64,000 bases of DNA from Bacteroidales bacterium. Lineage in GTDB: Bacteria > Bacteroidota > Bacteroidia > Bacteroidales > GCA-2748055. Under the pieces are notes generated by a model that was not told the DNA's origin, ran no database searches, and saw only the letters and a list, made by a program, of their open reading frames with translations. The stretch is from NCBI GenBank assembly GCA_029210725.1, contig JARGFM010000002.1, positions 1 to 64,000 on the forward strand, in the 5' to 3' direction. The first letter of the stretch is position 1, and every line of letters begins with the position of its first letter. Both the position numbers and the translations under genes were made by a program. Shown here in pieces: positions 1 through 64,000 of the stretch.

Positions 1-76
1 AATCCGGCTCAAGCCACCTGGGGGTAAAACCGTTTTTCAATTCTGCTATCTTATTGATATCTTTACTCTGCAGCAT
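1..76 (-). CDS. Possible partial CDS at left edge (5' end only)
   Basis: An ATG on the minus strand at 74-76 opens an uninterrupted frame of about 25 codons that runs off the window. The peptide begins MLQSKDINKIAELKNGF and has a composition normal for a soluble protein. It would be divergent from the GH20-like gene, with the 11-bp inverted repeat at 100-128 between them. It is too short to assign to a family, and 76 open bases can occur by chance. Confidence 0.3.
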   Translation of the reverse strand, partial: MLQSKDINKIAELKNGFTPRWLEPD

Positions 77-99
77 GATTGTTGTGTTTGGACGACATA

Positions 100-128
100 G
101 TTAATATACTCAAAAACAGTATATTAAC
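100..128. repeat. Perfect 11-bp inverted repeat, operator-like
   Basis: The arm GTTAATATACT (100-110) is exactly mirrored by AGTATATTAAC (118-128) around a 7-nt spacer. The arms are AT-rich and no T-run directly follows on either strand, so an operator fits better than an intrinsic terminator. It sits about 100 bp upstream of the GH20-like start and about 25 bp upstream of the possible divergent start at 76. The binding protein is unknown. Confidence 0.5.
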
Positions 129-224
129 GTAACAATCCTGCTGCTTTTTTCTTTCTATATCTTGTTAGTTTTCAACATCTAAGAGAACTGCGAAACTTTA
201 ATTAATTAAAAAAAAGCGAAGAAA

Positions 225-1292
225 ATGTCCCGGAAAGTTGCACTTATCTGCTTGCTGTTTTTTACAGGCTTTTGTTTAAATGCCCAATCCACCCTGGAAG
301 ATCGCATACCTGTCAGGGGCTTTAGTATTGCCGCTCCGTCTCCGGGGGCCGTGGACCGGTTTGAGGCCTTCATTGAGGAGGAGCTGGCCGCCAGGGACAT
401 CAATGTGCTGATTCTCCGGGTCGATTATAACTTCCAGTACAAGTCGCATCCGGAATTACAGGATTCAGAAGCACTTTCCGAAAAGGATGTGAAAAAACTG
501 GTAGAGGTGTGCAAGGATCTAGGAATCCGTATCGTCCCGCAGATCAACCTGCTTGGTCATCAGTCCTGGGCGGAAGGGATCGGGAACCTTTTAAAGGCAT
601 ATCCTGAATTTGATGAAACCCCTTCCATACAGATGCCGGAGAAATACGAATGGCCCAATGAAGATGGCCTTTATTGTAAAAGCTATTGCCCCTTACACCC
701 GGGAGTTCATAAAATAGTCTTTGAGTTGGTGGATGAATTAATGGATGTGTTTGAAGCTGTCGATTTTCATGCGGGTCTCGACGAAGTATTTTACATTGGG
801 CAAGAGGAGTGTCCCCGTTGTTCCGGTCATGATCCGGCCGGGTTATTTGCCGGCGAAGTGTGGCAGATCAGAAACCACCTGGCTGAAAAAGGAAGGAGAC
901 TCTGGATATGGGGAGATCGCCTGCTGGATGGAAAAGCGACCGGACTGGGAATGTGGGAGGCCAGTATGAACAACACCCACCGGGCCATTGATATGATACC
1001 CAAAGATGTTTTTATCTGCGACTGGCATTATGAACGACCCGATAAAACCTCTGTCTATTTTGCCATGAAAGGTTTTGATGTGGCCACCTGTCCATGGCGG
1101 AAACCTGAAGTGGCCCGCATACAGGTTCAGGACATGATTGCATTTAGAAGTGGCTCCACGCCTGCCATGAAAGAAAAATTCCAGGGAATCATACTGACCA
1201 GCTGGTCCAGTGCCGAAAATTTCATGAAGAACTACTATGACGATTCCGGGGAGGATGGAGTCAAAGAGATGCTTTCCATTTTTGAACTGTAG
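225..1292 (+). CDS. GH20-like glycosidase (beta-N-acetylhexosaminidase family), secreted
   Basis: This 355-residue protein resembles the TIM-barrel domain of glycoside hydrolase family 20, which removes terminal N-acetylhexosamines using an Asp-Glu pair and substrate assistance. Residues 1-21 form a signal peptide ending near LNAQS, so the protein is exported. The segment HAGLDEVFYIG places the Asp-Glu pair at residues 186-187, matching the family H-x-G-x-D-E pattern. An upstream LRVDYNFQYKSHPEL strand and a late Trp (TSWSS) also fit. It is shorter than classical GH20 enzymes and lacks the N-terminal GH20b domain, so substrate is unclear. The start follows an A-rich stretch, typical of Bacteroidota ribosome binding sites. 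The next gene begins 28 bp downstream and may be cotranscribed. Confidence 0.72.
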   Translation: MSRKVALICLLFFTGFCLNAQSTLEDRIPVRGFSIAAPSPGAVDRFEAFIEEELAARDINVLILRVDYNFQYKSHPELQDSEALSEKDVKKLVEVCKDLGIRIVPQINLLGHQSWAEGIGNLLKAYPEFDETPSIQMPEKYEWPNEDGLYCKSYCPLHPGVHKIVFELVDELMDVFEAVDFHAGLDEVFYIGQEECPRCSGHDPAGLFAGEVWQIRNHLAEKGRRLWIWGDRLLDGKATGLGMWEASMNNTHRAIDMIPKDVFICDWHYERPDKTSVYFAMKGFDVATCPWRKPEVARIQVQDMIAFRSGSTPAMKEKFQGIILTSWSSAENFMKNYYDDSGEDGVKEMLSIFEL

Positions 1293-1320
1293 CACGGGTA
1301 AAACTGAAATCCGAATTACT

Positions 1321-2046
1321 ATGAGAATCCTTGTTGCTTTAAGATCGTTTTTTGCCTCGAGCAGGCAGGTGAATAAACCGGTGGATGTTCCATCCCATGA
1401 AACCATGGAGAAACCTGTGGAGATGCTCCGTGGACTGCCCTGGTTAGCAAAGCTGAACGAAGAGGTGTTCCAGCGGGTAGTGGATGGATTTGAAACACGC
1501 CGGTTCCCTGAAGGTGCGGTCCTGCTGAAAGAAGAAGATCCTGATAACGGCATGTTTGTGATTGTGGAGGGTAAAGTAAAAATAGAGATCAGGGGAATCC
1601 AGATGGACGTGGTTGGAGCGGGTAGCTTGATTGGGGAAATGGCAGTCCTGACCGGCTATCCCCGGAGCGCATCTATAATTACCGTCTCGCCGGTAACTGT
1701 CGTTTGGCTGGAGCCGGGCACCTTAAAATCAATCATGAAGAAATCCACGGAATTAGAAAACGGACTTTGGGAATTTGCCAGTATGCGTTTTGCCATGAAC
1801 CTGCTGGGGAAGAAGGAACCATATAACCAGTGGGAGCAGAATATATTCATACAGTGGCTGGCGGCCGGGGAAATTAAATTACCCAACGAAAATGGAATCA
1901 TCGACCTGAAAGGCAAAGTAGGAGTCCTGGTTACCGGTACTGCTGCAAGCCATGATGGAAGCACCGTAGTAAAAGCTCCGGCATCGCTTACCGGTACAGA
2001 CTATGTTTTTAGCCAGGAGGCACGGGTATACCTGCGAGATAAATAA
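1321..2046 (+). CDS. Cyclic nucleotide-binding domain protein
   Basis: About 241 residues. A cNMP-binding fold lies at roughly residues 35-155. GSLIGEMAVLTGYPRSASI is a recognisable phosphate-binding cassette (GE followed by R-S-A), and FPEGAVLLKEEDPDNGMFVI matches the preceding strands. No DNA-binding HTH of the CRP type follows; the C-terminal 85 residues are unassigned, so this is probably not a CRP/FNR regulator. Similar stand-alone or C-terminal cNMP modules occur in ion transporters, but no membrane segment is present here. An in-frame ATG at 1237 lies inside the preceding gene; 1321 is preferred because it avoids the overlap. Ligand and partner are unknown. Confidence 0.65.
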   Translation: MRILVALRSFFASSRQVNKPVDVPSHETMEKPVEMLRGLPWLAKLNEEVFQRVVDGFETRRFPEGAVLLKEEDPDNGMFVIVEGKVKIEIRGIQMDVVGAGSLIGEMAVLTGYPRSASIITVSPVTVVWLEPGTLKSIMKKSTELENGLWEFASMRFAMNLLGKKEPYNQWEQNIFIQWLAAGEIKLPNENGIIDLKGKVGVLVTGTAASHDGSTVVKAPASLTGTDYVFSQEARVYLRDK

Positions 2047-2098
2047 ACCTTAAGCTCCCTGCGGATATTAGCAGGAGGAGTGATCTGGGAAATGTTTT

Positions 2099-2106
2099 TA
2101 TATTTG
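2099..2106 (+). promoter_or_regulatory. Candidate Bacteroidota -7 element
   Basis: TATATTTG exactly matches the Bacteroidota primary-sigma -7 consensus TAnnTTTG and lies 23 bp before the DUF1295 start. No clear TTTG -33 element sits at the expected distance, so confidence is limited. Confidence 0.35.
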
Positions 2107-2129
2107 CCATCGATCAAATCTGAGCTCAT

Positions 2130-3056
2130 ATGTGGAAAACTGTTCTTGCGCTGCTGGTGACCATCATTGTGATCCCTGTCCTGGCTTTCACCATGGATGA
2201 ACCTGTCACTGCCTTTCAGAATGAGATGCTGACAAAACTGTTCCTGGTCTATCTGGCTGCTGCACTGCTCACTTTTGTGCTGAGCTCAATAACCAACAAC
2301 TACAGTCAGGTGGATAAGCTGTGGAGCCTGATCCCCATGGTATATGTCTGGATGGTGGCCGTTCATTCAGCATTTGAACCCCGTTTGGTTTTAATGGCAA
2401 TGCTGGTAAGCGCCTGGGGCCTGAGGCTGACCTACAATTTCTCCCGGAGGGGGGGATATTCCTGGAGATTCTGGACCGGAGAAGAGGACTATCGCTGGGC
2501 CGTGCTTCAGGCCAAACCTGAATTTAAGGCAAGGTGGAGGTGGATTCTTTTTAATCTGCTCTTCATTTCCCTGTATCAGATGGGTTTGATACTGCTTTTT
2601 ACCCTTCCTGCCGTCAGAAGCCTGGATGGCTTGCCTCTGGGATGGCCAGATTATCTGATAGCTGCTCTCTTGCTTTTTTTCATAGTGATCGAAACTATCT
2701 CCGATCAGCAACAATGGAATTATCATAAGGAAAAGAGAAAAGCGCTGGCAGCAGGAGGTCATATTCCGGAGATTTACAAGAAGGGTTTTGTGCATAAGGG
2801 ATTGTGGGGAATGGTTCGTCATCCCAATTATGCAGCCGAACAGGCCATCTGGATTGTATTTTATTTCTTTAGCGTGCTTGCCACCGGAAACTGGCTCAAC
2901 TGGTCGGTGATGGGGGCCATTCTGCTGGTGCTTCTATTCTGGGGGAGCAGTAATTTCAGCGAATCCATCACCAAAGAAAAATATCCCGACTATGCCGGTT
3001 ATCTGAAGAAAGTTCCACGCTTTTTACCCTTCAGCAAGAAAGGGAAACACAGGTAA
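2130..3056 (+). CDS. DUF1295 family integral membrane protein (steroid 5-alpha-reductase-like)
   Basis: A 308-residue polytopic membrane protein with about seven hydrophobic segments. The C-terminal part contains GMVRHPNYAAEQ followed by a hydrophobic stretch and YPDYAGYLKKVPRFLPF. This is the DUF1295 signature, related to 3-oxo-5-alpha-steroid 4-dehydrogenases and isoprenylcysteine methyltransferases. These enzymes use NADPH or SAM at the membrane face near the conserved RHPNY. The physiological substrate in Bacteroidota is not established. A -7-like element lies just upstream. The gene ends 4 bp before the convergent histidine kinase. Confidence 0.8.
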   Translation: MWKTVLALLVTIIVIPVLAFTMDEPVTAFQNEMLTKLFLVYLAAALLTFVLSSITNNYSQVDKLWSLIPMVYVWMVAVHSAFEPRLVLMAMLVSAWGLRLTYNFSRRGGYSWRFWTGEEDYRWAVLQAKPEFKARWRWILFNLLFISLYQMGLILLFTLPAVRSLDGLPLGWPDYLIAALLLFFIVIETISDQQQWNYHKEKRKALAAGGHIPEIYKKGFVHKGLWGMVRHPNYAAEQAIWIVFYFFSVLATGNWLNWSVMGAILLVLLFWGSSNFSESITKEKYPDYAGYLKKVPRFLPFSKKGKHR

Positions 3057-3060
3057 GGAT

Positions 3061-4125
3061 TTATCTTTGAATCAAACATATCTCCACCCGGGTTCCCTGA
3101 CCTGGTTCAGAGTCTATCCGGATGCTTCCCCCGTGTAAGCTGATAATCTGTCTGCATAAGCTCAACCCGATACCGGAGCCCTCTTCCCTGGTGGTAAAAA
3201 AGGGAATAAACACCTGCTCCAGTTTATCCCCGGAAATCCCTTCTCCATTGTCGCGGACCGAGAGACATATGTGGTCAGCAGAATCGTGGTAACATGCCAG
3301 TTCAATTACCGGGTCTTCCTGATCGCGGAGAGCCTCCAGGGCATTTTTTACCAGATTGATCATGACCTGTTCCAGCATTTGCCGGTCAGCTTCAATTTCA
3401 ATCCTGCATGGCCCGGCCCAATAAATCCGGGTTCCCTTATTCTTAAGATCCTCCCTGAAAAGCTGTTCAATTTTGTCAAACAGCTTATTGACCGAAATGC
3501 GCTCCGGGGTCATCGGGGGAAGACTGGTCAGCTTCTTATATCTTTCAATGAATTTTACCAGTCCCTTGGAACGTTCTTCAATAATAGAGGCACTTTGAAG
3601 AGCGTCCTGGAGAACCTCTCCGCTTATTTGGGCCGGAGACGAAAGCTCTTCCCTATTGCCAAGTTTCCTCCGGATGGCCGTGGAAAGGGTAATTATAGGC
3701 GTTATGGAGTTCATGATTTCAATCTTTCCGGAATCGTCAAAGCAGAGAATGCCGGTGGAGACATTATCCAGAATGGCCGCCAGATAATGTGCCTGAACCT
3801 CCAGGTCGATACGGGCTTCCTTTAACTCTCCAATCAGGCTCTCCATGCTTTCCTTAAGTCCTTTAAAATGCCTTTTCACAAAAGCCAGGGAATAATGGAG
3901 CGAGGGATCGCTCTCCTGCATATAGGAAAGAAAATTCCCCAGTATGCGGTTTGTCCGGTTTACATAATATATCATCCGGAAAGTCAGCAGAAGGGCAAAT
4001 ACGGCCATACCCACGGCACTGTTGGGCTGCTGTCTGACCTGCAGGAAATAGAAACAAAGAAATGCGGAGAAAAAGATCAGCAGGCAGTGGGCAACAACAG
4101 ACAAATAAAAGCGGTTAGATCCCAT
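3061..4125 (-). CDS. NtrY-like sensor histidine kinase, internally deleted, phospho-acceptor His absent
   Basis: 354 residues. Two transmembrane helices (about 8-30 and 37-55) precede a linker and the start of a PAS domain (DNVSTGILCFDDSGKIEIMN, to residue 139). The protein then jumps directly into SITPIITLST, which in intact relatives follows the histidine of the H-box HEIMNSITPI. The rest is complete: N-box NLVKNALEAL, G1 DNGEGISGD and G2 GSGIGLSL. No histidine exists anywhere in the DHp region. The likeliest explanation is an in-frame deletion of roughly 70-90 residues between two copies of a sequence encoding EIMN, one in the PAS and one in the H-box; the surviving copy is at 3709-3720. 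Intact family members run about 430-450 residues. The start overlaps the regulator's end by 11 bp, so they form one operon. Autophosphorylation should be impossible. Confidence 0.82.
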   Translation of the reverse strand: MGSNRFYLSVVAHCLLIFFSAFLCFYFLQVRQQPNSAVGMAVFALLLTFRMIYYVNRTNRILGNFLSYMQESDPSLHYSLAFVKRHFKGLKESMESLIGELKEARIDLEVQAHYLAAILDNVSTGILCFDDSGKIEIMNSITPIITLSTAIRRKLGNREELSSPAQISGEVLQDALQSASIIEERSKGLVKFIERYKKLTSLPPMTPERISVNKLFDKIEQLFREDLKNKGTRIYWAGPCRIEIEADRQMLEQVMINLVKNALEALRDQEDPVIELACYHDSADHICLSVRDNGEGISGDKLEQVFIPFFTTREEGSGIGLSLCRQIISLHGGSIRIDSEPGQGTRVEICLIQR

Positions 4126-5476
4126 ATTTCTTCAATTTGGTGTACAGGGTGGTCCGGGAAATATCGAGCATCTGAGCTGCCTTTGTATGATTTTCCCTGC
4201 ATTTATCCATGACCCGGACGATCGTCAGGCGTTCAACATCATCCAGTCTGAAAGAGGGATGGACCTCAGCTTCATGACGATCAAGGAGACGGAGGTCCCC
4301 GGGACCCAGCCGGGTACTCTCGGAGAGAATGACAGCACGCTCCATGGTATGTTTCAGCTCTCTCACATTCCCCGGCCAGCCATATTCCTTTAGTTTCCGG
4401 ACGGCACTCTCCATCAGCTTCAGTCCGGGCTTGTTGTATTTACGGGGATACTGTTCCAGAAATAATTCTCCAAGTACCAGGATGTCATCGCCCCGTTCTC
4501 TGAGAGGTGGAACTTCGAGGGCCACGGTATTCAACCGGTAATAGAGATCTTCGCGAAAGGAGCCTTCAGCAATCATCTTTTTCAGGGACCGGTTGGTGGC
4601 GGCGATAAGGCGGATGTCAATGGGAACGGGGGTAAAATCACCTACCCGGATCAGTTCCCGGTTCTGGATTACCTGTAGCAGTTTGGCCTGGATCGGCAGC
4701 GGAATGTTCCCGATCTCATCCAGGAACAGAGTACCTTCGTGCGCGTTCTCAAAGCGGCCCGCCCGGTCTTCACGGGCATCCGTAAAGGCCCCCTTAACAT
4801 GCCCGAACATTTCGCTTTCAAACAGGGATTCGTTCAGGGAGGCCACATCCACTCCCACAAATATCTGAGCGGCACGTTTCGAATGTCTGTGAATTTCCCT
4901 GGCGATTACTTCTTTCCCCGTACCATTTTCTCCCAGGATCAACACATTTGCATCTGTCGCAGCAACCCGCTTAGCGGTTTTTATCAACTCTTGCATGGCC
5001 GGAGAGCTTCCGTGAAACATCCGGTGCTCCCGATCCAGGTCTTCCGACAGCTGTTTTTGCCGGTTTTTGATTTTTTTAAGCTCCTGGTGGGACCTTCTCA
5101 GGCGCCAGGCATTCTTCAGGGTAATGATAAGCTTTTCCGGATCCCTGGGTTTGACAATAAAATCGGTGGCCCCCTCCCTGATCGCTTTTACCGCAAGTTC
5201 TATATCCCCGTAGGCCGTTATCATAATGACTGGCAGCAGGGGGTCTGTGTTCATTATTTCATGAAGCCAGTAAATTCCTTCGTTTCCGGAGGTTTAGCCC
5301 ATGGCAAAATTCATGTCCAGCAAAACGATATTATATCTGTTTCGCCAGAGCATCTCCGGAATGCGGGATGGTTTGGGAATAAGATCCACGAACTCGAATT
5401 CATCCTTCAATAATAGGCGGAGCGATTCCAGAATCTGGACATTATCGTCGATAATAAGAATGCGTGCAGGACTCAT
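4115..5476 (-). pseudogene. Sigma54-dependent NtrC-type response regulator with in-frame stop codon
   Basis: The frame from the ATG at 5476 encodes receiver motifs (ILIIDDN, then NIVLLDMNF with the phosphorylatable Asp). It hits TAA at 5294-5296 (codon 61) and then continues in the same frame through 4115. After the stop come TSGNEGIYWLHEIMN, the rest of the receiver (MITAYGD, IVKPRDPEKL), the AAA+ domain and a Fis-type HTH. The AAA+ domain has Walker A GENGTGKE, the sigma54 loop as GAFTDA and Walker B LFLDEIG; the HTH is NHTKAAQMLDISRTTLYTKL. This is a nonsense mutation, not a frameshift. A shorter product could restart at the ATG at 5254, lacking the phosphorylation site. Its operon partner, the kinase, is also damaged. 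Confidence 0.88.
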
Positions 5477-5529
5477 TCCTGGATATTTACCCGTAATTTA
5501 AGGGTATTCGTCCGAAATGTTGGCACCTG

Positions 5530-5548
5530 CTGTTCAGTTTCTGAACAG
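5530..5548. promoter_or_regulatory. Palindromic site, candidate upstream activator sequence for the NtrC-type regulator
   Basis: CTGTTCAG (5530-5537) and CTGAACAG (5541-5548) form a perfect 8-bp inverted repeat around TTT. It lies in the 192-bp divergent region between the regulator and the permease, about 100-120 bp upstream of the transcription start predicted from the sigma54 element at 5624. That is where enhancer-binding proteins normally bind. The link to this regulator is inferred from position. Confidence 0.55.
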
Positions 5549-5623
5549 TCATTTTTATTGTTGGAACCGAAACAAATTCTTAATAATCATATAATCAGGC
5601 TTATAGGACTGAATTTCATATTT

Positions 5624-5639
5624 TGGCATCCATTTGGCA
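5624..5639 (+). promoter_or_regulatory. Sigma54 (-24/-12) promoter of the permease gene
   Basis: TGGCATCCATTTGGCA matches the RpoN consensus TGGCAYR-N4-TTGCW, with the GG and GC dinucleotides in the exact required spacing and one mismatch in the TTGC box. Transcription would begin near 5650, about 19 nt before the permease ATG at 5669. A sigma54 activator gene lies divergently upstream with a palindrome in the enhancer position, which supports the call. Confidence 0.62.
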
Positions 5640-5668
5640 TTGGGACCTGTAACCATAGAAATTCAAGT

Positions 5669-8085
5669 ATGATACGCAGCTATTTTAAACACGCCTTCCG
5701 GAACCTCCTGAAGCAACGGGGGCGAACCCTGATCAATGTTTTCGGACTCTCATTCAGCATAGCCATCGTGATTATCATCTTTCTTTATGTGAGCGGAGAA
5801 GTGACTTACAACAATTTTCACAGGCAGGCCGATCGAATCTACCGTGTCTACAGCTCTATGCAGTCGGTGGAAGGAGAAACCTGGTATTCTTCTTATCAGC
5901 CAGCTGAATTTTCCGGAGCCTTGCAGGAAAGTGTCCCGGGAGTGGAATCCACGTGCCGGCTGAAATCCACCCCGGTTTTTATTGGTCTGGAAGAAGAGGT
6001 CTTCCAGGAGCATGTGGGCTTTGTGGATTCCACCTTTTTTCAAATATTCAGCTATGATTTTCTGGCTGGCGACGGAGAAACGCCTCTTCATATGATTAAG
6101 AGTGTCGTGCTTACCGAAAGTGTGGCCCGTAAAATTTTCCGCGACAGCCTGGTTCACCTGGATGATCTCATTGGCCGGACCGTGAATTTTCCGGAACGTC
6201 CCCCCTTTAATATCTATACAGTTACTGCCATTATTGCGGATCCGCCAAAAAATACTTCCTTTCGGTGGAGTGTGCTGGTCCCCTATGTAAATGCCCGGAT
6301 CTATCCCCGGAGCAATGACTGGGGAGGGGATACCTATACCTATGTGATGCTGGATGAAACCAACAACCTGAGTCAGCTGGAGTCTGCTTCCGCTGCCCTG
6401 GTGGAGCAGATTCACGGGGAAAACATCAACGAGGCTGTTAAGGAGGGCTTTTTGAGAGAGGGTGAATATAACTTCACTTTTCATTATATGCCTTTCCGGG
6501 ACTTTTACCTGGAGTCAGATTTTATGTGGGAATTTTATGAGATCCGGGGGAATAAGAAAGCCCTGTATATTTTATCCAGTATCGCCGTTCTGATCCTCTT
6601 GATTGCCTGCTTCAATTATGTCATGATTTCCATTGGGACCGCCATGAACCGCATTGGTGATTTCGGTCTGATGAATGTGGTGGGCGCCCAACGATGGCAG
6701 GTACTCTTCCAGTTTGTGGTGGAATCATTTGTCCTGACCCTGATTTCTCTTCTCCTGGGTATTATACTGGCAGAACAGCTTTTGCCTCTGTTCAATCATC
6801 TTGCGGAGGAAGATCTGCTTTTCTCCCTTTATTCCAGGGGAGGGAATTTTTTATTCCTCCTGATCATACTTCTGTTTATTGTCGTCAGCACCAGCACTTA
6901 TATCGGGATCTACCTGCTTCACAGGGCACAACCTTTGCTCCTGCTCCGAAGAGACATGCTGTCGGTTCGCCGCAATGGAGTGGCCCGGATTTCGGTGGTG
7001 CTGCAGTTTCTTATTGCGATTATCCTGCTGATATCCGGGGGGTGATCCTGAAGCAGCTGCATTACCTGTTGAACCGTGATGTGGGGTTTTCCAAAGAGAA
7101 TACAGCCGTGATCCACGTGGATTTTGAAATGCAGAAAATCCAGACTTTGAAGGAAAGAATCCTGGAATCACCGCATGTCCGGTCGGTGACCATGAGCGAT
7201 CGGAATTTCGACAGCGGGAGCTCTTCCCAGAGCGTGCATAATCCGAGCGGAGAAAGCGTTAGCATTCGCTTTCTGAGAGTCGATGAGGATTATTTGCAAA
7301 CCCTTCATCTGGAATTGATCGAGGGCAGGGATTTTTTTCGCAATGAAGGCGGGGACAGCATTCCCAAAGTGATCGTCAATGAGACCCTGGTCCGGCAGAT
7401 GGAGATTGAAGACCCGGTTGGAGAACGGCTAATTCTGGGTTCCGATGGTTTTGCCGTCGATATCATCGGGGTAATTCGTGATTTTCACTTCGATTCCATG
7501 CATGATGAAGTGCGGCCCCTGATGCTGCACACCTTTGATTACAATTCCATCTGGTTTCTCTTTGTTAAGGCCCGGGAAGGCCAGATGGCAGCGGCACTGG
7601 AACATTGTGAAAAGGTATGGAGGGAGGTGGTGCCGGAGTTCTCCAGGGATTACACCTTTATGACTGAAATCCTGGAGGGACAGTACAAGGATGAAAGCCG
7701 GTGGAGCCGGATTATTGCTCATGCCTCGGGAATTGCCATTCTGCTTTTCTGTCTGGGTTTGATGGGTATCAGCGGACTGCTGGTGGCCCGCCGCTTTAAG
7801 GAGGTGGGAATCCGTAAGGCCCACGGGGCCAGTATTTGGAAAATCATCGTCCTGCTAAACGGGGAACTTTTAAAATGGGTCTTGCTGGCTTATGTGATTG
7901 CCTGCCCGGTGGCCTGGTACATTGCGCAGCGCTGGATGCAGAATTTTGCTTACCGCACAGGGATCTCCTGGTGGATTTTTGCACTTGCCGGACTGTCGGC
8001 CCTGCTGATTTCCGTGCTGACCATTACCCTTCAGATCTACCGGGTGGCCCGGCAGAATCCGGTCAATGCCCTGCGATATGAATAA
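5669..8085 (+). pseudogene. MacB/FtsX-type ABC transporter permease, frameshifted
   Basis: The frame from ATG 5669 encodes the usual N-terminus of Bacteroidota macrolide-exporter-like permeases: MIRSYFKHAFRNLLKQRG, TM1, and a large MacB_PCD periplasmic domain. An FtsX core follows (GLMNVVGAQRWQVLFQFVVES). It stops at a TGA at 7043-7045 directly after a G6 run (7037-7042). From about 7042 the adjacent frame continues the same protein (VILKQLHYLLNRDVGF) through a second periplasmic domain and a second FtsX core (KEVGIRKAHGASIWKII), ending LRYE at 8085. One missing G, or two extra, accounts for the shift. Intact length would be about 805 residues. No ATPase, adaptor or outer-membrane partner is adjacent, so it is an orphan permease of unknown substrate. 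Confidence 0.88.
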
Positions 8086-8163
8086 TCTGGAATTTGGTTC
8101 GTCCTGCGGCAGGGGCAGTGCTGTTTTGAATCTGCTTTGAGCTGATCCCAAGCTGAATTTAGC

Positions 8164-8192
8164 TATCTTTGGAGTTCAGTAGTTCTGAACTC
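8164..8192 (+). promoter_or_regulatory. -7 element plus inverted repeat upstream of the RND-OMF operon
   Basis: TATCTTTG (8164-8171) matches the Bacteroidota -7 consensus. It is followed at once by GAGTTCAG (8172-8179) and its exact mirror CTGAACTC (8185-8192) around a 5-nt spacer. The repeat covers the predicted transcription start and ends 16 bp before the CusA-type ATG. This suits a repressor site or a 5' UTR hairpin. The -33 spacing is poor. Confidence 0.5.
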
Positions 8193-8208
8193 TAATTAAA
8201 GCCCTGGC

Positions 8209-11200
8209 ATGCTTAACCGAATCATCAACTTAAGCATTAAGAATAAACTGATCATACTTTTGCTGACGCTTTTTATGGCTGGCTTTGGTGTGTATTCCAT
8301 TTTTCAGATACCTCTTGGTGCAGTTCCCGATATTACCAACAATCAGGTACAGGTCATCACCACCTCCACCAATCTTTCCACCCAGGATGTGGAACAATTC
8401 ATCACATACCCGGTGGAGCTGGAAATGTCCAATCTTCCCGGAGTAGAAGAGATCAGGTCCATCTCTAAATTTGGCCTCTCGGTGGTTACCATCGTGTTTG
8501 AGGATAAGCTGGGGACCTACCTGCCCAGGCAACTCATTGCCGAGAAAATTAAAGCTGCCGCAGCCAATATCCCTGAGGGATTCGGAACCCCGGAGATGGG
8601 TCCCATCACTACCGGGCTGGGAGAGATTTACCAGTACATTTTGGATACCAAACCTGGTTACAAGGATAAATATTCCATCATGGAGCTTCGTACCATTCAG
8701 GATTGGGTGGTAAGAAGGCAACTTTCAGGAATTCTCGGAGTGGTGGAGGTGAATACCTGGGGTGGATTCCTGAAGCAGTATGAAGTGGCCGTGAATCCTG
8801 AAAGGATCAAAGGCCTGGGAATTTCTCTGCTTCAGGTTTTTGAGGCCATCGATAAAAATAACAGTGTAGCCGGTGGGGCATACATAGAAAAGCAGAACCA
8901 GAGTTTTTTTATCAGGGGTGATGGACTGGTTTCCTCCCTGGAGGATCTGGAAGAAATAGTGGTTTCCAACCAGGAAGGGATTCCAATTCTTATCAAGGAT
9001 ATTGCCACGGTGCGGTTTGGAAGTGCCAACCGCTTTGGTGCCATTACAGCCAATGGCGGGGGAGAGAAGGTGTTGGGTCAGATCATGATGCTCAAAGATG
9101 CCAATTCCAACAAGGTGATTGATGCTGTTAAGGAGCGGGTGGCGGAGGTTCAGGAGACACTTCCCGAGGGGATTTTTATCAATCCTATCGTGGAACGGAG
9201 TGAATTGATCGCTAAGACCTCCCTGACTGTCTTTGAAAACCTTTTGTTTGGCTGCCTGATTGTCTTTTTTATTGTGGTGCTGCTGCTGGGTAATTTACGT
9301 TCAGGTCTTGTCATAGCCTCTATCATTCCGCTTTCGCTCTTATTTACTATTTCGATGATGTATATTTTTGGAATCGATGCCAACCTGATGAGCCTGGGGG
9401 CGCTCGATTTTGGGATCATCATTGATGGAGCTGTCATCATTGTGGAATTTATTGCCATACGTCTGACTCTGAATCGCGATAAACTGGAGGGAACAGATCC
9501 GGAGGAGAAGCAATCCCTGATGGACCGGATTACCCACGATGGGGCCTCCAAGATGATGAATTCCGCCATTTTCGGGCAGCTGATTATTCTGATTGTCTTT
9601 ATACCCGTGCTTTCGCTGAGCGGGGTGGAGGGGAAGATGTTTCGTCCTATGGCACTCTCCTTCAGTTTTGCATTGCTGGGGGCCATGTTCTTTGGCCTGA
9701 CTTGGTTGCCGGTGGCCTCGGCGCTTTTTCTGCGTCCTGAAAAGAAGAAACAATTTGCCCTCACCCGTTTTATCATGAAACTTTTTTATCGTTCCTACGA
9801 GCCGGTTATTCGCTGGTCCTACGATCATAAGGGGGTCATTTTCGGACTCGCCATTGCGTCCCTGATCTTTACCGGAGTCATATTTTCCAGAATGGGTGGC
9901 GAATTTGTACCCACCCTGGATGAAGGCGATTTTGTGATACAGCCGGTGCTAAAAACCGGCACCTCTCTGTCAAAAACGGTAGAACTGACTACCCGGATGG
10001 AAAATATACTGATCGACAATTTTCCTGAAGTCGATCAGATTGTCTGCCGGATCGGGGCGGCAGAAGTGCCCACGGATCCCATGTCCATGGAGGAAATAGA
10101 TATGATCATCAAGCTAAATCCGAAAAAAACCTGGGTTACAGCTGAGAGCAAGGAGGAACTGGCCGACCGTTTTAAGGAAGCGCTAAGCATCATACCGGGT
10201 ATCGATTATGAGTTTACCCAGCCCATAGAAATGCGTTTTAATGAATTGATCACCGGTGTGCGTGCCGATCTGGCTATTAAGATTTTCGGAGAGGACCTGG
10301 ATATCCTGGCGGAAAAGGCCCAGGAGGTTAAGGCTTTGATCGATGAGGTACCCGGGGCGGTAGATATTATTATTGAAAAGACTGCCGGGCTGCCTCAGAT
10401 GAGTGTGAAATACAGACGCAACAGAGTGGCATATTATGGTCTTTCTATAGAAGAACTGAATCGTTATCTCAACATGGCCTTTGGAGGTGCCACCGCAGGA
10501 AACGTGTTTGAAGGGGAGAGGCGCTTTGACCTGGTGGTCCGGCTATTGCCCGAATTTCGTGAGGACATTGAGCATATCAGGAACCTTCCGGTTCAGATCC
10601 CCAATGGAAAGCAGGTCCCCCTTAGTGAGCTTGCGGAGATTAAGTATGCTACCGGGCCCGCCAAAATTTCCAGGGACGATACCCATCGCCGGGTGGTTGT
10701 GAGCGTCAATGTGCGCAACCGGGATCTGGAATCGGTGGTTACAGATATCGAAGCCATACTGTCCCGGCAGCTGGAATTACCGTCCGGGTATTCGGTGGAT
10801 TATGGAGGGCAATTCGAAAATCTTAGAAACGCAAGTCAAAGACTAAAAGTGGCGGTGCCGATCGCCCTGCTTCTAATCTTTATTTTTCTTCATTTTGCCT
10901 TCAGTTCCTTTAAGGAGGCAGCCTTGATTTTTACGGCGGTCCCCCTTTCCATTGTGGGAGGTGTTTTTCTGCTCTGGATCAGGGGCATGCCTTTCAGTAT
11001 TTCGGCGGGTATAGGATTCATCGCCCTGTTTGGTGTTGCCGTGTTGAATGGAATTGTATTGATTGAGCATCTGAAAGATCTGAAAAAGCAAGGGATTACC
11101 AATATGCGCGAGAGGGTTCTGAAAGGAACCAGTGAGCGGCTACGGCCGGTTTTGTTAACGGCCGGTGCAGCTGCATTGGGATTTCTGCCCATGGCTATCT

Positions 11201-12579
11201 CAAATTCAGCCGGGGCAGAGGTTCAGCGTCCGCTGGCCACCGTGGTTATTGGCGGACTGGTCACCTCCACGCTGCTTACCATGCTGGCACTGCCTCTGCT
11301 GTATGCGGTGGTTGATGATATCACAGGAATTCGATTATGGCCTCCGCGTTTTAAGAGACAGAAGATAGTACCGCTTTTGCTTCTCCTGCTGATCCCTGCA
11401 ATGGCTGTCTCACAGTCTTCTGATTCCACGGGAGTTGAAGCGGAGGGGCTCTCTCTGGATGAAGTTCTTGAGATCGCATACCAGAAAAACAGTGAACTAG
11501 AAGCTTATCGATTGATGGCGGAAGAGAGTGGTGCACTTATTCGCACTGCCTATTCCATAGATAAGACCTCCCTCTATTACAGCTATGACGAGAATAATAT
11601 TGCATCCAATGACTATCCCATTGGGGTCTTTGGAGGGGAGCAACGTTTTGATTTTCCCTCGGTCTATCCTGCCCGGAAAAGGGCCAACACCTTTGCATAT
11701 AACATGGCTGTAAATCGCCTGGAGGTAAAACAGAGAGAGCTTACACGGGAAGTATCGAAAGCTTATTATCGTTTATTGTACCTGAAAAACAGCCTGAGGC
11801 TTTATGAGAAAGTCGATAGCATCTACAGCCGGTTTACACGGGCATCGGAGACCAATTACAATCAGGGGGCTATCACTTACCTGGAGTTGCTCAATGCCCA
11901 ATCGAAACATCAGGAGATATTTCTGATCCAGAGCCAGATGCAGCATGATATGGATATAGCCTTTGAACATCTTTCGACTTTGATGCATGTCGACTCTGTA
12001 TTCCATATCTCAGAAAGGCCTTTGGAATTATTACTGGTTGAGGCAGATAGTGTCTGGTCGGATCCCGGATTCCACTATTTTCAGAATGCTGCATTAAAAC
12101 AGGGTGCAGACTTAAAGGTCGAGAAAAATCTCATGCTGCCTGATCTGACACTGGGATATTTTAATGGCACCAACAGATATGAAGGAGCCCGTCATTACCA
12201 GGGTTTTGAACTGGGTGTAGGGGTGCCGCTCTTCTTTGGCGAGCAGCGGGCCAGGGTTAAAGCCTTACAGTTCTCCATGCAGGCCACAGAGAATCTTCAG
12301 AGCTACTATATCCGGACTTATGAGAACAGAGTGTCTGAATTGAGGAATGGTTTAGCGAAATATCAGGAAGCCATAAGCTATTATGAGCGCATCGGAAAGC
12401 AACTGGCTAAGGAACTGATACGGTCATCACAGATGAGCTATTCAGCTGGTGAGATTGATTTTTTTCGCCTGGCTCAAAGCCTGGACCGGGCCATAGAGCT
12501 GGAAATGAGCTATCTGGATAATCTGAACTCTTACAATCAACTGGTGCTGGAAATTAACTATTTAACACTTGAGAATTAA
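8209..12579 (+). CDS. CusA/CzcA-type heavy-metal RND transporter fused to a TolC-like outer membrane factor
   Basis: 1456 residues. Residues 1 to about 1045 form a complete heavy-metal-efflux RND pump with 12 TM helices, porter loops and TM4 motif DFGIIIDGAVIIVE. Asp400, Asp406 and Glu413 keep the spacing of the proton-relay residues of CzcA. After a basic patch (RFKRQK) comes a signal-peptide-like segment, KIVPLLLLLLIPAMAVSQ (about 1047-1066). A full TolC-family outer-membrane-factor domain follows (GLSLDEVLEIAYQKN, ELLNAQSKHQE, GVPLFFGEQRARVKA). RND-OMF fusions of this size are known in Bacteroidota. Topology fits: the RND C-terminus is cytoplasmic, so the internal signal would export the OMF part. 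The adaptor gene follows within 10 bp. Likely substrates are divalent metal cations such as Co, Zn, Cd or Ni; the exact metal cannot be read from sequence. Confidence 0.9.
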   Translation: MLNRIINLSIKNKLIILLLTLFMAGFGVYSIFQIPLGAVPDITNNQVQVITTSTNLSTQDVEQFITYPVELEMSNLPGVEEIRSISKFGLSVVTIVFEDKLGTYLPRQLIAEKIKAAAANIPEGFGTPEMGPITTGLGEIYQYILDTKPGYKDKYSIMELRTIQDWVVRRQLSGILGVVEVNTWGGFLKQYEVAVNPERIKGLGISLLQVFEAIDKNNSVAGGAYIEKQNQSFFIRGDGLVSSLEDLEEIVVSNQEGIPILIKDIATVRFGSANRFGAITANGGGEKVLGQIMMLKDANSNKVIDAVKERVAEVQETLPEGIFINPIVERSELIAKTSLTVFENLLFGCLIVFFIVVLLLGNLRSGLVIASIIPLSLLFTISMMYIFGIDANLMSLGALDFGIIIDGAVIIVEFIAIRLTLNRDKLEGTDPEEKQSLMDRITHDGASKMMNSAIFGQLIILIVFIPVLSLSGVEGKMFRPMALSFSFALLGAMFFGLTWLPVASALFLRPEKKKQFALTRFIMKLFYRSYEPVIRWSYDHKGVIFGLAIASLIFTGVIFSRMGGEFVPTLDEGDFVIQPVLKTGTSLSKTVELTTRMENILIDNFPEVDQIVCRIGAAEVPTDPMSMEEIDMIIKLNPKKTWVTAESKEELADRFKEALSIIPGIDYEFTQPIEMRFNELITGVRADLAIKIFGEDLDILAEKAQEVKALIDEVPGAVDIIIEKTAGLPQMSVKYRRNRVAYYGLSIEELNRYLNMAFGGATAGNVFEGERRFDLVVRLLPEFREDIEHIRNLPVQIPNGKQVPLSELAEIKYATGPAKISRDDTHRRVVVSVNVRNRDLESVVTDIEAILSRQLELPSGYSVDYGGQFENLRNASQRLKVAVPIALLLIFIFLHFAFSSFKEAALIFTAVPLSIVGGVFLLWIRGMPFSISAGIGFIALFGVAVLNGIVLIEHLKDLKKQGITNMRERVLKGTSERLRPVLLTAGAAALGFLPMAISNSAGAEVQRPLATVVIGGLVTSTLLTMLALPLLYAVVDDITGIRLWPPRFKRQKIVPLLLLLLIPAMAVSQSSDSTGVEAEGLSLDEVLEIAYQKNSELEAYRLMAEESGALIRTAYSIDKTSLYYSYDENNIASNDYPIGVFGGEQRFDFPSVYPARKRANTFAYNMAVNRLEVKQRELTREVSKAYYRLLYLKNSLRLYEKVDSIYSRFTRASETNYNQGAITYLELLNAQSKHQEIFLIQSQMQHDMDIAFEHLSTLMHVDSVFHISERPLELLLVEADSVWSDPGFHYFQNAALKQGADLKVEKNLMLPDLTLGYFNGTNRYEGARHYQGFELGVGVPLFFGEQRARVKALQFSMQATENLQSYYIRTYENRVSELRNGLAKYQEAISYYERIGKQLAKELIRSSQMSYSAGEIDFFRLAQSLDRAIELEMSYLDNLNSYNQLVLEINYLTLEN

Positions 12580-12589
12580 CGGAATGCTT

Positions 12590-13735
12590 ATGAAATATTC
12601 TTTGCTTATTATATCGATACCGTTATGGCTCCTTAGTTTCTCCTGTCATCGTAGTCCGGGGGATGAGAGCACTTCTTCCCCGGGTGCTGTATTAAATAAC
12701 AGCGATGAAACGGGAAAGATAAGCATCTCCAGGGAGCAGTTTGAGTCCATGAACATGAAGGTGGGTGATCCTGTACCCACAATGTTCAGTAACAGGCTCA
12801 GTGCCAATGGGTACGTGGAGGCCTCACCCACCGGAAGAGCAAAAATTGGAACCTTTATGTCCGGGCGGGTCAAGCAGATCAATTTCTCCACGGGGGATTT
12901 TGTTAAAAGCGGGGAAACATTATTTACACTGGAGAGCTATGAGCTCATTCTTCTGCAACAAAGCTTTGCGGAGGCATTTCAGCGCCTGAAATTGTTGCAG
13001 GCGGATTATGAGCGCCTGCAGGTTCTCTGGGATGAAAAGATTGCGGCACAGAAGGATTTTCTGAAAGCTGAAAGTGAATACAAAAGCTTACAGGCTGAAG
13101 TGGAAGGCCTTAAGGCACAGCTAAGAATGATTCATATTGATCCTGAGGTGATTACCAAAGGAATTATGATCCCTTATCTGTCGGTGAAATCTCCCATTTC
13201 CGGAACCGTTATCCGCCAGAAACTGGTGTTGGGGCAGCACATTGAGCCCCTTGAAACTGCCATGGAAGTGGTCAATGTAAAAGAACTGCGCTTAAGGTTG
13301 GAGTTGTTCGAAAAATCCATTCCTGATTTGGAAGTTGGTCAGCAGGTTGAGTTTTCCCTTCCCGACCGGCCGGATCAGCTATACCGGGCCACCCTGAGCC
13401 ACATTGGAAAATCTGTTTCCTCAGAAACCAGGACCGTGGAGTGCTATGCAAGAATTGCAGAGAAGGATAAGATGGCTTTCGTGAATAATATGTTCGTGGA
13501 AAGTACTATTATTACCTGCGAAAGGGAAGCCCTGGCCATTCCTGAGGAAGCACTTATCAGGGAGCCGGAAAGGGATTTTGTATTGATTCTGACCGATGAG
13601 ACCGCTGATCAAATGACCTTCCGGAAAATTCCGGTCAGAACGGGTACTACCCGGCAGGGGCATACCGAAATTCTGGAAGAGGACATAACTTCGGTCTTAA
13701 TGGAAGGCGCCTATAACTTATGGACGGATGAATGA
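12590..13735 (+). CDS. RND efflux periplasmic adaptor (HlyD/CusB family lipoprotein)
   Basis: 381 residues from ATG 12590; in-frame ATG 12584 and a TTG overlapping the previous stop are alternatives. A lipoprotein-type signal ends in LLSFSC. The middle has the membrane-fusion-protein order: a barrel-sandwich half (GTFMSGRVKQINFSTGDFVKSGETLF), a helical hairpin (about 115-175, AEAFQRLKLLQADYERLQVLWDEKI), the second lipoyl half (SPISGTVIRQKLVLGQHI), a beta-barrel and a membrane-proximal domain. It should link the upstream RND pump to its fused outer-membrane factor in the periplasm. It lies 10 bp after the fusion gene, so the two form an operon. Confidence 0.88.
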   Translation: MKYSLLIISIPLWLLSFSCHRSPGDESTSSPGAVLNNSDETGKISISREQFESMNMKVGDPVPTMFSNRLSANGYVEASPTGRAKIGTFMSGRVKQINFSTGDFVKSGETLFTLESYELILLQQSFAEAFQRLKLLQADYERLQVLWDEKIAAQKDFLKAESEYKSLQAEVEGLKAQLRMIHIDPEVITKGIMIPYLSVKSPISGTVIRQKLVLGQHIEPLETAMEVVNVKELRLRLELFEKSIPDLEVGQQVEFSLPDRPDQLYRATLSHIGKSVSSETRTVECYARIAEKDKMAFVNNMFVESTIITCEREALAIPEEALIREPERDFVLILTDETADQMTFRKIPVRTGTTRQGHTEILEEDITSVLMEGAYNLWTDE

Positions 13736-13784
13736 TACCCAAAGCACTTTTTCTGTAGCGCCCTCACATTTGCAGATCACTTAT

Positions 13785-14960
13785 TTACAGGTATATTTTT
13801 AACAATTCTGCTTCCCGGATCAGCAGGTCACGCTTATAACGAAGAAGCTGCTCTTGGTTCCGGAAGTAGAAATCAGAGGTATAAAAATACTCGGAAAGAG
13901 AGATTTCCCCGTTTTCAAGGACAGAGCTAAGCAGAGACAGACTATTGGCCGATTTCAGGGCCTCTTCCAGCTTATTCACCCTTAAGCGGAGAGTCTCCAG
14001 CTGCTTTAGTTTTTGCCTGAGCTCCTTTTCCTGCCGGAGGTTTACCTCTTGCACTTTTGCTTCAGCCCGGGCTATCTCCGATTTCGCTTTCTGAACCGTG
14101 TTGGCATTTTCCCACAGGGGAACAGACAAGCCCACACGGAATCCCCGGTATGCCTGATCGATCACCGATTCGGAAAAATATCCTGCCATGAGCCTGGGAA
14201 GGTGCTCGCTGACAACCAGATTAAGTTCTTCCTCTTTTAACTGAAGGCCCTGGTCGTATAACAGGGCGTATGGTCCGTATCGGTAAGCCTCAAGCAGAGT
14301 GTCGGGAATCAGCCGGGCGGGCTCCGGGAAGTGGAGATCATCAATTTTTATCTGATTTCCTCCCGTAATCTCCGTCAGTGCCATTCGCTTAGTCTCCAGC
14401 TGAGCAAGTACTTCCCCGTATTCTCCTTCCAGGGAAGCGAGCATTAATTTACTCTGTCCAAGCTCCAGGAGTCCGAGCTCACCGGCCTCCAGCTGCTGCT
14501 CCACATGAAGATGGATGATTTCAGCCTGCCGGAGTCTGTTCGAGAAGAGATTGCGGAGCTGGTTGAGATGGATTTTTTCGATCCAGAGCTGCCGGGCTTT
14601 AAGCAAGACCTCCTGCCGGGTGAGGAGATATTCCAGTTCGGCTCGTGAACTCTGGATTTTTCTCAGTTTTGATCTGTGAATATAGGTGGTGGGAAAATCC
14701 AGTTGCTGACTGATCCCGAAATCGACGCGGCGACCCAGATCGGACGGCTTCCCGAACAGGTAGGCAAACTCCAGCTCCGGATCCGGCGGGGTGTTTCCGG
14801 TGCCAGCTTCAAGAATGGCCACCTGGTATTGTTCCCTGGCCACCTTCAGTTCCCGGTTTTGTTCCAGGACCAGTTTCATCAGGCTGTCAGCTTGCTGCGC
14901 CTTCGTACCGGCTATGATTCCAAAGCTCAGTAACAGGATATGGATCATTGTTGTCTTCAT
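13785..14960 (-). CDS. TolC-family outer membrane efflux protein
   Basis: 391 residues with signal peptide MKTTMIHILLLSFGIIAGTKAQ. Long amphipathic helices and two related halves are typical of outer membrane factors. Sequence features include VLEQNRELKVAREQYQVA, FAYLFGKPSDLG, the LGLLELGQSKLMLASLEGEY segment and GLSVPLWENANTVQKAKSEIARAEAKV in the second half. It completes a CusC-like channel for the RND pump whose 3' end it overlaps by 4 bp (ATGA), implying translational coupling. It is the last gene of the minus-strand metal operon and converges on the adaptor gene of the plus-strand operon. Confidence 0.88.
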   Translation of the reverse strand: MKTTMIHILLLSFGIIAGTKAQQADSLMKLVLEQNRELKVAREQYQVAILEAGTGNTPPDPELEFAYLFGKPSDLGRRVDFGISQQLDFPTTYIHRSKLRKIQSSRAELEYLLTRQEVLLKARQLWIEKIHLNQLRNLFSNRLRQAEIIHLHVEQQLEAGELGLLELGQSKLMLASLEGEYGEVLAQLETKRMALTEITGGNQIKIDDLHFPEPARLIPDTLLEAYRYGPYALLYDQGLQLKEEELNLVVSEHLPRLMAGYFSESVIDQAYRGFRVGLSVPLWENANTVQKAKSEIARAEAKVQEVNLRQEKELRQKLKQLETLRLRVNKLEEALKSANSLSLLSSVLENGEISLSEYFYTSDFYFRNQEQLLRYKRDLLIREAELLKIYL

Positions 14961-17900
14961 GCTTTTCTTTTTTCAATCATATAGTATACTGCAGGGATCA
15001 CAATCAGGTTGAGCAGGGTGGAGGTAACCAGTCCGCCCAGAATCACAATGGCCATGGGGCTCTGGATCTCATTTCCCGGCTTATTCCCTCCCATGGCCAG
15101 GGGAATCAGGGCCAGGGCCGAGGCCAGGGCGGTCATCAGAATGGGATTGAGCCGGTCGGCCGATCCGTGAACAATGGTGTCTAACAGGCTCTTCTCCTCC
15201 TTCCGAAGTTGTATATATCTGGATATCAATAAAATTCCGTTTCGAGTGGCAATCCCGAAGAGGGTGATAAATCCGATGATGGAGGGGATGCTAAGCACTC
15301 TGCCGGTCATCCAGATGGCCATTACACCTCCTATCAGGGCCAGGGGAAGATTCAGAAGAATTATACCGGCCAGTTTTCCGCTTCTGAATTCCTGGAAAAG
15401 AATCACGAAGATCACCAGGATAGCCAGCAGAGAGGTAAACAGAAGTGTCTGGGAGGCACTTTGTGCGCTTTTGAATTGTCCGCCATACTGGATCCGGTAT
15501 CCTTGTGGCAGCTCTATCTGACTCTCAATGACAGATTGGATCTCGGCGACCACACTGCCCAGGTCCCGGCCCGCGGTATTGGCCGAGATTACGAGTTTTC
15601 GCTGCACATTCTCCCTGTTGATAGTATTCGGTCCGCTGCCAGAAACCACATCAGCCACATAACGCAGGGGAATGCGGTTTCCCTTGTAGGTATCGATCAA
15701 TGCATCTTCGATATTCTCCCTGCTGTTCCTGAAGGGAACATCGTACCTGATCACCAGGGGGTAATTGAGATTTTCGTCGTAAACCTCAGCGTATTTTTCC
15801 CCGGCAATGGCAGTTTCCACAAACTGTGTCAGCTGATTCTGGGAGATTCCGTAACGGGCCAGCATTTCCCTGCGGGGCCGGATCTGTATCTGGGGAACCT
15901 CCACCAGTTGCTCCACGTTCAGATCCACCAGTCCGGGAATGCCTGAAATTGCCTGCTGTATCCCGGTGGCTGTTCGGTACATGGTACTCAGGTCGGTACC
16001 GAATAGTTTGATGGCAATGCTTGCCCTGGTACCCGAGAGCATGTGATCGATGCGGTGACCCAGAGGCTGTCCTATATTGAGATTTACTCCCTGGACATGT
16101 GAGAGTCTCTCTCTTACATCTTTCATGAAGGCTTCGTAATCTCTGTCTCCCAGGGTGTAGGGGATATCGATTTCAGCCGAGTTGGTCCCCCCGTGGCTGT
16201 GCTCATTCAGTTCTGCCCTTCCGGTTCGCCGGCAGACATATTTAACTTCAGGGATTTCCATTAAAGCTGCATCGATTTGCCGGATGAGTTGATTGCTCTC
16301 ATCCAGGGACACTCCCGGTAAGGTCACCGCAGTGATGGTGAGTGTCCCCTCGTTGAATTCTGGCAGGAAAGAGTTTCCAAAGCGGGTGAAGAGGACCAGG
16401 GCCATGACCAGGAGGCCGGCGGCAAGAATCACGACCTGAAGTCTCCATTTAAGTATCTGAGGCAATGTCTTTTTGTAATAATTATTGAGCTTTTGTACCA
16501 GCGGGTTGCCTCCCCGTTCATCTTTTTCGAGCTGTTTTTTACCTGTTAGCATATAACTGGAGAGAACCGGAGTCAGGGTCAATGCAACCGCTAGGGAGGC
16601 CAGGAGCGACACAATGAAGGTAATACCAAGGGGTTTTAACATACGCCCCTCCATTCCTGCCAGAAAAAAGAGGGGAATAAAAGTCACAATGATGATCAGG
16701 GTGGCCTGTACAATAGAAGAGCGGATCTCCACAGAAGCCTGGTAGATCACCTGCAGCTTGCCCTTCTGTTCTGATTTGGGCAGGCGGTGATTCTGCTTCA
16801 GACGTTTAAGTACGTTTTCCACATCGATGATGGCATCATCAACCAGCGCACCAATGGCAATAGCCATACCCCCCAGGGACATCGTGTTAATAGTGAGCCC
16901 CAGCAGCTTCAGGGTAATGAGTGATAGCATCAGGGAGAGGGGGATTGCCACCAGGGAAATGAGGGTGGTTCGCAGGTTCAGCAGGAAGAGAAACAGGATA
17001 ATACTCACAAATATACCTCCCTCCAGCAATACCCGGAACACATTGTTTACGGATGTATTGATAAAATCGGCCTGACGGAAAATCCCTGAGTTAATATGGA
17101 CATCATCGGGGAGTGTGGCCTGCAATCCTGTCAGAGCCGATTCCACCTCTTCGGTAAGGGTCAGGGTATTTACATTAGGCTGCTTCAGAATAGTCAGGAT
17201 GACCGCTTCTTGCTGGTCCAGCCAGGCATTCCCTACCAGATCGGGATGACCAATCTTTACCTCGGCCACATCAGCAATTTTCACAGGTTTCCCATTTCTG
17301 ATCTTGATCACTGCTGAAGCGATATCGGCACAATCGGTGGAGCGGCCGGTAACCCGGACGGCGTACTCCTGACCATGCTGGTTGATGATGCCGCCCGCTG
17401 CATTGCTGTTGGTGTTTTCAGTAATGGCGATCAACTCCTCCAGGCTCACGTCGTGGTATTTCATTTTGTGGGGATCAACCAGGATCTGGTATTGTTTTGG
17501 GAGGCCCCCGATAACCACCACCTGGGCCACTCCGGTCACAGAAAGAAGGCGCTGCCGCACCTGCTTATCGGTGATGGTTCGCAGCTCGAACATGGAGAGG
17601 GAATCGGAAGTAAGAGATACAAGCATCACCTCACCCATTACAGAGGTTTGCGGTGCAATAATTGGGGTCCTAATCTGTTTGGGAAGCAGGGCCGAAATGG
17701 TTGGCAGCTTTTCACTGACTATCTGACGGGCTCTGTAGATATCCGTATTCCAGTTAAATTCCACCCAGACGATGGAGAAGCCATAAGAAGAACTGGAACG
17801 GACCCTTCGTACATCGGTGGCTCCGTTGAGAGACGATTCAATGGGAAAAGTAACCAGGGTTTCCACCTCTTCCGCGGCCATGCCATGGGCATCGGTAAGC

Positions 17901-18046
17901 ACCACCACAGTAGGAGCCGTCAGGTCGGGAAATACATCGATTTCCATATTTCTGGCTGTAAATAATCCTCCGATCACCAGCATCAGCGACAGGAAAATAA
18001 TCATCATCCTGTTATCCAGGGAATATTGTATGATTCTGTTCAGCAT
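14957..18046 (-). CDS. CusA-like heavy-metal efflux RND permease
   Basis: 1029 residues, a normal length for a heavy-metal RND pump without fusion. N-terminal TM1 is followed by the porter entrance (MEIDVFPDLTAPTVVVLTDA). TM4 carries AIGALVDDAIIDVEN, the charged proton-relay segment in the form found in CusA-like rather than CzcA-like members. The central helix motif FIPLFFLAGMEGRML, the second porter region (GNSFLPEFNEGTL) and a C-terminal TM bundle are all present. It sits between the adaptor (11-bp gap) and TolC gene (4-bp overlap). The His-rich upstream proteins suggest Cu/Ag or Zn-type metal export, but specificity is inferred. Confidence 0.9.
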   Translation of the reverse strand: MLNRIIQYSLDNRMMIIFLSLMLVIGGLFTARNMEIDVFPDLTAPTVVVLTDAHGMAAEEVETLVTFPIESSLNGATDVRRVRSSSSYGFSIVWVEFNWNTDIYRARQIVSEKLPTISALLPKQIRTPIIAPQTSVMGEVMLVSLTSDSLSMFELRTITDKQVRQRLLSVTGVAQVVVIGGLPKQYQILVDPHKMKYHDVSLEELIAITENTNSNAAGGIINQHGQEYAVRVTGRSTDCADIASAVIKIRNGKPVKIADVAEVKIGHPDLVGNAWLDQQEAVILTILKQPNVNTLTLTEEVESALTGLQATLPDDVHINSGIFRQADFINTSVNNVFRVLLEGGIFVSIILFLFLLNLRTTLISLVAIPLSLMLSLITLKLLGLTINTMSLGGMAIAIGALVDDAIIDVENVLKRLKQNHRLPKSEQKGKLQVIYQASVEIRSSIVQATLIIIVTFIPLFFLAGMEGRMLKPLGITFIVSLLASLAVALTLTPVLSSYMLTGKKQLEKDERGGNPLVQKLNNYYKKTLPQILKWRLQVVILAAGLLVMALVLFTRFGNSFLPEFNEGTLTITAVTLPGVSLDESNQLIRQIDAALMEIPEVKYVCRRTGRAELNEHSHGGTNSAEIDIPYTLGDRDYEAFMKDVRERLSHVQGVNLNIGQPLGHRIDHMLSGTRASIAIKLFGTDLSTMYRTATGIQQAISGIPGLVDLNVEQLVEVPQIQIRPRREMLARYGISQNQLTQFVETAIAGEKYAEVYDENLNYPLVIRYDVPFRNSRENIEDALIDTYKGNRIPLRYVADVVSGSGPNTINRENVQRKLVISANTAGRDLGSVVAEIQSVIESQIELPQGYRIQYGGQFKSAQSASQTLLFTSLLAILVIFVILFQEFRSGKLAGIILLNLPLALIGGVMAIWMTGRVLSIPSIIGFITLFGIATRNGILLISRYIQLRKEEKSLLDTIVHGSADRLNPILMTALASALALIPLAMGGNKPGNEIQSPMAIVILGGLVTSTLLNLIVIPAVYYMIEKRKA

Positions 18047-18057
18047 TTCTATCTCTT

Positions 18058-19566
18058 TTAATGGGAATGTCCGTCACCAACCACTCCGCTAACCAAAGAT
18101 GCTGCTTTAACCAGCATCACGCCCCTGGTGACTACCCGCTCTCCTGCCTGCAGTCCCCCGGTAATTTCCACTTCGAGGCCATTATTTCCGCCGGTGCTTA
18201 CAAATCTTTTCGTATAGCTTTCCCCGCTCAGCTGAACATACAGATAGTGTCCTCCCTGTTCTTCAGCCAGGGCAGTAAGCGGCACAGAGAGAATGTTACT
18301 TTTTTCTTTGGCCTGAAGGAATACTTCGGCAAAGGCCCCCTCCAGCAGGTGGCCATCGTTCTGCAATCTGAAGATTACCGGAAGATAGTGATCGTTCTCA
18401 GCCACTGAAACACCTGCTGCAAGCAGGGTCCCGCTCATCTCCTCCACGGTAAAAACCTGCTTGCTGTAGGCGGGTCTGAAATGGGCGCTTCGAATATCAT
18501 TCAGCTGGTCATAGTATTGTTGTGGAAGATCGGCCCTCAGCATCAGGGTACGGTTTGTGGAGAGAGTGGCAAGCAATTCGCCGGCTTCTGTATATTCCCC
18601 GTCCGAAACAAGCAGCTCATGTATGGTCCCCGATACGGGCGCCGTAACTTTTACCCCGCCCTCTGAGAAATTATGGGCCAGATGGTAGTAACGCAGACTA
18701 TCTTCCACAAAGGAGGCCCTGGACTCCAGGAATTGCCGCTCGGAAATGGTTTCCTTTTTAAACAGTGCCAGGTGTCGCTGGTATTCACTGCGGCTTTTCT
18801 CCAGCCTGTTCCGTGCTTCCTCATACCGGAGTTTCACATTATCTTCCAAAAGGTTTTCCGAGGAGAGAGTAAAGAGCATTTGTCCCTTCTTTACTTTGGA
18901 TCCCTGTACCAGGAAGGGATTGGTAAACCGGACAATTCCCGGGCTGCTGGCCGTTATATTTTTATTCTCTCCCGGCATGGCCATGAGCTCCCCGCTGGTG
19001 GGGATCACTGCATGGAAGGGAGCCGGATCTATCTTCGAAACCATAAACTCAGATTGCCAGGCCTGCTCTTTCAGAAATTCAATCTCCCCGATGACCCCGG
19101 CTTCATGAGCATGTCCGACATCCTCTGATTCACCGGCATGTATATCACCGTGATCTTCGTAGACATGCAGGTACTGCTCCGCAGATTGGCTTACAGATCC
19201 GTTGTTAAATACGAATTCTGCATGAAAAGCGCCGGCTTTCCGGGGGGTATATGGAACATGGAAGATCCCGGGTGATCCTGCTTCGCCTGAAGTGACCGTT
19301 ACTCCGTCTATGAGGATGCTTACCCGGCCGGTTGAACAGGCTTTATAATCGGTCAGATCGGTGAGGTGCACCAGGAATTCTGCCTCCTTACCTGCTTCCA
19401 GGGGCGGATGTTCAATAAAGAACTCAAATTGCCCGCTGAAGAGCGTATATTGATTGCCCTCTTCGTTATGCTGGTGGGAGCTGGCCGGCTCACCCGGATT
19501 TGTATGGGGACCGGTATGGCAGGCAGTGAATACCACCAGGAGTGAAATAATGAAAACTTTGCTCAT
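18058..19566 (-). CDS. CusB-like periplasmic adaptor lipoprotein with His-rich N-terminal domain
   Basis: 502 residues. Lipobox VVFTAC, then about 130 residues of an Ig-like N-terminal domain (FFIEHPPLEAGKEAEFLVHLTDL) as found ahead of many heavy-metal adaptors. A His-rich linker (EDHGDIHAGESEDVGHAHEAG) comes next, then the adaptor core: lipoyl half SSPGIVRFTNPFLVQGSKVKKGQML, helical hairpin RNRLEKSRSEYQRHLALFKKE, second half TAPVSGTIHELLVSDGEY, and a C-terminal barrel. The C-terminus is GDGHSH. The histidine clusters suggest metal capture in the periplasm. It precedes the RND gene by 11 bp. An inverted repeat at 19593-19615 lies just upstream and may control this gene. Confidence 0.88.
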   Translation of the reverse strand: MSKVFIISLLVVFTACHTGPHTNPGEPASSHQHNEEGNQYTLFSGQFEFFIEHPPLEAGKEAEFLVHLTDLTDYKACSTGRVSILIDGVTVTSGEAGSPGIFHVPYTPRKAGAFHAEFVFNNGSVSQSAEQYLHVYEDHGDIHAGESEDVGHAHEAGVIGEIEFLKEQAWQSEFMVSKIDPAPFHAVIPTSGELMAMPGENKNITASSPGIVRFTNPFLVQGSKVKKGQMLFTLSSENLLEDNVKLRYEEARNRLEKSRSEYQRHLALFKKETISERQFLESRASFVEDSLRYYHLAHNFSEGGVKVTAPVSGTIHELLVSDGEYTEAGELLATLSTNRTLMLRADLPQQYYDQLNDIRSAHFRPAYSKQVFTVEEMSGTLLAAGVSVAENDHYLPVIFRLQNDGHLLEGAFAEVFLQAKEKSNILSVPLTALAEEQGGHYLYVQLSGESYTKRFVSTGGNNGLEVEITGGLQAGERVVTRGVMLVKAASLVSGVVGDGHSH

Positions 19567-19592
19567 GCTTTGAATATTTAGAATGTCATACT

Positions 19593-19615
19593 ACAGTGTA
19601 TCTTGGATACACTGT
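19593..19615. promoter_or_regulatory. Perfect 10-bp inverted repeat, candidate metal-responsive operator
   Basis: ACAGTGTATC (19593-19602) is exactly mirrored by GATACACTGT (19606-19615) around TTG. It lies 27 bp upstream of the adaptor start and downstream of the His-rich protein gene. No T-run follows on either strand, so a terminator is unlikely. Position and symmetry suit a dimeric repressor site for the adaptor-RND-TolC genes. Confidence 0.55.
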
Positions 19616-19643
19616 GGCTTATAACTGGAAGATCTGGCTTGAG

Positions 19644-20063
19644 TTATGCCATGGAGGGGGGTGCCCGGAGGGCCCGGGTCCCCATTTCTGCAGGCGAACT
19701 GCCGGGGGCTTTAAGCGGGGTATATGATCTAGAAAGCCGGACCTGGGGGATTTCAGGAACATAGGCTTTACGGAGAATTATCAGAGCCAGCAGCGGAACG
19801 GTCCTTGTCTGGTTCAGAGAAGGGCTGTAATTTTTAAATACCACATCGTTAAAGGCATGGCAGTGGTCGGGCTGCTTCTCAGTATCCTTGCTCTGGTCTC
19901 CGTCATGATTGTGACCGTGATGATTTCCGTGTTCGATGGGACAAGCAGTGGCCATCGGGCCGGAAAGCACCCCGGAATGGTGATTATGTGGCACCAGGTT
20001 GTGTCCCAGTAAGGCTGAGAAACAAAACAGTAGTAGACCAGCTATGTGTCTGTTGGCGTTCAT
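19644..20063 (-). CDS. Small His-rich exported protein, probable metal-binding
   Basis: 139 residues. The N-terminal hydrophobic segment (HIAGLLLFCFSALLGHNLV) looks like a signal peptide or anchor. The middle is very rich in His, Asp and Cys (PHNHHSG, HGNHHGHNHDGD, PDHCHAF), typical of Zn/Cu/Co-binding periplasmic proteins. The C-terminal third contains a weak hydrophobic stretch and basic residues. Small His-rich proteins like this are often first in Bacteroidota cus/czc operons. It lies 77 bp upstream of the adaptor gene on the same strand. The role in metal buffering or sensing is inferred from composition and context; no conserved family was recognised. Confidence 0.7.
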   Translation of the reverse strand: MNANRHIAGLLLFCFSALLGHNLVPHNHHSGVLSGPMATACPIEHGNHHGHNHDGDQSKDTEKQPDHCHAFNDVVFKNYSPSLNQTRTVPLLALIILRKAYVPEIPQVRLSRSYTPLKAPGSSPAEMGTRALRAPPSMA

Positions 20064-20106
20064 AAATACTAAGTCCGGACAGCAAAAATAGTGATTTCTT
20101 TAGATA

Positions 20107-21027
20107 TCAGGTAATTTCCAGAATAAGGGATTTCATTTTAGCCAGACCTCTTTTAGCCACAAGCAGTGGATCTTCCTTCCAGTAAGTCCGGTTGAAAAGC
20201 TCCAGGGACAGCACTTTCTCTCCCCCCATTTTTTTCAGGTCGGTCAGAATCTGTTTCATGGGAGCCGCTCCGTCACCCGGGAAAACACGGTCCGCATCAT
20301 CCTGCTGCTCTCTGGGTTTGTTTTCAGGATAGTCGTTCATATGAAAGAGATCAATCATATTTCCGTCAAGCATTTTTAAGGCATTGAACCCGCTCCCCCC
20401 CCGGAACATGTGATATACATCGGGAAGTATTTTTACCTCCGGATCATCTGCTGCTGCTGCGATCATCAGGACCTGGCCCAGGTGCCACAACACAGGCGAG
20501 GATCCCCAGAATTCCAGCTGGGGCATCACGCCGGTTTGCCTTCCCAGGTCGAGCAGGCGTTTGTATTTTTCTCCTGCTTCAAACAGATCCGGAGGCTGGT
20601 CACCAGGAAGCCCTGAAGGTGCAGCTGCGATGCGTCGGCATCCGATCCCGGCCAGCATTTTCATTTCTTTTTCCATCTGGATAAACCCGGCTTCACCTTC
20701 CGCCATCCAGGGGGCAAATCCAATGGCATTTTCTACCTGAATTCCATGGTCCTCGATATACATTTTTAACGAGGAAAGAGAATGCCCCGCTTTCAAAGCG
20801 ATCTCCACATCTCTTACCCAGACCTCAATACCGTCATATCCTGCTTTTGAAGCGACCTTAATGTAAGCGAGAAGCCCGGGATTGTGACCACTTATAGTGC
20901 TGGTGTTCAAACAGTAACGGAATATGGAGGGAGTTCCGGATAAGCCAGCCCTAAGCCGAGCCGGAAAGGCCATCAACAGGGGACCCATGGCCAGGGTAGT
21001 GAGCGCCTCTCTTCTTGATATTCTCAT
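20107..21027 (-). CDS. Sugar phosphate isomerase/epimerase-like TIM barrel protein, Tat signal
   Basis: 306 residues from ATG 21027. This start is preferred over an upstream in-frame ATG at 21099 because it leaves the divergent gene free and begins with a twin-arginine signal (MRISRREALTT followed by a hydrophobic stretch). The body is an AP-endonuclease-2/xylose-isomerase-like barrel: ASKAGYDGIEVWVRDVE, PQLEFWGSSPVL with a metal-ligand Glu, PDVYHMFRGG with Asp and His, FHMNDYPENKPREQ and LSLELFNRTYW. These residues fit a divalent-metal site for keto-aldose isomerisation or epimerisation. Exported Tat members are common in Bacteroidota; the substrate is unknown. Confidence 0.8.
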   Translation of the reverse strand: MRISRREALTTLAMGPLLMAFPARLRAGLSGTPSIFRYCLNTSTISGHNPGLLAYIKVASKAGYDGIEVWVRDVEIALKAGHSLSSLKMYIEDHGIQVENAIGFAPWMAEGEAGFIQMEKEMKMLAGIGCRRIAAAPSGLPGDQPPDLFEAGEKYKRLLDLGRQTGVMPQLEFWGSSPVLWHLGQVLMIAAAADDPEVKILPDVYHMFRGGSGFNALKMLDGNMIDLFHMNDYPENKPREQQDDADRVFPGDGAAPMKQILTDLKKMGGEKVLSLELFNRTYWKEDPLLVAKRGLAKMKSLILEIT

Positions 21028-21068
21028 TTTTAATTGTTCAATTTGTATGAAACCTTTAAGATACGAAT

Positions 21069-22145
21069 ATGCCGCGAAAACCAGTTGATCAGGGAACAAG
21101 TAACAAGCATGTGAATATTGCCATCGACCTTATTCTGAAGGTGGGGACCCTCTTCCTGGTGATCTTCTTGTGCTTTAAAATTCTGAAGCCTTTCCTGGGG
21201 ATGCTGCTCTGGGGCCTGGTCATTGCCATCATTCTCTTTCCGGTATTTGAGCGTGTAAGGGGCTGGCTGGGAAAGAGAAACAAACTGAGTTCCATTATTC
21301 TGACCCTGGCAGCACTTTCCATTCTGGTATTGCCCAGCATCTGGCTGGTGAACCAGCTGGTGGAGGGGGTAAAGTTCCTTGCCGGAAATATACAGGCAGG
21401 GGATCTGAATATTCCCAAGCCCAGTGATTCGGTGGCCGACTGGCCTCTTATTGGAGAGTGGCTTTACTCTCGCTGGATGCAGCTATCTGAAAATATGGGA
21501 GTTTCCTTAAAGGGATTTATGCCCGAGATTATTTCCTGGGTGGAAAAAACCCTGGGTACGCTGGCCAATACGGGACTTGGGATCCTTCAGTTTGCAGCTT
21601 CCATCATTATCGCCGGGATTTTTTTAATATTCTTTAAAAAGGGTTCGGAATCGGGGCGAAAGATTTTTCAGAAAGTTGTGGGCGAACGGGGGGAGGAGTT
21701 CATGGAAATATCGCTGCATACTATCCGAAATGTGGCAACGGGGGTTCTGGGCGTGGCAGTCATTCAGACTACTCTGATGGGCCTTGGACTGATCCTTGCA
21801 GATATTCCCCTGGCAGCTGTCTGGATCGTTCTGATTCTTGTAATGACCATCGCACAGATACCGGTACTACTTTTTAACATCCCATTAATTATCTATCTTT
21901 TTGCTTTTGTGGATCCCCTTCCTGCAGTACTTTGGATGCTTTATTTCCTGGTGATGGGAATGATTGATAATCTCCTGAAGCCCCTGTTTATGGGAAAGGG
22001 ATCGGATGTGCCCATGCTGGTGATCTTTCTGGGAGCACTTGGAGGTTTTATGGCTTTTGGATTTATCGGTCTTTTCCTGGGCTCCATTGTTCTTTCACTG
22101 GCCTATAAATTATACACCACCTGGGTGGCTTCAGCGACCGGATAA
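21069..22145 (+). CDS. AI-2E family transporter (PF01594-type membrane protein)
   Basis: 358 residues with about eight TM helices in the family pattern: two N-terminal pairs (LFLVIFLCFKILKPFLGMLLWGLVIAIILFPVFERV), a soluble insert (about 90-160), then a C-terminal bundle. The C-terminal part includes GVLGVAVIQTTLMGLGLILADIP and DNLLKPLFMGKGSDVPMLVIFLGALGGFMAFGFIGLFLG, the most conserved stretch. Members have been linked to autoinducer-2 export or Na+/H+ antiport, so the substrate here is open. The gene diverges from the isomerase-like gene with a 41-bp gap. The truncated DUF134 reading frame begins directly after its stop. Confidence 0.85.
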   Translation: MPRKPVDQGTSNKHVNIAIDLILKVGTLFLVIFLCFKILKPFLGMLLWGLVIAIILFPVFERVRGWLGKRNKLSSIILTLAALSILVLPSIWLVNQLVEGVKFLAGNIQAGDLNIPKPSDSVADWPLIGEWLYSRWMQLSENMGVSLKGFMPEIISWVEKTLGTLANTGLGILQFAASIIIAGIFLIFFKKGSESGRKIFQKVVGERGEEFMEISLHTIRNVATGVLGVAVIQTTLMGLGLILADIPLAAVWIVLILVMTIAQIPVLLFNIPLIIYLFAFVDPLPAVLWMLYFLVMGMIDNLLKPLFMGKGSDVPMLVIFLGALGGFMAFGFIGLFLGSIVLSLAYKLYTTWVASATG

Positions 22146-22229
22146 AACTGAGTTTTATTATACGAAGAGTATGAGGCACTTCGTCTGGCAGTTTATTCGG
22201 GATTAAAACAGGAGGAGGCTGCTGAATTT

Positions 22230-22622
22230 ATGAATATATCACGACCCACCTTCACCAGGATATACAGCTCCTGCCTGAAAAAACTGGCCATGGCTTTTAC
22301 CGAAGGACGCTCTATTGTCATCGAGGGAGGCGATGTGGAGTTTGACAGGCAGTGGTACAGGTGTAATCAATGCACCACGGTTTTTCATCATCCGGATGCG
22401 GAGCACAAAGAGTGCATCAGTTGTCACTCCGGGGATATTGAACATATCAATCAGAGCATCCGTGACTGGAAAGAGGATCGAGGGGTCCTCAAGACAAAGG
22501 ATGTGGTGGAATACTGTACCTGTCCCTCCTGTGAATACGAGACCTTACACCAGCCGGGAGTCCCCTGCTTTTCGTTTACCTGTCCCGACTGTAAAACCCC
22601 TTTAATCAGGAAGCGTGAATAA
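22230..22622 (+). CDS. DUF134/zinc-ribbon protein, N-terminally truncated
   Basis: From ATG 22230 this is 130 residues: the second half of a helix-turn-helix (MNISRPTFTRIYSSCLKKLA) and then EGGDVEFDRQWYRC. Two Zn-ribbon-like Cys clusters follow (CNQC...CISC and CTCPSCEYETLH...CPDC). In the same frame, codons from 22152 onward read VLLYEEYEALRLAVYSGL then KQEEAAEF, which is the first part of the DUF134 HTH, but no start codon exists and a TGA lies at 22149. Full members begin about 35-45 residues earlier with a basic N-terminus that is missing here, just after the AI-2E stop at 22145. An AGGAGG by coincidence lies upstream of ATG 22230. The product probably cannot bind DNA normally. Confidence 0.75.
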   Translation: MNISRPTFTRIYSSCLKKLAMAFTEGRSIVIEGGDVEFDRQWYRCNQCTTVFHHPDAEHKECISCHSGDIEHINQSIRDWKEDRGVLKTKDVVEYCTCPSCEYETLHQPGVPCFSFTCPDCKTPLIRKRE

Positions 22623-22693
22623 GTGCCGGGGCCTGATTGCAGTAGCGATTACAATTAACATATTATATAACAGCATTTTAATAGATATTTATC

Positions 22694-24058
22694 ATGAAGA
22701 GTACTGACGTATTGGTGATTGGAGGAAGTGCAGCCGGACTGGCTTCGGCGCTGGCATCAAAAGCACATTATCCGGAAAAGAGTGTAACTCTTGTAAGAAA
22801 GGAGGCTAAAGCCGCTATTCCCTGTGGGATCCCGTATATTTTCGGATCACTTGAAAGTCCGGAACAGGATATTTTACCGGACACCGGCCTGATCAATTCA
22901 GGTGTTGAAATTGTAATAGATGAAGTGACTTCATTGGAAGGTCGATCAAAAACTGCAACTCTGAAGGGGGAAGGAAAGATTTCCTATGACAAGTTGATTA
23001 TTGCCACTGGATCCACGCCTGTGTTTCCCGCTTGGCTGAAAGGGGCCCGGCTGAAGAATGTTTATAGGGTTCCCAAAAACCTGGTATACCTTGAAGAGAT
23101 GAAAAAGGACCTGAGCGATAAGAAAAACATTGTGGTGGTCGGAGCTGGTTTTATCGGTATTGAGATGTCGGACGAACTGCGAAAGACCGGGAAGAATGTC
23201 ACTCTGGTGGAGCTGCAACCCCATGTTCTTCCCCTGGCTTTTGATCCCGATCTGGCCGGTGAGGCAGAAAAGCTCCTGAAGGAAAGGGGCGTCAGGGTAT
23301 TGACCGGTCATGGGGTTAAGGAGATTGTGGGTGAGGAAGTTGTGAAAGCAGTTATCATTGCCCATGGTGATAAGTCTGAAACCCTGGAGGCCGATGCTGT
23401 GATACTTTCGGTGGGATATGAGCCCAGGGTTGATCTTGCCAGGGACCTGGAAGATGTTGCCTTTAACAGAGATGGCTTTATCAAGGTGGATGAGTACATG
23501 CGCACCGATCACCCCGATGTATTTGCGGTGGGAGACTGTGCGGAAAAACGTGATTTTTTTACCAGGAAGCGCTCCAGGGCTATGCTTGCTTCCATTGCAT
23601 GTGCAGAAGCAAGGGTTGCCGGAATGAATCTTTACAAACTCTCCACCCTGAAAACCATTGGTGGTACCATTGCCATCTTCTCCACTGCCCTGAACGGCAC
23701 AGGTTTTGGCGCAGCCGGCTTAACGGAGACAGTTGCACGTGAGGAAGGATTTGATATTATCGTCGGGAAATTTGAAGGAGTGGACAGGCACCCCGGCCTG
23801 CTTAACCATCCTCATAAGCAGATTGTAAAGCTGATAGCAGGACGCGAAAACGGAGTGATCCTGGGTGGTGAAGTCGTAGGTGGATCCAGTACAGGAGAGC
23901 TGATCAATATCATCGGTCTGATCATTCAGAACAAGATGAATGTGAACATGCTTTTGACTTTGCAGATTGGGACCCATCCACTTTTAACAGCCTCTCCCGC
24001 TGCTTATCCATTGATAAAGGCAGCCGAGCTTATCGCAAAGGAGTTCTGGCACAATTAA
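22694..24058 (+). CDS. FAD/NAD(P)-dependent oxidoreductase, CoA-disulfide reductase-like
   Basis: 454 residues. N-terminal FAD-binding VLVIGGSAAGLASALASK, then AIPCGIPYIF with a Cys at residue 44. This is the position of the single redox Cys of CoA-disulfide reductases and NADH peroxidases/oxidases. NAD(P)-binding NIVVVGAGFIGIEMSDEL is mid-protein, FAD-binding VFAVGDCAE lies near 280, and a C-terminal dimerisation domain (LNHPHKQIVKLIAGRENGVILGG) follows. It may reduce CoA disulfide, polysulfide or peroxide; the sequence does not decide. The metallo-beta-lactamase-fold gene follows by 8 bp, suggesting a small redox or sulfur-related operon. Confidence 0.85.
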   Translation: MKSTDVLVIGGSAAGLASALASKAHYPEKSVTLVRKEAKAAIPCGIPYIFGSLESPEQDILPDTGLINSGVEIVIDEVTSLEGRSKTATLKGEGKISYDKLIIATGSTPVFPAWLKGARLKNVYRVPKNLVYLEEMKKDLSDKKNIVVVGAGFIGIEMSDELRKTGKNVTLVELQPHVLPLAFDPDLAGEAEKLLKERGVRVLTGHGVKEIVGEEVVKAVIIAHGDKSETLEADAVILSVGYEPRVDLARDLEDVAFNRDGFIKVDEYMRTDHPDVFAVGDCAEKRDFFTRKRSRAMLASIACAEARVAGMNLYKLSTLKTIGGTIAIFSTALNGTGFGAAGLTETVAREEGFDIIVGKFEGVDRHPGLLNHPHKQIVKLIAGRENGVILGGEVVGGSSTGELINIIGLIIQNKMNVNMLLTLQIGTHPLLTASPAAYPLIKAAELIAKEFWHN

Positions 24059-24066
24059 TTGGTCTT

Positions 24067-24846
24067 ATGAATCTGACGGTGTTATCGGAAAAAAGAGCTA
24101 TGGACGGATTTGATTCCGAACATGGACTCTCTTTTCTTATTGAAGTGGACCAGAAAATGATCCTGTTCGATACAGGAGCCTCCGATTTATTCGTTCATAG
24201 TGCGGCAAAGCTGGGGATCGACCTGGAGAGGGTAGATCGCATTGTGTTGAGTCACGGGCACTGGGATCATGGCAACGGTCTGGAATATCTGAAAGGCAAA
24301 GCCCTGATTTGTCACCCCGGCTGTTTCGATAAGCGCTACCGGAAATCGGGTGATGATTATCTGGGGATTTCTCTCTCCAGGGAAGAGGTTGCAGAAAAAT
24401 TTGACCTGGAAACCTTTCGAAGGCCCATGATGCTATCTGAGCACCTCTGGTTTCTTGGCGAAATCCCGCGGAAGAATGATTTTGAGGCGAAATACACAAA
24501 ATATAAGCTGAAGGACGGCTCCGATGATTATATCATGGATGATTCCGGCCTGGCCGTAATAAGCAGACAGGGTCTGGTAATCATTTCCGGCTGTGCCCAT
24601 TCAGGTATATGTAATATGATTGAACACTCCAGACGGGTTACGGGCATTTTTAAAGTGGCAGCAGTTATTGGGGGTTTCCATTTAAGGGTAGTAAATACTC
24701 AGACCCGTAAAACCATAGAATGCCTTAAAAAACTGGAAGTAGACCGGGTACTGCCTTCTCATTGTACCCTCGATCCCGCACTGGGCCTGTTCCGAAGGGT
24801 CTTTGGAAGCCAGGAGGTCCTGACCGGGACTTGCCTGACGTTCTGA
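24067..24846 (+). CDS. MBL-fold metallo-hydrolase
   Basis: 259 residues with the metallo-beta-lactamase fold: an N-terminal strand pair, KMILFDTGASDLF, the dinuclear-metal motif SHGHWDHGNG (H-x-H-x-D-H), the second His region ISGCAHSGICNMI, and GGFHLR and LPSHCT at the C-terminus. The layout resembles the family annotated as 7,8-dihydropterin-6-methyl-4-(beta-D-ribofuranosyl)-aminobenzene-5'-phosphate synthase-like. That function is not established in bacteria. It is cytoplasmic with no signal peptide and sits 8 bp after the flavoprotein gene. Confidence 0.85.
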   Translation: MNLTVLSEKRAMDGFDSEHGLSFLIEVDQKMILFDTGASDLFVHSAAKLGIDLERVDRIVLSHGHWDHGNGLEYLKGKALICHPGCFDKRYRKSGDDYLGISLSREEVAEKFDLETFRRPMMLSEHLWFLGEIPRKNDFEAKYTKYKLKDGSDDYIMDDSGLAVISRQGLVIISGCAHSGICNMIEHSRRVTGIFKVAAVIGGFHLRVVNTQTRKTIECLKKLEVDRVLPSHCTLDPALGLFRRVFGSQEVLTGTCLTF

Positions 24847-24866
24847 TTAATCAGATATTTGCTTTC

Positions 24867-26075
24867 ATGAAGGGAAACGCATTATCTCTGGTTTCGAATA
24901 CGGATCGTATCGTTTCCATAGATATGCTTCGTGGTATTGCTGTGCTGGGAATTCTGATCATGAATATCCAGCATTTTTCCATGCCCGCCGCTGCTTATAT
25001 CAATCCCACTGCCTTTGGCGATCTGAGGGGAATGAACCTGTGGATCTGGATCCTCAGTCATATGCTTGCCAGTGGAAAATTCCTGAGCATCTTCTCTATG
25101 CTTTTCGGTGCCGGTATATTACTTTTTACCGGGCGGGCCGAACTAAAAGGGTTTAGCAGTGCAGAGCTCCATTACAGGCGAATGGGATGGCTATTGCTTT
25201 TTGGTATGATGCACAGCTACCTGCTATGGTCGGGAGATATCCTGGTGTCATACAGCCTCTGCGGCATGCTCGTATTTCTGTTTCGTAATAAAGCTGCATC
25301 CACACTTCTTTACTTGGCCTTCGCTTTTTTTCTTGTTCCCATGCTGCTTGATCTTTTTTTTGTGTGGTCGCTGCCTTACTGGCCCCCGGAGGTTCTCCGG
25401 TCCACCATGGATAAATGGAGTCCTGGCACAGAGGTACTTAATCACCATCTGGAGGTTTACCGGAGCGCCTGGCTGAAGCAGATGGAGCTGCGGGTTCCAG
25501 GAAGCATTTTTATGCAGACAGGCTATTTTCTTATGAGGCCTTTCTGGAGGATCACGGGCCTGATGCTATTGGGTATGTCACTTTTTAAATGGGAGGTGCT
25601 CACCCGCGGGCGCTCTTCCGGTTTCTACAAGAAAATGATTATATACGGATTGTTGACGGGTTATTTGCTGACGGGATTGGGAGTTTACCTGAATTTCAGG
25701 AAACACTGGGCCATGGAGTTCTCCATGTTCCCGGGGGCTCAGTTTAATTATATGGGGAGTGTGGCTGTAGCCCTGGGCTATGTGGGAGTGGTGATGCTAT
25801 TCAGCAAATCCGGGGGCTTCAGAAAGATTAAAGAAGCGATATCAGCGGTGGGCCGTATGGCATTTTCCAACTATATACTGATGACCCTTATCTGCACACT
25901 CCTTTTCTATGGGTATGGACTGGGCTTGTATGGAAGTGTGGAACGAAAATACCAGATTCTTATCGTTCTGGCCATCTGGAGCCTGGTGCTTATCATTTCC
26001 CCGCTCTGGTTGAAGTACTTCCGATTTGGTCCTCTGGAGCTAATTTGGAGAAGACTTACTTACCGCAGCCGCTAA
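24867..26075 (+). CDS. DUF418 family integral membrane protein
   Basis: 402 residues from ATG 24867; an in-frame upstream ATG at 24762 lies inside the preceding gene. N-terminal RIVSIDMLRGIAVLGILIMNI is the hallmark of DUF418/acyltransferase-3-like membrane proteins, and the C-terminal half contains AVGRMAFSNYILMTLICTLLFYGYGLGLYG, the DUF418 core. Roughly eight to ten TM helices are visible. Members are inner-membrane proteins of undetermined function, possibly acyl or lipid-linked transfer. It starts 20 bp after the MBL-fold gene on the same strand. Confidence 0.85.
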   Translation: MKGNALSLVSNTDRIVSIDMLRGIAVLGILIMNIQHFSMPAAAYINPTAFGDLRGMNLWIWILSHMLASGKFLSIFSMLFGAGILLFTGRAELKGFSSAELHYRRMGWLLLFGMMHSYLLWSGDILVSYSLCGMLVFLFRNKAASTLLYLAFAFFLVPMLLDLFFVWSLPYWPPEVLRSTMDKWSPGTEVLNHHLEVYRSAWLKQMELRVPGSIFMQTGYFLMRPFWRITGLMLLGMSLFKWEVLTRGRSSGFYKKMIIYGLLTGYLLTGLGVYLNFRKHWAMEFSMFPGAQFNYMGSVAVALGYVGVVMLFSKSGGFRKIKEAISAVGRMAFSNYILMTLICTLLFYGYGLGLYGSVERKYQILIVLAIWSLVLIISPLWLKYFRFGPLELIWRRLTYRSR

Positions 26076-26152
26076 AATAATTTGTATCTTAGCTACCGTA
26101 ATTTCCCTGTTATCTCCTGTGAGAAATGGTAAAACCTCTTAAACAGTATACG

Positions 26153-27070
26153 ATGAAAAAATCCTGCTTACTCCTGGTTATATGGCTTCTAATATTGACT
26201 GGATGTAATTCAAAAACCGACAGGACCGCGGCCATCGGGGAGGAAGGGTTCAGCTTTGCCTTTCTGACCGATATTCACCTTCAGCCGGAGCGGGGTGCTG
26301 AGACTGGTTTTCAATGGGCTATCAAAGAGGTGAATAAAAGAAAACCGGATTTTGTGCTGACCGGGGGTGATATGGTGATGGATGCTCTGAATCAGACCTA
26401 TACCAGGGCAGATTCTCTGTATAAGCTTTATCAGGACTTATCCGGAAAATTTGATATGCCGGTTTACAATACCATTGGTAATCACGAAGTCTACGGCTGG
26501 CAGAGAGAGGAGGAGAATTTGGAGCAAAATCCTGAATATGGCAAACAGATGTATGAAAAGCGTTTGGGTCCCCGATACTATTCTTTCGGACACAAAGGGT
26601 GGCATTTCATCATTCTGGATGGTATCCACCAGGCAGAACAGGGGGGATATAAGGGAAAAATTGAGGAGGAACAAATGTTGTGGATAGCCAATGAGTTAAA
26701 GCAGATTGATCAGAGAACTCCCATTGTCATCAGCGTGCACATTCCCTTTATTACCTCTGCATCGCAGTTAATGAGGGGCTCCATGGCCGCCAACAGTGAA
26801 GGGCTCGTGATAAGCAATTCCAGGGAAGTGCTGAACCTTTTTTTGGAACATAATCTGAAACTGGTCCTTCAGGGGCATCTCCATTTTCTGGAGGATATCT
26901 ATGTCCAGAACCAGGTCCATTTTATCACCGGGGGTGCGGTCAGCGGCAAATGGTGGAACAATGAACCGGAGACGAAGCCCGAGGAGGGTTTTATCATGGT
27001 TAAAGTGTTGGGGGATGATCTGACCTGGGAGTACGTGGATTTTGGATGGACCCCACCGGATGATAATTAA
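26153..27070 (+). CDS. Calcineurin-like metallophosphoesterase lipoprotein
   Basis: 305 residues from ATG 26153 (a non-signal extension to 26126 is less likely). The lipobox is LILTGC. The metallophosphoesterase blocks are in order: FLTDIHL (D-x-H), LTGGDMVMDAL (GGD), TIGNHEVYG (GNHE), VISVHIPF (H) and VLQGHLHFLEDIY (GHxH). These bind two metals and hydrolyse phosphomonoesters or diesters; being a lipoprotein it acts in the periplasm or at the surface. A TATCTTAG resembling a -7 element lies at 26085-26092. The B12 riboswitch follows its stop by about 40 bp. Confidence 0.85.
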   Translation: MKKSCLLLVIWLLILTGCNSKTDRTAAIGEEGFSFAFLTDIHLQPERGAETGFQWAIKEVNKRKPDFVLTGGDMVMDALNQTYTRADSLYKLYQDLSGKFDMPVYNTIGNHEVYGWQREEENLEQNPEYGKQMYEKRLGPRYYSFGHKGWHFIILDGIHQAEQGGYKGKIEEEQMLWIANELKQIDQRTPIVISVHIPFITSASQLMRGSMAANSEGLVISNSREVLNLFLEHNLKLVLQGHLHFLEDIYVQNQVHFITGGAVSGKWWNNEPETKPEEGFIMVKVLGDDLTWEYVDFGWTPPDDN

Positions 27071-27109
27071 TTCTTTTCCCGGATAGTTTTATTTCGTATT
27101 TTTATCCCA

Positions 27110-27330
27110 TCATTGGTTTCCATATACCGGCCTGCCGGTGGAATCAAAAGGGAATACCGTTAGAATCGGTAACAGTTCCCGCTGCTGTGAATCTGTATGT
27201 GGATCAGCGATTGTTTATCCACATAACAAAGCTTCTGAAGGAAGACCACTGTTCTGATAATCCCGGTCGGGATTAGGACGGGAAGGTTTCAGAAGCTCGG
27301 ACAAGTCAGAAGACCTGCCAGTGATAAACC
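27110..27330 (+). promoter_or_regulatory. Cobalamin (B12) riboswitch
   Basis: The conserved cobalamin aptamer blocks appear in order: an initial TTGGT-type segment; GGTGGAATCAAAAGGGAA (27137-27154); TCGGTAACAGTTCCCGCTGC (27166-27185, containing the B12-box-like CAGTTCCCGC); a long variable arm closing on GGGATTAGGACGGGAAGG; and AGTCAGAAGACCTGCC (27304-27319). It lies in the leader of a four-gene operon for B12 capture. AdoCbl or a related corrinoid would switch expression off. Confidence 0.93.
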
Positions 27331-27405
27331 AGCTTTTGCAGCCCGCGGTGAACGGGAAGCTGATCTGACATATCGCCCAGGTCTCGACTACCTCACTATC
27401 GCCCG

Positions 27406-27438
27406 CTGCGACTTTAAATGTTTTAATTTAAATCGTAG
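27406..27438 (+). promoter_or_regulatory. Start-proximal hairpin, candidate riboswitch expression platform
   Basis: CTGCGA-C-TTTAAAT (27406-27419) pairs with ATTTAAA-TCGTAG (27426-27438) around the loop GTTTTA, giving about 13 bp with one bulged C and one G-U pair. It ends 4 nt before the ATG at 27443, so it would bury the ribosome-loading region. A second nested hairpin (CAGCTT/AAGCTG with CCCG/CGGG inside, 27330-27362) lies between it and the aptamer. No U-run is present, favouring translational over transcriptional control. Confidence 0.5.
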
Positions 27439-27442
27439 TCTG

Positions 27443-28663
27443 ATGAAATTTTTTTACTCAACACTGCTTACACTCTGTCTGCTGGCACTGCCGGCATATG
27501 CTCAGAGTTCCCTGGCTCCCAGGTATGGATATGAGATAGCTACCTGGTTTCCTGATTATCCCAATATCGGGGCTTTTGATTTTTCAGATACTCTTTTCTT
27601 TCTGAATGATGGGGACACCATTCATATGTTAGGGGTCCGGAGCGGAACCGAACTGAAAAAGTATGGGAAACCGGCGGATTATTCGGCCAACAATTACGCT
27701 ACATTTCTCACTCTTTCCCCTGATGGGAACACCATCTGGGCAGGCTATACCAGCGATGGGGCCGAGGATGATCGCATTTACAGCATCGATGTGACAAGTG
27801 GCCGGTGGGAATTGCAGGCTACCTTTCCCGGGAACATGGACCTGATCTTCTGGAACGACAGCATTCTGGTATCCGGTTTGAACAGTCCTTCATGGGAGGC
27901 TCCTTCAGCCATATTTATCCTGGATACTACCGGGCTAAATCATCACCGCAGGATCATTGAGCCGGGAGGATATTCGGCTGGAATGGCAATCGACCAGCAG
28001 AACAATCTCTATTATGGAACCTCTTATGCCGTGAATCCCAATGCCTTGTATCGTTGGGATAACTCCATGATTCAGCTGGTGGCAGAGTTTCCGGACAGGC
28101 CTGTTCTGCAAGTATCACATGGTGAAAAACTCAGCGACCTGCCTGGCGGTGTCTATGATTGTGAGGTGGATGCCGGGGGGAATGTACTCTTTAATATGAA
28201 CCTCTATGGAGGGATTATGTCTGTGTGCAAATGGAACGGCAATAAGGGGGATGGACACAATTTGGACACTCTGGCCACCGCATCCGGGGAGTATGACTGG
28301 CTGGGAAGCCTGAAATCAAAAGGGGATATAAGCCAGGTAGAACCGGGGAACATGGTGGTGACCTACTCTTTCGGCCAGCCTCTTGCTATACTGACGCATA
28401 TAAATACAGTCGGGGTGAAGATGGAGCAGGCACCAGAGTTTCTTGCCTTTCCAAATCCTACCAGGGGCATTTTTACTATCCGGTCGGCGACCAGAGAAAT
28501 AATGGAGGTGAAGGTATATACCATTCAGGGTTCCCTGGTGTATGCAAAAAGTGATTTTGTTTCGGGAACGGAGATCGATCTATCCGGGCAGTCTGCAGGT
28601 TCGTTTATTCTTCAGGTGACAGACAGTCAGGGAATTACAAGTAAAATAATTCAAAAATTATAA
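27443..28663 (+). CDS. Secreted beta-propeller-like protein with T9SS sorting domain, B12 operon
   Basis: 406 residues. Signal peptide to AYAQS (about residue 21). The body (about 25-320) has repeated blade-like units with Asp/Trp-rich turns (FLTLSPDGNTIWAGYTSDG, MAIDQQNNLYYGTSY, CEVDAGGNVLFNMNLYGG), suggesting a beta-propeller. The last 75 residues are a T9SS type-A sorting domain (FLAFPNPTRGIFTI ... GSFILQVTDSQGITSKIIQKL). The protein should be secreted or attached to the cell surface. As first gene after the riboswitch, with BtuB and a BtuG-like protein 3' of it, it is probably a cobalamin-capturing or -delivering surface protein. That role is inferred from context only. Confidence 0.82.
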   Translation: MKFFYSTLLTLCLLALPAYAQSSLAPRYGYEIATWFPDYPNIGAFDFSDTLFFLNDGDTIHMLGVRSGTELKKYGKPADYSANNYATFLTLSPDGNTIWAGYTSDGAEDDRIYSIDVTSGRWELQATFPGNMDLIFWNDSILVSGLNSPSWEAPSAIFILDTTGLNHHRRIIEPGGYSAGMAIDQQNNLYYGTSYAVNPNALYRWDNSMIQLVAEFPDRPVLQVSHGEKLSDLPGGVYDCEVDAGGNVLFNMNLYGGIMSVCKWNGNKGDGHNLDTLATASGEYDWLGSLKSKGDISQVEPGNMVVTYSFGQPLAILTHINTVGVKMEQAPEFLAFPNPTRGIFTIRSATREIMEVKVYTIQGSLVYAKSDFVSGTEIDLSGQSAGSFILQVTDSQGITSKIIQKL

Positions 28664-28666
28664 AGA

Positions 28667-30082
28667 TTGATCCGGAGTTATCTTATATCCTTCCTGGTTG
28701 TCCTGAGTCTTTTGGATTCAGAAGCTCAATATATATCACAGGTGATGGAATATACTCCAGCTCCCGGACAACTCATTAATCTTGATCCCTGGGGAACGCC
28801 TGGCGGGGCCCGCTCTCTGGAAGGAGGGATCCTCGGATCAGTTTGCCTGGGAGCTTTTGGTGGTTATGTCGTCTTCCGTTTTGAAGAGCCCGTGGAAAAT
28901 GATCCCCTGAATCCTTATGGAGTTGATTTCACCATCTTCGGGAATCCAATGCCCGAATGGTCGGAACCCGGGGTGGTCTGGGTGATGAAGGATGAAAATG
29001 AGAACCTTGAGGCAGACGACACCTGGTATGAGCTGGCCGGAAGTGATTACTGGTTTTCCTCCACGCGAAGGGATTTCAGGGTGACCTATTCCAATCCGGG
29101 AGGGGAGTTTGCTGCGGATGTCCCCTGGCAGGATCAGTCGGGGAGTTCCGGGGTCATCCGGGCCAACAGTTTGCACACTCAGCCTTATTACCCTGTGCAT
29201 GACTCATTTCCAGCCATTGATCCGGAAAGTTACAGCCTGGAAGGCACCCTGTTACAGGGCCAGGTATTTGAACACTTCATCGGGTATAAGTCGATGCCCA
29301 GGGCTTTTGGATATGCCGATAATCAGTTTCGTGGCGCAGAGCCCTTTAGCCTTCCTGATAATCCTTATACCCGGGAGCTTGAAAACTCAGGAGGAGATGC
29401 CTTTGATATAGGGTGGGCGGTGGATACGAATGGAGACTATGTAGAAATTGACCGGATTCATTTCATCAAGGTTCAGAATGGCATCCTGGCCGACGGGGGA
29501 AGACTGGGCGAACTCTCTACGGAGTTGACCGGCGCTTTGGATGTACCTCCTGATCCTTCATTAACAGGGGAAAGCAGGATGGTGGTCATCCGGGATCTGC
29601 CTCCCCTGCTTGAGGTGGCGGAGTATCAGCTGGAAGTATTTATTTTTCAGGACGGGCGAAAAATATCAGAAGGTCCTGTTCAATGGACCACCAGTAACTC
29701 CGGAGCCACAGTGAACAAGTATCACCTCCTCCGGGTCACTGAAGAGGGTCCGCTTACTATTACCGCCGCCTTACCGGGCAACCCGGAGATAGACGCTAGC
29801 GTATCCACCACGGTTCAGTTCGGGCAGACAGCTGCATTTGGACATTCAAGTTTGGATCCCGGGCCTGTTCTTTACCCGAACCCGGTTTCAGATTACTTCA
29901 GGATAAAGGGCTGCACTGATGCCTCCCTGCTGCTCTGTGATGCTTCAGGCAAAGTTTTGATCAGGGTGGATCATTATCAGGAGAACAATGCACTGGATAT
30001 TCGTGCATACCCCGGCGGAATCTATCTGCTCCGGATCGCACGGGACTCTTCCGTCCGGTGGTTTAAACTGATTAAAGAGTAG
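28667..30082 (+). CDS. Secreted T9SS-sorted protein of B12 operon, function unknown
   Basis: 471 residues from a TTG start 3 nt after the previous stop. No ATG precedes the signal peptide (MIRSYLISFLVVLSLLDSEAQ), and the first internal ATG would remove it, so TTG is favoured. The body (about 22-250) contains LDPWGTPGGARSLEGGILGSVCLGAFGGYVVFRFEEPVEND, a pattern I know from Bacteroidota surface proteins near B12 receptors but cannot name. An Ig-like or PKD-like region (about 290-385) follows, then a C-terminal T9SS domain (VLYPNPVSDYFRIKG ... GGIYLLRIARDSSVRWFKLIKE). It has tight operon spacing on both sides (3 nt and 1 nt). The function as a corrinoid-handling protein is inferred. Confidence 0.8.
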   Translation: MIRSYLISFLVVLSLLDSEAQYISQVMEYTPAPGQLINLDPWGTPGGARSLEGGILGSVCLGAFGGYVVFRFEEPVENDPLNPYGVDFTIFGNPMPEWSEPGVVWVMKDENENLEADDTWYELAGSDYWFSSTRRDFRVTYSNPGGEFAADVPWQDQSGSSGVIRANSLHTQPYYPVHDSFPAIDPESYSLEGTLLQGQVFEHFIGYKSMPRAFGYADNQFRGAEPFSLPDNPYTRELENSGGDAFDIGWAVDTNGDYVEIDRIHFIKVQNGILADGGRLGELSTELTGALDVPPDPSLTGESRMVVIRDLPPLLEVAEYQLEVFIFQDGRKISEGPVQWTTSNSGATVNKYHLLRVTEEGPLTITAALPGNPEIDASVSTTVQFGQTAAFGHSSLDPGPVLYPNPVSDYFRIKGCTDASLLLCDASGKVLIRVDHYQENNALDIRAYPGGIYLLRIARDSSVRWFKLIKE

Positions 30083-30083
30083 G

Positions 30084-32081
30084 ATGCGATTCAGAACTCA
30101 CATATTCCTGCTTCTGGGCTTCAGCTCTTTTACAGCAATGGGGCAGGGGATTACTGATACGGTTTTTCATATCCATGGGGTGAGTATCACAGCAGAACAG
30201 ATCTTTATAAAAGAGCAGGCAGGAATGAAACAGACCGAAGTGGATAGCTCGGTAATTCAGGATAAGTTGAGTCTTTCCCTGTCTGAACTTCTCTCGGAAA
30301 ATACTTCGGTTTTCATCAAAAATCATGGGCGTGGTGCACTGGCTACTGCCTCTTTGCGGGGCACTTCTGCTTCCCATACACAGGTGAGCTGGAACGGGAT
30401 CAATATCAATAGTCCCATGGCGGGTATGGTGGATTTTTCCTTGATACCGGTTTATATTATTGATGAGCTTCATCTGAAGCATGGCTCAGCTTCACTGGCC
30501 GACCGGAGCGGGGGCATCGGGGGCTCTATCAATATCAACAACCGGGCCAGATGGAACGAAACAAAATCGATCGGCTATCTGCAGGCCATCGGGAGCTACA
30601 GGACTTTTGATGAATTTCTGCAGCTTGGTACCGGGAATAAGAAGATCCAGAGCAAAACCCGTATTTACCATAACTATTCCAGAAACAATTATACGTATAT
30701 CAATCGGGGGGTCGCTACCATTGACCCCTCTACAGGAGCGATTACCAACCCTGTTGATACCAACGATCATGCGGCCTATAAACGTTATGGCATACTACAG
30801 GAGCTCTACTTCAGGCCGGGAAGCAATCAGCTTGCTTCATTGAAATACTGGGGACAGTATGCCGATCGGACCATTCCCAGACCTACCAGTTACGAGGGGC
30901 CCGACAACTCCAATTTGAACAGGCAGGTCGACAGAGATCATCGCGTGGTGGCCGACTGGAAATATTATGGTGATTTTGGCAGGCTGATGCTTCGTTCAGG
31001 TTTTGCAGATAAAGGTCTGGATTATAATCAGATGAACCAGGTTCCCGGATTGGGCCTGATTCCGGCCATCTGGTCGGAAAGCAAACAACAGAGCCTGTAT
31101 AATTCATTTTCCTACTCCGGAGAATCCGGGGAACAACTATCCTGGGAGGGCCAAATAGATCTGAATCATCACAGAGTGGGGTCGGCCGATTCGGTTTCAG
31201 GTGCCGGCTATAATGGCAGCCGGAACGAATTATCTACCCGGATAGCGATTCGAAAGAGTTTTAAGGAAAGGCTTAACCTGAACCTGATGCTACGGCAGGA
31301 GTGGGTCGACGGACGGCGTTTGCCGCTTATTCCCTTTTTGGGAATGGATATAAGGCTGATAAAGGGGGTGGATCTTCTTTTGAAAGGAAACATTGCACGC
31401 AACTATCACCTGCCTGCTCTGAATGACCTTTTCTGGCAACCCGGAGGGAATCCCGGACTGAGACCCGAAGAGGGCTTTACAATGGAAGGAGGGGTGGTGT
31501 ACCAGCAGGATCTGTCGGGTCAGTTATTGAAAACGGAGCTCACGTTTTACCGTTCCGATATAGCGAACTGGATCATCTGGATTCCTTCCTACCGCGGCTA
31601 CTGGGAGCCGCAGAATATCCTCCGTGTTTTGTCAAAAGGAATGGAGTGCAACCTGCAGCTCCAGGGAAACTTTTCAGAATTCCGTTATAAACTCGTGGCC
31701 ACTTACGGGTATACCCGTGCTGTAAACCTTGGAGATCCGCTGGTTTGGAGCGACGGATCATACGGCAAACAACTGGCTTATATTCCCCTTCATTCAGGAA
31801 ATGTGATGGTCCAGATGGGATGGGGCCATTTCTTTTTCACTTACCAGTATAATGCCTATAGTGAAAGATATACCACCTCCAGCAATGATGTTAGCCGTCG
31901 CGATCGCCTTTACCCCTATTTTATGAATGATCTCTCAGCCGGGACCCTGTTCGACCTGAAACAAATGGATCTATCCCTGGAGCTGAAGTTGAATAATCTG
32001 TTCAATGAATCTTACCATACTATTTTATACCGGCCTATGCCGGGAAGAAATTTTCAGCTTGTTATAAAGATACAATTCTGA
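30084..32081 (+). CDS. btuB: TonB-dependent receptor, BtuB-like (cobalamin uptake)
   Basis: 665 residues. Signal peptide MRFRTHIFLLLGFSSFTAMGQG. The plug domain (about 50-170) shows SLSELLSENTSVFIKNHGRGALATASLRGTSASHTQVSWNGI and IDELHLKHGSASLADRSGGIGGSI, the usual plug signatures. The remainder is a 22-strand barrel with a terminal aromatic (NFQLVIKIQF). It lacks the carboxypeptidase-like N-terminal extension of SusC proteins, so it is of the BtuB/siderophore type. Control by a cobalamin riboswitch and a BtuG-like partner immediately 3' indicate vitamin B12 as the substrate. It begins 1 nt after the preceding stop. Confidence 0.88.
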   Translation: MRFRTHIFLLLGFSSFTAMGQGITDTVFHIHGVSITAEQIFIKEQAGMKQTEVDSSVIQDKLSLSLSELLSENTSVFIKNHGRGALATASLRGTSASHTQVSWNGININSPMAGMVDFSLIPVYIIDELHLKHGSASLADRSGGIGGSININNRARWNETKSIGYLQAIGSYRTFDEFLQLGTGNKKIQSKTRIYHNYSRNNYTYINRGVATIDPSTGAITNPVDTNDHAAYKRYGILQELYFRPGSNQLASLKYWGQYADRTIPRPTSYEGPDNSNLNRQVDRDHRVVADWKYYGDFGRLMLRSGFADKGLDYNQMNQVPGLGLIPAIWSESKQQSLYNSFSYSGESGEQLSWEGQIDLNHHRVGSADSVSGAGYNGSRNELSTRIAIRKSFKERLNLNLMLRQEWVDGRRLPLIPFLGMDIRLIKGVDLLLKGNIARNYHLPALNDLFWQPGGNPGLRPEEGFTMEGGVVYQQDLSGQLLKTELTFYRSDIANWIIWIPSYRGYWEPQNILRVLSKGMECNLQLQGNFSEFRYKLVATYGYTRAVNLGDPLVWSDGSYGKQLAYIPLHSGNVMVQMGWGHFFFTYQYNAYSERYTTSSNDVSRRDRLYPYFMNDLSAGTLFDLKQMDLSLELKLNNLFNESYHTILYRPMPGRNFQLVIKIQF

Positions 32082-32085
32082 TGTC

Positions 32086-33180
32086 ATGAAGCTCCGAATA
32101 TGGATCCCCATAAGTTTTTTCTTGCTTTTTTCCCTTTCGGGATGTATGGAGGATGATCTGCTCTGGAACTTTGAGCGGCCTGTCTACGATGTTTCCCCGA
32201 ATGGGATTTTTGTGGTCAATGAGGGAAATTTTATGTACGGGAACGCTTCCCTGAGCTATTATGATCCGGAGACCAGGGAGATACTGAATGATGTATTTTT
32301 CAATACCAATGCCTTACCCCTGGGTGATGTGGCTCAATCCATGACCATTCACGACAGCCTGGGCTATGTCGTGGTCAATAACAGCGGCAGAATCTATGTG
32401 TTCCATACCTCAAGCTTTGAGCTAAAAGGAAAGATTACCGGACTCACCTCGCCCAGGTATATGCATTTCATCAGCGATACCAAGGCCTATGTAAGTGATC
32501 TGTATGCCCGTTCCATCGCGGTGGTAAATCCTGCCACCCTGGAGGTAGTCGGGTCGATTCCCGTTAGCAACCGCAACACTGAGTTTTATCAGCACGCTAC
32601 AGAACAGATGTTGCAATTCGACAGCTTTGTTTATACCAATTGCTGGAGTTACGACAACCAGGTCCTGGTGATCGATGCGGAGCTGGACCGTGTGGTTGAT
32701 TCCATCGAAGTACTCAAGCAACCCAACTCCATGGTCCTGGACCGCTATCATACTCTATGGGTCCTGTGTGACGGAGGTTCGGAAGGCAGTCCATACGGAA
32801 GTGAGGCCCCCGGGCTTGTAAAGATAGGTGCCGGATCCAGAGAGGCACAGATTGTTCACAGATTCTCCCGGGGGGAAATACCCAGGGAACTCAGAATTAA
32901 TGGAAGCGGGGATACGCTCTATTTCCTGAACGGGGATGTCTACAGCTATGCCGTGCATGGTTCTTCCGATCCCGGTTTGTTGATTGAAAATCCCTATGAT
33001 GGCACCCTGTTTAATGGCTATTACGGGCTGGAAGTGGACCCGGTAACATCGGAAGTTTATGTGGCTGATGCATTAGACTTTGTGCAGCGGGGAATGATAT
33101 ACCGGTTTTCTCCAGATGGGATCCCTGTTGATACATTTCAGGCAGGAATTGCACCCGGATCTTTCTGTTTTAAATTCTGA
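32086..33180 (+). CDS. btuG: BtuG-like surface beta-propeller lipoprotein (DUF5074-type)
   Basis: 364 residues. Lipobox LFSLSGC with Cys20, followed by MEDDL. Acidic residues just after the lipid Cys are the Bacteroidota surface-export signal. The remainder forms a seven-bladed YncE-like propeller with repeated units (FVVNEGNFMYGNASLSYYD, SPRYMHFISDTKAYVSDLYARSIAVVNPATLEVVGSI, GLEVDPVTSEVYVADALDF). This is the architecture of BtuG, the high-affinity B12-binding lipoprotein capping BtuB in Bacteroides. It begins 4 nt after the btuB stop and is the last gene of the riboswitch operon. Homology to BtuG is judged by fold pattern and position, not by a database search. Confidence 0.8.
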   Translation: MKLRIWIPISFFLLFSLSGCMEDDLLWNFERPVYDVSPNGIFVVNEGNFMYGNASLSYYDPETREILNDVFFNTNALPLGDVAQSMTIHDSLGYVVVNNSGRIYVFHTSSFELKGKITGLTSPRYMHFISDTKAYVSDLYARSIAVVNPATLEVVGSIPVSNRNTEFYQHATEQMLQFDSFVYTNCWSYDNQVLVIDAELDRVVDSIEVLKQPNSMVLDRYHTLWVLCDGGSEGSPYGSEAPGLVKIGAGSREAQIVHRFSRGEIPRELRINGSGDTLYFLNGDVYSYAVHGSSDPGLLIENPYDGTLFNGYYGLEVDPVTSEVYVADALDFVQRGMIYRFSPDGIPVDTFQAGIAPGSFCFKF

Positions 33181-33219
33181 AAATATGTTGTAATTTGTTC
33201 ATGTAAACACATTGAAACG

Positions 33220-33969
33220 ATGCCAATGACCATTCAACAATACCAGAAAAAATGTTCCCGGGAGTATCTGAATAATATCAAGTTCCCCCAGGAGAACACT
33301 TACCTGTACGGGAATCCGGTTCAGACCGTGGTTCCCATTGAAACGAACATAGGAAGAATTATGGTGATCGGTCCTCAGCCGGCCGCCAAAGTCTTTTTTG
33401 TGAATGATATTCCCGATGTACCTCTTTATGATGCCACAGCTCCTTTTTCCATCGAACCCTATTACGATGGGAACCGGGTTCGCAGTTCTTATACCGGGCA
33501 GGAGCTAAGCGAAGTGATCCTGGAAACCCTGGAGATTGAAAGAGAACACTGCTGGCTTACCACCCTGGTCAAGGTTTTTTTGTTTGATGAGGATCATGTG
33601 AAAAAATACCGCCGGCTGGGCAAGGAGATCAAAGCCAATAAATCTCAATACAACGAGTATGCCCTTAAAAGCATGCCATGGATAAGAGATGAGATTGAGA
33701 TTGCCAATCCCAAAGCCATTATCCTGCTGGGCCCTGAGGTGATCTCCAGCCTGCTCCTGATTTCTGAGAAAGAAGCCATGGATCTGATAAGCGGTGAGGT
33801 GGTGGAAAAGAAGATTATCTGGAAGAACTCCAATTTTATCTGTCTGCCTCCTCCCGGGGTGATTATGGACCGCTCGGCGCGGAACCCCTGGTCCAGGAAA
33901 TTTGCACTTCAAATCGGTCCGAAAGCGGCCGGGGAAATCCGCAGACTGGAGGCCATGCCCTCCATCTGA
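33220..33969 (+). CDS. Uracil-DNA-glycosylase-like superfamily protein
   Basis: 249 residues, no signal peptide. Pattern resembles the family 4/5 UDG-like fold: an N-terminal strand IGRIMVIGPQPAAKVFFVNDIPD in the motif A position, a central helix with EREHCWLTTLVKVFLFDEDH, a strand AIILLGPEVISSLL, and a C-terminal loop ICLPPPGVIMDRSARNPW in the position of the usual HPSP loop. The classical motif A (GExPG) and the catalytic-loop histidine are not obvious, so activity on uracil is uncertain. It is a monocistronic gene between the B12 operon and the convergent tld genes. Confidence 0.55.
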   Translation: MPMTIQQYQKKCSREYLNNIKFPQENTYLYGNPVQTVVPIETNIGRIMVIGPQPAAKVFFVNDIPDVPLYDATAPFSIEPYYDGNRVRSSYTGQELSEVILETLEIEREHCWLTTLVKVFLFDEDHVKKYRRLGKEIKANKSQYNEYALKSMPWIRDEIEIANPKAIILLGPEVISSLLLISEKEAMDLISGEVVEKKIIWKNSNFICLPPPGVIMDRSARNPWSRKFALQIGPKAAGEIRRLEAMPSI

Positions 33970-34008
33970 CCATAGTTTTTTCAATTCCTCAAGCAAGGAA
34001 GCCCGGTC

Positions 34009-34044
34009 TTTTTTGCGAAGCTGATCAGCAGCTTGCGAAAAAAA
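34009..34044. terminator. Bidirectional terminator candidate between convergent genes
   Basis: TTTTTT (34009-34014), AAGCTG (34018-34023), a 5-nt loop, CAGCTT (34029-34034) and AAAAAAA (34038-34044) form a stem with a 3x3 internal loop and flanking T/A runs. It lies between the stops of the UDG-like gene (+) and tldE (-), where a two-way terminator is expected. The short GC core makes it weak. Confidence 0.5.
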
Positions 34045-34070
34045 TATACCTTGGGAATGAAAGGTATATC

Positions 34071-35390
34071 TTAGATTCCGCTAAAGTCAACATTGTCAAA
34101 TACCAGCGATGGCAAACGCCAGGATCGGCTGGGATCCACATCGCTTCCAACCGCTACCAGGTCTTTCCAAAGTTGCCTGAAGTTTCCGGTGATATTCATC
34201 TCTGCCACAGCTTGAATCAGTTTTCCCTTTTCTACCAGGAAGCCTTCGATCCCGAAGGAGAAATCGCCGGTGGCGCTGTTGCTGTTACCTCCATTGAAAC
34301 CAGTCACCAGGATACCCCGTTCGATATCAGCAAGTAAGCCCTCCAGATCCTTTTCACCCGGCTTGAAGATCAGGTTGGTGGTTTCTCCGGAAGTGGCTTC
34401 CATTTCCAGTTTTTTGGCATAGTAGGTGTCAATGTAGTAGGTTTTTAATATACCCTTTTCAATTACGGATCGCTTTTCAGTGGCCATTCCCTCGCTGTCA
34501 AATAATCTGGATCCGCGTCCCGATACAAGGAAGGGGTCGTCCATGATGGTCATCAGGTCCGAACCTATCTGTTCTCCTTTCATCCCTATCAGGAAAGATT
34601 GTTTTTGTTGGATGGCGCCGCCATTGAGGGCCGAGATCATAGGTTGCAGAGCTCTTCCGGCCATTTTATTTTCTACAATCATGGGCATTTTTCCGGATTC
34701 AATTTTTGCCTGCCCAAGGCGGTCCAGGGCCCTTTTCAGCGCTTTTTTTCCGATATCTTTCCTGATTAATTCATCAATGAATATGGCCGATTCGTTCCAG
34801 CCACCGCGGGGACGGGCTACTCCATCGGTCACGGAAACCGAGGCGTTCAATGAATAGTAGGTATTTTCAGTATCCCCTTCAAAGCCGTTGCTGGCCACCA
34901 TCACACTCCCACTCATTCCATCGCTGTACGAGGTAGAGACCGAGATAATTCGCTCATCCGCACCAAGAACCTCCTTTTCTATGGCAAAGGCATCATTTAT
35001 CTTCTGCTGGGGATCCACCGAGCTGAAGCCGGGATCCAGGGTATGCAGATCGGGTCCCCCGCCTTTGTAATAGCGTTCAGGATCGGGAAGGGAGCGGAAC
35101 TCATCTTCGGACAGGTACCGGGTTCCTGTAATAGCCTCCTCAATAAATTTGGCCATCTCTTCCTTGTTGGTAATCCTGTTGGTAGAGATACTGGAATACT
35201 TTTTATCCACATAGAGGTTAATCCGCATGCCATTGCGGTTGGATTCCTGCAGTTTGTCTATCTTTTTTTCCCTTACCTCAATCTGGCTGCTGTTGTTGTT
35301 GTATATGATTACACGGGCCTGCTGCGCACCATTCTTAAGGGCGTGTTCCATGGCCCATTTTGCAATGCTGTATTTTTCTTCTTTGGTCAT
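34071..35390 (-). CDS. TldE/PmbA family protein
   Basis: 439 residues from ATG 35390 (a TTG 6 bp upstream is less likely). It shows the TldD/PmbA fold: N-terminal ALKNGAQQARVIIYNNNSSQIEVREKKIDKLQES, a central region, and GGAIQQKQSFLIGMKGEQIGSDLMTIMDDP. The late segment FNGGNSNSATGDFSFGIEGFLVEKGK is a strong TldE/PmbA signature. There is no HExxxH motif, as expected for the non-catalytic TldE half of the TldD-TldE peptidase. The protein has no signal peptide. It follows tldD by 18 bp on the same strand, so the two form the usual heteromeric pair. Confidence 0.88.
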   Translation of the reverse strand: MTKEEKYSIAKWAMEHALKNGAQQARVIIYNNNSSQIEVREKKIDKLQESNRNGMRINLYVDKKYSSISTNRITNKEEMAKFIEEAITGTRYLSEDEFRSLPDPERYYKGGGPDLHTLDPGFSSVDPQQKINDAFAIEKEVLGADERIISVSTSYSDGMSGSVMVASNGFEGDTENTYYSLNASVSVTDGVARPRGGWNESAIFIDELIRKDIGKKALKRALDRLGQAKIESGKMPMIVENKMAGRALQPMISALNGGAIQQKQSFLIGMKGEQIGSDLMTIMDDPFLVSGRGSRLFDSEGMATEKRSVIEKGILKTYYIDTYYAKKLEMEATSGETTNLIFKPGEKDLEGLLADIERGILVTGFNGGNSNSATGDFSFGIEGFLVEKGKLIQAVAEMNITGNFRQLWKDLVAVGSDVDPSRSWRLPSLVFDNVDFSGI

Positions 35391-35408
35391 GATCAAATGT
35401 TTTCAGGA

Positions 35409-36935
35409 TTATGCGTTTGTTCCCCCAACGGTCAGTTTCTTAACCAGCACAGAGGGGAGGCCCATGCCAACCGGTACCGATTGTCCTCCCTTGCCACAGG
35501 TCCAGGTTCCGGTTGCTGTCTGATAGTCGCCGGCCGCCATGGTAATATCGGCCAGTGCCTGCGGTCCGTTCCCGATAATATTGATGTCCTTGATGGGCAT
35601 GGTCAGTTTTCCGTTCTCAATCAGGGTTCCGGATTTTACAAAAAAGGTAAAATCCCCGGCACCAATCTTCACCTGGCCGTTAGTAAAATTATCCACATAT
35701 ACCCCGTAATCAACACTGGAAATAATTTCCTCCCTGGTATGGGGGCCGTTTTCCATATAGGTGATCCGCATCCGGGGAAGCGGTACATGGCGGAAAGACT
35801 GCCGGCGTCCGTTTCCGGTAGGATCCACCCCATAGTGTCTGGCGCTAATCCGGTCGTGCAGATAGCTCTCAAGGACTCCGTCCTTGACCAGATAAACCTT
35901 TTTCACGTCATTCCCTTCATCATCCACATTAAGGGCTCCGCGGTTGTTCTCCATGGTCCCGTCTTCTACAATATTGATAAAGTCGCTGGCGATACTCTTG
36001 CCCATTTTATCAGAGAAAATAGATTCCCCCTTACGGTTGAAATCGGCCTCGAAGGGGTGGCCCATGGCTTCGTGGAGCAGAATTCCTGATCCGCCGGCAC
36101 CAAGCACAACCGGAAGTTCTCCGGCTTTGGGTTTCCCGGCACCAAAGAGAAAGTTGGTTTTTTTCACCGCCTCCTGGGCTAGCTCTTCCACCAACTGATC
36201 ATTCATGAATTCGAAACCCTGTCGCACGGAACGTGCACTGTAATCATTTTCAATGGTTCCATCCTTCTCCATAACACAAACCACTCCCAGGGTGGCCATG
36301 GGACGGTGGTCACAGGTAAGCAATCCTTCCGAACTGTAAAACATCACATAAGAGGTCTCGTCCCGCTGAAATACCCTGGCCTTGGTCACCTTCTCATCCA
36401 GTTCGAACAGACGATCATTCAGCTTCTGAACAAAAGGGATTTTCTTATCAATGGTAGAGTTTTCCCACTTCTGAGAAACCTTATAGTAATTGGGAAGGGT
36501 TTTTTCTATAAGCTCACCCTGGTTAAAGGTGACGGGATTATCGGCGATATTGGCTGCAGTCTTTGCCACCTTCAGCATATCCTGGAGGTTGGTGGATTCG
36601 GTAAAGGCAAAACCGGTCTGGTCGCCTTTCAGCACCCTGACTCCCACCCCGTACTCCACGTTGGAGTTTGCACTGTTCACCTTTCCATCTTCCAGTCCAA
36701 GGCTGTTGGACAAGGTATGTTCGAAAAAGAGGTCTGCATAGTCACCACCTTTTGACATGGCTTCGGCAATCACTTTTTGCAATATTTCAGGGGTCACCTC
36801 AAAATGGTCTAAATAGTTTTTCACGTCTGGTGAAATTTGAATGTTCTGGCAAGATTTTAAAAGTGGAGGAAGCACCATGGTTCCTGCCACAGCCGCACCA
36901 CCAGTTTTGATAAAACGTCGTCTGTCTAAAGTCAT
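35409..36935 (-). CDS. TldD family metallopeptidase with Tat signal
   Basis: 508 residues from ATG 36935 (a TTG at 36953 extends it by six residues). The catalytic motif HEAMGH is at residues 288-293, followed by the conserved EADFNRKGESIFSDKMGKSIAS and the C-terminal GKGGQSVPVGMGLPSVLVKKLTVGG. The N-terminus is a twin-arginine signal (LDRRRFIKTGGAAVAGTMVLPP) ending at KSC, which could be lipidated. TldD normally acts in the cytoplasm with TldE to trim unfolded peptides. Here the signal predicts export of a folded enzyme, while its partner TldE lacks any signal. The genes are 18 bp apart. Confidence 0.88.
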   Translation of the reverse strand: MTLDRRRFIKTGGAAVAGTMVLPPLLKSCQNIQISPDVKNYLDHFEVTPEILQKVIAEAMSKGGDYADLFFEHTLSNSLGLEDGKVNSANSNVEYGVGVRVLKGDQTGFAFTESTNLQDMLKVAKTAANIADNPVTFNQGELIEKTLPNYYKVSQKWENSTIDKKIPFVQKLNDRLFELDEKVTKARVFQRDETSYVMFYSSEGLLTCDHRPMATLGVVCVMEKDGTIENDYSARSVRQGFEFMNDQLVEELAQEAVKKTNFLFGAGKPKAGELPVVLGAGGSGILLHEAMGHPFEADFNRKGESIFSDKMGKSIASDFINIVEDGTMENNRGALNVDDEGNDVKKVYLVKDGVLESYLHDRISARHYGVDPTGNGRRQSFRHVPLPRMRITYMENGPHTREEIISSVDYGVYVDNFTNGQVKIGAGDFTFFVKSGTLIENGKLTMPIKDINIIGNGPQALADITMAAGDYQTATGTWTCGKGGQSVPVGMGLPSVLVKKLTVGGTNA

Positions 36936-37166
36936 TTTTTCCGGGTTTAGCAAATAAAGCGTTCAATGTACAATTTTCCCCTGTAAGAAGAAACAGTCAT
37001 CCACCTGTTTATTAGAATAGTTAACATAGTTTAATAATTGGGGCTGTTGAACAGTTGCAGAGAAAAACTCCCGGCCGGACCTATAAAATTTCACCCGGTC
37101 TCAGGGAAAGCCCTCTTTAATTATTACATTTATTTCCTGATTGATAACCAACTAACTAATCTCAAA

Positions 37167-38600
37167 ATGAAAACTTTGAAACTATTTGTTTTTATCCTTA
37201 CCGCTACGATACTTCTCGGTTGTAATTCCACCACTGATGAATGGATCTCTCTGTTTGATGGAAAGACCCTGGATGGATGGACAGCCAATGAGCATAGCGA
37301 CTCCTGGAAAATCGAGGATGGTGCTATCGTTACTGCGGGCGAGCGTTCCCATCTTTTCTATTCGGGAGATGTCCTGGATCATAACTTTAAGAACTTTGAA
37401 TTAAATCTGGATGTAAAGACCCAGCCGGAATCGAATTCGGGCATATATATCCACACCAGGTTTCAGGAGGAGGGCTGGCCGTATGATGGATATGAGTGCC
37501 AGGTGCTTAACTCCAGCGGTCAGGGCGATTATGTGGAGCATAAGATGACCGGAAGCATCTATGCCATTCGCAATGTCTGGAAAGCGGTTACCCCCGATAA
37601 TGAGTGGTTCAACTATCGGATAAAGGTGGTAGGGAAAACCATTCAGACCTACATCAATGGAGCTCTGGCAGCCGAATACACCGAACCGGATGAAGCCTAC
37701 CGTCCTGAGAGTTTTGCCGGAAGGCTCCTGTCGTCCGGGACCTTCGCTCTGCAGTGTCATGATCCGGGCAGCGTGGTGGCTTATAAAAATATCAAGGTAA
37801 AACCCCTGGCCGATGATCTGCCTACTCCGGGCACTCCCCCGGCCGATCTGGAATTTGAGAAGAAGATCGTCGATCTTTCCGGTCAGAATTTCCCCCTGAT
37901 CGACTTTCATACCCACCTGAAAGGAGGCCTCACCCGGGAAGAGTTGCTGGCTCATGCACGGAGCTACGGGTTTACTTATGGCTTTGCCGTGAATTGCGGA
38001 CTCAAGATGGGATTTGAGAGCGATGATTCGCTGAAGACCTACCTGGATGCTTTCGAGCCCACGCCTTTTGCCTGGCATGCCATGCAGGCCGAAGGAAGGG
38101 AGTGGCTGGACCTGTTTAGCGAAGAGAGCCGTGAACGATTCAACTATGTGTTTACCGATGCCATGACCTGGACCAATAACAGAGGGGTTCGGCAGCGGCT
38201 CTGGATACCAGCTGAGACTGATATCGGTGATCCCCAGGATTTCATGGACCAGCTGGTGGAGAACATCGTCAAGGTGGTTAGCACTGAACCCATCGATATC
38301 CATGTGAACCCGACCTACCTGCCGGCAGAGATTGCCGACCAGTATGATGCTTTGTGGACGGATGAGCGCATCGACCGGATGGTGCAGGCTTTGGCAGAAA
38401 GCGGGGTGGCCCTGGAGATAAACAACCGTTTCAAAATTCCCAGTGCCAAAATTATCAAGAAGGCCAGAGAGGCCGGGGTGAAGTTCACCTTCGGAACCAA
38501 TAACGGGGGGGCCGACGATCTGGGCAGAATGGAATATGGTATCGATATGGTGTACGAATGCGGACTTACTCCGCAGGACATGTGGTTCCCTGAAATGTAG
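37167..38600 (+). CDS. Lipoprotein fusing a DUF1080 domain to a PHP-like domain
   Basis: 477 residues from ATG 37167; the upstream in-frame extension to 37038 lacks signal character. Lipobox ATILLGC. Residues about 25-215 form a DUF1080 concanavalin-like domain (WISLFDGKTLDGWTANE, SGIYIHTRFQEEGWPYDGYECQ, IKVKPL), a family associated with 3-keto-disaccharide hydrolysis and glycan binding. Residues about 235-477 look like a PHP-type metal-dependent phosphoesterase (FPLIDFHTHLKGGLTREELLAHARSYGF, IDIHVNPTYLP, GVKFTFGTNNGGADD). Both halves would be exported on one lipid-anchored chain. A secreted sugar-processing role is inferred. It is monocistronic, followed 78 bp later by an aldo/keto reductase. 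Confidence 0.8.
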   Translation: MKTLKLFVFILTATILLGCNSTTDEWISLFDGKTLDGWTANEHSDSWKIEDGAIVTAGERSHLFYSGDVLDHNFKNFELNLDVKTQPESNSGIYIHTRFQEEGWPYDGYECQVLNSSGQGDYVEHKMTGSIYAIRNVWKAVTPDNEWFNYRIKVVGKTIQTYINGALAAEYTEPDEAYRPESFAGRLLSSGTFALQCHDPGSVVAYKNIKVKPLADDLPTPGTPPADLEFEKKIVDLSGQNFPLIDFHTHLKGGLTREELLAHARSYGFTYGFAVNCGLKMGFESDDSLKTYLDAFEPTPFAWHAMQAEGREWLDLFSEESRERFNYVFTDAMTWTNNRGVRQRLWIPAETDIGDPQDFMDQLVENIVKVVSTEPIDIHVNPTYLPAEIADQYDALWTDERIDRMVQALAESGVALEINNRFKIPSAKIIKKAREAGVKFTFGTNNGGADDLGRMEYGIDMVYECGLTPQDMWFPEM

Positions 38601-38678
38601 TTGAAAAGCAGGGTTTTAACAGTTGGTTTGCTGGATATTGACGGACTTTGATTTATCTTAGGTCCAAAATAGTTGATT

Positions 38679-39596
38679 ATGGGAAAGTTTGATCTGAACC
38701 GTCGTCAGTTCCTGGGTGCCCTTTCCCTGGGTACCGCCCACCTGATGTTTCACAATCCCCTGTACGGAACTTCCGGGAGGTTCCTTTCTCCGGATCCCCT
38801 GCAAGGGGTGACCCTGGGGAATACAGGCATTAAAACAACTCTGTTGGGTGTGGGGACCGGCATCCATGGAGGAAACCGCAGTTCTTTTCTGGTCAGGCAG
38901 GAGAAAAGCAAGAGCATCGCCACCCTTCGGCATGCCTACGACCGGGGTATCCGGATGTTTGATAATGCCGATACCTATGGGACCCACGGCATCGTGGCCG
39001 AGGCATTAAAAGGAATGGACCGGGAGGAGATTGTACTGACCTCGAAGATCTGGACCCGGGAAGGAGGGATCCCCGAGCCGGAGCGCCCGGATGCCCATAT
39101 CGTGGTGGACCGCTTTCGCAAGGAGCTGAATACCGACTACATAGATGTGGTGCAATTGCACTGTATGGTCGATGCGCAGTGGACCGATGGTGAGCGGAGG
39201 CAGATGGATATACTGGAAGATCTGAAGGCTAAGGGAGTCATCCGGGCCCACGGGACCTCTGTGCACTCCCTGGAGGCCATGATTGCCGGGGTGAAGGATC
39301 CCTGGGTGGATGTTTTGCATGCCCGGGTGAACCCCTTCGGTATTGCCATGGACCGGCCCGATCCGGCCGAAGTGGTGGAAGTGATCCACCAGATGCATGC
39401 ATCGGGAAGGGGGGTGATCGGTATGAAGCTGGTCGGAGACGGGCAGCTGCGCGATGAGAGTGAGAAAATCGATCAGGCACTCAGGTTTGTTCTGGGACTT
39501 GGAAGTGTGGATATGATGATCGTAGGATTTGAGACAGAGGCACAAATAGACAATTATCTCGACCGGATGGAAGTGGCCCTGAAGGAACTTGCCTGA
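38679..39596 (+). CDS. Tat-exported aldo/keto reductase
   Basis: 305 residues from ATG 38679; a TTG two codons upstream is possible. The N-terminus has a twin-arginine signal (DLNRRQFLGALSLGTAHLMF). The AKR barrel follows: LGNTGIKTTLLGVGTG, HAYDRGIRMFDNADTYGTHG with the catalytic Asp and Tyr, VLTSKIWT with the Lys, VQLHCM with the His, and FVLGLGSVDMMIVGFETEAQIDNYL at the C-terminus. These AKRs use NADPH; an exported enzyme would need bound cofactor, which Tat allows. It may act on a sugar-derived carbonyl with the preceding DUF1080-PHP lipoprotein. That link rests on proximity only. The next gene starts 4 bp after its stop. Confidence 0.85.
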   Translation: MGKFDLNRRQFLGALSLGTAHLMFHNPLYGTSGRFLSPDPLQGVTLGNTGIKTTLLGVGTGIHGGNRSSFLVRQEKSKSIATLRHAYDRGIRMFDNADTYGTHGIVAEALKGMDREEIVLTSKIWTREGGIPEPERPDAHIVVDRFRKELNTDYIDVVQLHCMVDAQWTDGERRQMDILEDLKAKGVIRAHGTSVHSLEAMIAGVKDPWVDVLHARVNPFGIAMDRPDPAEVVEVIHQMHASGRGVIGMKLVGDGQLRDESEKIDQALRFVLGLGSVDMMIVGFETEAQIDNYLDRMEVALKELA

Positions 39597-39600
39597 ACAG

Positions 39601-40587
39601 ATGGCCCTATTGAAAAACTGTGTCTTCCATATCGTCCTGCTGTTTCTGGTTCTTTCGCCGGCAAAGGCTCAGGATTTGCAGTTTTACCTCGGATTTGACC
39701 AGATTCTCGATAACCGCGAGTATTTCACCGAATACGGCCATCCCCAGACCATCTTTGGAGCCAGGATTAATCCCGGGGCCTTTTTCACATTTGATTCGCT
39801 GCATCAGATCCATGGGGGGCTGAACTATATGTATGAATTCGGAGGAGAGATTTTAGGAATAAAACCACAGCTCGATCTCTACTACAGCTTCCGGTCCGAG
39901 CGGATCGATTTTTTTGCGGGGTCTTTCCCCAGAAAGGAGAAAATGGACTATCCTCTTCTGCTGCTCACCGATTCCCTGAACTATTACCGGCCTAATATGG
40001 AGGGTGCTTCGGTCCGGTATAAATGGGAGTGGGGAAGCATTCATAGCTGGGTGGACTGGACCGGCAGACAGAGCGATGAGAACAGAGAATCGATTCTTGG
40101 AGGCATAGATGCCACCATCAGCTACAGGAGTTATTATTTCACGGCCATAGCTACCCGCTACCATTTGGCCCGAACTTCCGCAGCAGACGACAAGCTGGTG
40201 ATCCGGGACGATGGTTCTCTGGTGGCCCTGGCAGGTATGGATCTGAGCGGAAGGACAGACCTGGACAAGCTGAATATCTCCAGCGGCCTGGTTACCACCT
40301 ACGTTCTGATGCATTCAGAGGGCTTTGTATGGAGACATGGCTGGCTCACACAACTGGATGCGCGCTGGCGCATGTTCGGTATACAGGGATCCATGTACCT
40401 GGGCGATTTATCACCTCTGCTTTATGGAGACAGGCTTTACAGCCATGGTGATTACGGGAGGATCGATTTTTATATGGATCCTTTCCGTAATTCACGCATT
40501 CACTCGAAAATTGGATGGAACCTGCACTGGTTACCGGGCGAGGGACTCTTCCATTCCCAGCAGCTGCTTATTTCGGTTCGCCTCTAA
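39601..40587 (+). CDS. Uncharacterised outer-membrane beta-barrel protein
   Basis: 328 residues from ATG 39601. Signal peptide MALLKNCVFHIVLLFLVLSPAKAQ. The mature part alternates aromatic-rich beta strands and short turns (QIHGGLNYMYEFGGEIL, PQLDLYYSFRSERIDFFAGSF, ASVRYKWEWGSIHSWVDWTG, YRSYYFTAIATRYHLA) and ends in LLISVRL, as expected for a porin-like barrel of about 14-16 strands. I do not recognise a named family. It starts 4 nt after the aldo/keto reductase stop and may be cotranscribed. Its end overlaps the convergent oxidoreductase by 4 bp. Confidence 0.7.
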   Translation: MALLKNCVFHIVLLFLVLSPAKAQDLQFYLGFDQILDNREYFTEYGHPQTIFGARINPGAFFTFDSLHQIHGGLNYMYEFGGEILGIKPQLDLYYSFRSERIDFFAGSFPRKEKMDYPLLLLTDSLNYYRPNMEGASVRYKWEWGSIHSWVDWTGRQSDENRESILGGIDATISYRSYYFTAIATRYHLARTSAADDKLVIRDDGSLVALAGMDLSGRTDLDKLNISSGLVTTYVLMHSEGFVWRHGWLTQLDARWRMFGIQGSMYLGDLSPLLYGDRLYSHGDYGRIDFYMDPFRNSRIHSKIGWNLHWLPGEGLFHSQQLLISVRL

Positions 40588-42035
40588 ATTCCGGGACGTT
40601 TCCTCAGAACCTCCATGGCTGTCATGTAGCCATTGACCATGGCTCCGGAGAATCCGCCCCCGATCTTTCCCCAGGCGGAGGCCACAAAAACATTTTCAGG
40701 TAACACAGACAGGTAATCCAGGGAACGGCCGGGATGTTGGGCAAAACCATAAACGGCTCCTTTGGGATTCAGTGTAAAGCGCTCAACACTCAGGGAGGTG
40801 GCTACTTCCACATATTCCACGGCTTCACGAAAACCAGGAAGGATCTTTTCCAGGCGACCGGTGAAAATGTCGGCGACGTCGGCCTTCATACGCATGTATT
40901 CATCCCGCTCCAGTCCTTCCCAGTCGCTGGGATAATCAATGGCACAAACCGCACCCACACTTTTGCCTTCCGGAGCCAGACGGGCATCTACCTGGCTATA
41001 GTCCACAAAGGTAAAGCTGCGGGTAGAGAAATCACTGTGATTGTTACCCAGTATATCTCTTTGGGACCGGACAGATGCATCGTAAATGAAGGTCGAGTAA
41101 TTCTTGTTCCCGATCGTTTGCAGGGGTTTATTAAATCCATAATAGACGGTTAGCAGAGAAGCTCCGATGGCCAGATCCCTGATTGATCGGACCAGGGGAG
41201 CTGCATCTTTTTCGGAGAGCAAACGGCAAAGTCCCGGTACCGAGCCGTTCATAATGATCTCTCTGGCGCCGGCCTGATCCACCTGCCCCTTGTTTTTTCC
41301 TTTTACTTCCTGGAAGGTAACACCCGATACCCTGTCGCCCCGGTAATCGATGGATGTAACCAGCTGATTCAGACGGACCTCCCCGCCCCGTTCAGTGATG
41401 AGATTGCTCAGCGCATTGGACAGGCTCTGTGATCCTCCCTGTATAAAACTGGCAGTGCCTCCGTAGTATGAGCCCTGGGCATTCAGGTAGTAAAGCCAGG
41501 AAAGGGAATACGGGTCGTCGTGAAAATACCCCAGGTTGCCAAGCAGTACAAGCTTCAGATCTTCATCCCCGATAATTTCATCCAGGAAAAGCCCCAGGCT
41601 GCGATCCGGTTTTCCCTTATGGGCTACCATGACCCTGCGGACATTCAGGACATGATAGAAATAAGCATCTATTCCCTTTTCTTCGCCGGGGAAGCTCTCT
41701 TTCAGTATGGATTTGGCTTTTTCCGGATCATGAGGGATGACCAGGTCGTAACGGTCATTGATGAAACGGTAAAATTCGGGGACGGGCAGGAAGTTTACCC
41801 GGTCGCCCAGCCCGATGTCCTCAAAAATCCGGTGCTTGATATCCCTGGGGTGGAGGCCATCCATTTCATGAAGCCCAACTTCCATGGTAAAATCCTTTCG
41901 CCTGAAGGTAGTGGCACAACCACCCGGACGATCATGTTGTTCGAGCAACAAAACCCGTAAGCCCTCTTTGGCCAGCTTGGCTCCTGCGGTCAGGCCACCC
42001 AGTCCGGCTCCTATGATAATGACATCATGTGACAT
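40584..42035 (-). CDS. Phytoene-desaturase/CrtI-like FAD-dependent oxidoreductase
   Basis: 483 residues. N-terminal dinucleotide-binding DVIIIGAGLGGLTAGAKLAKEGLRVLLLEQHDRPGGCATTF is characteristic of CrtI-type desaturases and all-trans-retinol 13,14-reductase-like enzymes. The C-terminal FAD segment reads FVASAWGKIGGGFSGAMVNGYMTAMEVL. Residues between form the substrate domain (GGTASFIQGGSQSLSNALSNLI). Substrate could be a carotenoid, retinoid or other isoprenoid; no carotenoid gene is near, so this stays open. Upstream on the same strand (14 bp) are a GNAT protein and an acyl-CoA ligase, suggesting a lipid-related operon. Confidence 0.85.
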   Translation of the reverse strand: MSHDVIIIGAGLGGLTAGAKLAKEGLRVLLLEQHDRPGGCATTFRRKDFTMEVGLHEMDGLHPRDIKHRIFEDIGLGDRVNFLPVPEFYRFINDRYDLVIPHDPEKAKSILKESFPGEEKGIDAYFYHVLNVRRVMVAHKGKPDRSLGLFLDEIIGDEDLKLVLLGNLGYFHDDPYSLSWLYYLNAQGSYYGGTASFIQGGSQSLSNALSNLITERGGEVRLNQLVTSIDYRGDRVSGVTFQEVKGKNKGQVDQAGAREIIMNGSVPGLCRLLSEKDAAPLVRSIRDLAIGASLLTVYYGFNKPLQTIGNKNYSTFIYDASVRSQRDILGNNHSDFSTRSFTFVDYSQVDARLAPEGKSVGAVCAIDYPSDWEGLERDEYMRMKADVADIFTGRLEKILPGFREAVEYVEVATSLSVERFTLNPKGAVYGFAQHPGRSLDYLSVLPENVFVASAWGKIGGGFSGAMVNGYMTAMEVLRKRPGI

Positions 42036-42049
42036 ATGTTTCAGCTATT

Positions 42050-43222
42050 TCATGTTTCATCGCCCGGTATGGGATACCTGTGGAATTCTGCGTTCCGGTC
42101 AAACAGGTAGCGGTAGGTAATGTAATGTTTCACCGATTTGCAACCCACGGATATGAAGATCTTTCGCATCTTGGGATTAAAATCACCCACCCAGGAGAAC
42201 TCAATCTCCGTGTAGTGCGGTTTTTTCTCAAATACCCTCACCAGCTTGAGGATTATACCGGCTTCAATACCCCGGCTCTGGAAAGCCGGGATCACTCCCA
42301 TAAGCACTCCGCGTGCCCGGGTCATGGTCTTTTTTCTTTTCAGGTAGAGAAACTTCAGCATGGCACCCGGGTGGAGCCTGCCATTGAGGTGTTTCAGGAT
42401 CAGGTTTACATCGGGGTACATCAGATAAATAGCAATGGGCTTGCCACTGCTGTAGGCAATCCAAATAAACTCTTCGTCAATAATAGCTTTCGCCTTTTTC
42501 AGGGTTTTTTTGATATAGGAGACCTCCAGGGGTTCAAAATTCTCCTTGAAGGAGGCCCAGGCTTCGTTAAAAACCGTTACAAAATCCTGAATATAACGGT
42601 CGGCCTCTTTCCATTTGAAATGCTGGAAATCATACTCGGGATTTGAAGCAACCCGCCGGGCAATCCGTTCAAATCTGGGGGGCAGGGGTTTTGTTACGTC
42701 CAGATGAAATCCTTCCTGCCGGAAATAGGTCTTAAAACCATAGTTTTCAAACAGTTCCTGGTAATAGGGAGGATTATAGGCAATTTCGTATGAAGGGTGT
42801 GTGAAGCCATCCACCAGTAAGCCCCAGTACTTATCGGTCTCCCCGAAATTTACGGGTCCGTCCATGGCCTCCATGCCCCTCTCCCTGAGCCATTCTCTGG
42901 CTGTATCATAGAGCAAGTTGGCGGCCTCCTGATTATGGATACATTCGAAGAATCCCAGGCCCCCGGTTGGCTGGTCATGCTTATCACAACTGTTGCGGTC
43001 TATAAATGCGGCAACCCGGCCGATCAATTGCTGTCTGTCGTCGTAAAGCAGCCACCGTGCCGCTTCACCATGTCCGTAATAGACATTAAGCTTTGGATCG
43101 AAGATCGAATCAATCTCTTTATCGAATGGACATACCCAGTTTTCGTCGTTCCGGTAAATGATCCTGGGCACCTCCAGAAATGCCTTTACGGACTTCCGGT
43201 CCTTAACCTCCTTAATTGTCAT
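42050..43222 (-). CDS. GNAT-fold acyltransferase-like protein (about 390 aa Bacteroidota family)
   Basis: 390 residues, cytoplasmic. The N-terminal half (KAFLEVPRIIYRNDENWVCPFDKEIDSIFDPK ... LIGRVAAFIDRNSC ... GLGFFECIHNQEAANLLYDTAREWLRERGM) matches the acetyl-CoA-binding core of GNAT proteins. The C-terminal half is a second GNAT-like unit with RGVLMGVIPAFQSRGIEAGIILKLVRVF. Members are widespread in Bacteroidota and uncharacterised. Its stop lies 14 bp before the CrtI-like gene, and its ATG overlaps the acyl-CoA ligase stop by 4 bp, so translation is probably coupled. A role with acyl-CoA is consistent with the ligase next door but inferred. Confidence 0.7.
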   Translation of the reverse strand: MTIKEVKDRKSVKAFLEVPRIIYRNDENWVCPFDKEIDSIFDPKLNVYYGHGEAARWLLYDDRQQLIGRVAAFIDRNSCDKHDQPTGGLGFFECIHNQEAANLLYDTAREWLRERGMEAMDGPVNFGETDKYWGLLVDGFTHPSYEIAYNPPYYQELFENYGFKTYFRQEGFHLDVTKPLPPRFERIARRVASNPEYDFQHFKWKEADRYIQDFVTVFNEAWASFKENFEPLEVSYIKKTLKKAKAIIDEEFIWIAYSSGKPIAIYLMYPDVNLILKHLNGRLHPGAMLKFLYLKRKKTMTRARGVLMGVIPAFQSRGIEAGIILKLVRVFEKKPHYTEIEFSWVGDFNPKMRKIFISVGCKSVKHYITYRYLFDRNAEFHRYPIPGDET

Positions 43223-45000
43223 GAGGCTTTGCTATAGATAGATTGCAGAAGTTTGTTGTAGCGGTCAGCCACCACCTTGCGCTTAAGTTTCAGACTGGCG
43301 GAAAGCTCGCCGGTAGCGGGTGACCACTCTTCGTGTACCATACGAAATCTTTTGATCCTTTCCCAATCCATCAGGCCCCGGTTGATTCTTTCGATCTCCT
43401 GGTTCATAATGGTGATTACCTCCGGCATAACAATCAGCTCTTCACGCTTTTTCCCGTTTTTAATGTCGTTGTTCGCACACCACTCCTTCAGGTAATTGAA
43501 GTCGGGAACCACCAGAGCGCTGGCAAATTTCTCGTGTTCTCCCACGACCATCACCTGGTCGATAAAGGCAGATTCTTTGAACCGGTTCTCAATGGGTTGC
43601 GGAGCCACAAACTTTCCACTGGATAATTTAAAGATCTCCTTCTTCCGGTCGGTGACCATCAGGAATTTTCCCTCTTCCAGGTGCCCCACATCACCTGTAT
43701 GGAACCAGCCCTCTTCGTCAAATACACTCCGGGTCTGCTCTTCATCCTTGTAATATCCCTGCATGACACAGTCGCCTTTGCAAAGGATTTCTCCATCGTC
43801 TGCTATTTTAAGTTCCACTCCATCGATCACGGTCCCTACCGAGCCCAGTTTGCACCTTCCCTTTTCATTCCGGTTGATGGTGATAATGGGAGAGGTTTCG
43901 GTAAGGCCGTACATGTTGATAATTTTCAATCCACTGGCCCAGAAGATGCGCTCCAGCCTTGCCTGAAGTGCTGCCCCTCCGCATCCCACCAGTCTGGCAG
44001 AACCGCCCAGGGCCTCACGCCATTTGCTGAAGATCATTTTATCGGCAATCTTTAGCTTCTGGTAGTAGAGCCAGCTTTTCTTCCCAAAAGGTTCATATTG
44101 CAAACCCAGTTTCACTGCCCAGAAGAAAATCCGTTTTTTAATTCCGCTGAGACTTCTCCCTTTGGCAATGACATTGTCGTAGATCTTTTCCAGAATCCTG
44201 GGGACAGCATCAAAACCGGTGGCCTGGATCTCCTTCAAATTGGCAGCAATGGTCCCCATATTTTCGGCATAATAAATACAGGCTCCCGAATACTGGGTCT
44301 GATAATTGCCCAGTCTGCCCCCTACATGGCAGGTGGGGATAATGGCCAGGTAACGGTCATTTTCATCGAGCCGGAATACGTCTGCCGCAGCCAGGAAATT
44401 ACTAACCAGGTTAAGATGGCTAAGCATCACTCCTTTGGAACGACCCGTGGTCCCCGAGGTGTAAATGATAGATACGAGATCACCGGGAAGAATCGAATAT
44501 TTGATGTTTTCCAGTTGCTCCCTGGTTTTTGAGGAAGCACGCTGTCCTTTTTTTAGGACCTCACTCCAGTGTGAAGCACCCCCGATGGTATCGAAGGTAA
44601 ACAGATACTCCACCTCCTTAATCTTTTTTGCTTCAGGCTCAATGATCTCATATAATTTCCGATCGGATACGATCACCATCCGGGCATCGCTGTGCTCCAT
44701 GATAAACCCGTACTCTTCGGCGTTCATGGAAGTGTAAACCGGTACATGGATCACCCCTGCCATGGACATACCCATATCCACAAAATTCCACTGTGGCCGG
44801 TTGTTGGTTACCGTCATAATTTTATCACCCTTCTTGAACCCCAACTCCAGCAATCCAAGGGCAAACTGGTGAGATATCTGGTTGTAGTCCTCCGAAGTGT
44901 AGAATTTCCATTTGCCTTCAATTTTTTCAGACAGAGCATTTTTTCCGGGAAAACTGGTGATAAATCTTTCCAGCAGATCAAAAGTGCGTGTGGGGACCAT
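43219..45000 (-). CDS. Long-chain fatty acid-CoA ligase (AMP-binding enzyme)
   Basis: 593 residues. The AMP-binding superfamily blocks are clear: P-loop IIYTSGTTGRSKGVMLSH, INMYGLTETSPI, GWFHTGDVGHLEEGKFLMVTDRKKEIFKLSSGKFVAPQPIE with the hinge and core motif, and a C-terminal Lys region (LKLKRKVVADRY). The length and the GKFVAPQPIE form place it with the FadD15/ACSBG-like long-chain ligases. It activates fatty acids with ATP and CoA at the inner membrane face. It is first in a three-gene minus-strand operon with the GNAT and CrtI-like genes and overlaps the GNAT gene by 4 bp. Confidence 0.9.
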   Translation of the reverse strand: MVPTRTFDLLERFITSFPGKNALSEKIEGKWKFYTSEDYNQISHQFALGLLELGFKKGDKIMTVTNNRPQWNFVDMGMSMAGVIHVPVYTSMNAEEYGFIMEHSDARMVIVSDRKLYEIIEPEAKKIKEVEYLFTFDTIGGASHWSEVLKKGQRASSKTREQLENIKYSILPGDLVSIIYTSGTTGRSKGVMLSHLNLVSNFLAAADVFRLDENDRYLAIIPTCHVGGRLGNYQTQYSGACIYYAENMGTIAANLKEIQATGFDAVPRILEKIYDNVIAKGRSLSGIKKRIFFWAVKLGLQYEPFGKKSWLYYQKLKIADKMIFSKWREALGGSARLVGCGGAALQARLERIFWASGLKIINMYGLTETSPIITINRNEKGRCKLGSVGTVIDGVELKIADDGEILCKGDCVMQGYYKDEEQTRSVFDEEGWFHTGDVGHLEEGKFLMVTDRKKEIFKLSSGKFVAPQPIENRFKESAFIDQVMVVGEHEKFASALVVPDFNYLKEWCANNDIKNGKKREELIVMPEVITIMNQEIERINRGLMDWERIKRFRMVHEEWSPATGELSASLKLKRKVVADRYNKLLQSIYSKAS

Positions 45001-45056
45001 GGTTCAGTATTTTCAGTTCCCTACAAGATAATGAATCTTAATGAAAAACAGAGTCG

Positions 45057-46463
45057 CTAGTAATAGCTGCTTCCGTCCCAGCAGTGGGTACAAAGCTTCT
45101 CTTTTGGAAGCCCGATGGCCTCTATCAGATCCCCCAGTTCCTGGTAGATGAGAGAATCAATTCCCAGGTTCTTAGCGATCTGCTCCACCATATTCTTGTA
45201 TTTTTCAGAACCCGGATCGGCATACTCCTCCAGGTGAACCTCTTCATCGCCCTCCAGCTGTTTGATAGCCTTTCTGGTGGCCAGTTCCAGGATGGACCGC
45301 GATTGAGAAAAATTCAGGAAATTGCAGGAGAAAGTAAGCGGGGGACAGGCAATCCGCATATGAACCTCTTTAGCTCCGGCCCGACGCAAATCAATGGTGT
45401 TATCCTTCAGCTGGGTCCCTCTGACGATAGAGTCATCGAGGAATACCATGCATTTCCCTTCAATCATTGCTTTGTTGGGAATCAGCTTCATCCTGGCAAC
45501 CAGATCCCGCATATCCTGGTTCTGGGGCATAAAACTCCTGGGCCAGGTGGGGGTATACTTGGAGTAGGCTCTTTTGTAGGGGACGCCATTGCAGTTCCCG
45601 TAACCAATGGCATGACCAACTCCCGAATCGGGAACCCCGCAGACAAAATCGGGTTTCACCGGATCTCTTTTTGCCAGGGCTTCTCCACAGCGGTACCGCA
45701 CTTCATCTACGTTGATTCCTTCGTAGTAAGAGGGGGGATAGCCGTAATACACCCAGAGAAAGGAACAAATCTGCATCTTTTCGCCTGCCGGCTTCAGGGT
45801 CCGGTAGCCCTCGGCAGTAATTTCCACTATTTCGCCCGGACCCAGGTAATATTCAATTTCATACCCGGTATTGGGGAAGGCGCAGGTCTCCGATGCTACG
45901 GCAAAGGCTCCATCTTTTTTCCCGATAATAGCTGTTGTCCTGCCAAGCTTATCTCTTGCAGCAATAATCCGGTCCGGTGTGAGAATCACCAGGGTACAGG
46001 ATCCCTGGACCCTGTTATGAACATTTTCTATACCTGCCACGAAATCATTCTCTTCGCAAACCAGGTTGGCCGCCACCTCGGTGGGATTTACGTTCCCCTG
46101 AAAGTTCTCTGTAAAATGTCCCTTGTTTTGAAGGAAATAATCTTCAAGCTCATCAATATTTACCAGGCGGCTGACTGATGCGATGGCGAAGCGTCCCATA
46201 TATGAATTGAACATGATGGGCTGCGGGTCCGTATCACTGATAATTCCCAGGCCCTTGCTGCCCTTGAATTTTGCCAGGTCGGGCTCGAACTTTGTCCTGA
46301 AATATCCGTCCTCCAGGCTGTGAATCGATCTTCGGAAACCCTCCGTTTCGTCATAGAAGACCATCCCGGCCCTTTTGGTCCCCAGGTGAGAGTGGTAATC
46401 CGTTCCATAAAATACATCGTAGACACAATCCTTTTTGGCAATTGCTCCGAAGAAGCCACTCAT
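45057..46463 (-). CDS. PurF-like amidophosphoribosyltransferase paralogue with degenerate glutaminase domain
   Basis: 468 residues. The C-terminal phosphoribosyltransferase half is well conserved: FVCGVPDSGVGHAIGYG, PTWPRSFMPQ, the PRPP loop VFLDDSIVRGTQLKD, and a C-terminal CTHCWDGSSYY. The N-terminal glutaminase half is altered. It starts MSGFFGAI, with Ser where PurF has the catalytic Cys1 (CG[IV]FG). The glutamine-binding HNG motif is replaced by ASVSRLVN, and the Asp of the SSDTE motif is replaced (NPTEV). So it should not hydrolyse glutamine, though PRPP binding looks intact. I recall Bacteroidota genomes encoding a second, canonical PurF as well. The role may be ammonia-dependent or non-purine. 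Confidence 0.82.
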   Translation of the reverse strand: MSGFFGAIAKKDCVYDVFYGTDYHSHLGTKRAGMVFYDETEGFRRSIHSLEDGYFRTKFEPDLAKFKGSKGLGIISDTDPQPIMFNSYMGRFAIASVSRLVNIDELEDYFLQNKGHFTENFQGNVNPTEVAANLVCEENDFVAGIENVHNRVQGSCTLVILTPDRIIAARDKLGRTTAIIGKKDGAFAVASETCAFPNTGYEIEYYLGPGEIVEITAEGYRTLKPAGEKMQICSFLWVYYGYPPSYYEGINVDEVRYRCGEALAKRDPVKPDFVCGVPDSGVGHAIGYGNCNGVPYKRAYSKYTPTWPRSFMPQNQDMRDLVARMKLIPNKAMIEGKCMVFLDDSIVRGTQLKDNTIDLRRAGAKEVHMRIACPPLTFSCNFLNFSQSRSILELATRKAIKQLEGDEEVHLEEYADPGSEKYKNMVEQIAKNLGIDSLIYQELGDLIEAIGLPKEKLCTHCWDGSSYY

Positions 46464-46530
46464 GTGGGTGCTGGTTTTAGGTTAGTAGTGGCCTAAAACT
46501 ATGAAGAAAAACCGTGAATGCAAACAAATT

Positions 46531-47364
46531 TTAATGCTGCTCTTTGTGAGCTGCTTCCCATCCGATCAGGGCCGATTTTCTATCCACGCCCCACCGGTAA
46601 GCATGGATCTCCCCGGTTTTTCGGACCACCCGGTGACAGGGAATCAGGAAGGCAATGGGATTTTTCGCAATGGCTCCGCCTGTAGCCTGAATTCCCCCGG
46701 GATTATGGATATGTTCTGAAACAGCCTGGTAGGAGACCAGCTTACCGAAGGGGATTTTCAACAGCGCTTCCCAGACCTTGAGTTGAAAAGGGGTTCCTTT
46801 CACCAGGAGCCGGAAAGCTTTTAAGGGCTTATTTGAAAAGAGCCGTTTGGCCAGAGGGGCAGTGTAAGCCAGATCGAAGCGGAGTTCCGATTCACTCCAT
46901 TGACGATGTAAGGTCCGGACCGCTTCCTCTTCCTCTTCTGTAAACTCCAGGGCACAGATTTGCCCACCGGAGGTGATGGCCAGGATAAATTTCCCAAAAG
47001 GGCCCTGGTGGAATCCGTAATAGATGGTGATCCCTTTGCCCGAACGTTTGTACTGCCCGGGAGTAATTCCCTCCAGTTTGACAAAGAGATCATAAAGCCG
47101 GCTGGTTCCGGAAAGACCCGCTTCAAAGGCTATTTGAGACAGGGAGAAATTCTGTCTGAGTTGCTCCTTCGCGTACTGAAGCGTGAGGAACTGAAGAAAT
47201 TTCTTGGGGGAAATCCCGGCCCACCGGGTAAAAAGACGCTGGAAATGGTAAGGGCTCATGTTTATATGGGCGGCGATCTCTTCCAGGGAGGGCTGAGTGT
47301 TCCGCTGCTCCCCAATAAAATGAATGGCCCTTTCGATGTGCCTGTAGTCAAGTTCTTCCTGCAT
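46531..47364 (-). CDS. AraC-type HTH fused to methylated-DNA-protein-cysteine methyltransferase (Ada-like)
   Basis: 277 residues. The N-terminal 100 residues are an AraC-type double HTH (SLEEIAAHINMSPYHFQRLFTRWAGISPKKFLQ). The C-terminal domain is an O6-alkylguanine-DNA alkyltransferase with the acceptor motif IPCHRVV, Cys at residue 243, preceded by GNGIGANP-like GGAIAKNP and FGKLVSYQAVSEHI. The E. coli Ada N-terminal Zn-Cys methylphosphotriester domain is absent. The protein repairs O6-methylguanine by irreversible transfer to Cys243 and probably regulates its own or repair genes. It diverges from the PfkB kinase, 81 bp apart; a TATCTTTT at 47413 resembles a -7 element for the latter. Confidence 0.92.
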   Translation of the reverse strand: MQEELDYRHIERAIHFIGEQRNTQPSLEEIAAHINMSPYHFQRLFTRWAGISPKKFLQFLTLQYAKEQLRQNFSLSQIAFEAGLSGTSRLYDLFVKLEGITPGQYKRSGKGITIYYGFHQGPFGKFILAITSGGQICALEFTEEEEEAVRTLHRQWSESELRFDLAYTAPLAKRLFSNKPLKAFRLLVKGTPFQLKVWEALLKIPFGKLVSYQAVSEHIHNPGGIQATGGAIAKNPIAFLIPCHRVVRKTGEIHAYRWGVDRKSALIGWEAAHKEQH

Positions 47365-47445
47365 GCTGTAAAGATAGGGCCGGAATGCAAAAACCAGTCC
47401 AAAAAAATTAGCTATCTTTTCGGATCTGCATAAATAGAAATCTGC

Positions 47446-48339
47446 ATGAAAAAGGTCATTTGTTTTGGGGAGGTATTATGGGATTTTTTACCCACCGGAA
47501 AGAAACTGGGAGGAGCTCCACTGAATGTTTCCCTTCGGGCACAATCCTTTGGTAACCGGGCCTCAATGATCAGCAGCATAGGCAGGGACAGTCTCGGTGA
47601 TGAACTCGCCGAGACGATGAAGGCTCATGGTGGTAGCCTGGAGCATATTCAGTATAGCGAGGAATATGCCACCAGTGAGGTCCTGATCGAACTTGATGAA
47701 CATGGAACGGCATCTTACGAAATCAGAAAACCCTGTGCCTGGGATCATATCTTACTGCTTGAGCGTGATATAGAAGCCGTTAGAGGCTGCGACGCCTTTA
47801 TTTACGGAAGCCTCGTGGCTCGCAACAATACTTCCAGGGCTACCCTGTATGCTTTGCTGGCTTATGCCGGATACAAGGTTTTTGATGTGAACCTTCGCCC
47901 GCCCCATTACACTCCGGAAGGAATTGTAGCCTTGATGAAACAGGCAGATTTCGTGAAGTTCAATGACGAAGAACTTTATGAAGCTTGTGCCCACCTGGGA
48001 TTTGTCGACCGATCGCTGGAGGCAGGCATCAGCTTTATTTCTGAACAGACCGGGGCTCAGGAAATTTGCGTCACTTTAGGTAAGGACGGAGCAGTCCTTT
48101 TTTACCACGATGCTTATTACTATAATCCCGGATATAAGGTAAAAGTAGCTGATACTGTAGGTGCCGGTGATTCCTTCCTTGCTTCTGTCGTCAGTCAGCT
48201 TCTGAATGGAAATTCCCCTCAGGATGCCATTGACTTTGCCTGTGCTGTTGGCTCTATTGTTGCCTCAAAAAACGGGGCCAATCCTGAAGTCACGTACCAG
48301 GAAATAGAAGCCATGATGGAAGGCCGAAGGGCCTCGTAA
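47446..48339 (+). CDS. PfkB-family carbohydrate kinase (fructokinase-like)
   Basis: 297 residues. N-terminal substrate-binding signature VICFGEVLWDFLPTGKKLGGAPLNVSLRAQSFG and the C-terminal PfkB motif ADTVGAGDSFLASVVSQLL with the catalytic Asp of GAGDSF. The mid-protein KFNDEELYEA and ICVTLGKDGAVLFY segments fit the ATP side. The family phosphorylates fructose or another ketose/nucleoside on the primary hydroxyl using ATP. Fructokinase is the closest pattern, but 2-keto-3-deoxygluconate cannot be excluded. No sugar transporter is adjacent. It converges with the LETM1-like gene 10 bp away. Confidence 0.88.
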   Translation: MKKVICFGEVLWDFLPTGKKLGGAPLNVSLRAQSFGNRASMISSIGRDSLGDELAETMKAHGGSLEHIQYSEEYATSEVLIELDEHGTASYEIRKPCAWDHILLLERDIEAVRGCDAFIYGSLVARNNTSRATLYALLAYAGYKVFDVNLRPPHYTPEGIVALMKQADFVKFNDEELYEACAHLGFVDRSLEAGISFISEQTGAQEICVTLGKDGAVLFYHDAYYYNPGYKVKVADTVGAGDSFLASVVSQLLNGNSPQDAIDFACAVGSIVASKNGANPEVTYQEIEAMMEGRRAS

Positions 48340-48349
48340 ACAGAGCATT

Positions 48350-48805
48350 TTATTGCTCCGGGTTCGCAGGAAGATTTGGTTTTCGACGTTTTCGGAAGGA
48401 AGATGGGATCAGATTAAAACTTTTAATCCCAAACTTTCGTGCCAGCAATTCCAGTCCGACCAAAGAAATTACCCCGCCGGGCAGGATGACCAGGGTGGTG
48501 AAGATAGAGAAACGACCCACATCCTTCAGCTGTTCGATGGCTGCCCTCACCTCCTCTTCGGAGGGTGGGGTTTTCCTTTTATTCAGATCCAGTTTAGCTT
48601 TTAGTAATCTGAAGAAAGAGCGCGCCATTTGTTCGGTCTCCCCTGCCTCTTCTCCCAGGGCCCGGAATCCTTCGTCAATGAGATCCTTGGTTTTGGCCGC
48701 ATATTTCCTGGCAAACAGGTAACTCCGGTGGTTCTTTACCGGCAGATTCCAGGCGGCATTTTTCAGTGTCCGCAGCTTATTTAACAGGACCGATTCCTTT
48801 TGCAT
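48350..48805 (-). CDS. LETM1-like protein
   Basis: 151 residues. The C-terminal half (about 85-140) reads VGRFSIFTTLVILPGGVISLVGLELLARKFGIKSFNLIPSSFRKRRK. It resembles the LETM1 core, where a hydrophobic helix with PGG is followed by a short loop and a LLPSSFR-type tail. The N-terminal part is helical and charged, with no signal peptide. In eukaryotes LETM1 sits in the mitochondrial inner membrane and affects K+/H+ or Ca2+/H+ exchange; bacterial members are small and uncharacterised. One TM helix (about 100-118) is evident. Confidence 0.65.
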   Translation of the reverse strand: MQKESVLLNKLRTLKNAAWNLPVKNHRSYLFARKYAAKTKDLIDEGFRALGEEAGETEQMARSFFRLLKAKLDLNKRKTPPSEEEVRAAIEQLKDVGRFSIFTTLVILPGGVISLVGLELLARKFGIKSFNLIPSSFRKRRKPNLPANPEQ

Positions 48806-48836
48806 TCGCCAGGTGTAATCATGTAAGAGGAACTTT

Positions 48837-49496
48837 TCAGCTGATTTGAATGGTGCCCGTAAAATTGTAATCCATTAAATCTTCTTCATTCAACCAGTAG
48901 TCGGAAGTGATCAGGGTGTATTTGTGCTGACCATGATTATGTAATTCCCAAATTATTTTTTCCGCTTCAGGGAAAGCTTCCTCCCCGTTTATTTGATCCT
49001 CAAATAATCTAAAAATAAGGGTTGTATCGCTTAAGCCTTTGCCGAATGCTTTTAAAACCAGTTCTTTCGTAACAGTTTTGTTTTCTCCCCCCAGCAGCTT
49101 CAGCTCAAAGTCAATTTTAGTGGCTTTGGAATTTGGAAATATTCCGTTATAAGATTTATATAAGATCTGGTTTATGTTGAACAAAGGGTAATGAAGCTCA
49201 ATATCGGGATATTCTTCGGCCTCGTTATCCTCTGACATTTCATAAGAAAGATTTTCGATTTGGCCAGGGCTCAATTCTTCCTTTAACTTATATTTTAGCA
49301 AAATCTCTGCCGATTCGTGTGGTTCGAATTCACTGATTACCATTTCTAACAGCTCGCGCAGTTCGGAAGATTCTGAATATTGAGCATCCGGATACTCAAA
49401 CTCTTCCAGAAGATTAAGGTAATCATCACTGGTCCAGTATCCATTTATCTCCCGGATCGTTTTTACCTCGCTTATCTTTATAATGAACTTTATCAT
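48837..49496 (-). CDS. Hypothetical cytoplasmic protein
   Basis: 219 residues, acidic and without signal peptide or membrane segments. The sequence has mixed alpha/beta character (MIKFIIKISEVKTIREINGYWTSDDYLNLLEEF; an acidic helix rich in Glu; a C-terminal HNHGQHKYTLITSDYWLNEEDLMDYNFTGTI). I do not recognise a family. Its bases are visibly more AT-rich than the genes to its left, and it stands at the edge of the decaying region that continues to 53.6 kb, so acquisition by transfer is possible. It is separated from the broken AraC-type gene by about 150 bp in which I see no gene. Confidence 0.6.
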   Translation of the reverse strand: MIKFIIKISEVKTIREINGYWTSDDYLNLLEEFEYPDAQYSESSELRELLEMVISEFEPHESAEILLKYKLKEELSPGQIENLSYEMSEDNEAEEYPDIELHYPLFNINQILYKSYNGIFPNSKATKIDFELKLLGGENKTVTKELVLKAFGKGLSDTTLIFRLFEDQINGEEAFPEAEKIIWELHNHGQHKYTLITSDYWLNEEDLMDYNFTGTIQIS

Positions 49497-49647
49497 GCTT
49501 TTTGAAACATTTCTACAAATTGGACTGAAATATCTTATTTATGAATATAGAGAAAGGGATTTCTCATATGTTAAAACTGATGGCTTCGATTCGCTAAGAA
49601 AGATATATTTTTAAAAGTATTCGAGCAAGCCTATCCATTCATAGAGG

Positions 49648-50785
49648 CTAATGTAAATATTTATACTTTGAAGGAGTGGTACCTGTATTGTCTTTGAATA
49701 CCCGGACAAATGAAGATGTAGATCCAAATCCCGCCATTTCTGCAATACTATCCATGGAGCCGGCTAAATTCTTATTATCCTCGATAAGCCTTTTGGCCCT
49801 CTCGATCCGGTAATTATTTACAAATGCGTTAAAGTTGCATTTAAACTCTTTATTGATCGTATGAGAAACATAGGTTCTGTTGCTTGCCAGCGCTGTTGAA
49901 ACATTCCAAATATTGAGGTTGGGATCCCGCCAGGGAGCATGTTGTTCAAAGTACTTTAAGAGCTCAGATTTAAAACCGGTGGTCACTTTCTCCGGACTCC
50001 TCTAAGAGGTTAAACGTTTCATTTTTTTGATATGCAGAGACAGTAAAAGCTTTCTGTCTCAGACCCACCATTCCCAGAATAACATACAGGAAGGTAAAGA
50101 GAAAAGTTACGATTCCCAGCAAATGACTATTTTCCGTAAACGGAGCACGACCAATGATGGTCACATAGATGCCCGGAACGGCCATAAATATCAGGAAAAC
50201 AATATTAACCAGGTAGAAGTAATGCAGCTGGAATTTATCCAGATTGGAAAAACTGTTTTGAATATGCTTCCTGGATCTGAGGATGTAAACGAAGGAGGCT
50301 GTATTATACAAGAGGATTTGTGCAATATGGATGATCCGGGCACCCTTATATAACCAGGAAAGTAAAATGGAATGGGAGTTTTCCATGGGTGTACCGTATA
50401 AGTTGTTGTTCATGTATTCCTGATAGGTCTCCCAGCTGCACCCGTAAGAGGAGCCCAGCATGACTGTTCCGACAATCATGGCTGGGGCAAAATGCAAGCT
50501 CCGCTTAAAAGGGAATATTTTATATCCGAAAGCACTATGAAGATACCTGAAATAGAGCGGGTAAAACATTAGCAGAGCAGACAGAAAAGCAAAATCGAGA
50601 AATCTGAAAATTTCCCAGTATTCATAAAAAGACAGGACGTGACCGGTGAAAACGACGAAGCTGTTCTAAAAGAAAAGGGACAGATAGAACCTGTTCCTGT
50701 AAAGCCTGCTGGAGGCAGCCCATAAAAACAGAGCTCCGAATAAGGTGATGTAGAGTGAAGATAATAGACCAAAGGTATTTAGCAT
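49648..50785 (-). pseudogene. Membrane-anchored AraC-type transcriptional regulator, stop plus frameshift
   Basis: The frame from ATG 50785 encodes a polytopic N-terminal region (MLNTFGLLSSLYITLFGALFLW, YWEIFRFLDFAFLSALLMFYPLYFRYL, and further TM helices). It is interrupted by TAG at 50666-50668 and then continues in the same frame to 49970. At an AAA run (49987-49989) the frame changes and the C-terminal AraC domain continues (TTGFKSELLKYFEQ, ASNRTYVSHTINKEF, SIAEMAGFGSTSSFVRVFKDNTGTTPSKY) to 49648. Seven-TM plus AraC HTH is a common Bacteroidota architecture. One nonsense and one indel in the same gene argue for real decay. Two 14-bp direct repeats lie just upstream. Confidence 0.87.
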
Positions 50786-50817
50786 GTTCGTAAATGAGGG
50801 GCTAATATTAGTCAATA

Positions 50818-50853
50818 TTTTACGATTTGAAGCTCTTTTTTTTACGATTTGAA
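50818..50853. repeat. Pair of 14-bp direct repeats with 22-bp period
   Basis: TTTTACGATTTGAA occurs at 50818-50831 and again at 50840-50853, a 22-bp period or about two helical turns. They lie 33-68 bp upstream of the start of the AraC-type pseudogene. AraC-family proteins commonly bind direct half-sites at this spacing, so an autoregulatory site is a reasonable reading. Confidence 0.5.
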
Positions 50854-50868
50854 TTACGCAAGCGCATT

Positions 50869-50954
50869 CCCCGTAGCTCTGCTGCGGGGTAAGCGAGCAC
50901 ATTTAAAATAAACAATTAATCGATGATTCCTCGCAGCTTGCTGCGAGGAGAATC
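50869..50954. repeat. Two tandem REP-like palindromes
   Basis: The first is CCCCGTAGC / GCTGCGGGG around TCT (50869-50889, one G-T pair). The second is CCTCGCAGC / GCTGCGAGG around TT (50929-50948), extended by GATT and GAATC flanks to 50954. They are similar in sequence and 40 bp apart. A half-copy (CCCCGCAG) follows at 50958. They have the look of dispersed imperfect palindromes (REP-like). The rest of the 310-bp gap from 50786 to 51096 holds no gene I can support. Confidence 0.5.
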
Positions 50955-51096
50955 AATCCCCGCAGAGTCCTATTATTTTCATTTTTAGCGGGAATTAATC
51001 CGGGGAGATAATCTGATCAGAGGAGCCTTTCCCGGCCTGTTAATGAATATCTGACAATCAGACTTAAACCTGCATTCCAATTTTAAAAAAACAATT

Positions 51097-52118
51097 ATGA
51101 AACGTATTATACTGATTTCAGCCATCGCCATGGCAGCTGGGCTTACCTCCAATGCACAGTTATCCATTGTCATTCAAAATAATGATAAGGTTTTCGAATC
51201 CTCGAAAATAGATACCATTATCAATCATGTGGAACAGGGCGATACCATTTATTTGCCCGGAGGCAGTATCGTGCTTTCAGCTGAATTAAGAATCGACAAG
51301 GAGGTTCATATCATTGGAGCGGGACACTATCCCGATTCCACCTCGGCCACATCTTTTACAAATATCTCGGGATACAATATCCGTTTTATGCCGGTTTCGG
51401 ATAACTCCTCCTTTACAGGGATCAATCTCTATTACGATCTCTATATCGGAGGATCGATGGATGACAGCATCTCCAATATCAGCATTTTAAGATCTTCTAT
51501 TAACAATGTCTTTTTGGGTTATGCCAATGCGCGGAATTTGAAGAATACTTTCATCAACCTCAGAGAGTGTGTGGTCCGGGGGTCAATCCTGGGCGGTGAT
51601 GTTCAGCATGTCCTGTTACAGAAGTGTCTTATTAACGGCCGGATAGACAATTTTACCGATAACGCTGTTTTTAAGAACAATGTTTTTCTTTACCTGGGGA
51701 GCTATTCAGTATTCAGAACCTGTTCAGGCCTGTCGGTCAGCAACAATATTTTTGTGAGGGACGATCATGGGCTGACGGCATCAGAAATAAATAACAACCT
51801 GTTCAGGCTCAACATAGTTCCCGTGAGCGGTACAAACATGGGCAGCGGCAATATTGTCTATAATGCCATAGACACCCTGTTTATCAATTCGGATGGTGAC
51901 GGTCTTTTCAGTTACGAAACCAATTATCACCTGCATCCCGACTGTGATGGCATTGCTGCCGGAACAGACGGAACAGACATTGGAATTTACGGAACCACCA
52001 GTCCGTATAAAGAGGGAGCAGTTCCCTTTAATCCCCATATACGTTTTTCAGATATTAAGCAGAGACGGAGAATGGAATTCTGCCGGTTGAAATACATGTG
52101 GGTGCTCAAGAACGATAG
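51097..52118 (+). pseudogene. Secreted right-handed beta-helix-like surface protein, 3' frameshift
   Basis: Signal peptide MKRIILISAIAMAAGLTSNAQ. Repeated short strands with Asn/Asp turns (SISNISILRSSINNVFLGYANARNLKNTFINLRECVV, VQHVLLQKCLINGRIDNFTDNAVFKNNVFLYLG) indicate a parallel beta-helix. The main frame passes IGIYGTTSPYKEGAVPFNPHI and then becomes atypical after 52056. One frame over, from 52059, the expected C-terminus appears (AETENGILPVEIHVGAQER) and stops with TAG at 52116-52118. That is 2 bp before the next gene's ATG, which shows this is the original end. One base is therefore missing near 52057. The unrepaired frame would run to 52227. No sorting domain is present; it may associate with the T9SS protein next to it. 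Confidence 0.83.
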
Positions 52119-52120
52119 TT

Positions 52121-53577
52121 ATGAAAAGGATCCATGCAGTATGCTTTTTTCTGGTCCAGTTATCCGGCAGCCTTCTGGCCCAGCCTATGATTACCGGGGG
52201 CGAATACTGGATCGACAGGGACTTTAATTCAAGAAGCATCATCACTCCTGTTTCTTCAGAGAACCTTTTTTATCAGGCAAACATCGATGTCAGCAGCCTG
52301 AACAATGGCCTGCATACCATCCACTACAGGTTTATGGATGACCGTCGTTACTGAAGCAGCGTTGTTTCCGGTGAACGGGACTTTACACTCCTTGCAAACC
52401 TGGATGTTTCCGGATTGAACGACGGATTACACTCCATGCATTACCGCTTTAAGGATACGGATCACAGGTGGAGTTCGGTATTGTCCAGGTATATAGTGTG
52501 TAAGTCCGGGACACAGGTATTTGCCGGTAATAGGATCGTGGCCTGCCGTTACTGGTTCAATGGCGAGAGCATGACCGAGGTGGCCCTGGATGATCCAGTT
52601 CAGAACCTTGCTTTTATGGATACTCTGGAGATGTACCGGTACCGCAAGGGCGAGTACTATGTAACTCTTCAGTTTAAGGATGAACTGGGTCTGTGGAGCG
52701 CTCCGTTGACCGACACGCTTGAAAAGATAGGCTTCCCTGTTGCCCGGGTGTTCAGTCCCGGGGAAATAGTATGTGATACGGCTACTCTCGAATTCTTAAG
52801 CCAGTCCTATGATGCTGATTCGCGGTTGTGGAGTGTGAACGGCCTCCCTGTAAGCGGCGATACGGTCCTGTACTATTTCTTTTCGGAGACCGGGGTATAT
52901 GATGTGGGATTAACTGCCAGGGAGAAAGCATACAGATCAGTGCCGTACCGGGTTACACCTATTTATGGAGCACAGATGAGACCTCCCGGAGTATCGTGGC
53001 CAGCGAGGAGCAGTGGTATATCGTAAAGGCCACCACGGTCAATAATTGCAGTCAGTAGGATTCTGTTTACCTGGTGGTGCATGATAATCCGGTGGTTGAC
53101 CTGGGAGGGGACCAGAGCCTTCCGGTGAACGGTTCTCTTCAACTGGATGCGGGGGCAGGTTTTTCCTCCTACCTGTGGTACGATAACGACAATAAGCAAT
53201 TGAAGACCTTTTCGGGAGCCATCCTGGGTATGGGTCAGCATGAAGTGTATGTATCAGTTGTGGATGAAAACATCTGTAAAGGATCTGATACCATAACTAT
53301 TTCTGTGACCGCTGCGGTGGGAGTAGAAGAGGCCGGTGACCAGCAGATAAAAATGTATCCGGTTCCTGTGCAAGAACACCTGACCATTGAAATTCCGGAA
53401 GCTATGCTGGGAACGCTGGTCAGGATATACAGCTCATCAGGCCGGATTCTCAGTGAACGAAACCTGGAAAACCAAATTAGTGTTTTTGATATGAGCCCTT
53501 ATTCTTCGGGATATTATATGATCACCTTCATTAATCAGGAACAGGTATATACCAAGACGGTGGTGCTGAGCAGGTAA
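52121..53577 (+). pseudogene. T9SS-sorted surface protein with repeated HYRFxD modules, multiply broken
   Basis: Start ATG 52121, 2 bp after the previous gene; signal peptide MKRIHAVCFFLVQLSGSLLAQ. Two repeats share a pattern (ISSLNNGLHTIHYRFMDDRR type and DVSGLNDGLHSMHYRFKDTD). Lesions: TGA at 52352-52354, where the parallel repeat has Trp (HRWSS); a frame change near 52919, with the PKD-like continuation GESIQISAVPGYTYLWSTDE in another frame; and TAG at 53056-53058. The C-terminus (53074 onward) is an intact T9SS type-A domain (KMYPVPVQEHLTIEIPE ... YYMITFINQEQVYTKTVVLSR). The protein cannot be made whole. Confidence 0.85.
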
Positions 53578-53617
53578 AACCTTCCTGTTCCCTGCCGGAG
53601 GCATTGAAAACCGGAGC

Positions 53618-54979
53618 TTATTGCGGAAAATAGAGAGGATGGTTCTTATTGTATCTGCGGATAAATTCTACCATCCTCTTTTTCTTTTCTCTTTTTCTCA
53701 GAGAGTTATATTCTGCAGACAGGCAGGAATCCCGTTGAAGCAGTTTCCCCAGAGCCTCAGGATCATACCCCACCAGGCTATTGGACTCAAAATCGTAGAG
53801 GGATACCTTCCCTTCTGCGCTGACATTCAAATAAGAAGGTTTTGTATGGAAGGAGCGATAGATATCCTGGGTGGTGGAATAATATGCGCTGCTGTCGCGG
53901 CGTGAATCCGGAGATTTTTCATAGGTGGTTGCCGAGGCAATGAAATGGGAAATACTGCCTTCGATATTGAGTCTCTGAAACTTACCTCCCAGCATGATAT
54001 AGAGCCGGCCGTTCTGCGCATATCCCCAGATATCTTTTGTTTTAATGGATGTTAAGACGCCGAAATCATCATACAGGATAATCTCCTCATTAGTGATCAT
54101 ATCCTCGAAGAAGTCCCTGTTATAATTGTTCAGTTCAGTGACAATCCTTCCCAGGGGAAGGGGGTCATTGGTCCGCACCTTATCCATATTCAGATACAGC
54201 CCATCCCTGAATTCAAATTCCGGACTGTACTTTATCATTGGAATCTCCTTGTTTTGAACCCAATCAATCGCCTGTTTTAACAGGCGGCGGTAATTGGGAT
54301 TTTCATAAGCGAAGTGGTCATGCCCCGGCTGGATATAGACGATCCGGGAATTTCCATAGTGGTTTGTCCATCCGATGATTTCCCCGCTTTCGGGATGTGT
54401 GGTTTTTAGAAGGGGACGCACGCCCGGCTGCACCCTGAAATTCCCGTAGACTTCGTCGTGAATAATAAAATCCTTCAGGCCCCTGGTAACAGGATGATCC
54501 TTATCCATCAGTGTCACAGGCACATCTACATCGTGCCGGTATGTAGAATTATCCTGATTTTCTTCGTCTAATACATAACGTCCCCCAATGATCCTTTCGA
54601 ATTCTTCCCAATCCTGATAGGAGACCAGGGAATGATGTAAGAACACCAACCCCTTGCCTCTCTCCAGAATTCGGATAAAGGCTGCTTTTTGCGCATCCTT
54701 TATTTCCTGGACCATATCGTAAAAAAGAAGGACGTCAAATTGCTCAATCAGCGCAGAATCAAAAACCGGCGAAGCCTGTGGATGGATGAGTTCCTGATAG
54801 TCCGTAGCCGGCATGTCCTGGAAAATGTCAAAGAATGTCTCTCTTTCGAAATCATGTCCGCCCGTGTAAATCAATACCCGCTGTAGCTCCTGGGCCGGGC
54901 AATCAGGTAAAACCAGGGCCCCTGCAGCTGTCGAAAAAAGCAGCAGGAGAAGGCAGTTCTTAAGCTGAAATCCGAACAT
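53618..54979 (-). CDS. ThuA-like exported protein with C-terminal extension
   Basis: 453 residues from ATG 54979. In-frame ATGs at 55012 and 55054 are also possible, but only 54979 places the signal peptide (MFGFQLKNCLLLLLFSTAAGALVLPDCPA) at the N-terminus. Residues about 30-245 form a ThuA/class-I GATase-like domain (RVLIYTGGHDFERETFFDIFQ, DVLLFYDMVQEIKDAQKAAF, GKGLVFLHHSLVSY, DHDHFAYENPNYR type end), associated with trehalose or glycoside 3-keto metabolism. About 200 further residues contain strand-rich sequence (LYDDFGVLTSIKTKDIWGYAQNGRLYIMLGG) of unknown type. The gene stands alone between the broken surface genes and the divergent M81 gene. Confidence 0.78.
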   Translation of the reverse strand: MFGFQLKNCLLLLLFSTAAGALVLPDCPAQELQRVLIYTGGHDFERETFFDIFQDMPATDYQELIHPQASPVFDSALIEQFDVLLFYDMVQEIKDAQKAAFIRILERGKGLVFLHHSLVSYQDWEEFERIIGGRYVLDEENQDNSTYRHDVDVPVTLMDKDHPVTRGLKDFIIHDEVYGNFRVQPGVRPLLKTTHPESGEIIGWTNHYGNSRIVYIQPGHDHFAYENPNYRRLLKQAIDWVQNKEIPMIKYSPEFEFRDGLYLNMDKVRTNDPLPLGRIVTELNNYNRDFFEDMITNEEIILYDDFGVLTSIKTKDIWGYAQNGRLYIMLGGKFQRLNIEGSISHFIASATTYEKSPDSRRDSSAYYSTTQDIYRSFHTKPSYLNVSAEGKVSLYDFESNSLVGYDPEALGKLLQRDSCLSAEYNSLRKREKKKRMVEFIRRYNKNHPLYFPQ

Positions 54980-55263
54980 TTTTTTGCCCGCAAATTCACC
55001 TGTGTTTTCCATGTGATCCAGCGCAGAATTTAGGCATTCTTTATCGCTAGCCATAGGCTTTAATTTGTTTTTAAACGATTACAAAAGCAAAAATAATCAT
55101 TCCTTGCATTCCCTCTGAAATGAGCCGACAGGGTAAGATAAACTGCAGAACCCTTATCCAGCCTGTATGCTTGGTTTCAAACAGCAAGGTTTTGCAGAAA
55201 GAAATAAAAATACGCAATTCTTAAAGATCACCGGATCCGGGACTATCCTTTGGGACGGATATG

Positions 55264-55315
55264 CTTGACGGGCTCTGTAAACCTTTGTATCTTGGTTAAT
55301 TATAAAAACCGGAGG
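55264..55315 (+). promoter_or_regulatory. Promoter and strong Shine-Dalgarno of the M81 gene
   Basis: CTTG (55264-55267) and TATCTTGG (55288-55295), 20 bp apart, approximate the Bacteroidota TTTG-N19-TAnnTTTG promoter. GGAGG (55311-55315) lies 5 nt before the ATG at 55321, unusual in this genome where leaders are mostly A-rich. The 266-bp region from 55055 otherwise shows no gene. Confidence 0.5.
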
Positions 55316-55320
55316 TTTCC

Positions 55321-56841
55321 ATGAACTTTAGACTGGCCAGTACAACAATTCTGACTGCAGCAGCACTTTTTTTCGGTCTAGGCTGTACGCAGAAAAAGAC
55401 AGACGGATTTCGGATTTTAACCGCCGGCATCCGGCATGAATCCAACAGTTTTATGCCTTATTTGACAGAGGAAGAAGACTTTATCACCCTGAGGTCCGGG
55501 GATGTGACAAAAGACCGGGCCTGGGCCGGCTACCTGGAGGATGAGGGCGTGGAAGTGATCCCCACACTGCATGCGATCAGCGGACCGTCCGGGGTGGTTT
55601 CCAGGGAGGCCTATGAGGCCTTTCGCGACGAAATCCTGGAAGGATTCGAGGGTGCCGGCAGGGTGGATGGCGTTTTACTGGATATGCATGGGGCCCTCCA
55701 TGTGGAGGGCTATCCGGATGCCCAGGTCGATTTTATTCAACGGATCCGTGAGATTGTTGGGGAGGACGTCCTTGTCGCTGCCAGTTTTGATCTTCACGGC
55801 AACATTTCCCCGGAGTTTATGGAAGGCCTTAATATTATCTCCGCCTACCGGACTGCTCCGCATGTTGATGGAGAAGAGACCCGTTTACGTACTGTAAAAC
55901 TGCTGCTTGAAGCGCTTCATCATAACTACCAGCCTCAGGTGGCTCATATCAATATCCCTGTATTGATTCCCGGCGAAAAAGGTATTACCAGTGTGGAACC
56001 GGTCAGGACCTTCTATGAGCGCCTGCCAGAAATAGCCGGGATGGAAGGTCTGATGGATGCCAGTGTTTTTGTGGGCATGCCCTGGACCGATGTTCACAGG
56101 GCGGGGATGAGCGTGCAGGTGGTGGCACAGGATGCCCGGTATATGCCAATGGCCCGAAAGCAGGCTGAAGCACTGGCCAATAGCATTTGGGATCAACGCG
56201 AAAACCTTCGTTTCGATGTGGAGACTGCCACCATTGATAAGGCTATACAGTTCGCCCTGGAGTCGACGGATAGTACCGTGTTTATTACAGACTCGGGCGA
56301 CAATGTTACCGCAGGAGCAGCTGGTGACGGAACCCTTGTTTTAGAGCGTTTGCTGGCGCATCGGGTATCAAGTGCTGTTCTGGCGGGTATTGTGGACCCA
56401 GAGGCGGTGGAACATTGTGTGAAGGCCGGAGTGGGAACTGAGGTGGAGCTGAATGTAGGGGGAAAAATCGATTATGTATACAGCAAACCGCTCTTTATAT
56501 CGGGGACCGTAATCAGTCTTCCCAAAGGCGAGCCGGGCAGCGAAAAGGGCGATGCTGTATTACAGTTAGAAGGTATTACTCTTGTCTTACTGAGCAGTCA
56601 CCGGGCTTTTACTGATCCTGCTCATTTCCGGGCTGTGGGAATTGATCCTCTCTCTTACAAAATAGTTATTGTCAAAGAAGGGTATCTGTTTCAGGGGCTC
56701 AGGGATATTGCTCCCAGGGCCATCATGGCTCTGACCCCCGGATTTGCCAATCAGAATCTGGAAGAACTCGATTACCAACAGGTTCGCAGACCCATCTTCC
56801 CGCTGGATCCGGATCTAAGCTGGACGGTCCCTGCAAATTAG
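55321..56841 (+). CDS. M81 family metallopeptidase (MlrC-like) lipoprotein
   Basis: 506 residues. Lipobox FFGLGC. The M81/MlrC family pattern is clear: RILTAGIRHESNSFMPYLT, GVLLDMHGALHVEGYPDAQVDFIQRIRE (family metal region), VLVAASFDLHGNISPEFMEG, SAYRTAPHVDGEETR, then the DUF1485 C-terminal domain with ITDSGDNVTAGAAGDGTLVLERLL and the late FQGLRDIAPRA. MlrC opens linearised microcystin in Sphingomonads; most relatives act on other small peptides or amides. Membrane attachment suggests periplasmic or surface action here. It has its own promoter and is convergent with the M16 protease. Confidence 0.87.
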   Translation: MNFRLASTTILTAAALFFGLGCTQKKTDGFRILTAGIRHESNSFMPYLTEEEDFITLRSGDVTKDRAWAGYLEDEGVEVIPTLHAISGPSGVVSREAYEAFRDEILEGFEGAGRVDGVLLDMHGALHVEGYPDAQVDFIQRIREIVGEDVLVAASFDLHGNISPEFMEGLNIISAYRTAPHVDGEETRLRTVKLLLEALHHNYQPQVAHINIPVLIPGEKGITSVEPVRTFYERLPEIAGMEGLMDASVFVGMPWTDVHRAGMSVQVVAQDARYMPMARKQAEALANSIWDQRENLRFDVETATIDKAIQFALESTDSTVFITDSGDNVTAGAAGDGTLVLERLLAHRVSSAVLAGIVDPEAVEHCVKAGVGTEVELNVGGKIDYVYSKPLFISGTVISLPKGEPGSEKGDAVLQLEGITLVLLSSHRAFTDPAHFRAVGIDPLSYKIVIVKEGYLFQGLRDIAPRAIMALTPGFANQNLEELDYQQVRRPIFPLDPDLSWTVPAN

Positions 56842-56883
56842 ACCATCCCGCCAGGGAGCACAGGCCAGATAGTCCCGCATATT

Positions 56884-56920
56884 AAAAAAGACAGGGATGT
56901 TTTTAAGAACAACCCTGTCT
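56884..56920 (-). terminator. Intrinsic terminator of the M16 protease gene
   Basis: On the minus strand AGACAGGG (from 56920) pairs with CCCTGTCT (ending 56889) around a 16-nt loop and runs into six T's (56889-56884). It lies 37 bp after the M16 stop, in the convergent space with the M81 gene, a classic intrinsic terminator position. Confidence 0.78.
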
Positions 56921-56957
56921 CTGCCATTAATCCGATTCAGGTACCGGGCCCTTGATT

Positions 56958-59768
56958 TTATCTTTCCACCAGGACAGGATCACCAAATCCCAGGGATTTT
57001 AGAGGCTCCAGCTGTGTGGCAGCATCTCCAACCACCACATAATACATGCGGTCTGGTTGAATATATTTCTGCGCCAGTTCGTGATGCTGCTCCAGGGACA
57101 TGGATCTGGTGACTTCCTGCTGCCTGGTGACGTAATCAAAGGGCAGACTGTAGGTGCTGATCTCTTCAAGCATGCCCTGCAGCGAACGCATGTTTTCAAA
57201 CTGGCGGGCATTGGATTTCAGGAGGGCATCTTTGGTAAAGTCCAGATCCTCCTGGGAGATCCCCTCCCGGTATTTTTTCATCTGCTCAGAAAAGATCTCC
57301 ATGGATTCCCGGGTTGCATTGGAACGAACACTCGAACTGGCCTGGAAGGAACCATATAGATTATTTCCTCTGAAACTTGAGCGGGCCCCGTAGGTAAATC
57401 CCTTCTCTTCCCGGAGGATCAGGTTCAGAAATCCGCTGAAAGAGCCCCCCAGCTTATAGTTCATAGTCTGAATGGCATCGTAATCAGGATCTGTTCTCGT
57501 GGAAGCAAGGTTCCCGATCTGAATGACTGATTGTTTGGCTCCGGGGACATCTACAAAATAGATGACAGGAGCATCCGGATTTTCCGGAATCTCAAATTCC
57601 GGAATCACCACTTCTTTAGATGGCCACCTGCTGGCGATTCCCTCGAATGAAGACTTGATATCCGATACGGGAATATCACCAACCACGTGCAGCGAAGCCA
57701 GTGATGGACTAAAATTGGACTCATAGTAATCCTTCAGATCCTCCAGGCTTATGGCCTCTATGGTCTCAATGGTTCCACTGGTGGGAATAGCCAGCAGCAT
57801 ATCTTCCCCGAATGTGAGTTTAGCAAATGTTCTTGAGGCCAGGTAATCTGGATTTGCCTGGTTCCGTTTAATGGAATTAATTGCCCTGCTTTTGGCCAGT
57901 TCAAATTGTTCTTCATCCCAGCGGGGTTCTAAAAGGATCTCTTCAACCAGAGCCACCGTGCTTTCAAAGTTTCTGGACAGGGTGTTTACATCGATGGTAA
58001 TAGATTGTTCACCTCCATAGACGTTAATCCTGGCGCCCAGCATGTCAATGGCCTCTTCCAGTTCTTCCGGTGTTTTACCGGCAGTGCCTTCGGTCATCAG
58101 GGATGCCACCAGAGAAGCAGTACCTGATAGCTCGGGCCGGTCCAGAAGATGCCCGCCTTTTATGACCAGGGAGTAGCTGACCAGCGGAACTTCATTGTAA
58201 TTGATGCCATAGATTTTTATTCCATTGGATAATTTTTCGCTCCATATTGCGGGGGGTACGACCACAGGATCGGGACCCGGGGTCGGTTCCACAGATCGGT
58301 CGAAGGAAGATGGGGTTTTTTCAATGACCTCTTCTTCTTCAGTTTCCTCCTGGGAGACTTCGATGGCATCTGAAATGCTTTCTTCCACCACATCAGCCTT
58401 TACGGAGTTTTCAGCCATCAGGTTCAGACTGCCTTTGGGTACAAAGCTGGTTGCCACATAAGGTTTGTCTTTGATATAAGTTTCGTAAACACGCAGGACA
58501 TCTTCGATGGTGACGGCCTGGATATTGGCAATGTCCTCTTCGATAAAGGAAGGTGACCCGGCGTACTCATTATAACGGGCCATTTGAAATCCCTTTCCCA
58601 GAACCGAGCTGATGCTGTTGTAAAAACCGGTCTCCAGGCCGGCCTTGATTCGTTCCATGTCGTTTTCGGTGATCCCTTCTTCCTCGAAAAGTGCGAGGGA
58701 TTCAAAAATGGCATCTTCCACCTCAGCCAGACTAATTTCTGCATTGGCGTTTATGGTGACTCTGAAACTCCCTGCCAGCTCCCTGGAGCGGTTATAAGCG
58801 GAAGCACGGGAAGTGAGTTTTTTATCTTTAACCAGCACCCGGTACATGGGTGCTTTCTTTCCGCTGGACAGCAATTCTGCAAGAAAGTTCAGGGCATAGG
58901 CATCCTTGGTATACTGCTCTACAGTGGGCCAGGCCATGGTAAACCTGGGAGTTTTGGCAAAATTATCTTCGTGATAAAGTTTCTTCGTTTCATTCAGGGT
59001 GACCCGCACAGGCTTCAAATCCTGCATGGAGGGCCCACCGGGAATTTCACCGAAATACTTTTCCACCAGGGTCCTGGTTTCTTCCGGGTCAATATCTCCC
59101 GCCACCACCAGAGTGGCATTGTTGGGACCATAGTAGGTGGCATGAAACTCTTTCACATCCTTTACGGTGGCATTGAACAGATTCTCCATCTCTCCGATCA
59201 CCTGCCAGCTGTAGGGATGGCCCTCGGGGTACAGATTCTTGTCCAGAACCCAGGAGTTATGTCCATAAGGTCTGTTATCCACCATTTGGCGCTTTTCATT
59301 TTGAACCACATTCTGCTGGTTGGCAAATGCAGACCGGGTCACTGTGTTGATCAGATAACCCATTCGGTCGGACTCCATCCAGAGGGCCTTCTCCAGAGCA
59401 TTTTTAGGGACAATTTCATAATATACCGTCCCATCCGAATTGGTGCCGCCATTCAGGGTTCCGCCTGCCGCCTGGATCTTTTTAAAGAACTGATCCTGGC
59501 CCACGTTTTCCGACTGCTGGAACATCATGTGCTCGAAGAGGTGGGCAAATCCGGTTCGACCCGGTTTTTCGCGGTTCGATCCCACATGATACTGAATGGC
59601 AACGGAAACGATGGGATCCGACTTATCAGTATGCAGGATTACATCCAGTCCGTTTTCCAGAGTATACTTCTCATAATCGATGGAGAAGCTTGTCTTCTCC
59701 ACCTTGGTGGAACAGGAAATAAGCATTAGGAACAGGATCCCTATGGCATAAAAGGTGCATTTTTTCAT
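56958..59768 (-). CDS. M16 zinc peptidase, two-domain (pitrilysin-like), exported
   Basis: 936 residues: two M16 halves in one chain. Lipobox-type signal FYAIGILFLMLISCS. The inverted zinc motif HLFEH is at residues 76-80, preceded by VGSNREKPGRTGFA and followed by the downstream Glu region VQNEKRQMVDNRPYG. The second half (from about 500) has the fold but no HxxEH, as in non-catalytic halves. A Glu/Pro-rich linker (QEETEEEEVIEKTPSSFDRSV) joins them. The enzyme should degrade oligopeptides in the periplasm, probably as a lipoprotein. An intrinsic terminator follows the stop. It is preceded on the same strand by the sulfatase with an 88-bp gap. Confidence 0.9.
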   Translation of the reverse strand: MKKCTFYAIGILFLMLISCSTKVEKTSFSIDYEKYTLENGLDVILHTDKSDPIVSVAIQYHVGSNREKPGRTGFAHLFEHMMFQQSENVGQDQFFKKIQAAGGTLNGGTNSDGTVYYEIVPKNALEKALWMESDRMGYLINTVTRSAFANQQNVVQNEKRQMVDNRPYGHNSWVLDKNLYPEGHPYSWQVIGEMENLFNATVKDVKEFHATYYGPNNATLVVAGDIDPEETRTLVEKYFGEIPGGPSMQDLKPVRVTLNETKKLYHEDNFAKTPRFTMAWPTVEQYTKDAYALNFLAELLSSGKKAPMYRVLVKDKKLTSRASAYNRSRELAGSFRVTINANAEISLAEVEDAIFESLALFEEEGITENDMERIKAGLETGFYNSISSVLGKGFQMARYNEYAGSPSFIEEDIANIQAVTIEDVLRVYETYIKDKPYVATSFVPKGSLNLMAENSVKADVVEESISDAIEVSQEETEEEEVIEKTPSSFDRSVEPTPGPDPVVVPPAIWSEKLSNGIKIYGINYNEVPLVSYSLVIKGGHLLDRPELSGTASLVASLMTEGTAGKTPEELEEAIDMLGARINVYGGEQSITIDVNTLSRNFESTVALVEEILLEPRWDEEQFELAKSRAINSIKRNQANPDYLASRTFAKLTFGEDMLLAIPTSGTIETIEAISLEDLKDYYESNFSPSLASLHVVGDIPVSDIKSSFEGIASRWPSKEVVIPEFEIPENPDAPVIYFVDVPGAKQSVIQIGNLASTRTDPDYDAIQTMNYKLGGSFSGFLNLILREEKGFTYGARSSFRGNNLYGSFQASSSVRSNATRESMEIFSEQMKKYREGISQEDLDFTKDALLKSNARQFENMRSLQGMLEEISTYSLPFDYVTRQQEVTRSMSLEQHHELAQKYIQPDRMYYVVVGDAATQLEPLKSLGFGDPVLVER

Positions 59769-59856
59769 GGCGAGTTTTTGTGAATTCTATACTAGTATAT
59801 ATTTAAGGTCAAAATACATATATATTCCTTCCAGAATCCCGGATTCTGTCGGGTTT

Positions 59857-61755
59857 TTAGATTTTATCCCACTTTTTTAACAGGGAGTCAGACATGAGCC
59901 AGTCGAAAGCATTGAAGCGGGCAAAACCCTCTTTCCCCTCCTTATTTGCTTCGTGAAATTCCTCGACCACCCTGGTCAGGGCTTCATCATATATATGGGC
60001 GCCGTCGATGCTGTTCAATGCAAAATTCCGGTCCATCATACCGTAGGAGGTATCGGTAAGTATCCGGATATATGCCTCGATAGCAGCTTCAGTTTCTCCC
60101 AGTTCATACAGAGTCTCGGCAGTAATAATGGCAACCGATGAGGATTTGTCCCCGGAGGCTTTTAACAGGGCCCTGGTCTCCGGTGAGGCTTGCTTCTTGT
60201 GTATCAAAAGTCCAACGGCTCCCCAGTAGCGTATGGCCGGATGTTCATGCTTTAAATATTTTACATAGGCAGGGATATCGGCTTCCGGAAATGTCGCTTT
60301 CTCTGCAGCTTCCAGAAGTTCATCGAAAGGACAGGCATCAGAACGCATATAATCGTACATGCTTGCCTCGCCGGAAAGGGCTTCGTATTCGGTTTCGGGG
60401 ATCAGACCCACATCCCTGATCTCCTCCATCCAGGCTCTGTTTTCTGCACGCATGCGCTCCAGCACCTCCTTGTAAGCGGGATCACCGGCCAGGTTATTCA
60501 CCTCCCAGGGGTCGTTCTCTGTATCATATAGTTCTTCAACTGCTTTGGGAAGAAAGGGAATACGCTGTATCTCATTCAGCTGTCCGGCAAAAAAAGCATC
60601 TTCCCAGGCCTGGGCGGAGGGAGCCATAAACAAAAAGTCCAGATGCTGCAGGGGAATGCGGAAGGGCATGTAGTTCCGTATATACCGGTATTTTTTGTCC
60701 CTGACCGCCCTGGCCATATCGATTCGTTCATCCATGCGCTGGCGGGTCATGTGCAGGTATTCGGGTTCGGGTGTTGTTTGCTTACCCAGGAAGGCATCTC
60801 CCTGCATAAAATCGGGGATCTCGGCTCCTATGATGCTCATCAGGGTAGGTGCCAGGTCGACAAAACTGATCATACGGTCCACCTGATTCCCCGGATTCCC
60901 GGCCGGGAAAAGTTCTTTGTATTTATCCGGAATGCGGACAATAAAAGGAACTCTGGTGCCTGTTTCATAGATGTAACGTTTGCTTCTGGCCAGCACCCCT
61001 CCATGATCGCCATAGTAGAATACAATGGTGTTTTCCGCTTCTCCCAGGGTCTCCAGTTCCCGCAGCAATTCGCCGACGCGTGCATCCATGATTTCCACCT
61101 GGTCGTAATACACCGCCCAGTCGTGCCGCATTTCCGGGATATCGGGATGGTAGGGGGCTAAAACCATGGCCGCCGGATTGTGTTTGGGAACGACCGGTTT
61201 ACCGGGCCTGCCTGCCATGGCTCCCGGAGGGAAAATCCGGCTCTCATGGGATTCCATCAGGTTGAAGATGGCAAAAAAGGGTTTCCCGTCGGGGCGGTTC
61301 TTGTAATGAGCCTTGGCACTGCTTTCGTCCCAGACTTTGGCCGGGTCAATACTGCTGGTATTGTAATCGGTTTTTAAATTGTTGATGCAATAATACCCGG
61401 CTTGCATAAGCAGGGAGGAATAAGCCTGTACCTGGTCTGAACTGGGGTAGGTGCTGCGCATATGTTCGTTGCCATTGGAGGCTGCATAGACCCCGGTGAT
61501 AATGGTATTGCGAGCCGGTGCGCAAACGGGACAGTTGGCATAGGCGCGGGTGTAGAGAAATCCTTCCCGGGCCAGCTGGTCCAGACTGGGGGTGGTGGCG
61601 TTTTTATCCCCGTAACATCCCAGCAGGGGACTGTTGTCCTCGCTGGTAATCCATAATATGTTCGGACGGGAATCATTTTGTGAAAAAGCACCGTTGGTAA
61701 TAAAGGTCAGAGCTAGTGCCTGAAGGTAAATAAGTAGCCTGGGGATCGTTTTCAT
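59857..61755 (-). CDS. Type I sulfatase (N-sulfoglucosamine sulfohydrolase-like)
   Basis: 632 residues, signal peptide to FS/QN. RPNILWITSEDNSPLLGCYGDKNATTPSLDQLAREG is the usual metal-binding start. The formylglycine motif C-A-P-A-R has its Cys at residue 78 (CAPARNTIITG), so an FGE-type maturase is needed in trans. TIVFYYGDHGGVLARSKRYIYETGTRVPFIVR supplies further metal and substrate residues. The C-terminus carries HEAT-like helices (KHEHPAIRYWGAVGLLI). The layout resembles S1_8-type heparan N-sulfatases. It would remove sulfate from a glycan in the periplasm. The nucleoside hydrolase-FmdE gene lies upstream on the same strand. Confidence 0.88.
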   Translation of the reverse strand: MKTIPRLLIYLQALALTFITNGAFSQNDSRPNILWITSEDNSPLLGCYGDKNATTPSLDQLAREGFLYTRAYANCPVCAPARNTIITGVYAASNGNEHMRSTYPSSDQVQAYSSLLMQAGYYCINNLKTDYNTSSIDPAKVWDESSAKAHYKNRPDGKPFFAIFNLMESHESRIFPPGAMAGRPGKPVVPKHNPAAMVLAPYHPDIPEMRHDWAVYYDQVEIMDARVGELLRELETLGEAENTIVFYYGDHGGVLARSKRYIYETGTRVPFIVRIPDKYKELFPAGNPGNQVDRMISFVDLAPTLMSIIGAEIPDFMQGDAFLGKQTTPEPEYLHMTRQRMDERIDMARAVRDKKYRYIRNYMPFRIPLQHLDFLFMAPSAQAWEDAFFAGQLNEIQRIPFLPKAVEELYDTENDPWEVNNLAGDPAYKEVLERMRAENRAWMEEIRDVGLIPETEYEALSGEASMYDYMRSDACPFDELLEAAEKATFPEADIPAYVKYLKHEHPAIRYWGAVGLLIHKKQASPETRALLKASGDKSSSVAIITAETLYELGETEAAIEAYIRILTDTSYGMMDRNFALNSIDGAHIYDEALTRVVEEFHEANKEGKEGFARFNAFDWLMSDSLLKKWDKI

Positions 61756-61818
61756 TTCTAAAGAGTTAAGAGTATTAATTATTAGCAGGAGCGTATTTTT
61801 AATGAGAGATATGAATTT

Positions 61819-63270
61819 TTATAAATTCTCAATTACAAATATATCATTACGGTCAAAACCTGCCCAGTATATTATGGCAAGCTTTTCAATATAAAGCCAG
61901 TATGTTTCAGTAAGCAGTCCGAATGTTTCCACTCCATAGTTGATCTCGTTTCTCATCTGTTCCGCAATTTCAGGCTTAACGGAGATATGCACCTTTCGCT
62001 CATTGAATCGAAATATGGCCGATGGGATGGAGGAGACAGAGTCTGAAACTGTAATTAATCCCTGTCCGATCGTAGCTCCGGAGCTGATTTGAATTCCATC
62101 ATTAAAACAGCTGATGGGTGGATTGTTTCCTGTGAATGTGGTCACTGTCAGGTTATTTACCCCCACATTATAATATTCCATGGCCCGGATACCCATTTTA
62201 GCACCTATGATAGAATAGATACCGGTATGTCCGTGTATTTCATTTGTCATGCTGATTGCCTTCCATTCTTTCATCCCATATTTACGGAGCGTTTCATGAA
62301 GAATGCTTGCATATTCTGTTTTATATAAAGTTGAATCAAGCGGGAAGGCACTAAATACCCGGTTATTGGTGTATGCTGCCGACATCAAGAGACTTGCAAT
62401 AGTCTCATAAACAAATTCCGGGGGCAGGGTCTGATTGATGGTGGCAAATCTGATGTTATTTTCGACCCTGGTTTCAAACATTACAGGGGTGGTCAGATAG
62501 AGGGGGACCAGATCGTCCCAAAGTTTTAAATGTTTGTTCCTGATTCTTTCCTCCACCGGCGCCTTAGAGTGTACCGCCACAATCTGATCTGCATATACGG
62601 ATGGCAGTGATTGCAGATGTTTTAGGTAATTGTCATTGACTAACAAATCGTTCCTCTTACCGGATACCACTTCCAGGGGGATTCCGCTCTGCCTGATATA
62701 TTCGAAACTTTCAGGGTCAATGCTATAATTATATCCGTCTTTCATCCGGGGAGTGTTGTACCAGATGATGCGTTCAATTTTTTCTCTGTCATGTGGATTG
62801 GCTTTGAGCCAGTCGGCATATGTTTTCAGTGATCCCAGAGCAATCAGCGTAATTTTTTCCCTGGAATATCCCATCGTGTTTTCCAAAATATCCATGGAGG
62901 ATTCTTTCCGGGATGGATCCGGAATACTCGCTGAATTCGCCCAACGGATGTTTTCGGCAAAGGATCTCCAGGCAGGCGATTCAGCTGCAAGCCCGTCGCT
63001 AATGCCCACCGGGATTCCTTCGTGATGAAATACAGATAGCAAAGCATGGACTTTTATATACACCGAATCCGGCAACAGAGTGCCCTGTGAGCAGGTGATG
63101 GCCAGAACCCTTATATCGTTGGCAGACAGAAACATGGAAATTGCCCTCATGTCATCAAGGGCTCCGTCTGTGTCAATAATGAGTTGAAATTTGGGTTTTC
63201 CGGAATGTCCCGATGCCTGGCTGCAAAGCACTCCGGCCAGGAGCAAGAATCCGAAGAGTTTCTTTAACAT
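61819..63270 (-). CDS. Nucleoside hydrolase-like protein fused to an FmdE-like domain
   Basis: 483 residues, signal peptide to SQASG. Residues about 28-330 form an inosine-uridine nucleoside hydrolase-like domain with the Ca-binding Asp cluster (IIDTDGALDDMRA), VLAITCSQG, ALGSLKTYADWLKANP and GYNYSIDPESFEYI. Residues about 340-420 match the FmdE pattern: an H-G-H (NEIHGHTGIYSIIGAKMGIRAMEY), then PPISCFNDGIQISSGATIGQG, with Cys in the position of the FmdE metal-binding Cys. A strand-rich tail follows. FmdE is the small metal-binding subunit family of formylmethanofuran dehydrogenase, also found as stand-alone proteins. The fusion with a nucleoside hydrolase-like module is unusual to me. It would act in the periplasm. 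Confidence 0.75.
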   Translation of the reverse strand: MLKKLFGFLLLAGVLCSQASGHSGKPKFQLIIDTDGALDDMRAISMFLSANDIRVLAITCSQGTLLPDSVYIKVHALLSVFHHEGIPVGISDGLAAESPAWRSFAENIRWANSASIPDPSRKESSMDILENTMGYSREKITLIALGSLKTYADWLKANPHDREKIERIIWYNTPRMKDGYNYSIDPESFEYIRQSGIPLEVVSGKRNDLLVNDNYLKHLQSLPSVYADQIVAVHSKAPVEERIRNKHLKLWDDLVPLYLTTPVMFETRVENNIRFATINQTLPPEFVYETIASLLMSAAYTNNRVFSAFPLDSTLYKTEYASILHETLRKYGMKEWKAISMTNEIHGHTGIYSIIGAKMGIRAMEYYNVGVNNLTVTTFTGNNPPISCFNDGIQISSGATIGQGLITVSDSVSSIPSAIFRFNERKVHISVKPEIAEQMRNEINYGVETFGLLTETYWLYIEKLAIIYWAGFDRNDIFVIENL

Positions 63271-63306
63271 CTTTATTCAGAAATTACATAAAACCTGGGA
63301 CCAACC

Positions 63307-63486
63307 TTACTTTTTCTTTTCCAAAAGAGAAAGAACAATGCTGATTACCAGAAGTATCATTGCAATAATACCCAGATAGCTTCCGGAGTTATTCGACCAG
63401 CTTAAATCCCTGAAATCAGTAACTGAGATATGCCCTATAATTAGCAATACCGCTACTCCAATGAGTATATATTTTGTATTTTTCAT
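63307..63486 (-). CDS. Small two-helix membrane protein (59 aa)
   Basis: A 59-codon frame from ATG 63486 to TAA at 63307-63309. The product is MKNTKYILIGVAVLLIIGHISV, a polar turn (TDFRDLSWSNNSG), a second helix (SYLGIIAMILLVISIVLSLL) and a basic EKKK tail. This is a typical small inner-membrane protein. It is too short for most gene callers but has full coding character. It lies 36 bp upstream of the nucleoside hydrolase on the same strand and may be cotranscribed. No function can be assigned. Confidence 0.62.
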   Translation of the reverse strand: MKNTKYILIGVAVLLIIGHISVTDFRDLSWSNNSGSYLGIIAMILLVISIVLSLLEKKK

Positions 63487-63597
63487 GCTTTTGTCCGGAG
63501 TCCAAGTTATTAATTATTATGGAATATTATAGGCTGCAAATAGTGCTTTTGAGCTAGCTCTGTACTTGGTTAATGGTGGGAAAAGAGTAAAATCAAC

Positions 63598-63605
63598 TAT
63601 CTTTG
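63598..63605 (+). promoter_or_regulatory. -7 element upstream of gpmI
   Basis: TATCTTTG matches the Bacteroidota -7 consensus TAnnTTTG exactly and lies 71 bp upstream of the gpmI ATG. A -33 TTTG at the ideal distance is not obvious. Confidence 0.5.
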
Positions 63606-63676
63606 TGCGCTAATTATCAGCTCCGGACAAGCAGATACTCCGGAAATGTGTCAAACTGGAAATAAGAGTTTAAGAT

Positions 63677-64000
63677 ATGAGCAACAAAAAGACCCTTTTG
63701 ATGATCCTTGATGGCTGGGGTATTGGTAAAGGAGATAAAGCCGATGTGATCAGCCACGTACCCACTCCCAATATGGACAGGCTTCAGAAGGAGTACCCTT
63801 CTTCAAAGCTTTATGCTTCAGGGGAGAATGTAGGATTGCCCGATGGGCAGATGGGTAATTCGGAGGTGGGACACCTCAATATCGGTGCTGGTCGGGTGGT
63901 CTATCAGGACCTGGTGAAGATCAACAGGGCGGTGAAGGATGGCTCCATCAGTGAGAATCCTGTTCTGGTTGAAGCATTCAGTTATGCCCGGGACCATCAG
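63677..64000 (+). CDS. gpmI: 2,3-bisphosphoglycerate-independent phosphoglycerate mutase (partial, 5' end)
   Basis: The first 108 codons of GpmI run off the window. [21 protein letters not shown] is the N-terminal Mn-binding segment with its Asp. [28 protein letters not shown] contains the phosphorylated Ser of GNSEVGH. The enzyme interconverts 3- and 2-phosphoglycerate in glycolysis using two Mn ions. The rest of the gene, including the other metal ligands, is outside the window. Confidence 0.93.

Follow-up and report, generated by a model that had tools for sequence, protein, structure and literature searches.

Why should a cobalamin-regulated operon place two proteins with T9SS tails ahead of its corrinoid transporter? 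The capture of B12 in Bacteroidota has so far been worked out on lipoproteins of gut Bacteroides, and the T9SS is best known as the route of proteases, adhesins and enzymes acting on polysaccharides; among the papers listed by the literature searches, no description of corrinoid-binding proteins as T9SS cargo was found. If the two proteins serve the operon in which they lie, the T9SS would have a part in the capture of micronutrients too, and the anchor would become a variable open to testing: why should BtuG keep its lipid when its helpers can do without one? The features concerned are as follows.

27097..27336, + strand: cobalamin riboswitch aptamer (RF00174), 84.4 bits, model positions 1-189 of 189
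27443..28663, + strand: protein 1 (P0001, 406 aa), signal peptide, predicted six-bladed beta-propeller (~25-321), type A T9SS tail (336-403)
28667..30082, + strand: protein 2 (P0002, 471 aa), signal peptide, BtuH B12-binding domain (23-289), beta-rich stretch (~303-386), type A T9SS tail (402-471)
30084..32081, + strand: BtuB-like TonB-dependent corrinoid transporter (665 aa), Plug domain 5.8e-12, TIGR01779 1.4e-22 (below the equivalog cut-off)
32086..33180, + strand: BtuG lipoprotein, lid of BtuB (364 aa), DUF5074, BtuG2/BtuG3 chains ~1e-103, lipobox LSGC

The riboswitch, the operon and the secretion tails

The aptamer (gathering score of RF00174, 31.5 bits) is the sole Rfam match at gathering level within the window, i.e., the whole 64,000-nucleotide stretch that was analysed, and the sole cobalamin riboswitch found by a scan of the genome to which it belongs. 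The leader 3′ of the aptamer was folded and proved unremarkable (z = -1.6). Four genes follow with gaps of 3, 1 and 4 nt, the second of them with a TTG start codon that aligns with the starts in relatives. The first-pass annotation had read the locus as a riboswitch, two type A T9SS proteins, BtuB and a BtuG-like lipoprotein, separated by 1-4 nt, and RF00174, the tail models and DUF5074 all agree with this order; its starting point of 27110 has to be moved, since the riboswitch begins 13 nt earlier.

The best NCBIfam match of the third protein is TonB-B12 (TIGR01779), at 80 bits, with an equivalog cut-off, 599.7, that lies far above. The fourth protein is BtuG, a DUF5074 (4.6e-19) propeller lipoprotein adjoining BtuB, and its lipobox was read by eye. 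With the BtuG described by Wexler et al. (2018, PMC6143338) and Abellon-Ruiz et al. (2023, PMC10404256) it shares DUF5074, the lipobox and the place directly 3′ of BtuB, and no difference was noticed. None of the 33 surveyed BtuG proteins encoded directly 3′ of BtuB carries a T9SS tail.

The tails of proteins 1 and 2 pass the curated cut-offs of both models (PF18962 6.3e-10 and TIGR04183 3.1e-10 for protein 1, 3.5e-8 and 1.1e-6, respectively, for protein 2), which rules out chance resemblance. Their signal peptides were recognised by eye, and that of protein 2 also by a simple script. The genome itself encodes SprA, PorU (1263 bits) adjoining PorV (395 bits), and 38 PF18962 matches above the cut-off. 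Judged by signal peptide, tail and these T9SS genes, proteins 1 and 2 are predicted type A T9SS cargo.

A BtuH domain on predicted T9SS cargo

Protein 2 had been credited with an undescribed domain. Its residues 23-289, however, match the B12-binding domain of BtuH2 (PDB 7biz_A, E 5.2e-32), and residues 21-289 the H-domain of BtuG1 (8blw_B, 1e-26), so that a new domain family is ruled out; the contrast initially drawn between T9SS cargo and BtuH falls away as well, protein 2 being itself a carrier of the BtuH domain. Like BtuH2, a B12-binding protein of Bacteroides thetaiotaomicron (Putnam et al. 2022, PMC8941943), it belongs to a riboswitch-linked operon with btuB, and its binding domain is alike in sequence to those of BtuH1 and BtuH2. 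The BtuH proteins possess a lipobox, whereas protein 2 shows none by pattern or by eye and has instead an ordinary signal peptide and the type A tail; it is therefore classed not with the BtuH lipoproteins but as a protein that bears the BtuH domain under a different delivery tag. The arrangement also differs, in that BtuH2 has N-terminal PKD domains and a C-terminal binding domain, whereas in protein 2 the binding domain is N-terminal and is followed by the beta-rich stretch and the tail. For protein 2, AlphaFold gave a model with a mean pLDDT of 46, with values below 50 over residues 13-302, which hold the BtuH domain, and low-to-fair confidence in the beta-rich stretch.

In the alignment, four of the six polar B12 contacts of BtuH2 (Q333, N399, H476 and Y510) are identical in protein 2, the other two being replaced (W511 by K208, W577 by R279), as is F401 (by M). 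With its arginine at column 577 protein 2 belongs to a minority, tryptophan being found there in 33/49 tail-class and 32/52 lipoprotein-class BtuH ORFs; tyrosine at column 510, which protein 2 has, occurs in just 8 of the 49 tail-class ORFs, and columns 510 and 511 vary widely across all classes. Almost every BtuH ORF, whichever its class, retains Q333 and N399, which contact the ribose and the phosphate. By its likeness to characterised relatives, protein 2 probably binds corrinoid through its BtuH domain. Since that domain is already known, the capture chemistry is probably known too and the delivery tag alone would differ. A known strategy of B12 capture thus appears to have a second, interchangeable route of delivery.

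How widely this route is used was followed in 120 BtuH-domain ORFs: a T9SS tail was recognised in 49 and a lipobox (called by a simple pattern) in 53, with one, L061, bearing both and counted as tail-class; as the survey was seeded by matches to a T9SS-tailed query, protein 2, and only a few candidates were scored per genome, 49 versus 53 is no natural frequency. Neither signal was present in 19, three of which are cut at an end. Membership of the tail class was decided by a home-made HMM whose seed tails came from the same set, and was then checked with the curated models, which recognised 44 (PF18962) and 46 (TIGR04183) of the 49; among the other 71 there was no match to TIGR04183 at E 1e-3 or to PF18962 at E 1e-5. 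Of the 91 other genomes with a match, 80 were scanned for RF00174, among them all those with a tail-class ORF, and loci without a riboswitch among the best matches listed were scanned again individually. A cobalamin riboswitch lies upstream of 44/49 tail-class ORFs (distances were taken for this class), none being found at the locus L137. Of the surveyed genomes, 43 of the 84 that encode SprA have a tail-carrying BtuH, vs 0 of the 8 that lack it (Fisher p 0.006); of the 22 genomes without SprA, two (G359 and G368) were so assigned by gaps in the SprA match list.

The propeller of protein 1

Protein 1 had been described as propeller-like, and its model indeed has six blades by strand count (pLDDT 78). 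A Pfam search returned no family for the propeller part, DUF5074 gave no match at E 1 or better, and no BtuG chain was among the matches listed at E 10 for a propeller profile built from five relatives. Protein 1 is thereby ruled out as a BtuG by sequence; its six blades are a prediction, whereas BtuG2 is seven-bladed. Aligned by hhalign with DUF5074, the propeller profile reached a probability of 54 over 102 columns, too weak for use. Among the structural matches listed are lactonase-, NHL- and dehydrogenase-type as well as designed propellers (Z ~19-23), which we take to be mostly six-bladed. PorZ, a T9SS component and the top match by Foldseek E-value, superposed poorly (rmsd 15.9) and was discarded. 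BtuG was not among the 50 matches listed by Foldseek and VIA-align, these being generic propellers only, and its absence was likewise given no weight.

The context of the family is more informative. All 13 distinct members of the protein 1 propeller family carry a T9SS tail, and 10 of them also a known B12-binding-type domain (DUF4465, DUF5074/BtuG or BtuH), the three without such an addition including protein 1. Eleven start 99-629 nt downstream of a cobalamin riboswitch and a twelfth lies after a truncated, sub-threshold one; the stretch of the remaining member, L160, has none. Counted by genome, a cobalamin riboswitch precedes the gene on the same strand in 9/10 of those with a match that spans the propeller. 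Together with the 44 riboswitch-linked tail-class BtuH ORFs, this speaks against the possibility, raised in the first-pass annotation, that the two families occur mostly outside cobalamin-regulated loci. At the position of protein 1, many relatives have propeller-DUF4465-T9SS or DUF4465-T9SS proteins, DUF4465 being the domain of BtuJ (Juodeikis et al. 2025, PMC12751083; Clarke et al. 2026, PMC13398666). The BtuJ proteins of B. theta are predicted lipoproteins, whereas the DUF4465 proteins of the relatives are T9SS-tailed; in protein 1 no DUF4465 was found, nor was there a match elsewhere in its genome. Protein 1 is a propeller-only form of a family whose members mostly bear DUF4465, DUF5074 or BtuH domains, and its propeller, not protein 2, is the undescribed module of the operon: a family with a strong functional context, previously without description. 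No ligand site was recognised in protein 1, which may bind corrinoid or serve as a spacer or docking part.

Probable capture at the surface and the alternatives

What was observed directly are the domains and tails, the riboswitch, the recurrence of the operon and the T9SS genes of the genome. The reading favoured here, at a probability of roughly 0.72, is that T9SS-delivered and probably surface-held corrinoid catchers feed a lipoprotein BtuG-BtuB gate. When corrinoid is scarce, the riboswitch would permit expression of the operon, and proteins 1 and 2 would cross the inner membrane by Sec, be translocated by SprA, with PorV as the shuttle, have their C-terminal tails removed by the sortase PorU, and most likely be linked onto surface polysaccharide. 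Protein 2 would then bind corrinoid through its BtuH domain and pass it to the lipoprotein BtuG, the lid of BtuB, through which import would follow. Corrinoid binding, secretion, anchoring and hand-over are modelled here on characterised relatives.

The two proteins might instead be released, as soluble or vesicle-borne scavengers that act in the manner of siderophores and are not cell-held. T9SS cargo can go into the medium or be anchored, according to PMC10202324, and the BtuJ lipoproteins of B. theta work on extracellular vesicles, a model that has been compared to siderophores (PMC12751083). Type A tails, however, lead to covalent anchoring by PorU in P. gingivalis (PMC9143113), and no retrieval route is known for a released carrier; with a type A tail on both proteins and PorU and PorV encoded in the genome, surface-held proteins are favoured and release is considered unlikely. 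More improbable still is that protein 2 binds no corrinoid, or takes a different tetrapyrrole or a corrinoid precursor, and has merely inherited its place in the operon. The exchanges W511K, W577R and F401M relative to BtuH2 would fit such a loss, as would the precedent of B. theta BtuK2, which failed to bind cobalamin even though the similar BtuK1 bound it; against it stand the conservation of Q333 and N399, the H-domain of BtuG1, which binds cobalamin unaided (both precedents from PMC12751083), and the position of gene 2 after cobalamin riboswitches, kept in many genomes.

It is likewise doubtful, to much the same degree as release, that protein 1 is an unrelated enzyme or adhesin, with a lactonase- or NHL-like propeller, present in the operon by chance. 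Its structural matches do belong to a fold of many functions and its propeller has no Pfam match, but relatives fuse the same propeller to DUF4465, DUF5074 or BtuH, every member is T9SS-tailed, and nearly all follow a cobalamin riboswitch, counting the truncated one.

Surface-held catchers feeding BtuG and BtuB could, more speculatively, form part of a general arrangement, which is tentatively put forward as a possibility somewhat short of even: in T9SS-bearing Bacteroidales a second, covalently anchored corrinoid-binding layer would surround BtuB-BtuG, with the protein 1 propeller as a new corrinoid-handling or docking module, and binding domains would repeatedly swap layers while BtuG stays a lipoprotein, because the lid must sit on BtuB. 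On a tree of 118 of the 120 BtuH ORFs (L128 and L122_7908 were left out as cut or short, and L005 had been dropped for lying on the same contig as L054), the delivery tag changed seven times, at least four of these changes being forced and one resting on the long-branched L155, whose position is unsure. The order of a T9SS-tailed catcher, a T9SS-tailed BtuH protein, BtuB and BtuG recurs, whole or in part, in relatives, several of them from uncultured lineages, and among these T9SS tails are also found on DUF4465 and BtuG-type (DUF5074) domains.

The operon and the BtuH domain of protein 2

The sole RF00174 match in the whole genome (3.8 Mb, 98.6% complete) is a cobalamin riboswitch, which is followed on its 3′ side by four ORFs with intergenic gaps of 3, 1 and 4 nt.

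Features of the operon
27097-27336 (+): cobalamin riboswitch (RF00174, 84.4 bits)
27443-28663 (+): protein 1, 406 aa, C-terminal type A T9SS tail
28667-30082 (+): protein 2, 471 aa, C-terminal type A T9SS tail
30084-32081 (+): protein 3, 665 aa, BtuB-like TonB-dependent receptor
32086-33180 (+): protein 4, 364 aa, BtuG lipoprotein (match to solved BtuG chains, ~1e-103)

The first-pass annotation had placed two type A T9SS proteins between the riboswitch and BtuB and BtuG, and this arrangement is borne out, with both tails exceeding the curated Pfam and NCBIfam cut-offs. Directly 5′ of the riboswitch lies a calcineurin-like phosphoesterase (PF00149; 26126-27070, +; lipobox judged by eye), with homologues at the equivalent position in two close relatives (loci L005 and L010) and also at locus L135. 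A uracil-DNA-glycosylase-superfamily protein (PF03167, 5.5e-6; 33220-33969, +) is found 39 nt downstream of BtuG, with homologues at the equivalent position in the close relatives L004, L005, L006 and L010.

The domain of protein 2 had been taken as undescribed; however, residues 23-289 match BtuH2 (7biz_A) at 5.2e-32 and, at 1e-26, the H-domain of BtuG1 (8blw_B), and by this homology protein 2 is assigned as a BtuH-domain protein. The domain would seem undescribed to a reader because neither protein 2 nor any of 49 T9SS-tailed homologues has a Pfam match to it. According to PMC8941943, BtuH2 binds B12 through this domain, and in the BtuG1 fusion each half alone is described as binding cobalamin (PMC12751083). 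Using BtuH2 residue numbers that are our own count from the printed alignment and residue section of PMC8941943, the alignment shows Q333, N399, H476 and Y510 conserved in protein 2, and W511, W577 and F401 replaced by K, R and M, respectively. These contacts were then surveyed by column in 120 homologues, of which 49 are tail-class (with a T9SS tail) and 52 lipoprotein-class (with a lipobox). Q333 is Q in 49/49 tail-class and 51/52 lipoprotein-class ORFs, N399 is N in 48/49 and 51/52, H476 is H in 38/49 and 48/52, and W577 is W in 33/49 and 32/52. Columns 510 (Y in 8/49 and 15/52) and 511 (K or V in most homologues) are poorly aligned and are therefore given little weight.

Two predicted delivery routes for one binding domain

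Of the 393 genomes searched in the order, 92 gave a match to protein 2, as did 8 of 355 in a class-wide draw, two of these outside the order. The order survey, combined with seven of eight named-contig loci (the eighth, L005, was dropped as it shares a contig with L054), gave the 120 BtuH-domain ORFs. A T9SS tail is present in 49 and a lipobox in 53, with one ORF bearing both marks (counted as tail-class), and 19 have neither. The curated models agree with this division: 44 tail-class ORFs match PF18962 and 46 match TIGR04183, and none of the other 71 matches either model (at E 1e-5 and 1e-3, respectively).

SprA was found in 371/393 genomes of the order, and therefore the possession of a T9SS does not by itself settle the route. 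Among the surveyed genomes, 43 of the 84 with SprA have a tail-class BtuH, vs 0 of the 8 without it (Fisher p 0.006, for genomes that are related and not independent), and both kinds of BtuH occur together in three genomes. On a careful, unrooted maximum-likelihood tree of 118 BtuH domains, seven route changes are needed (6-8 in bootstraps), compared with a mean of ~33 when the route labels are shuffled; well-supported branches force at least four, or five on a quick tree. As read from these trees, the predicted route is inherited block-wise, with several exchanges over time.

A BtuB-like ORF lies within 5 kb on the same strand for 42/49 tail-class and 47/52 lipoprotein-class ORFs. A same-strand cobalamin riboswitch lies within 6.5 kb upstream of 44/49 tail-class ORFs (three touch an over-called ORF start). 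As for the other five, the riboswitch of L004 is truncated, and L006, L019 and L088 are close to contig ends; L137, without a riboswitch on scanning, is a true exception.

The binding domain is already known, and its delivery by T9SS appears to be new. Among the matches listed from a full-text collection that lacks most subscription journals and all preprints, none linked BtuH, BtuJ or BtuG to T9SS export, judged by title, term counts and the opening of the abstract. The BtuH paper (PMC8941943) does not contain the terms “T9SS” or “secretion”, nor does the DUF4465 paper (PMC13398666), which also lacks “sorting”. In the passages checked, PMC12578637 names BtuB3G3 solely as a BAM substrate, and PMC9723704 reports a cobalamin riboswitch 5′ of a TonB-dependent transporter in Flavobacterium psychrophilum, drawing no link to T9SS.

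The propeller family of protein 1

It is the propeller of protein 1, not protein 2, that is without prior description. The early impression of a propeller-like protein is upheld by a model (pLDDT 78) with six predicted blades by our own strand count, at about residues 25-321. Its structural matches are generic propellers (Z up to 23 among the matches listed), presumably mostly six-bladed, and the shared fold says nothing about function. BtuG2 is given as seven-bladed in PMC6143338.

Searching the 393 order genomes with protein 1 matched 12, ten over all or part of the propeller and two over the tail alone; a propeller profile run against 355 class genomes (an even draw) found no match beyond the window's own genome. 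The set contains 13 distinct members, all with a T9SS tail (own HMM) and none with a lipobox.

Architectures of the propeller family (L numbers are loci in relatives' genomes)
propeller-DUF4465-T9: 7 members (L004, L010, L054, L063, L056, L008, L059)
propeller-DUF5074-T9: 2 members (L072, L160)
propeller-BtuH-T9: 1 member (L134)
propeller-T9 only: 3 members (protein 1 of the window, L064, L070)

A cobalamin riboswitch lies 99-629 nt 5′ of the gene start in 11/13 members (using the inner start for L054). The L004 gene has a sub-threshold riboswitch cut by the contig edge, and none was found across the 16.8 kb stretch around the propeller-DUF5074 protein L160:6159-8897. DUF4465 binds B12 in those members assayed (PMC13398666); a search for it in the window's genome gave no match.

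The BtuG lid, its helpers and a proposed course

Directly after BtuB, the DUF5074 protein bears a T9SS tail in 0/33 tail-class loci and in 0/36 other loci; the lipobox pattern is met by 22 of those 33, and several of the remaining 11 show a lipobox by eye. At other positions in the loci, T9SS tails are found on 38/63 DUF4465 and 19/126 DUF5074 proteins. A tail-free BtuG after BtuB fits the known complex, in which BtuG is the lid of BtuB (PMC10404256). The lid would remain lipid-anchored on BtuB, with either delivery route open to the helper proteins.

When corrinoid is low, the riboswitch would allow expression of the operon, and proteins 1 and 2 would be exported by Sec and then by T9SS. They would be attached at the surface, where the BtuH domain would capture corrinoid and pass it to BtuG for import by BtuB. 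PorV picks up type A cargo; in P. gingivalis, PorU cleaves this cargo, which becomes joined to anionic LPS (PMC9143113 and PMC12618676). With SprA and PorU, and PorV adjoining PorU, all encoded in the window's genome, this whole course, from low corrinoid through surface capture to import, is the most likely one. Release of the two proteins into the medium, instead of their being held at the surface, is a live rival.

Other large or fused proteins were seen in the relatives. BtuH and DUF4465 are fused, in both domain orders and with T9SS tails, at loci L131, L153, L155 and L061, giving two presumed B12 sites. BtuH-domain proteins of more than 1400 aa (L139:4945-9177 and L140:7222-11532) occur in loci with a cobalamin riboswitch, the L140 protein, cut at its end, having weak Ig- and cadherin-like matches. 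Very large T9SS-tailed DUF5074 proteins are encoded at L068 and L069 (1429 aa) and L086 (1442 aa), and at L068 and L086 a lipobox BtuG of ordinary size is present alongside.
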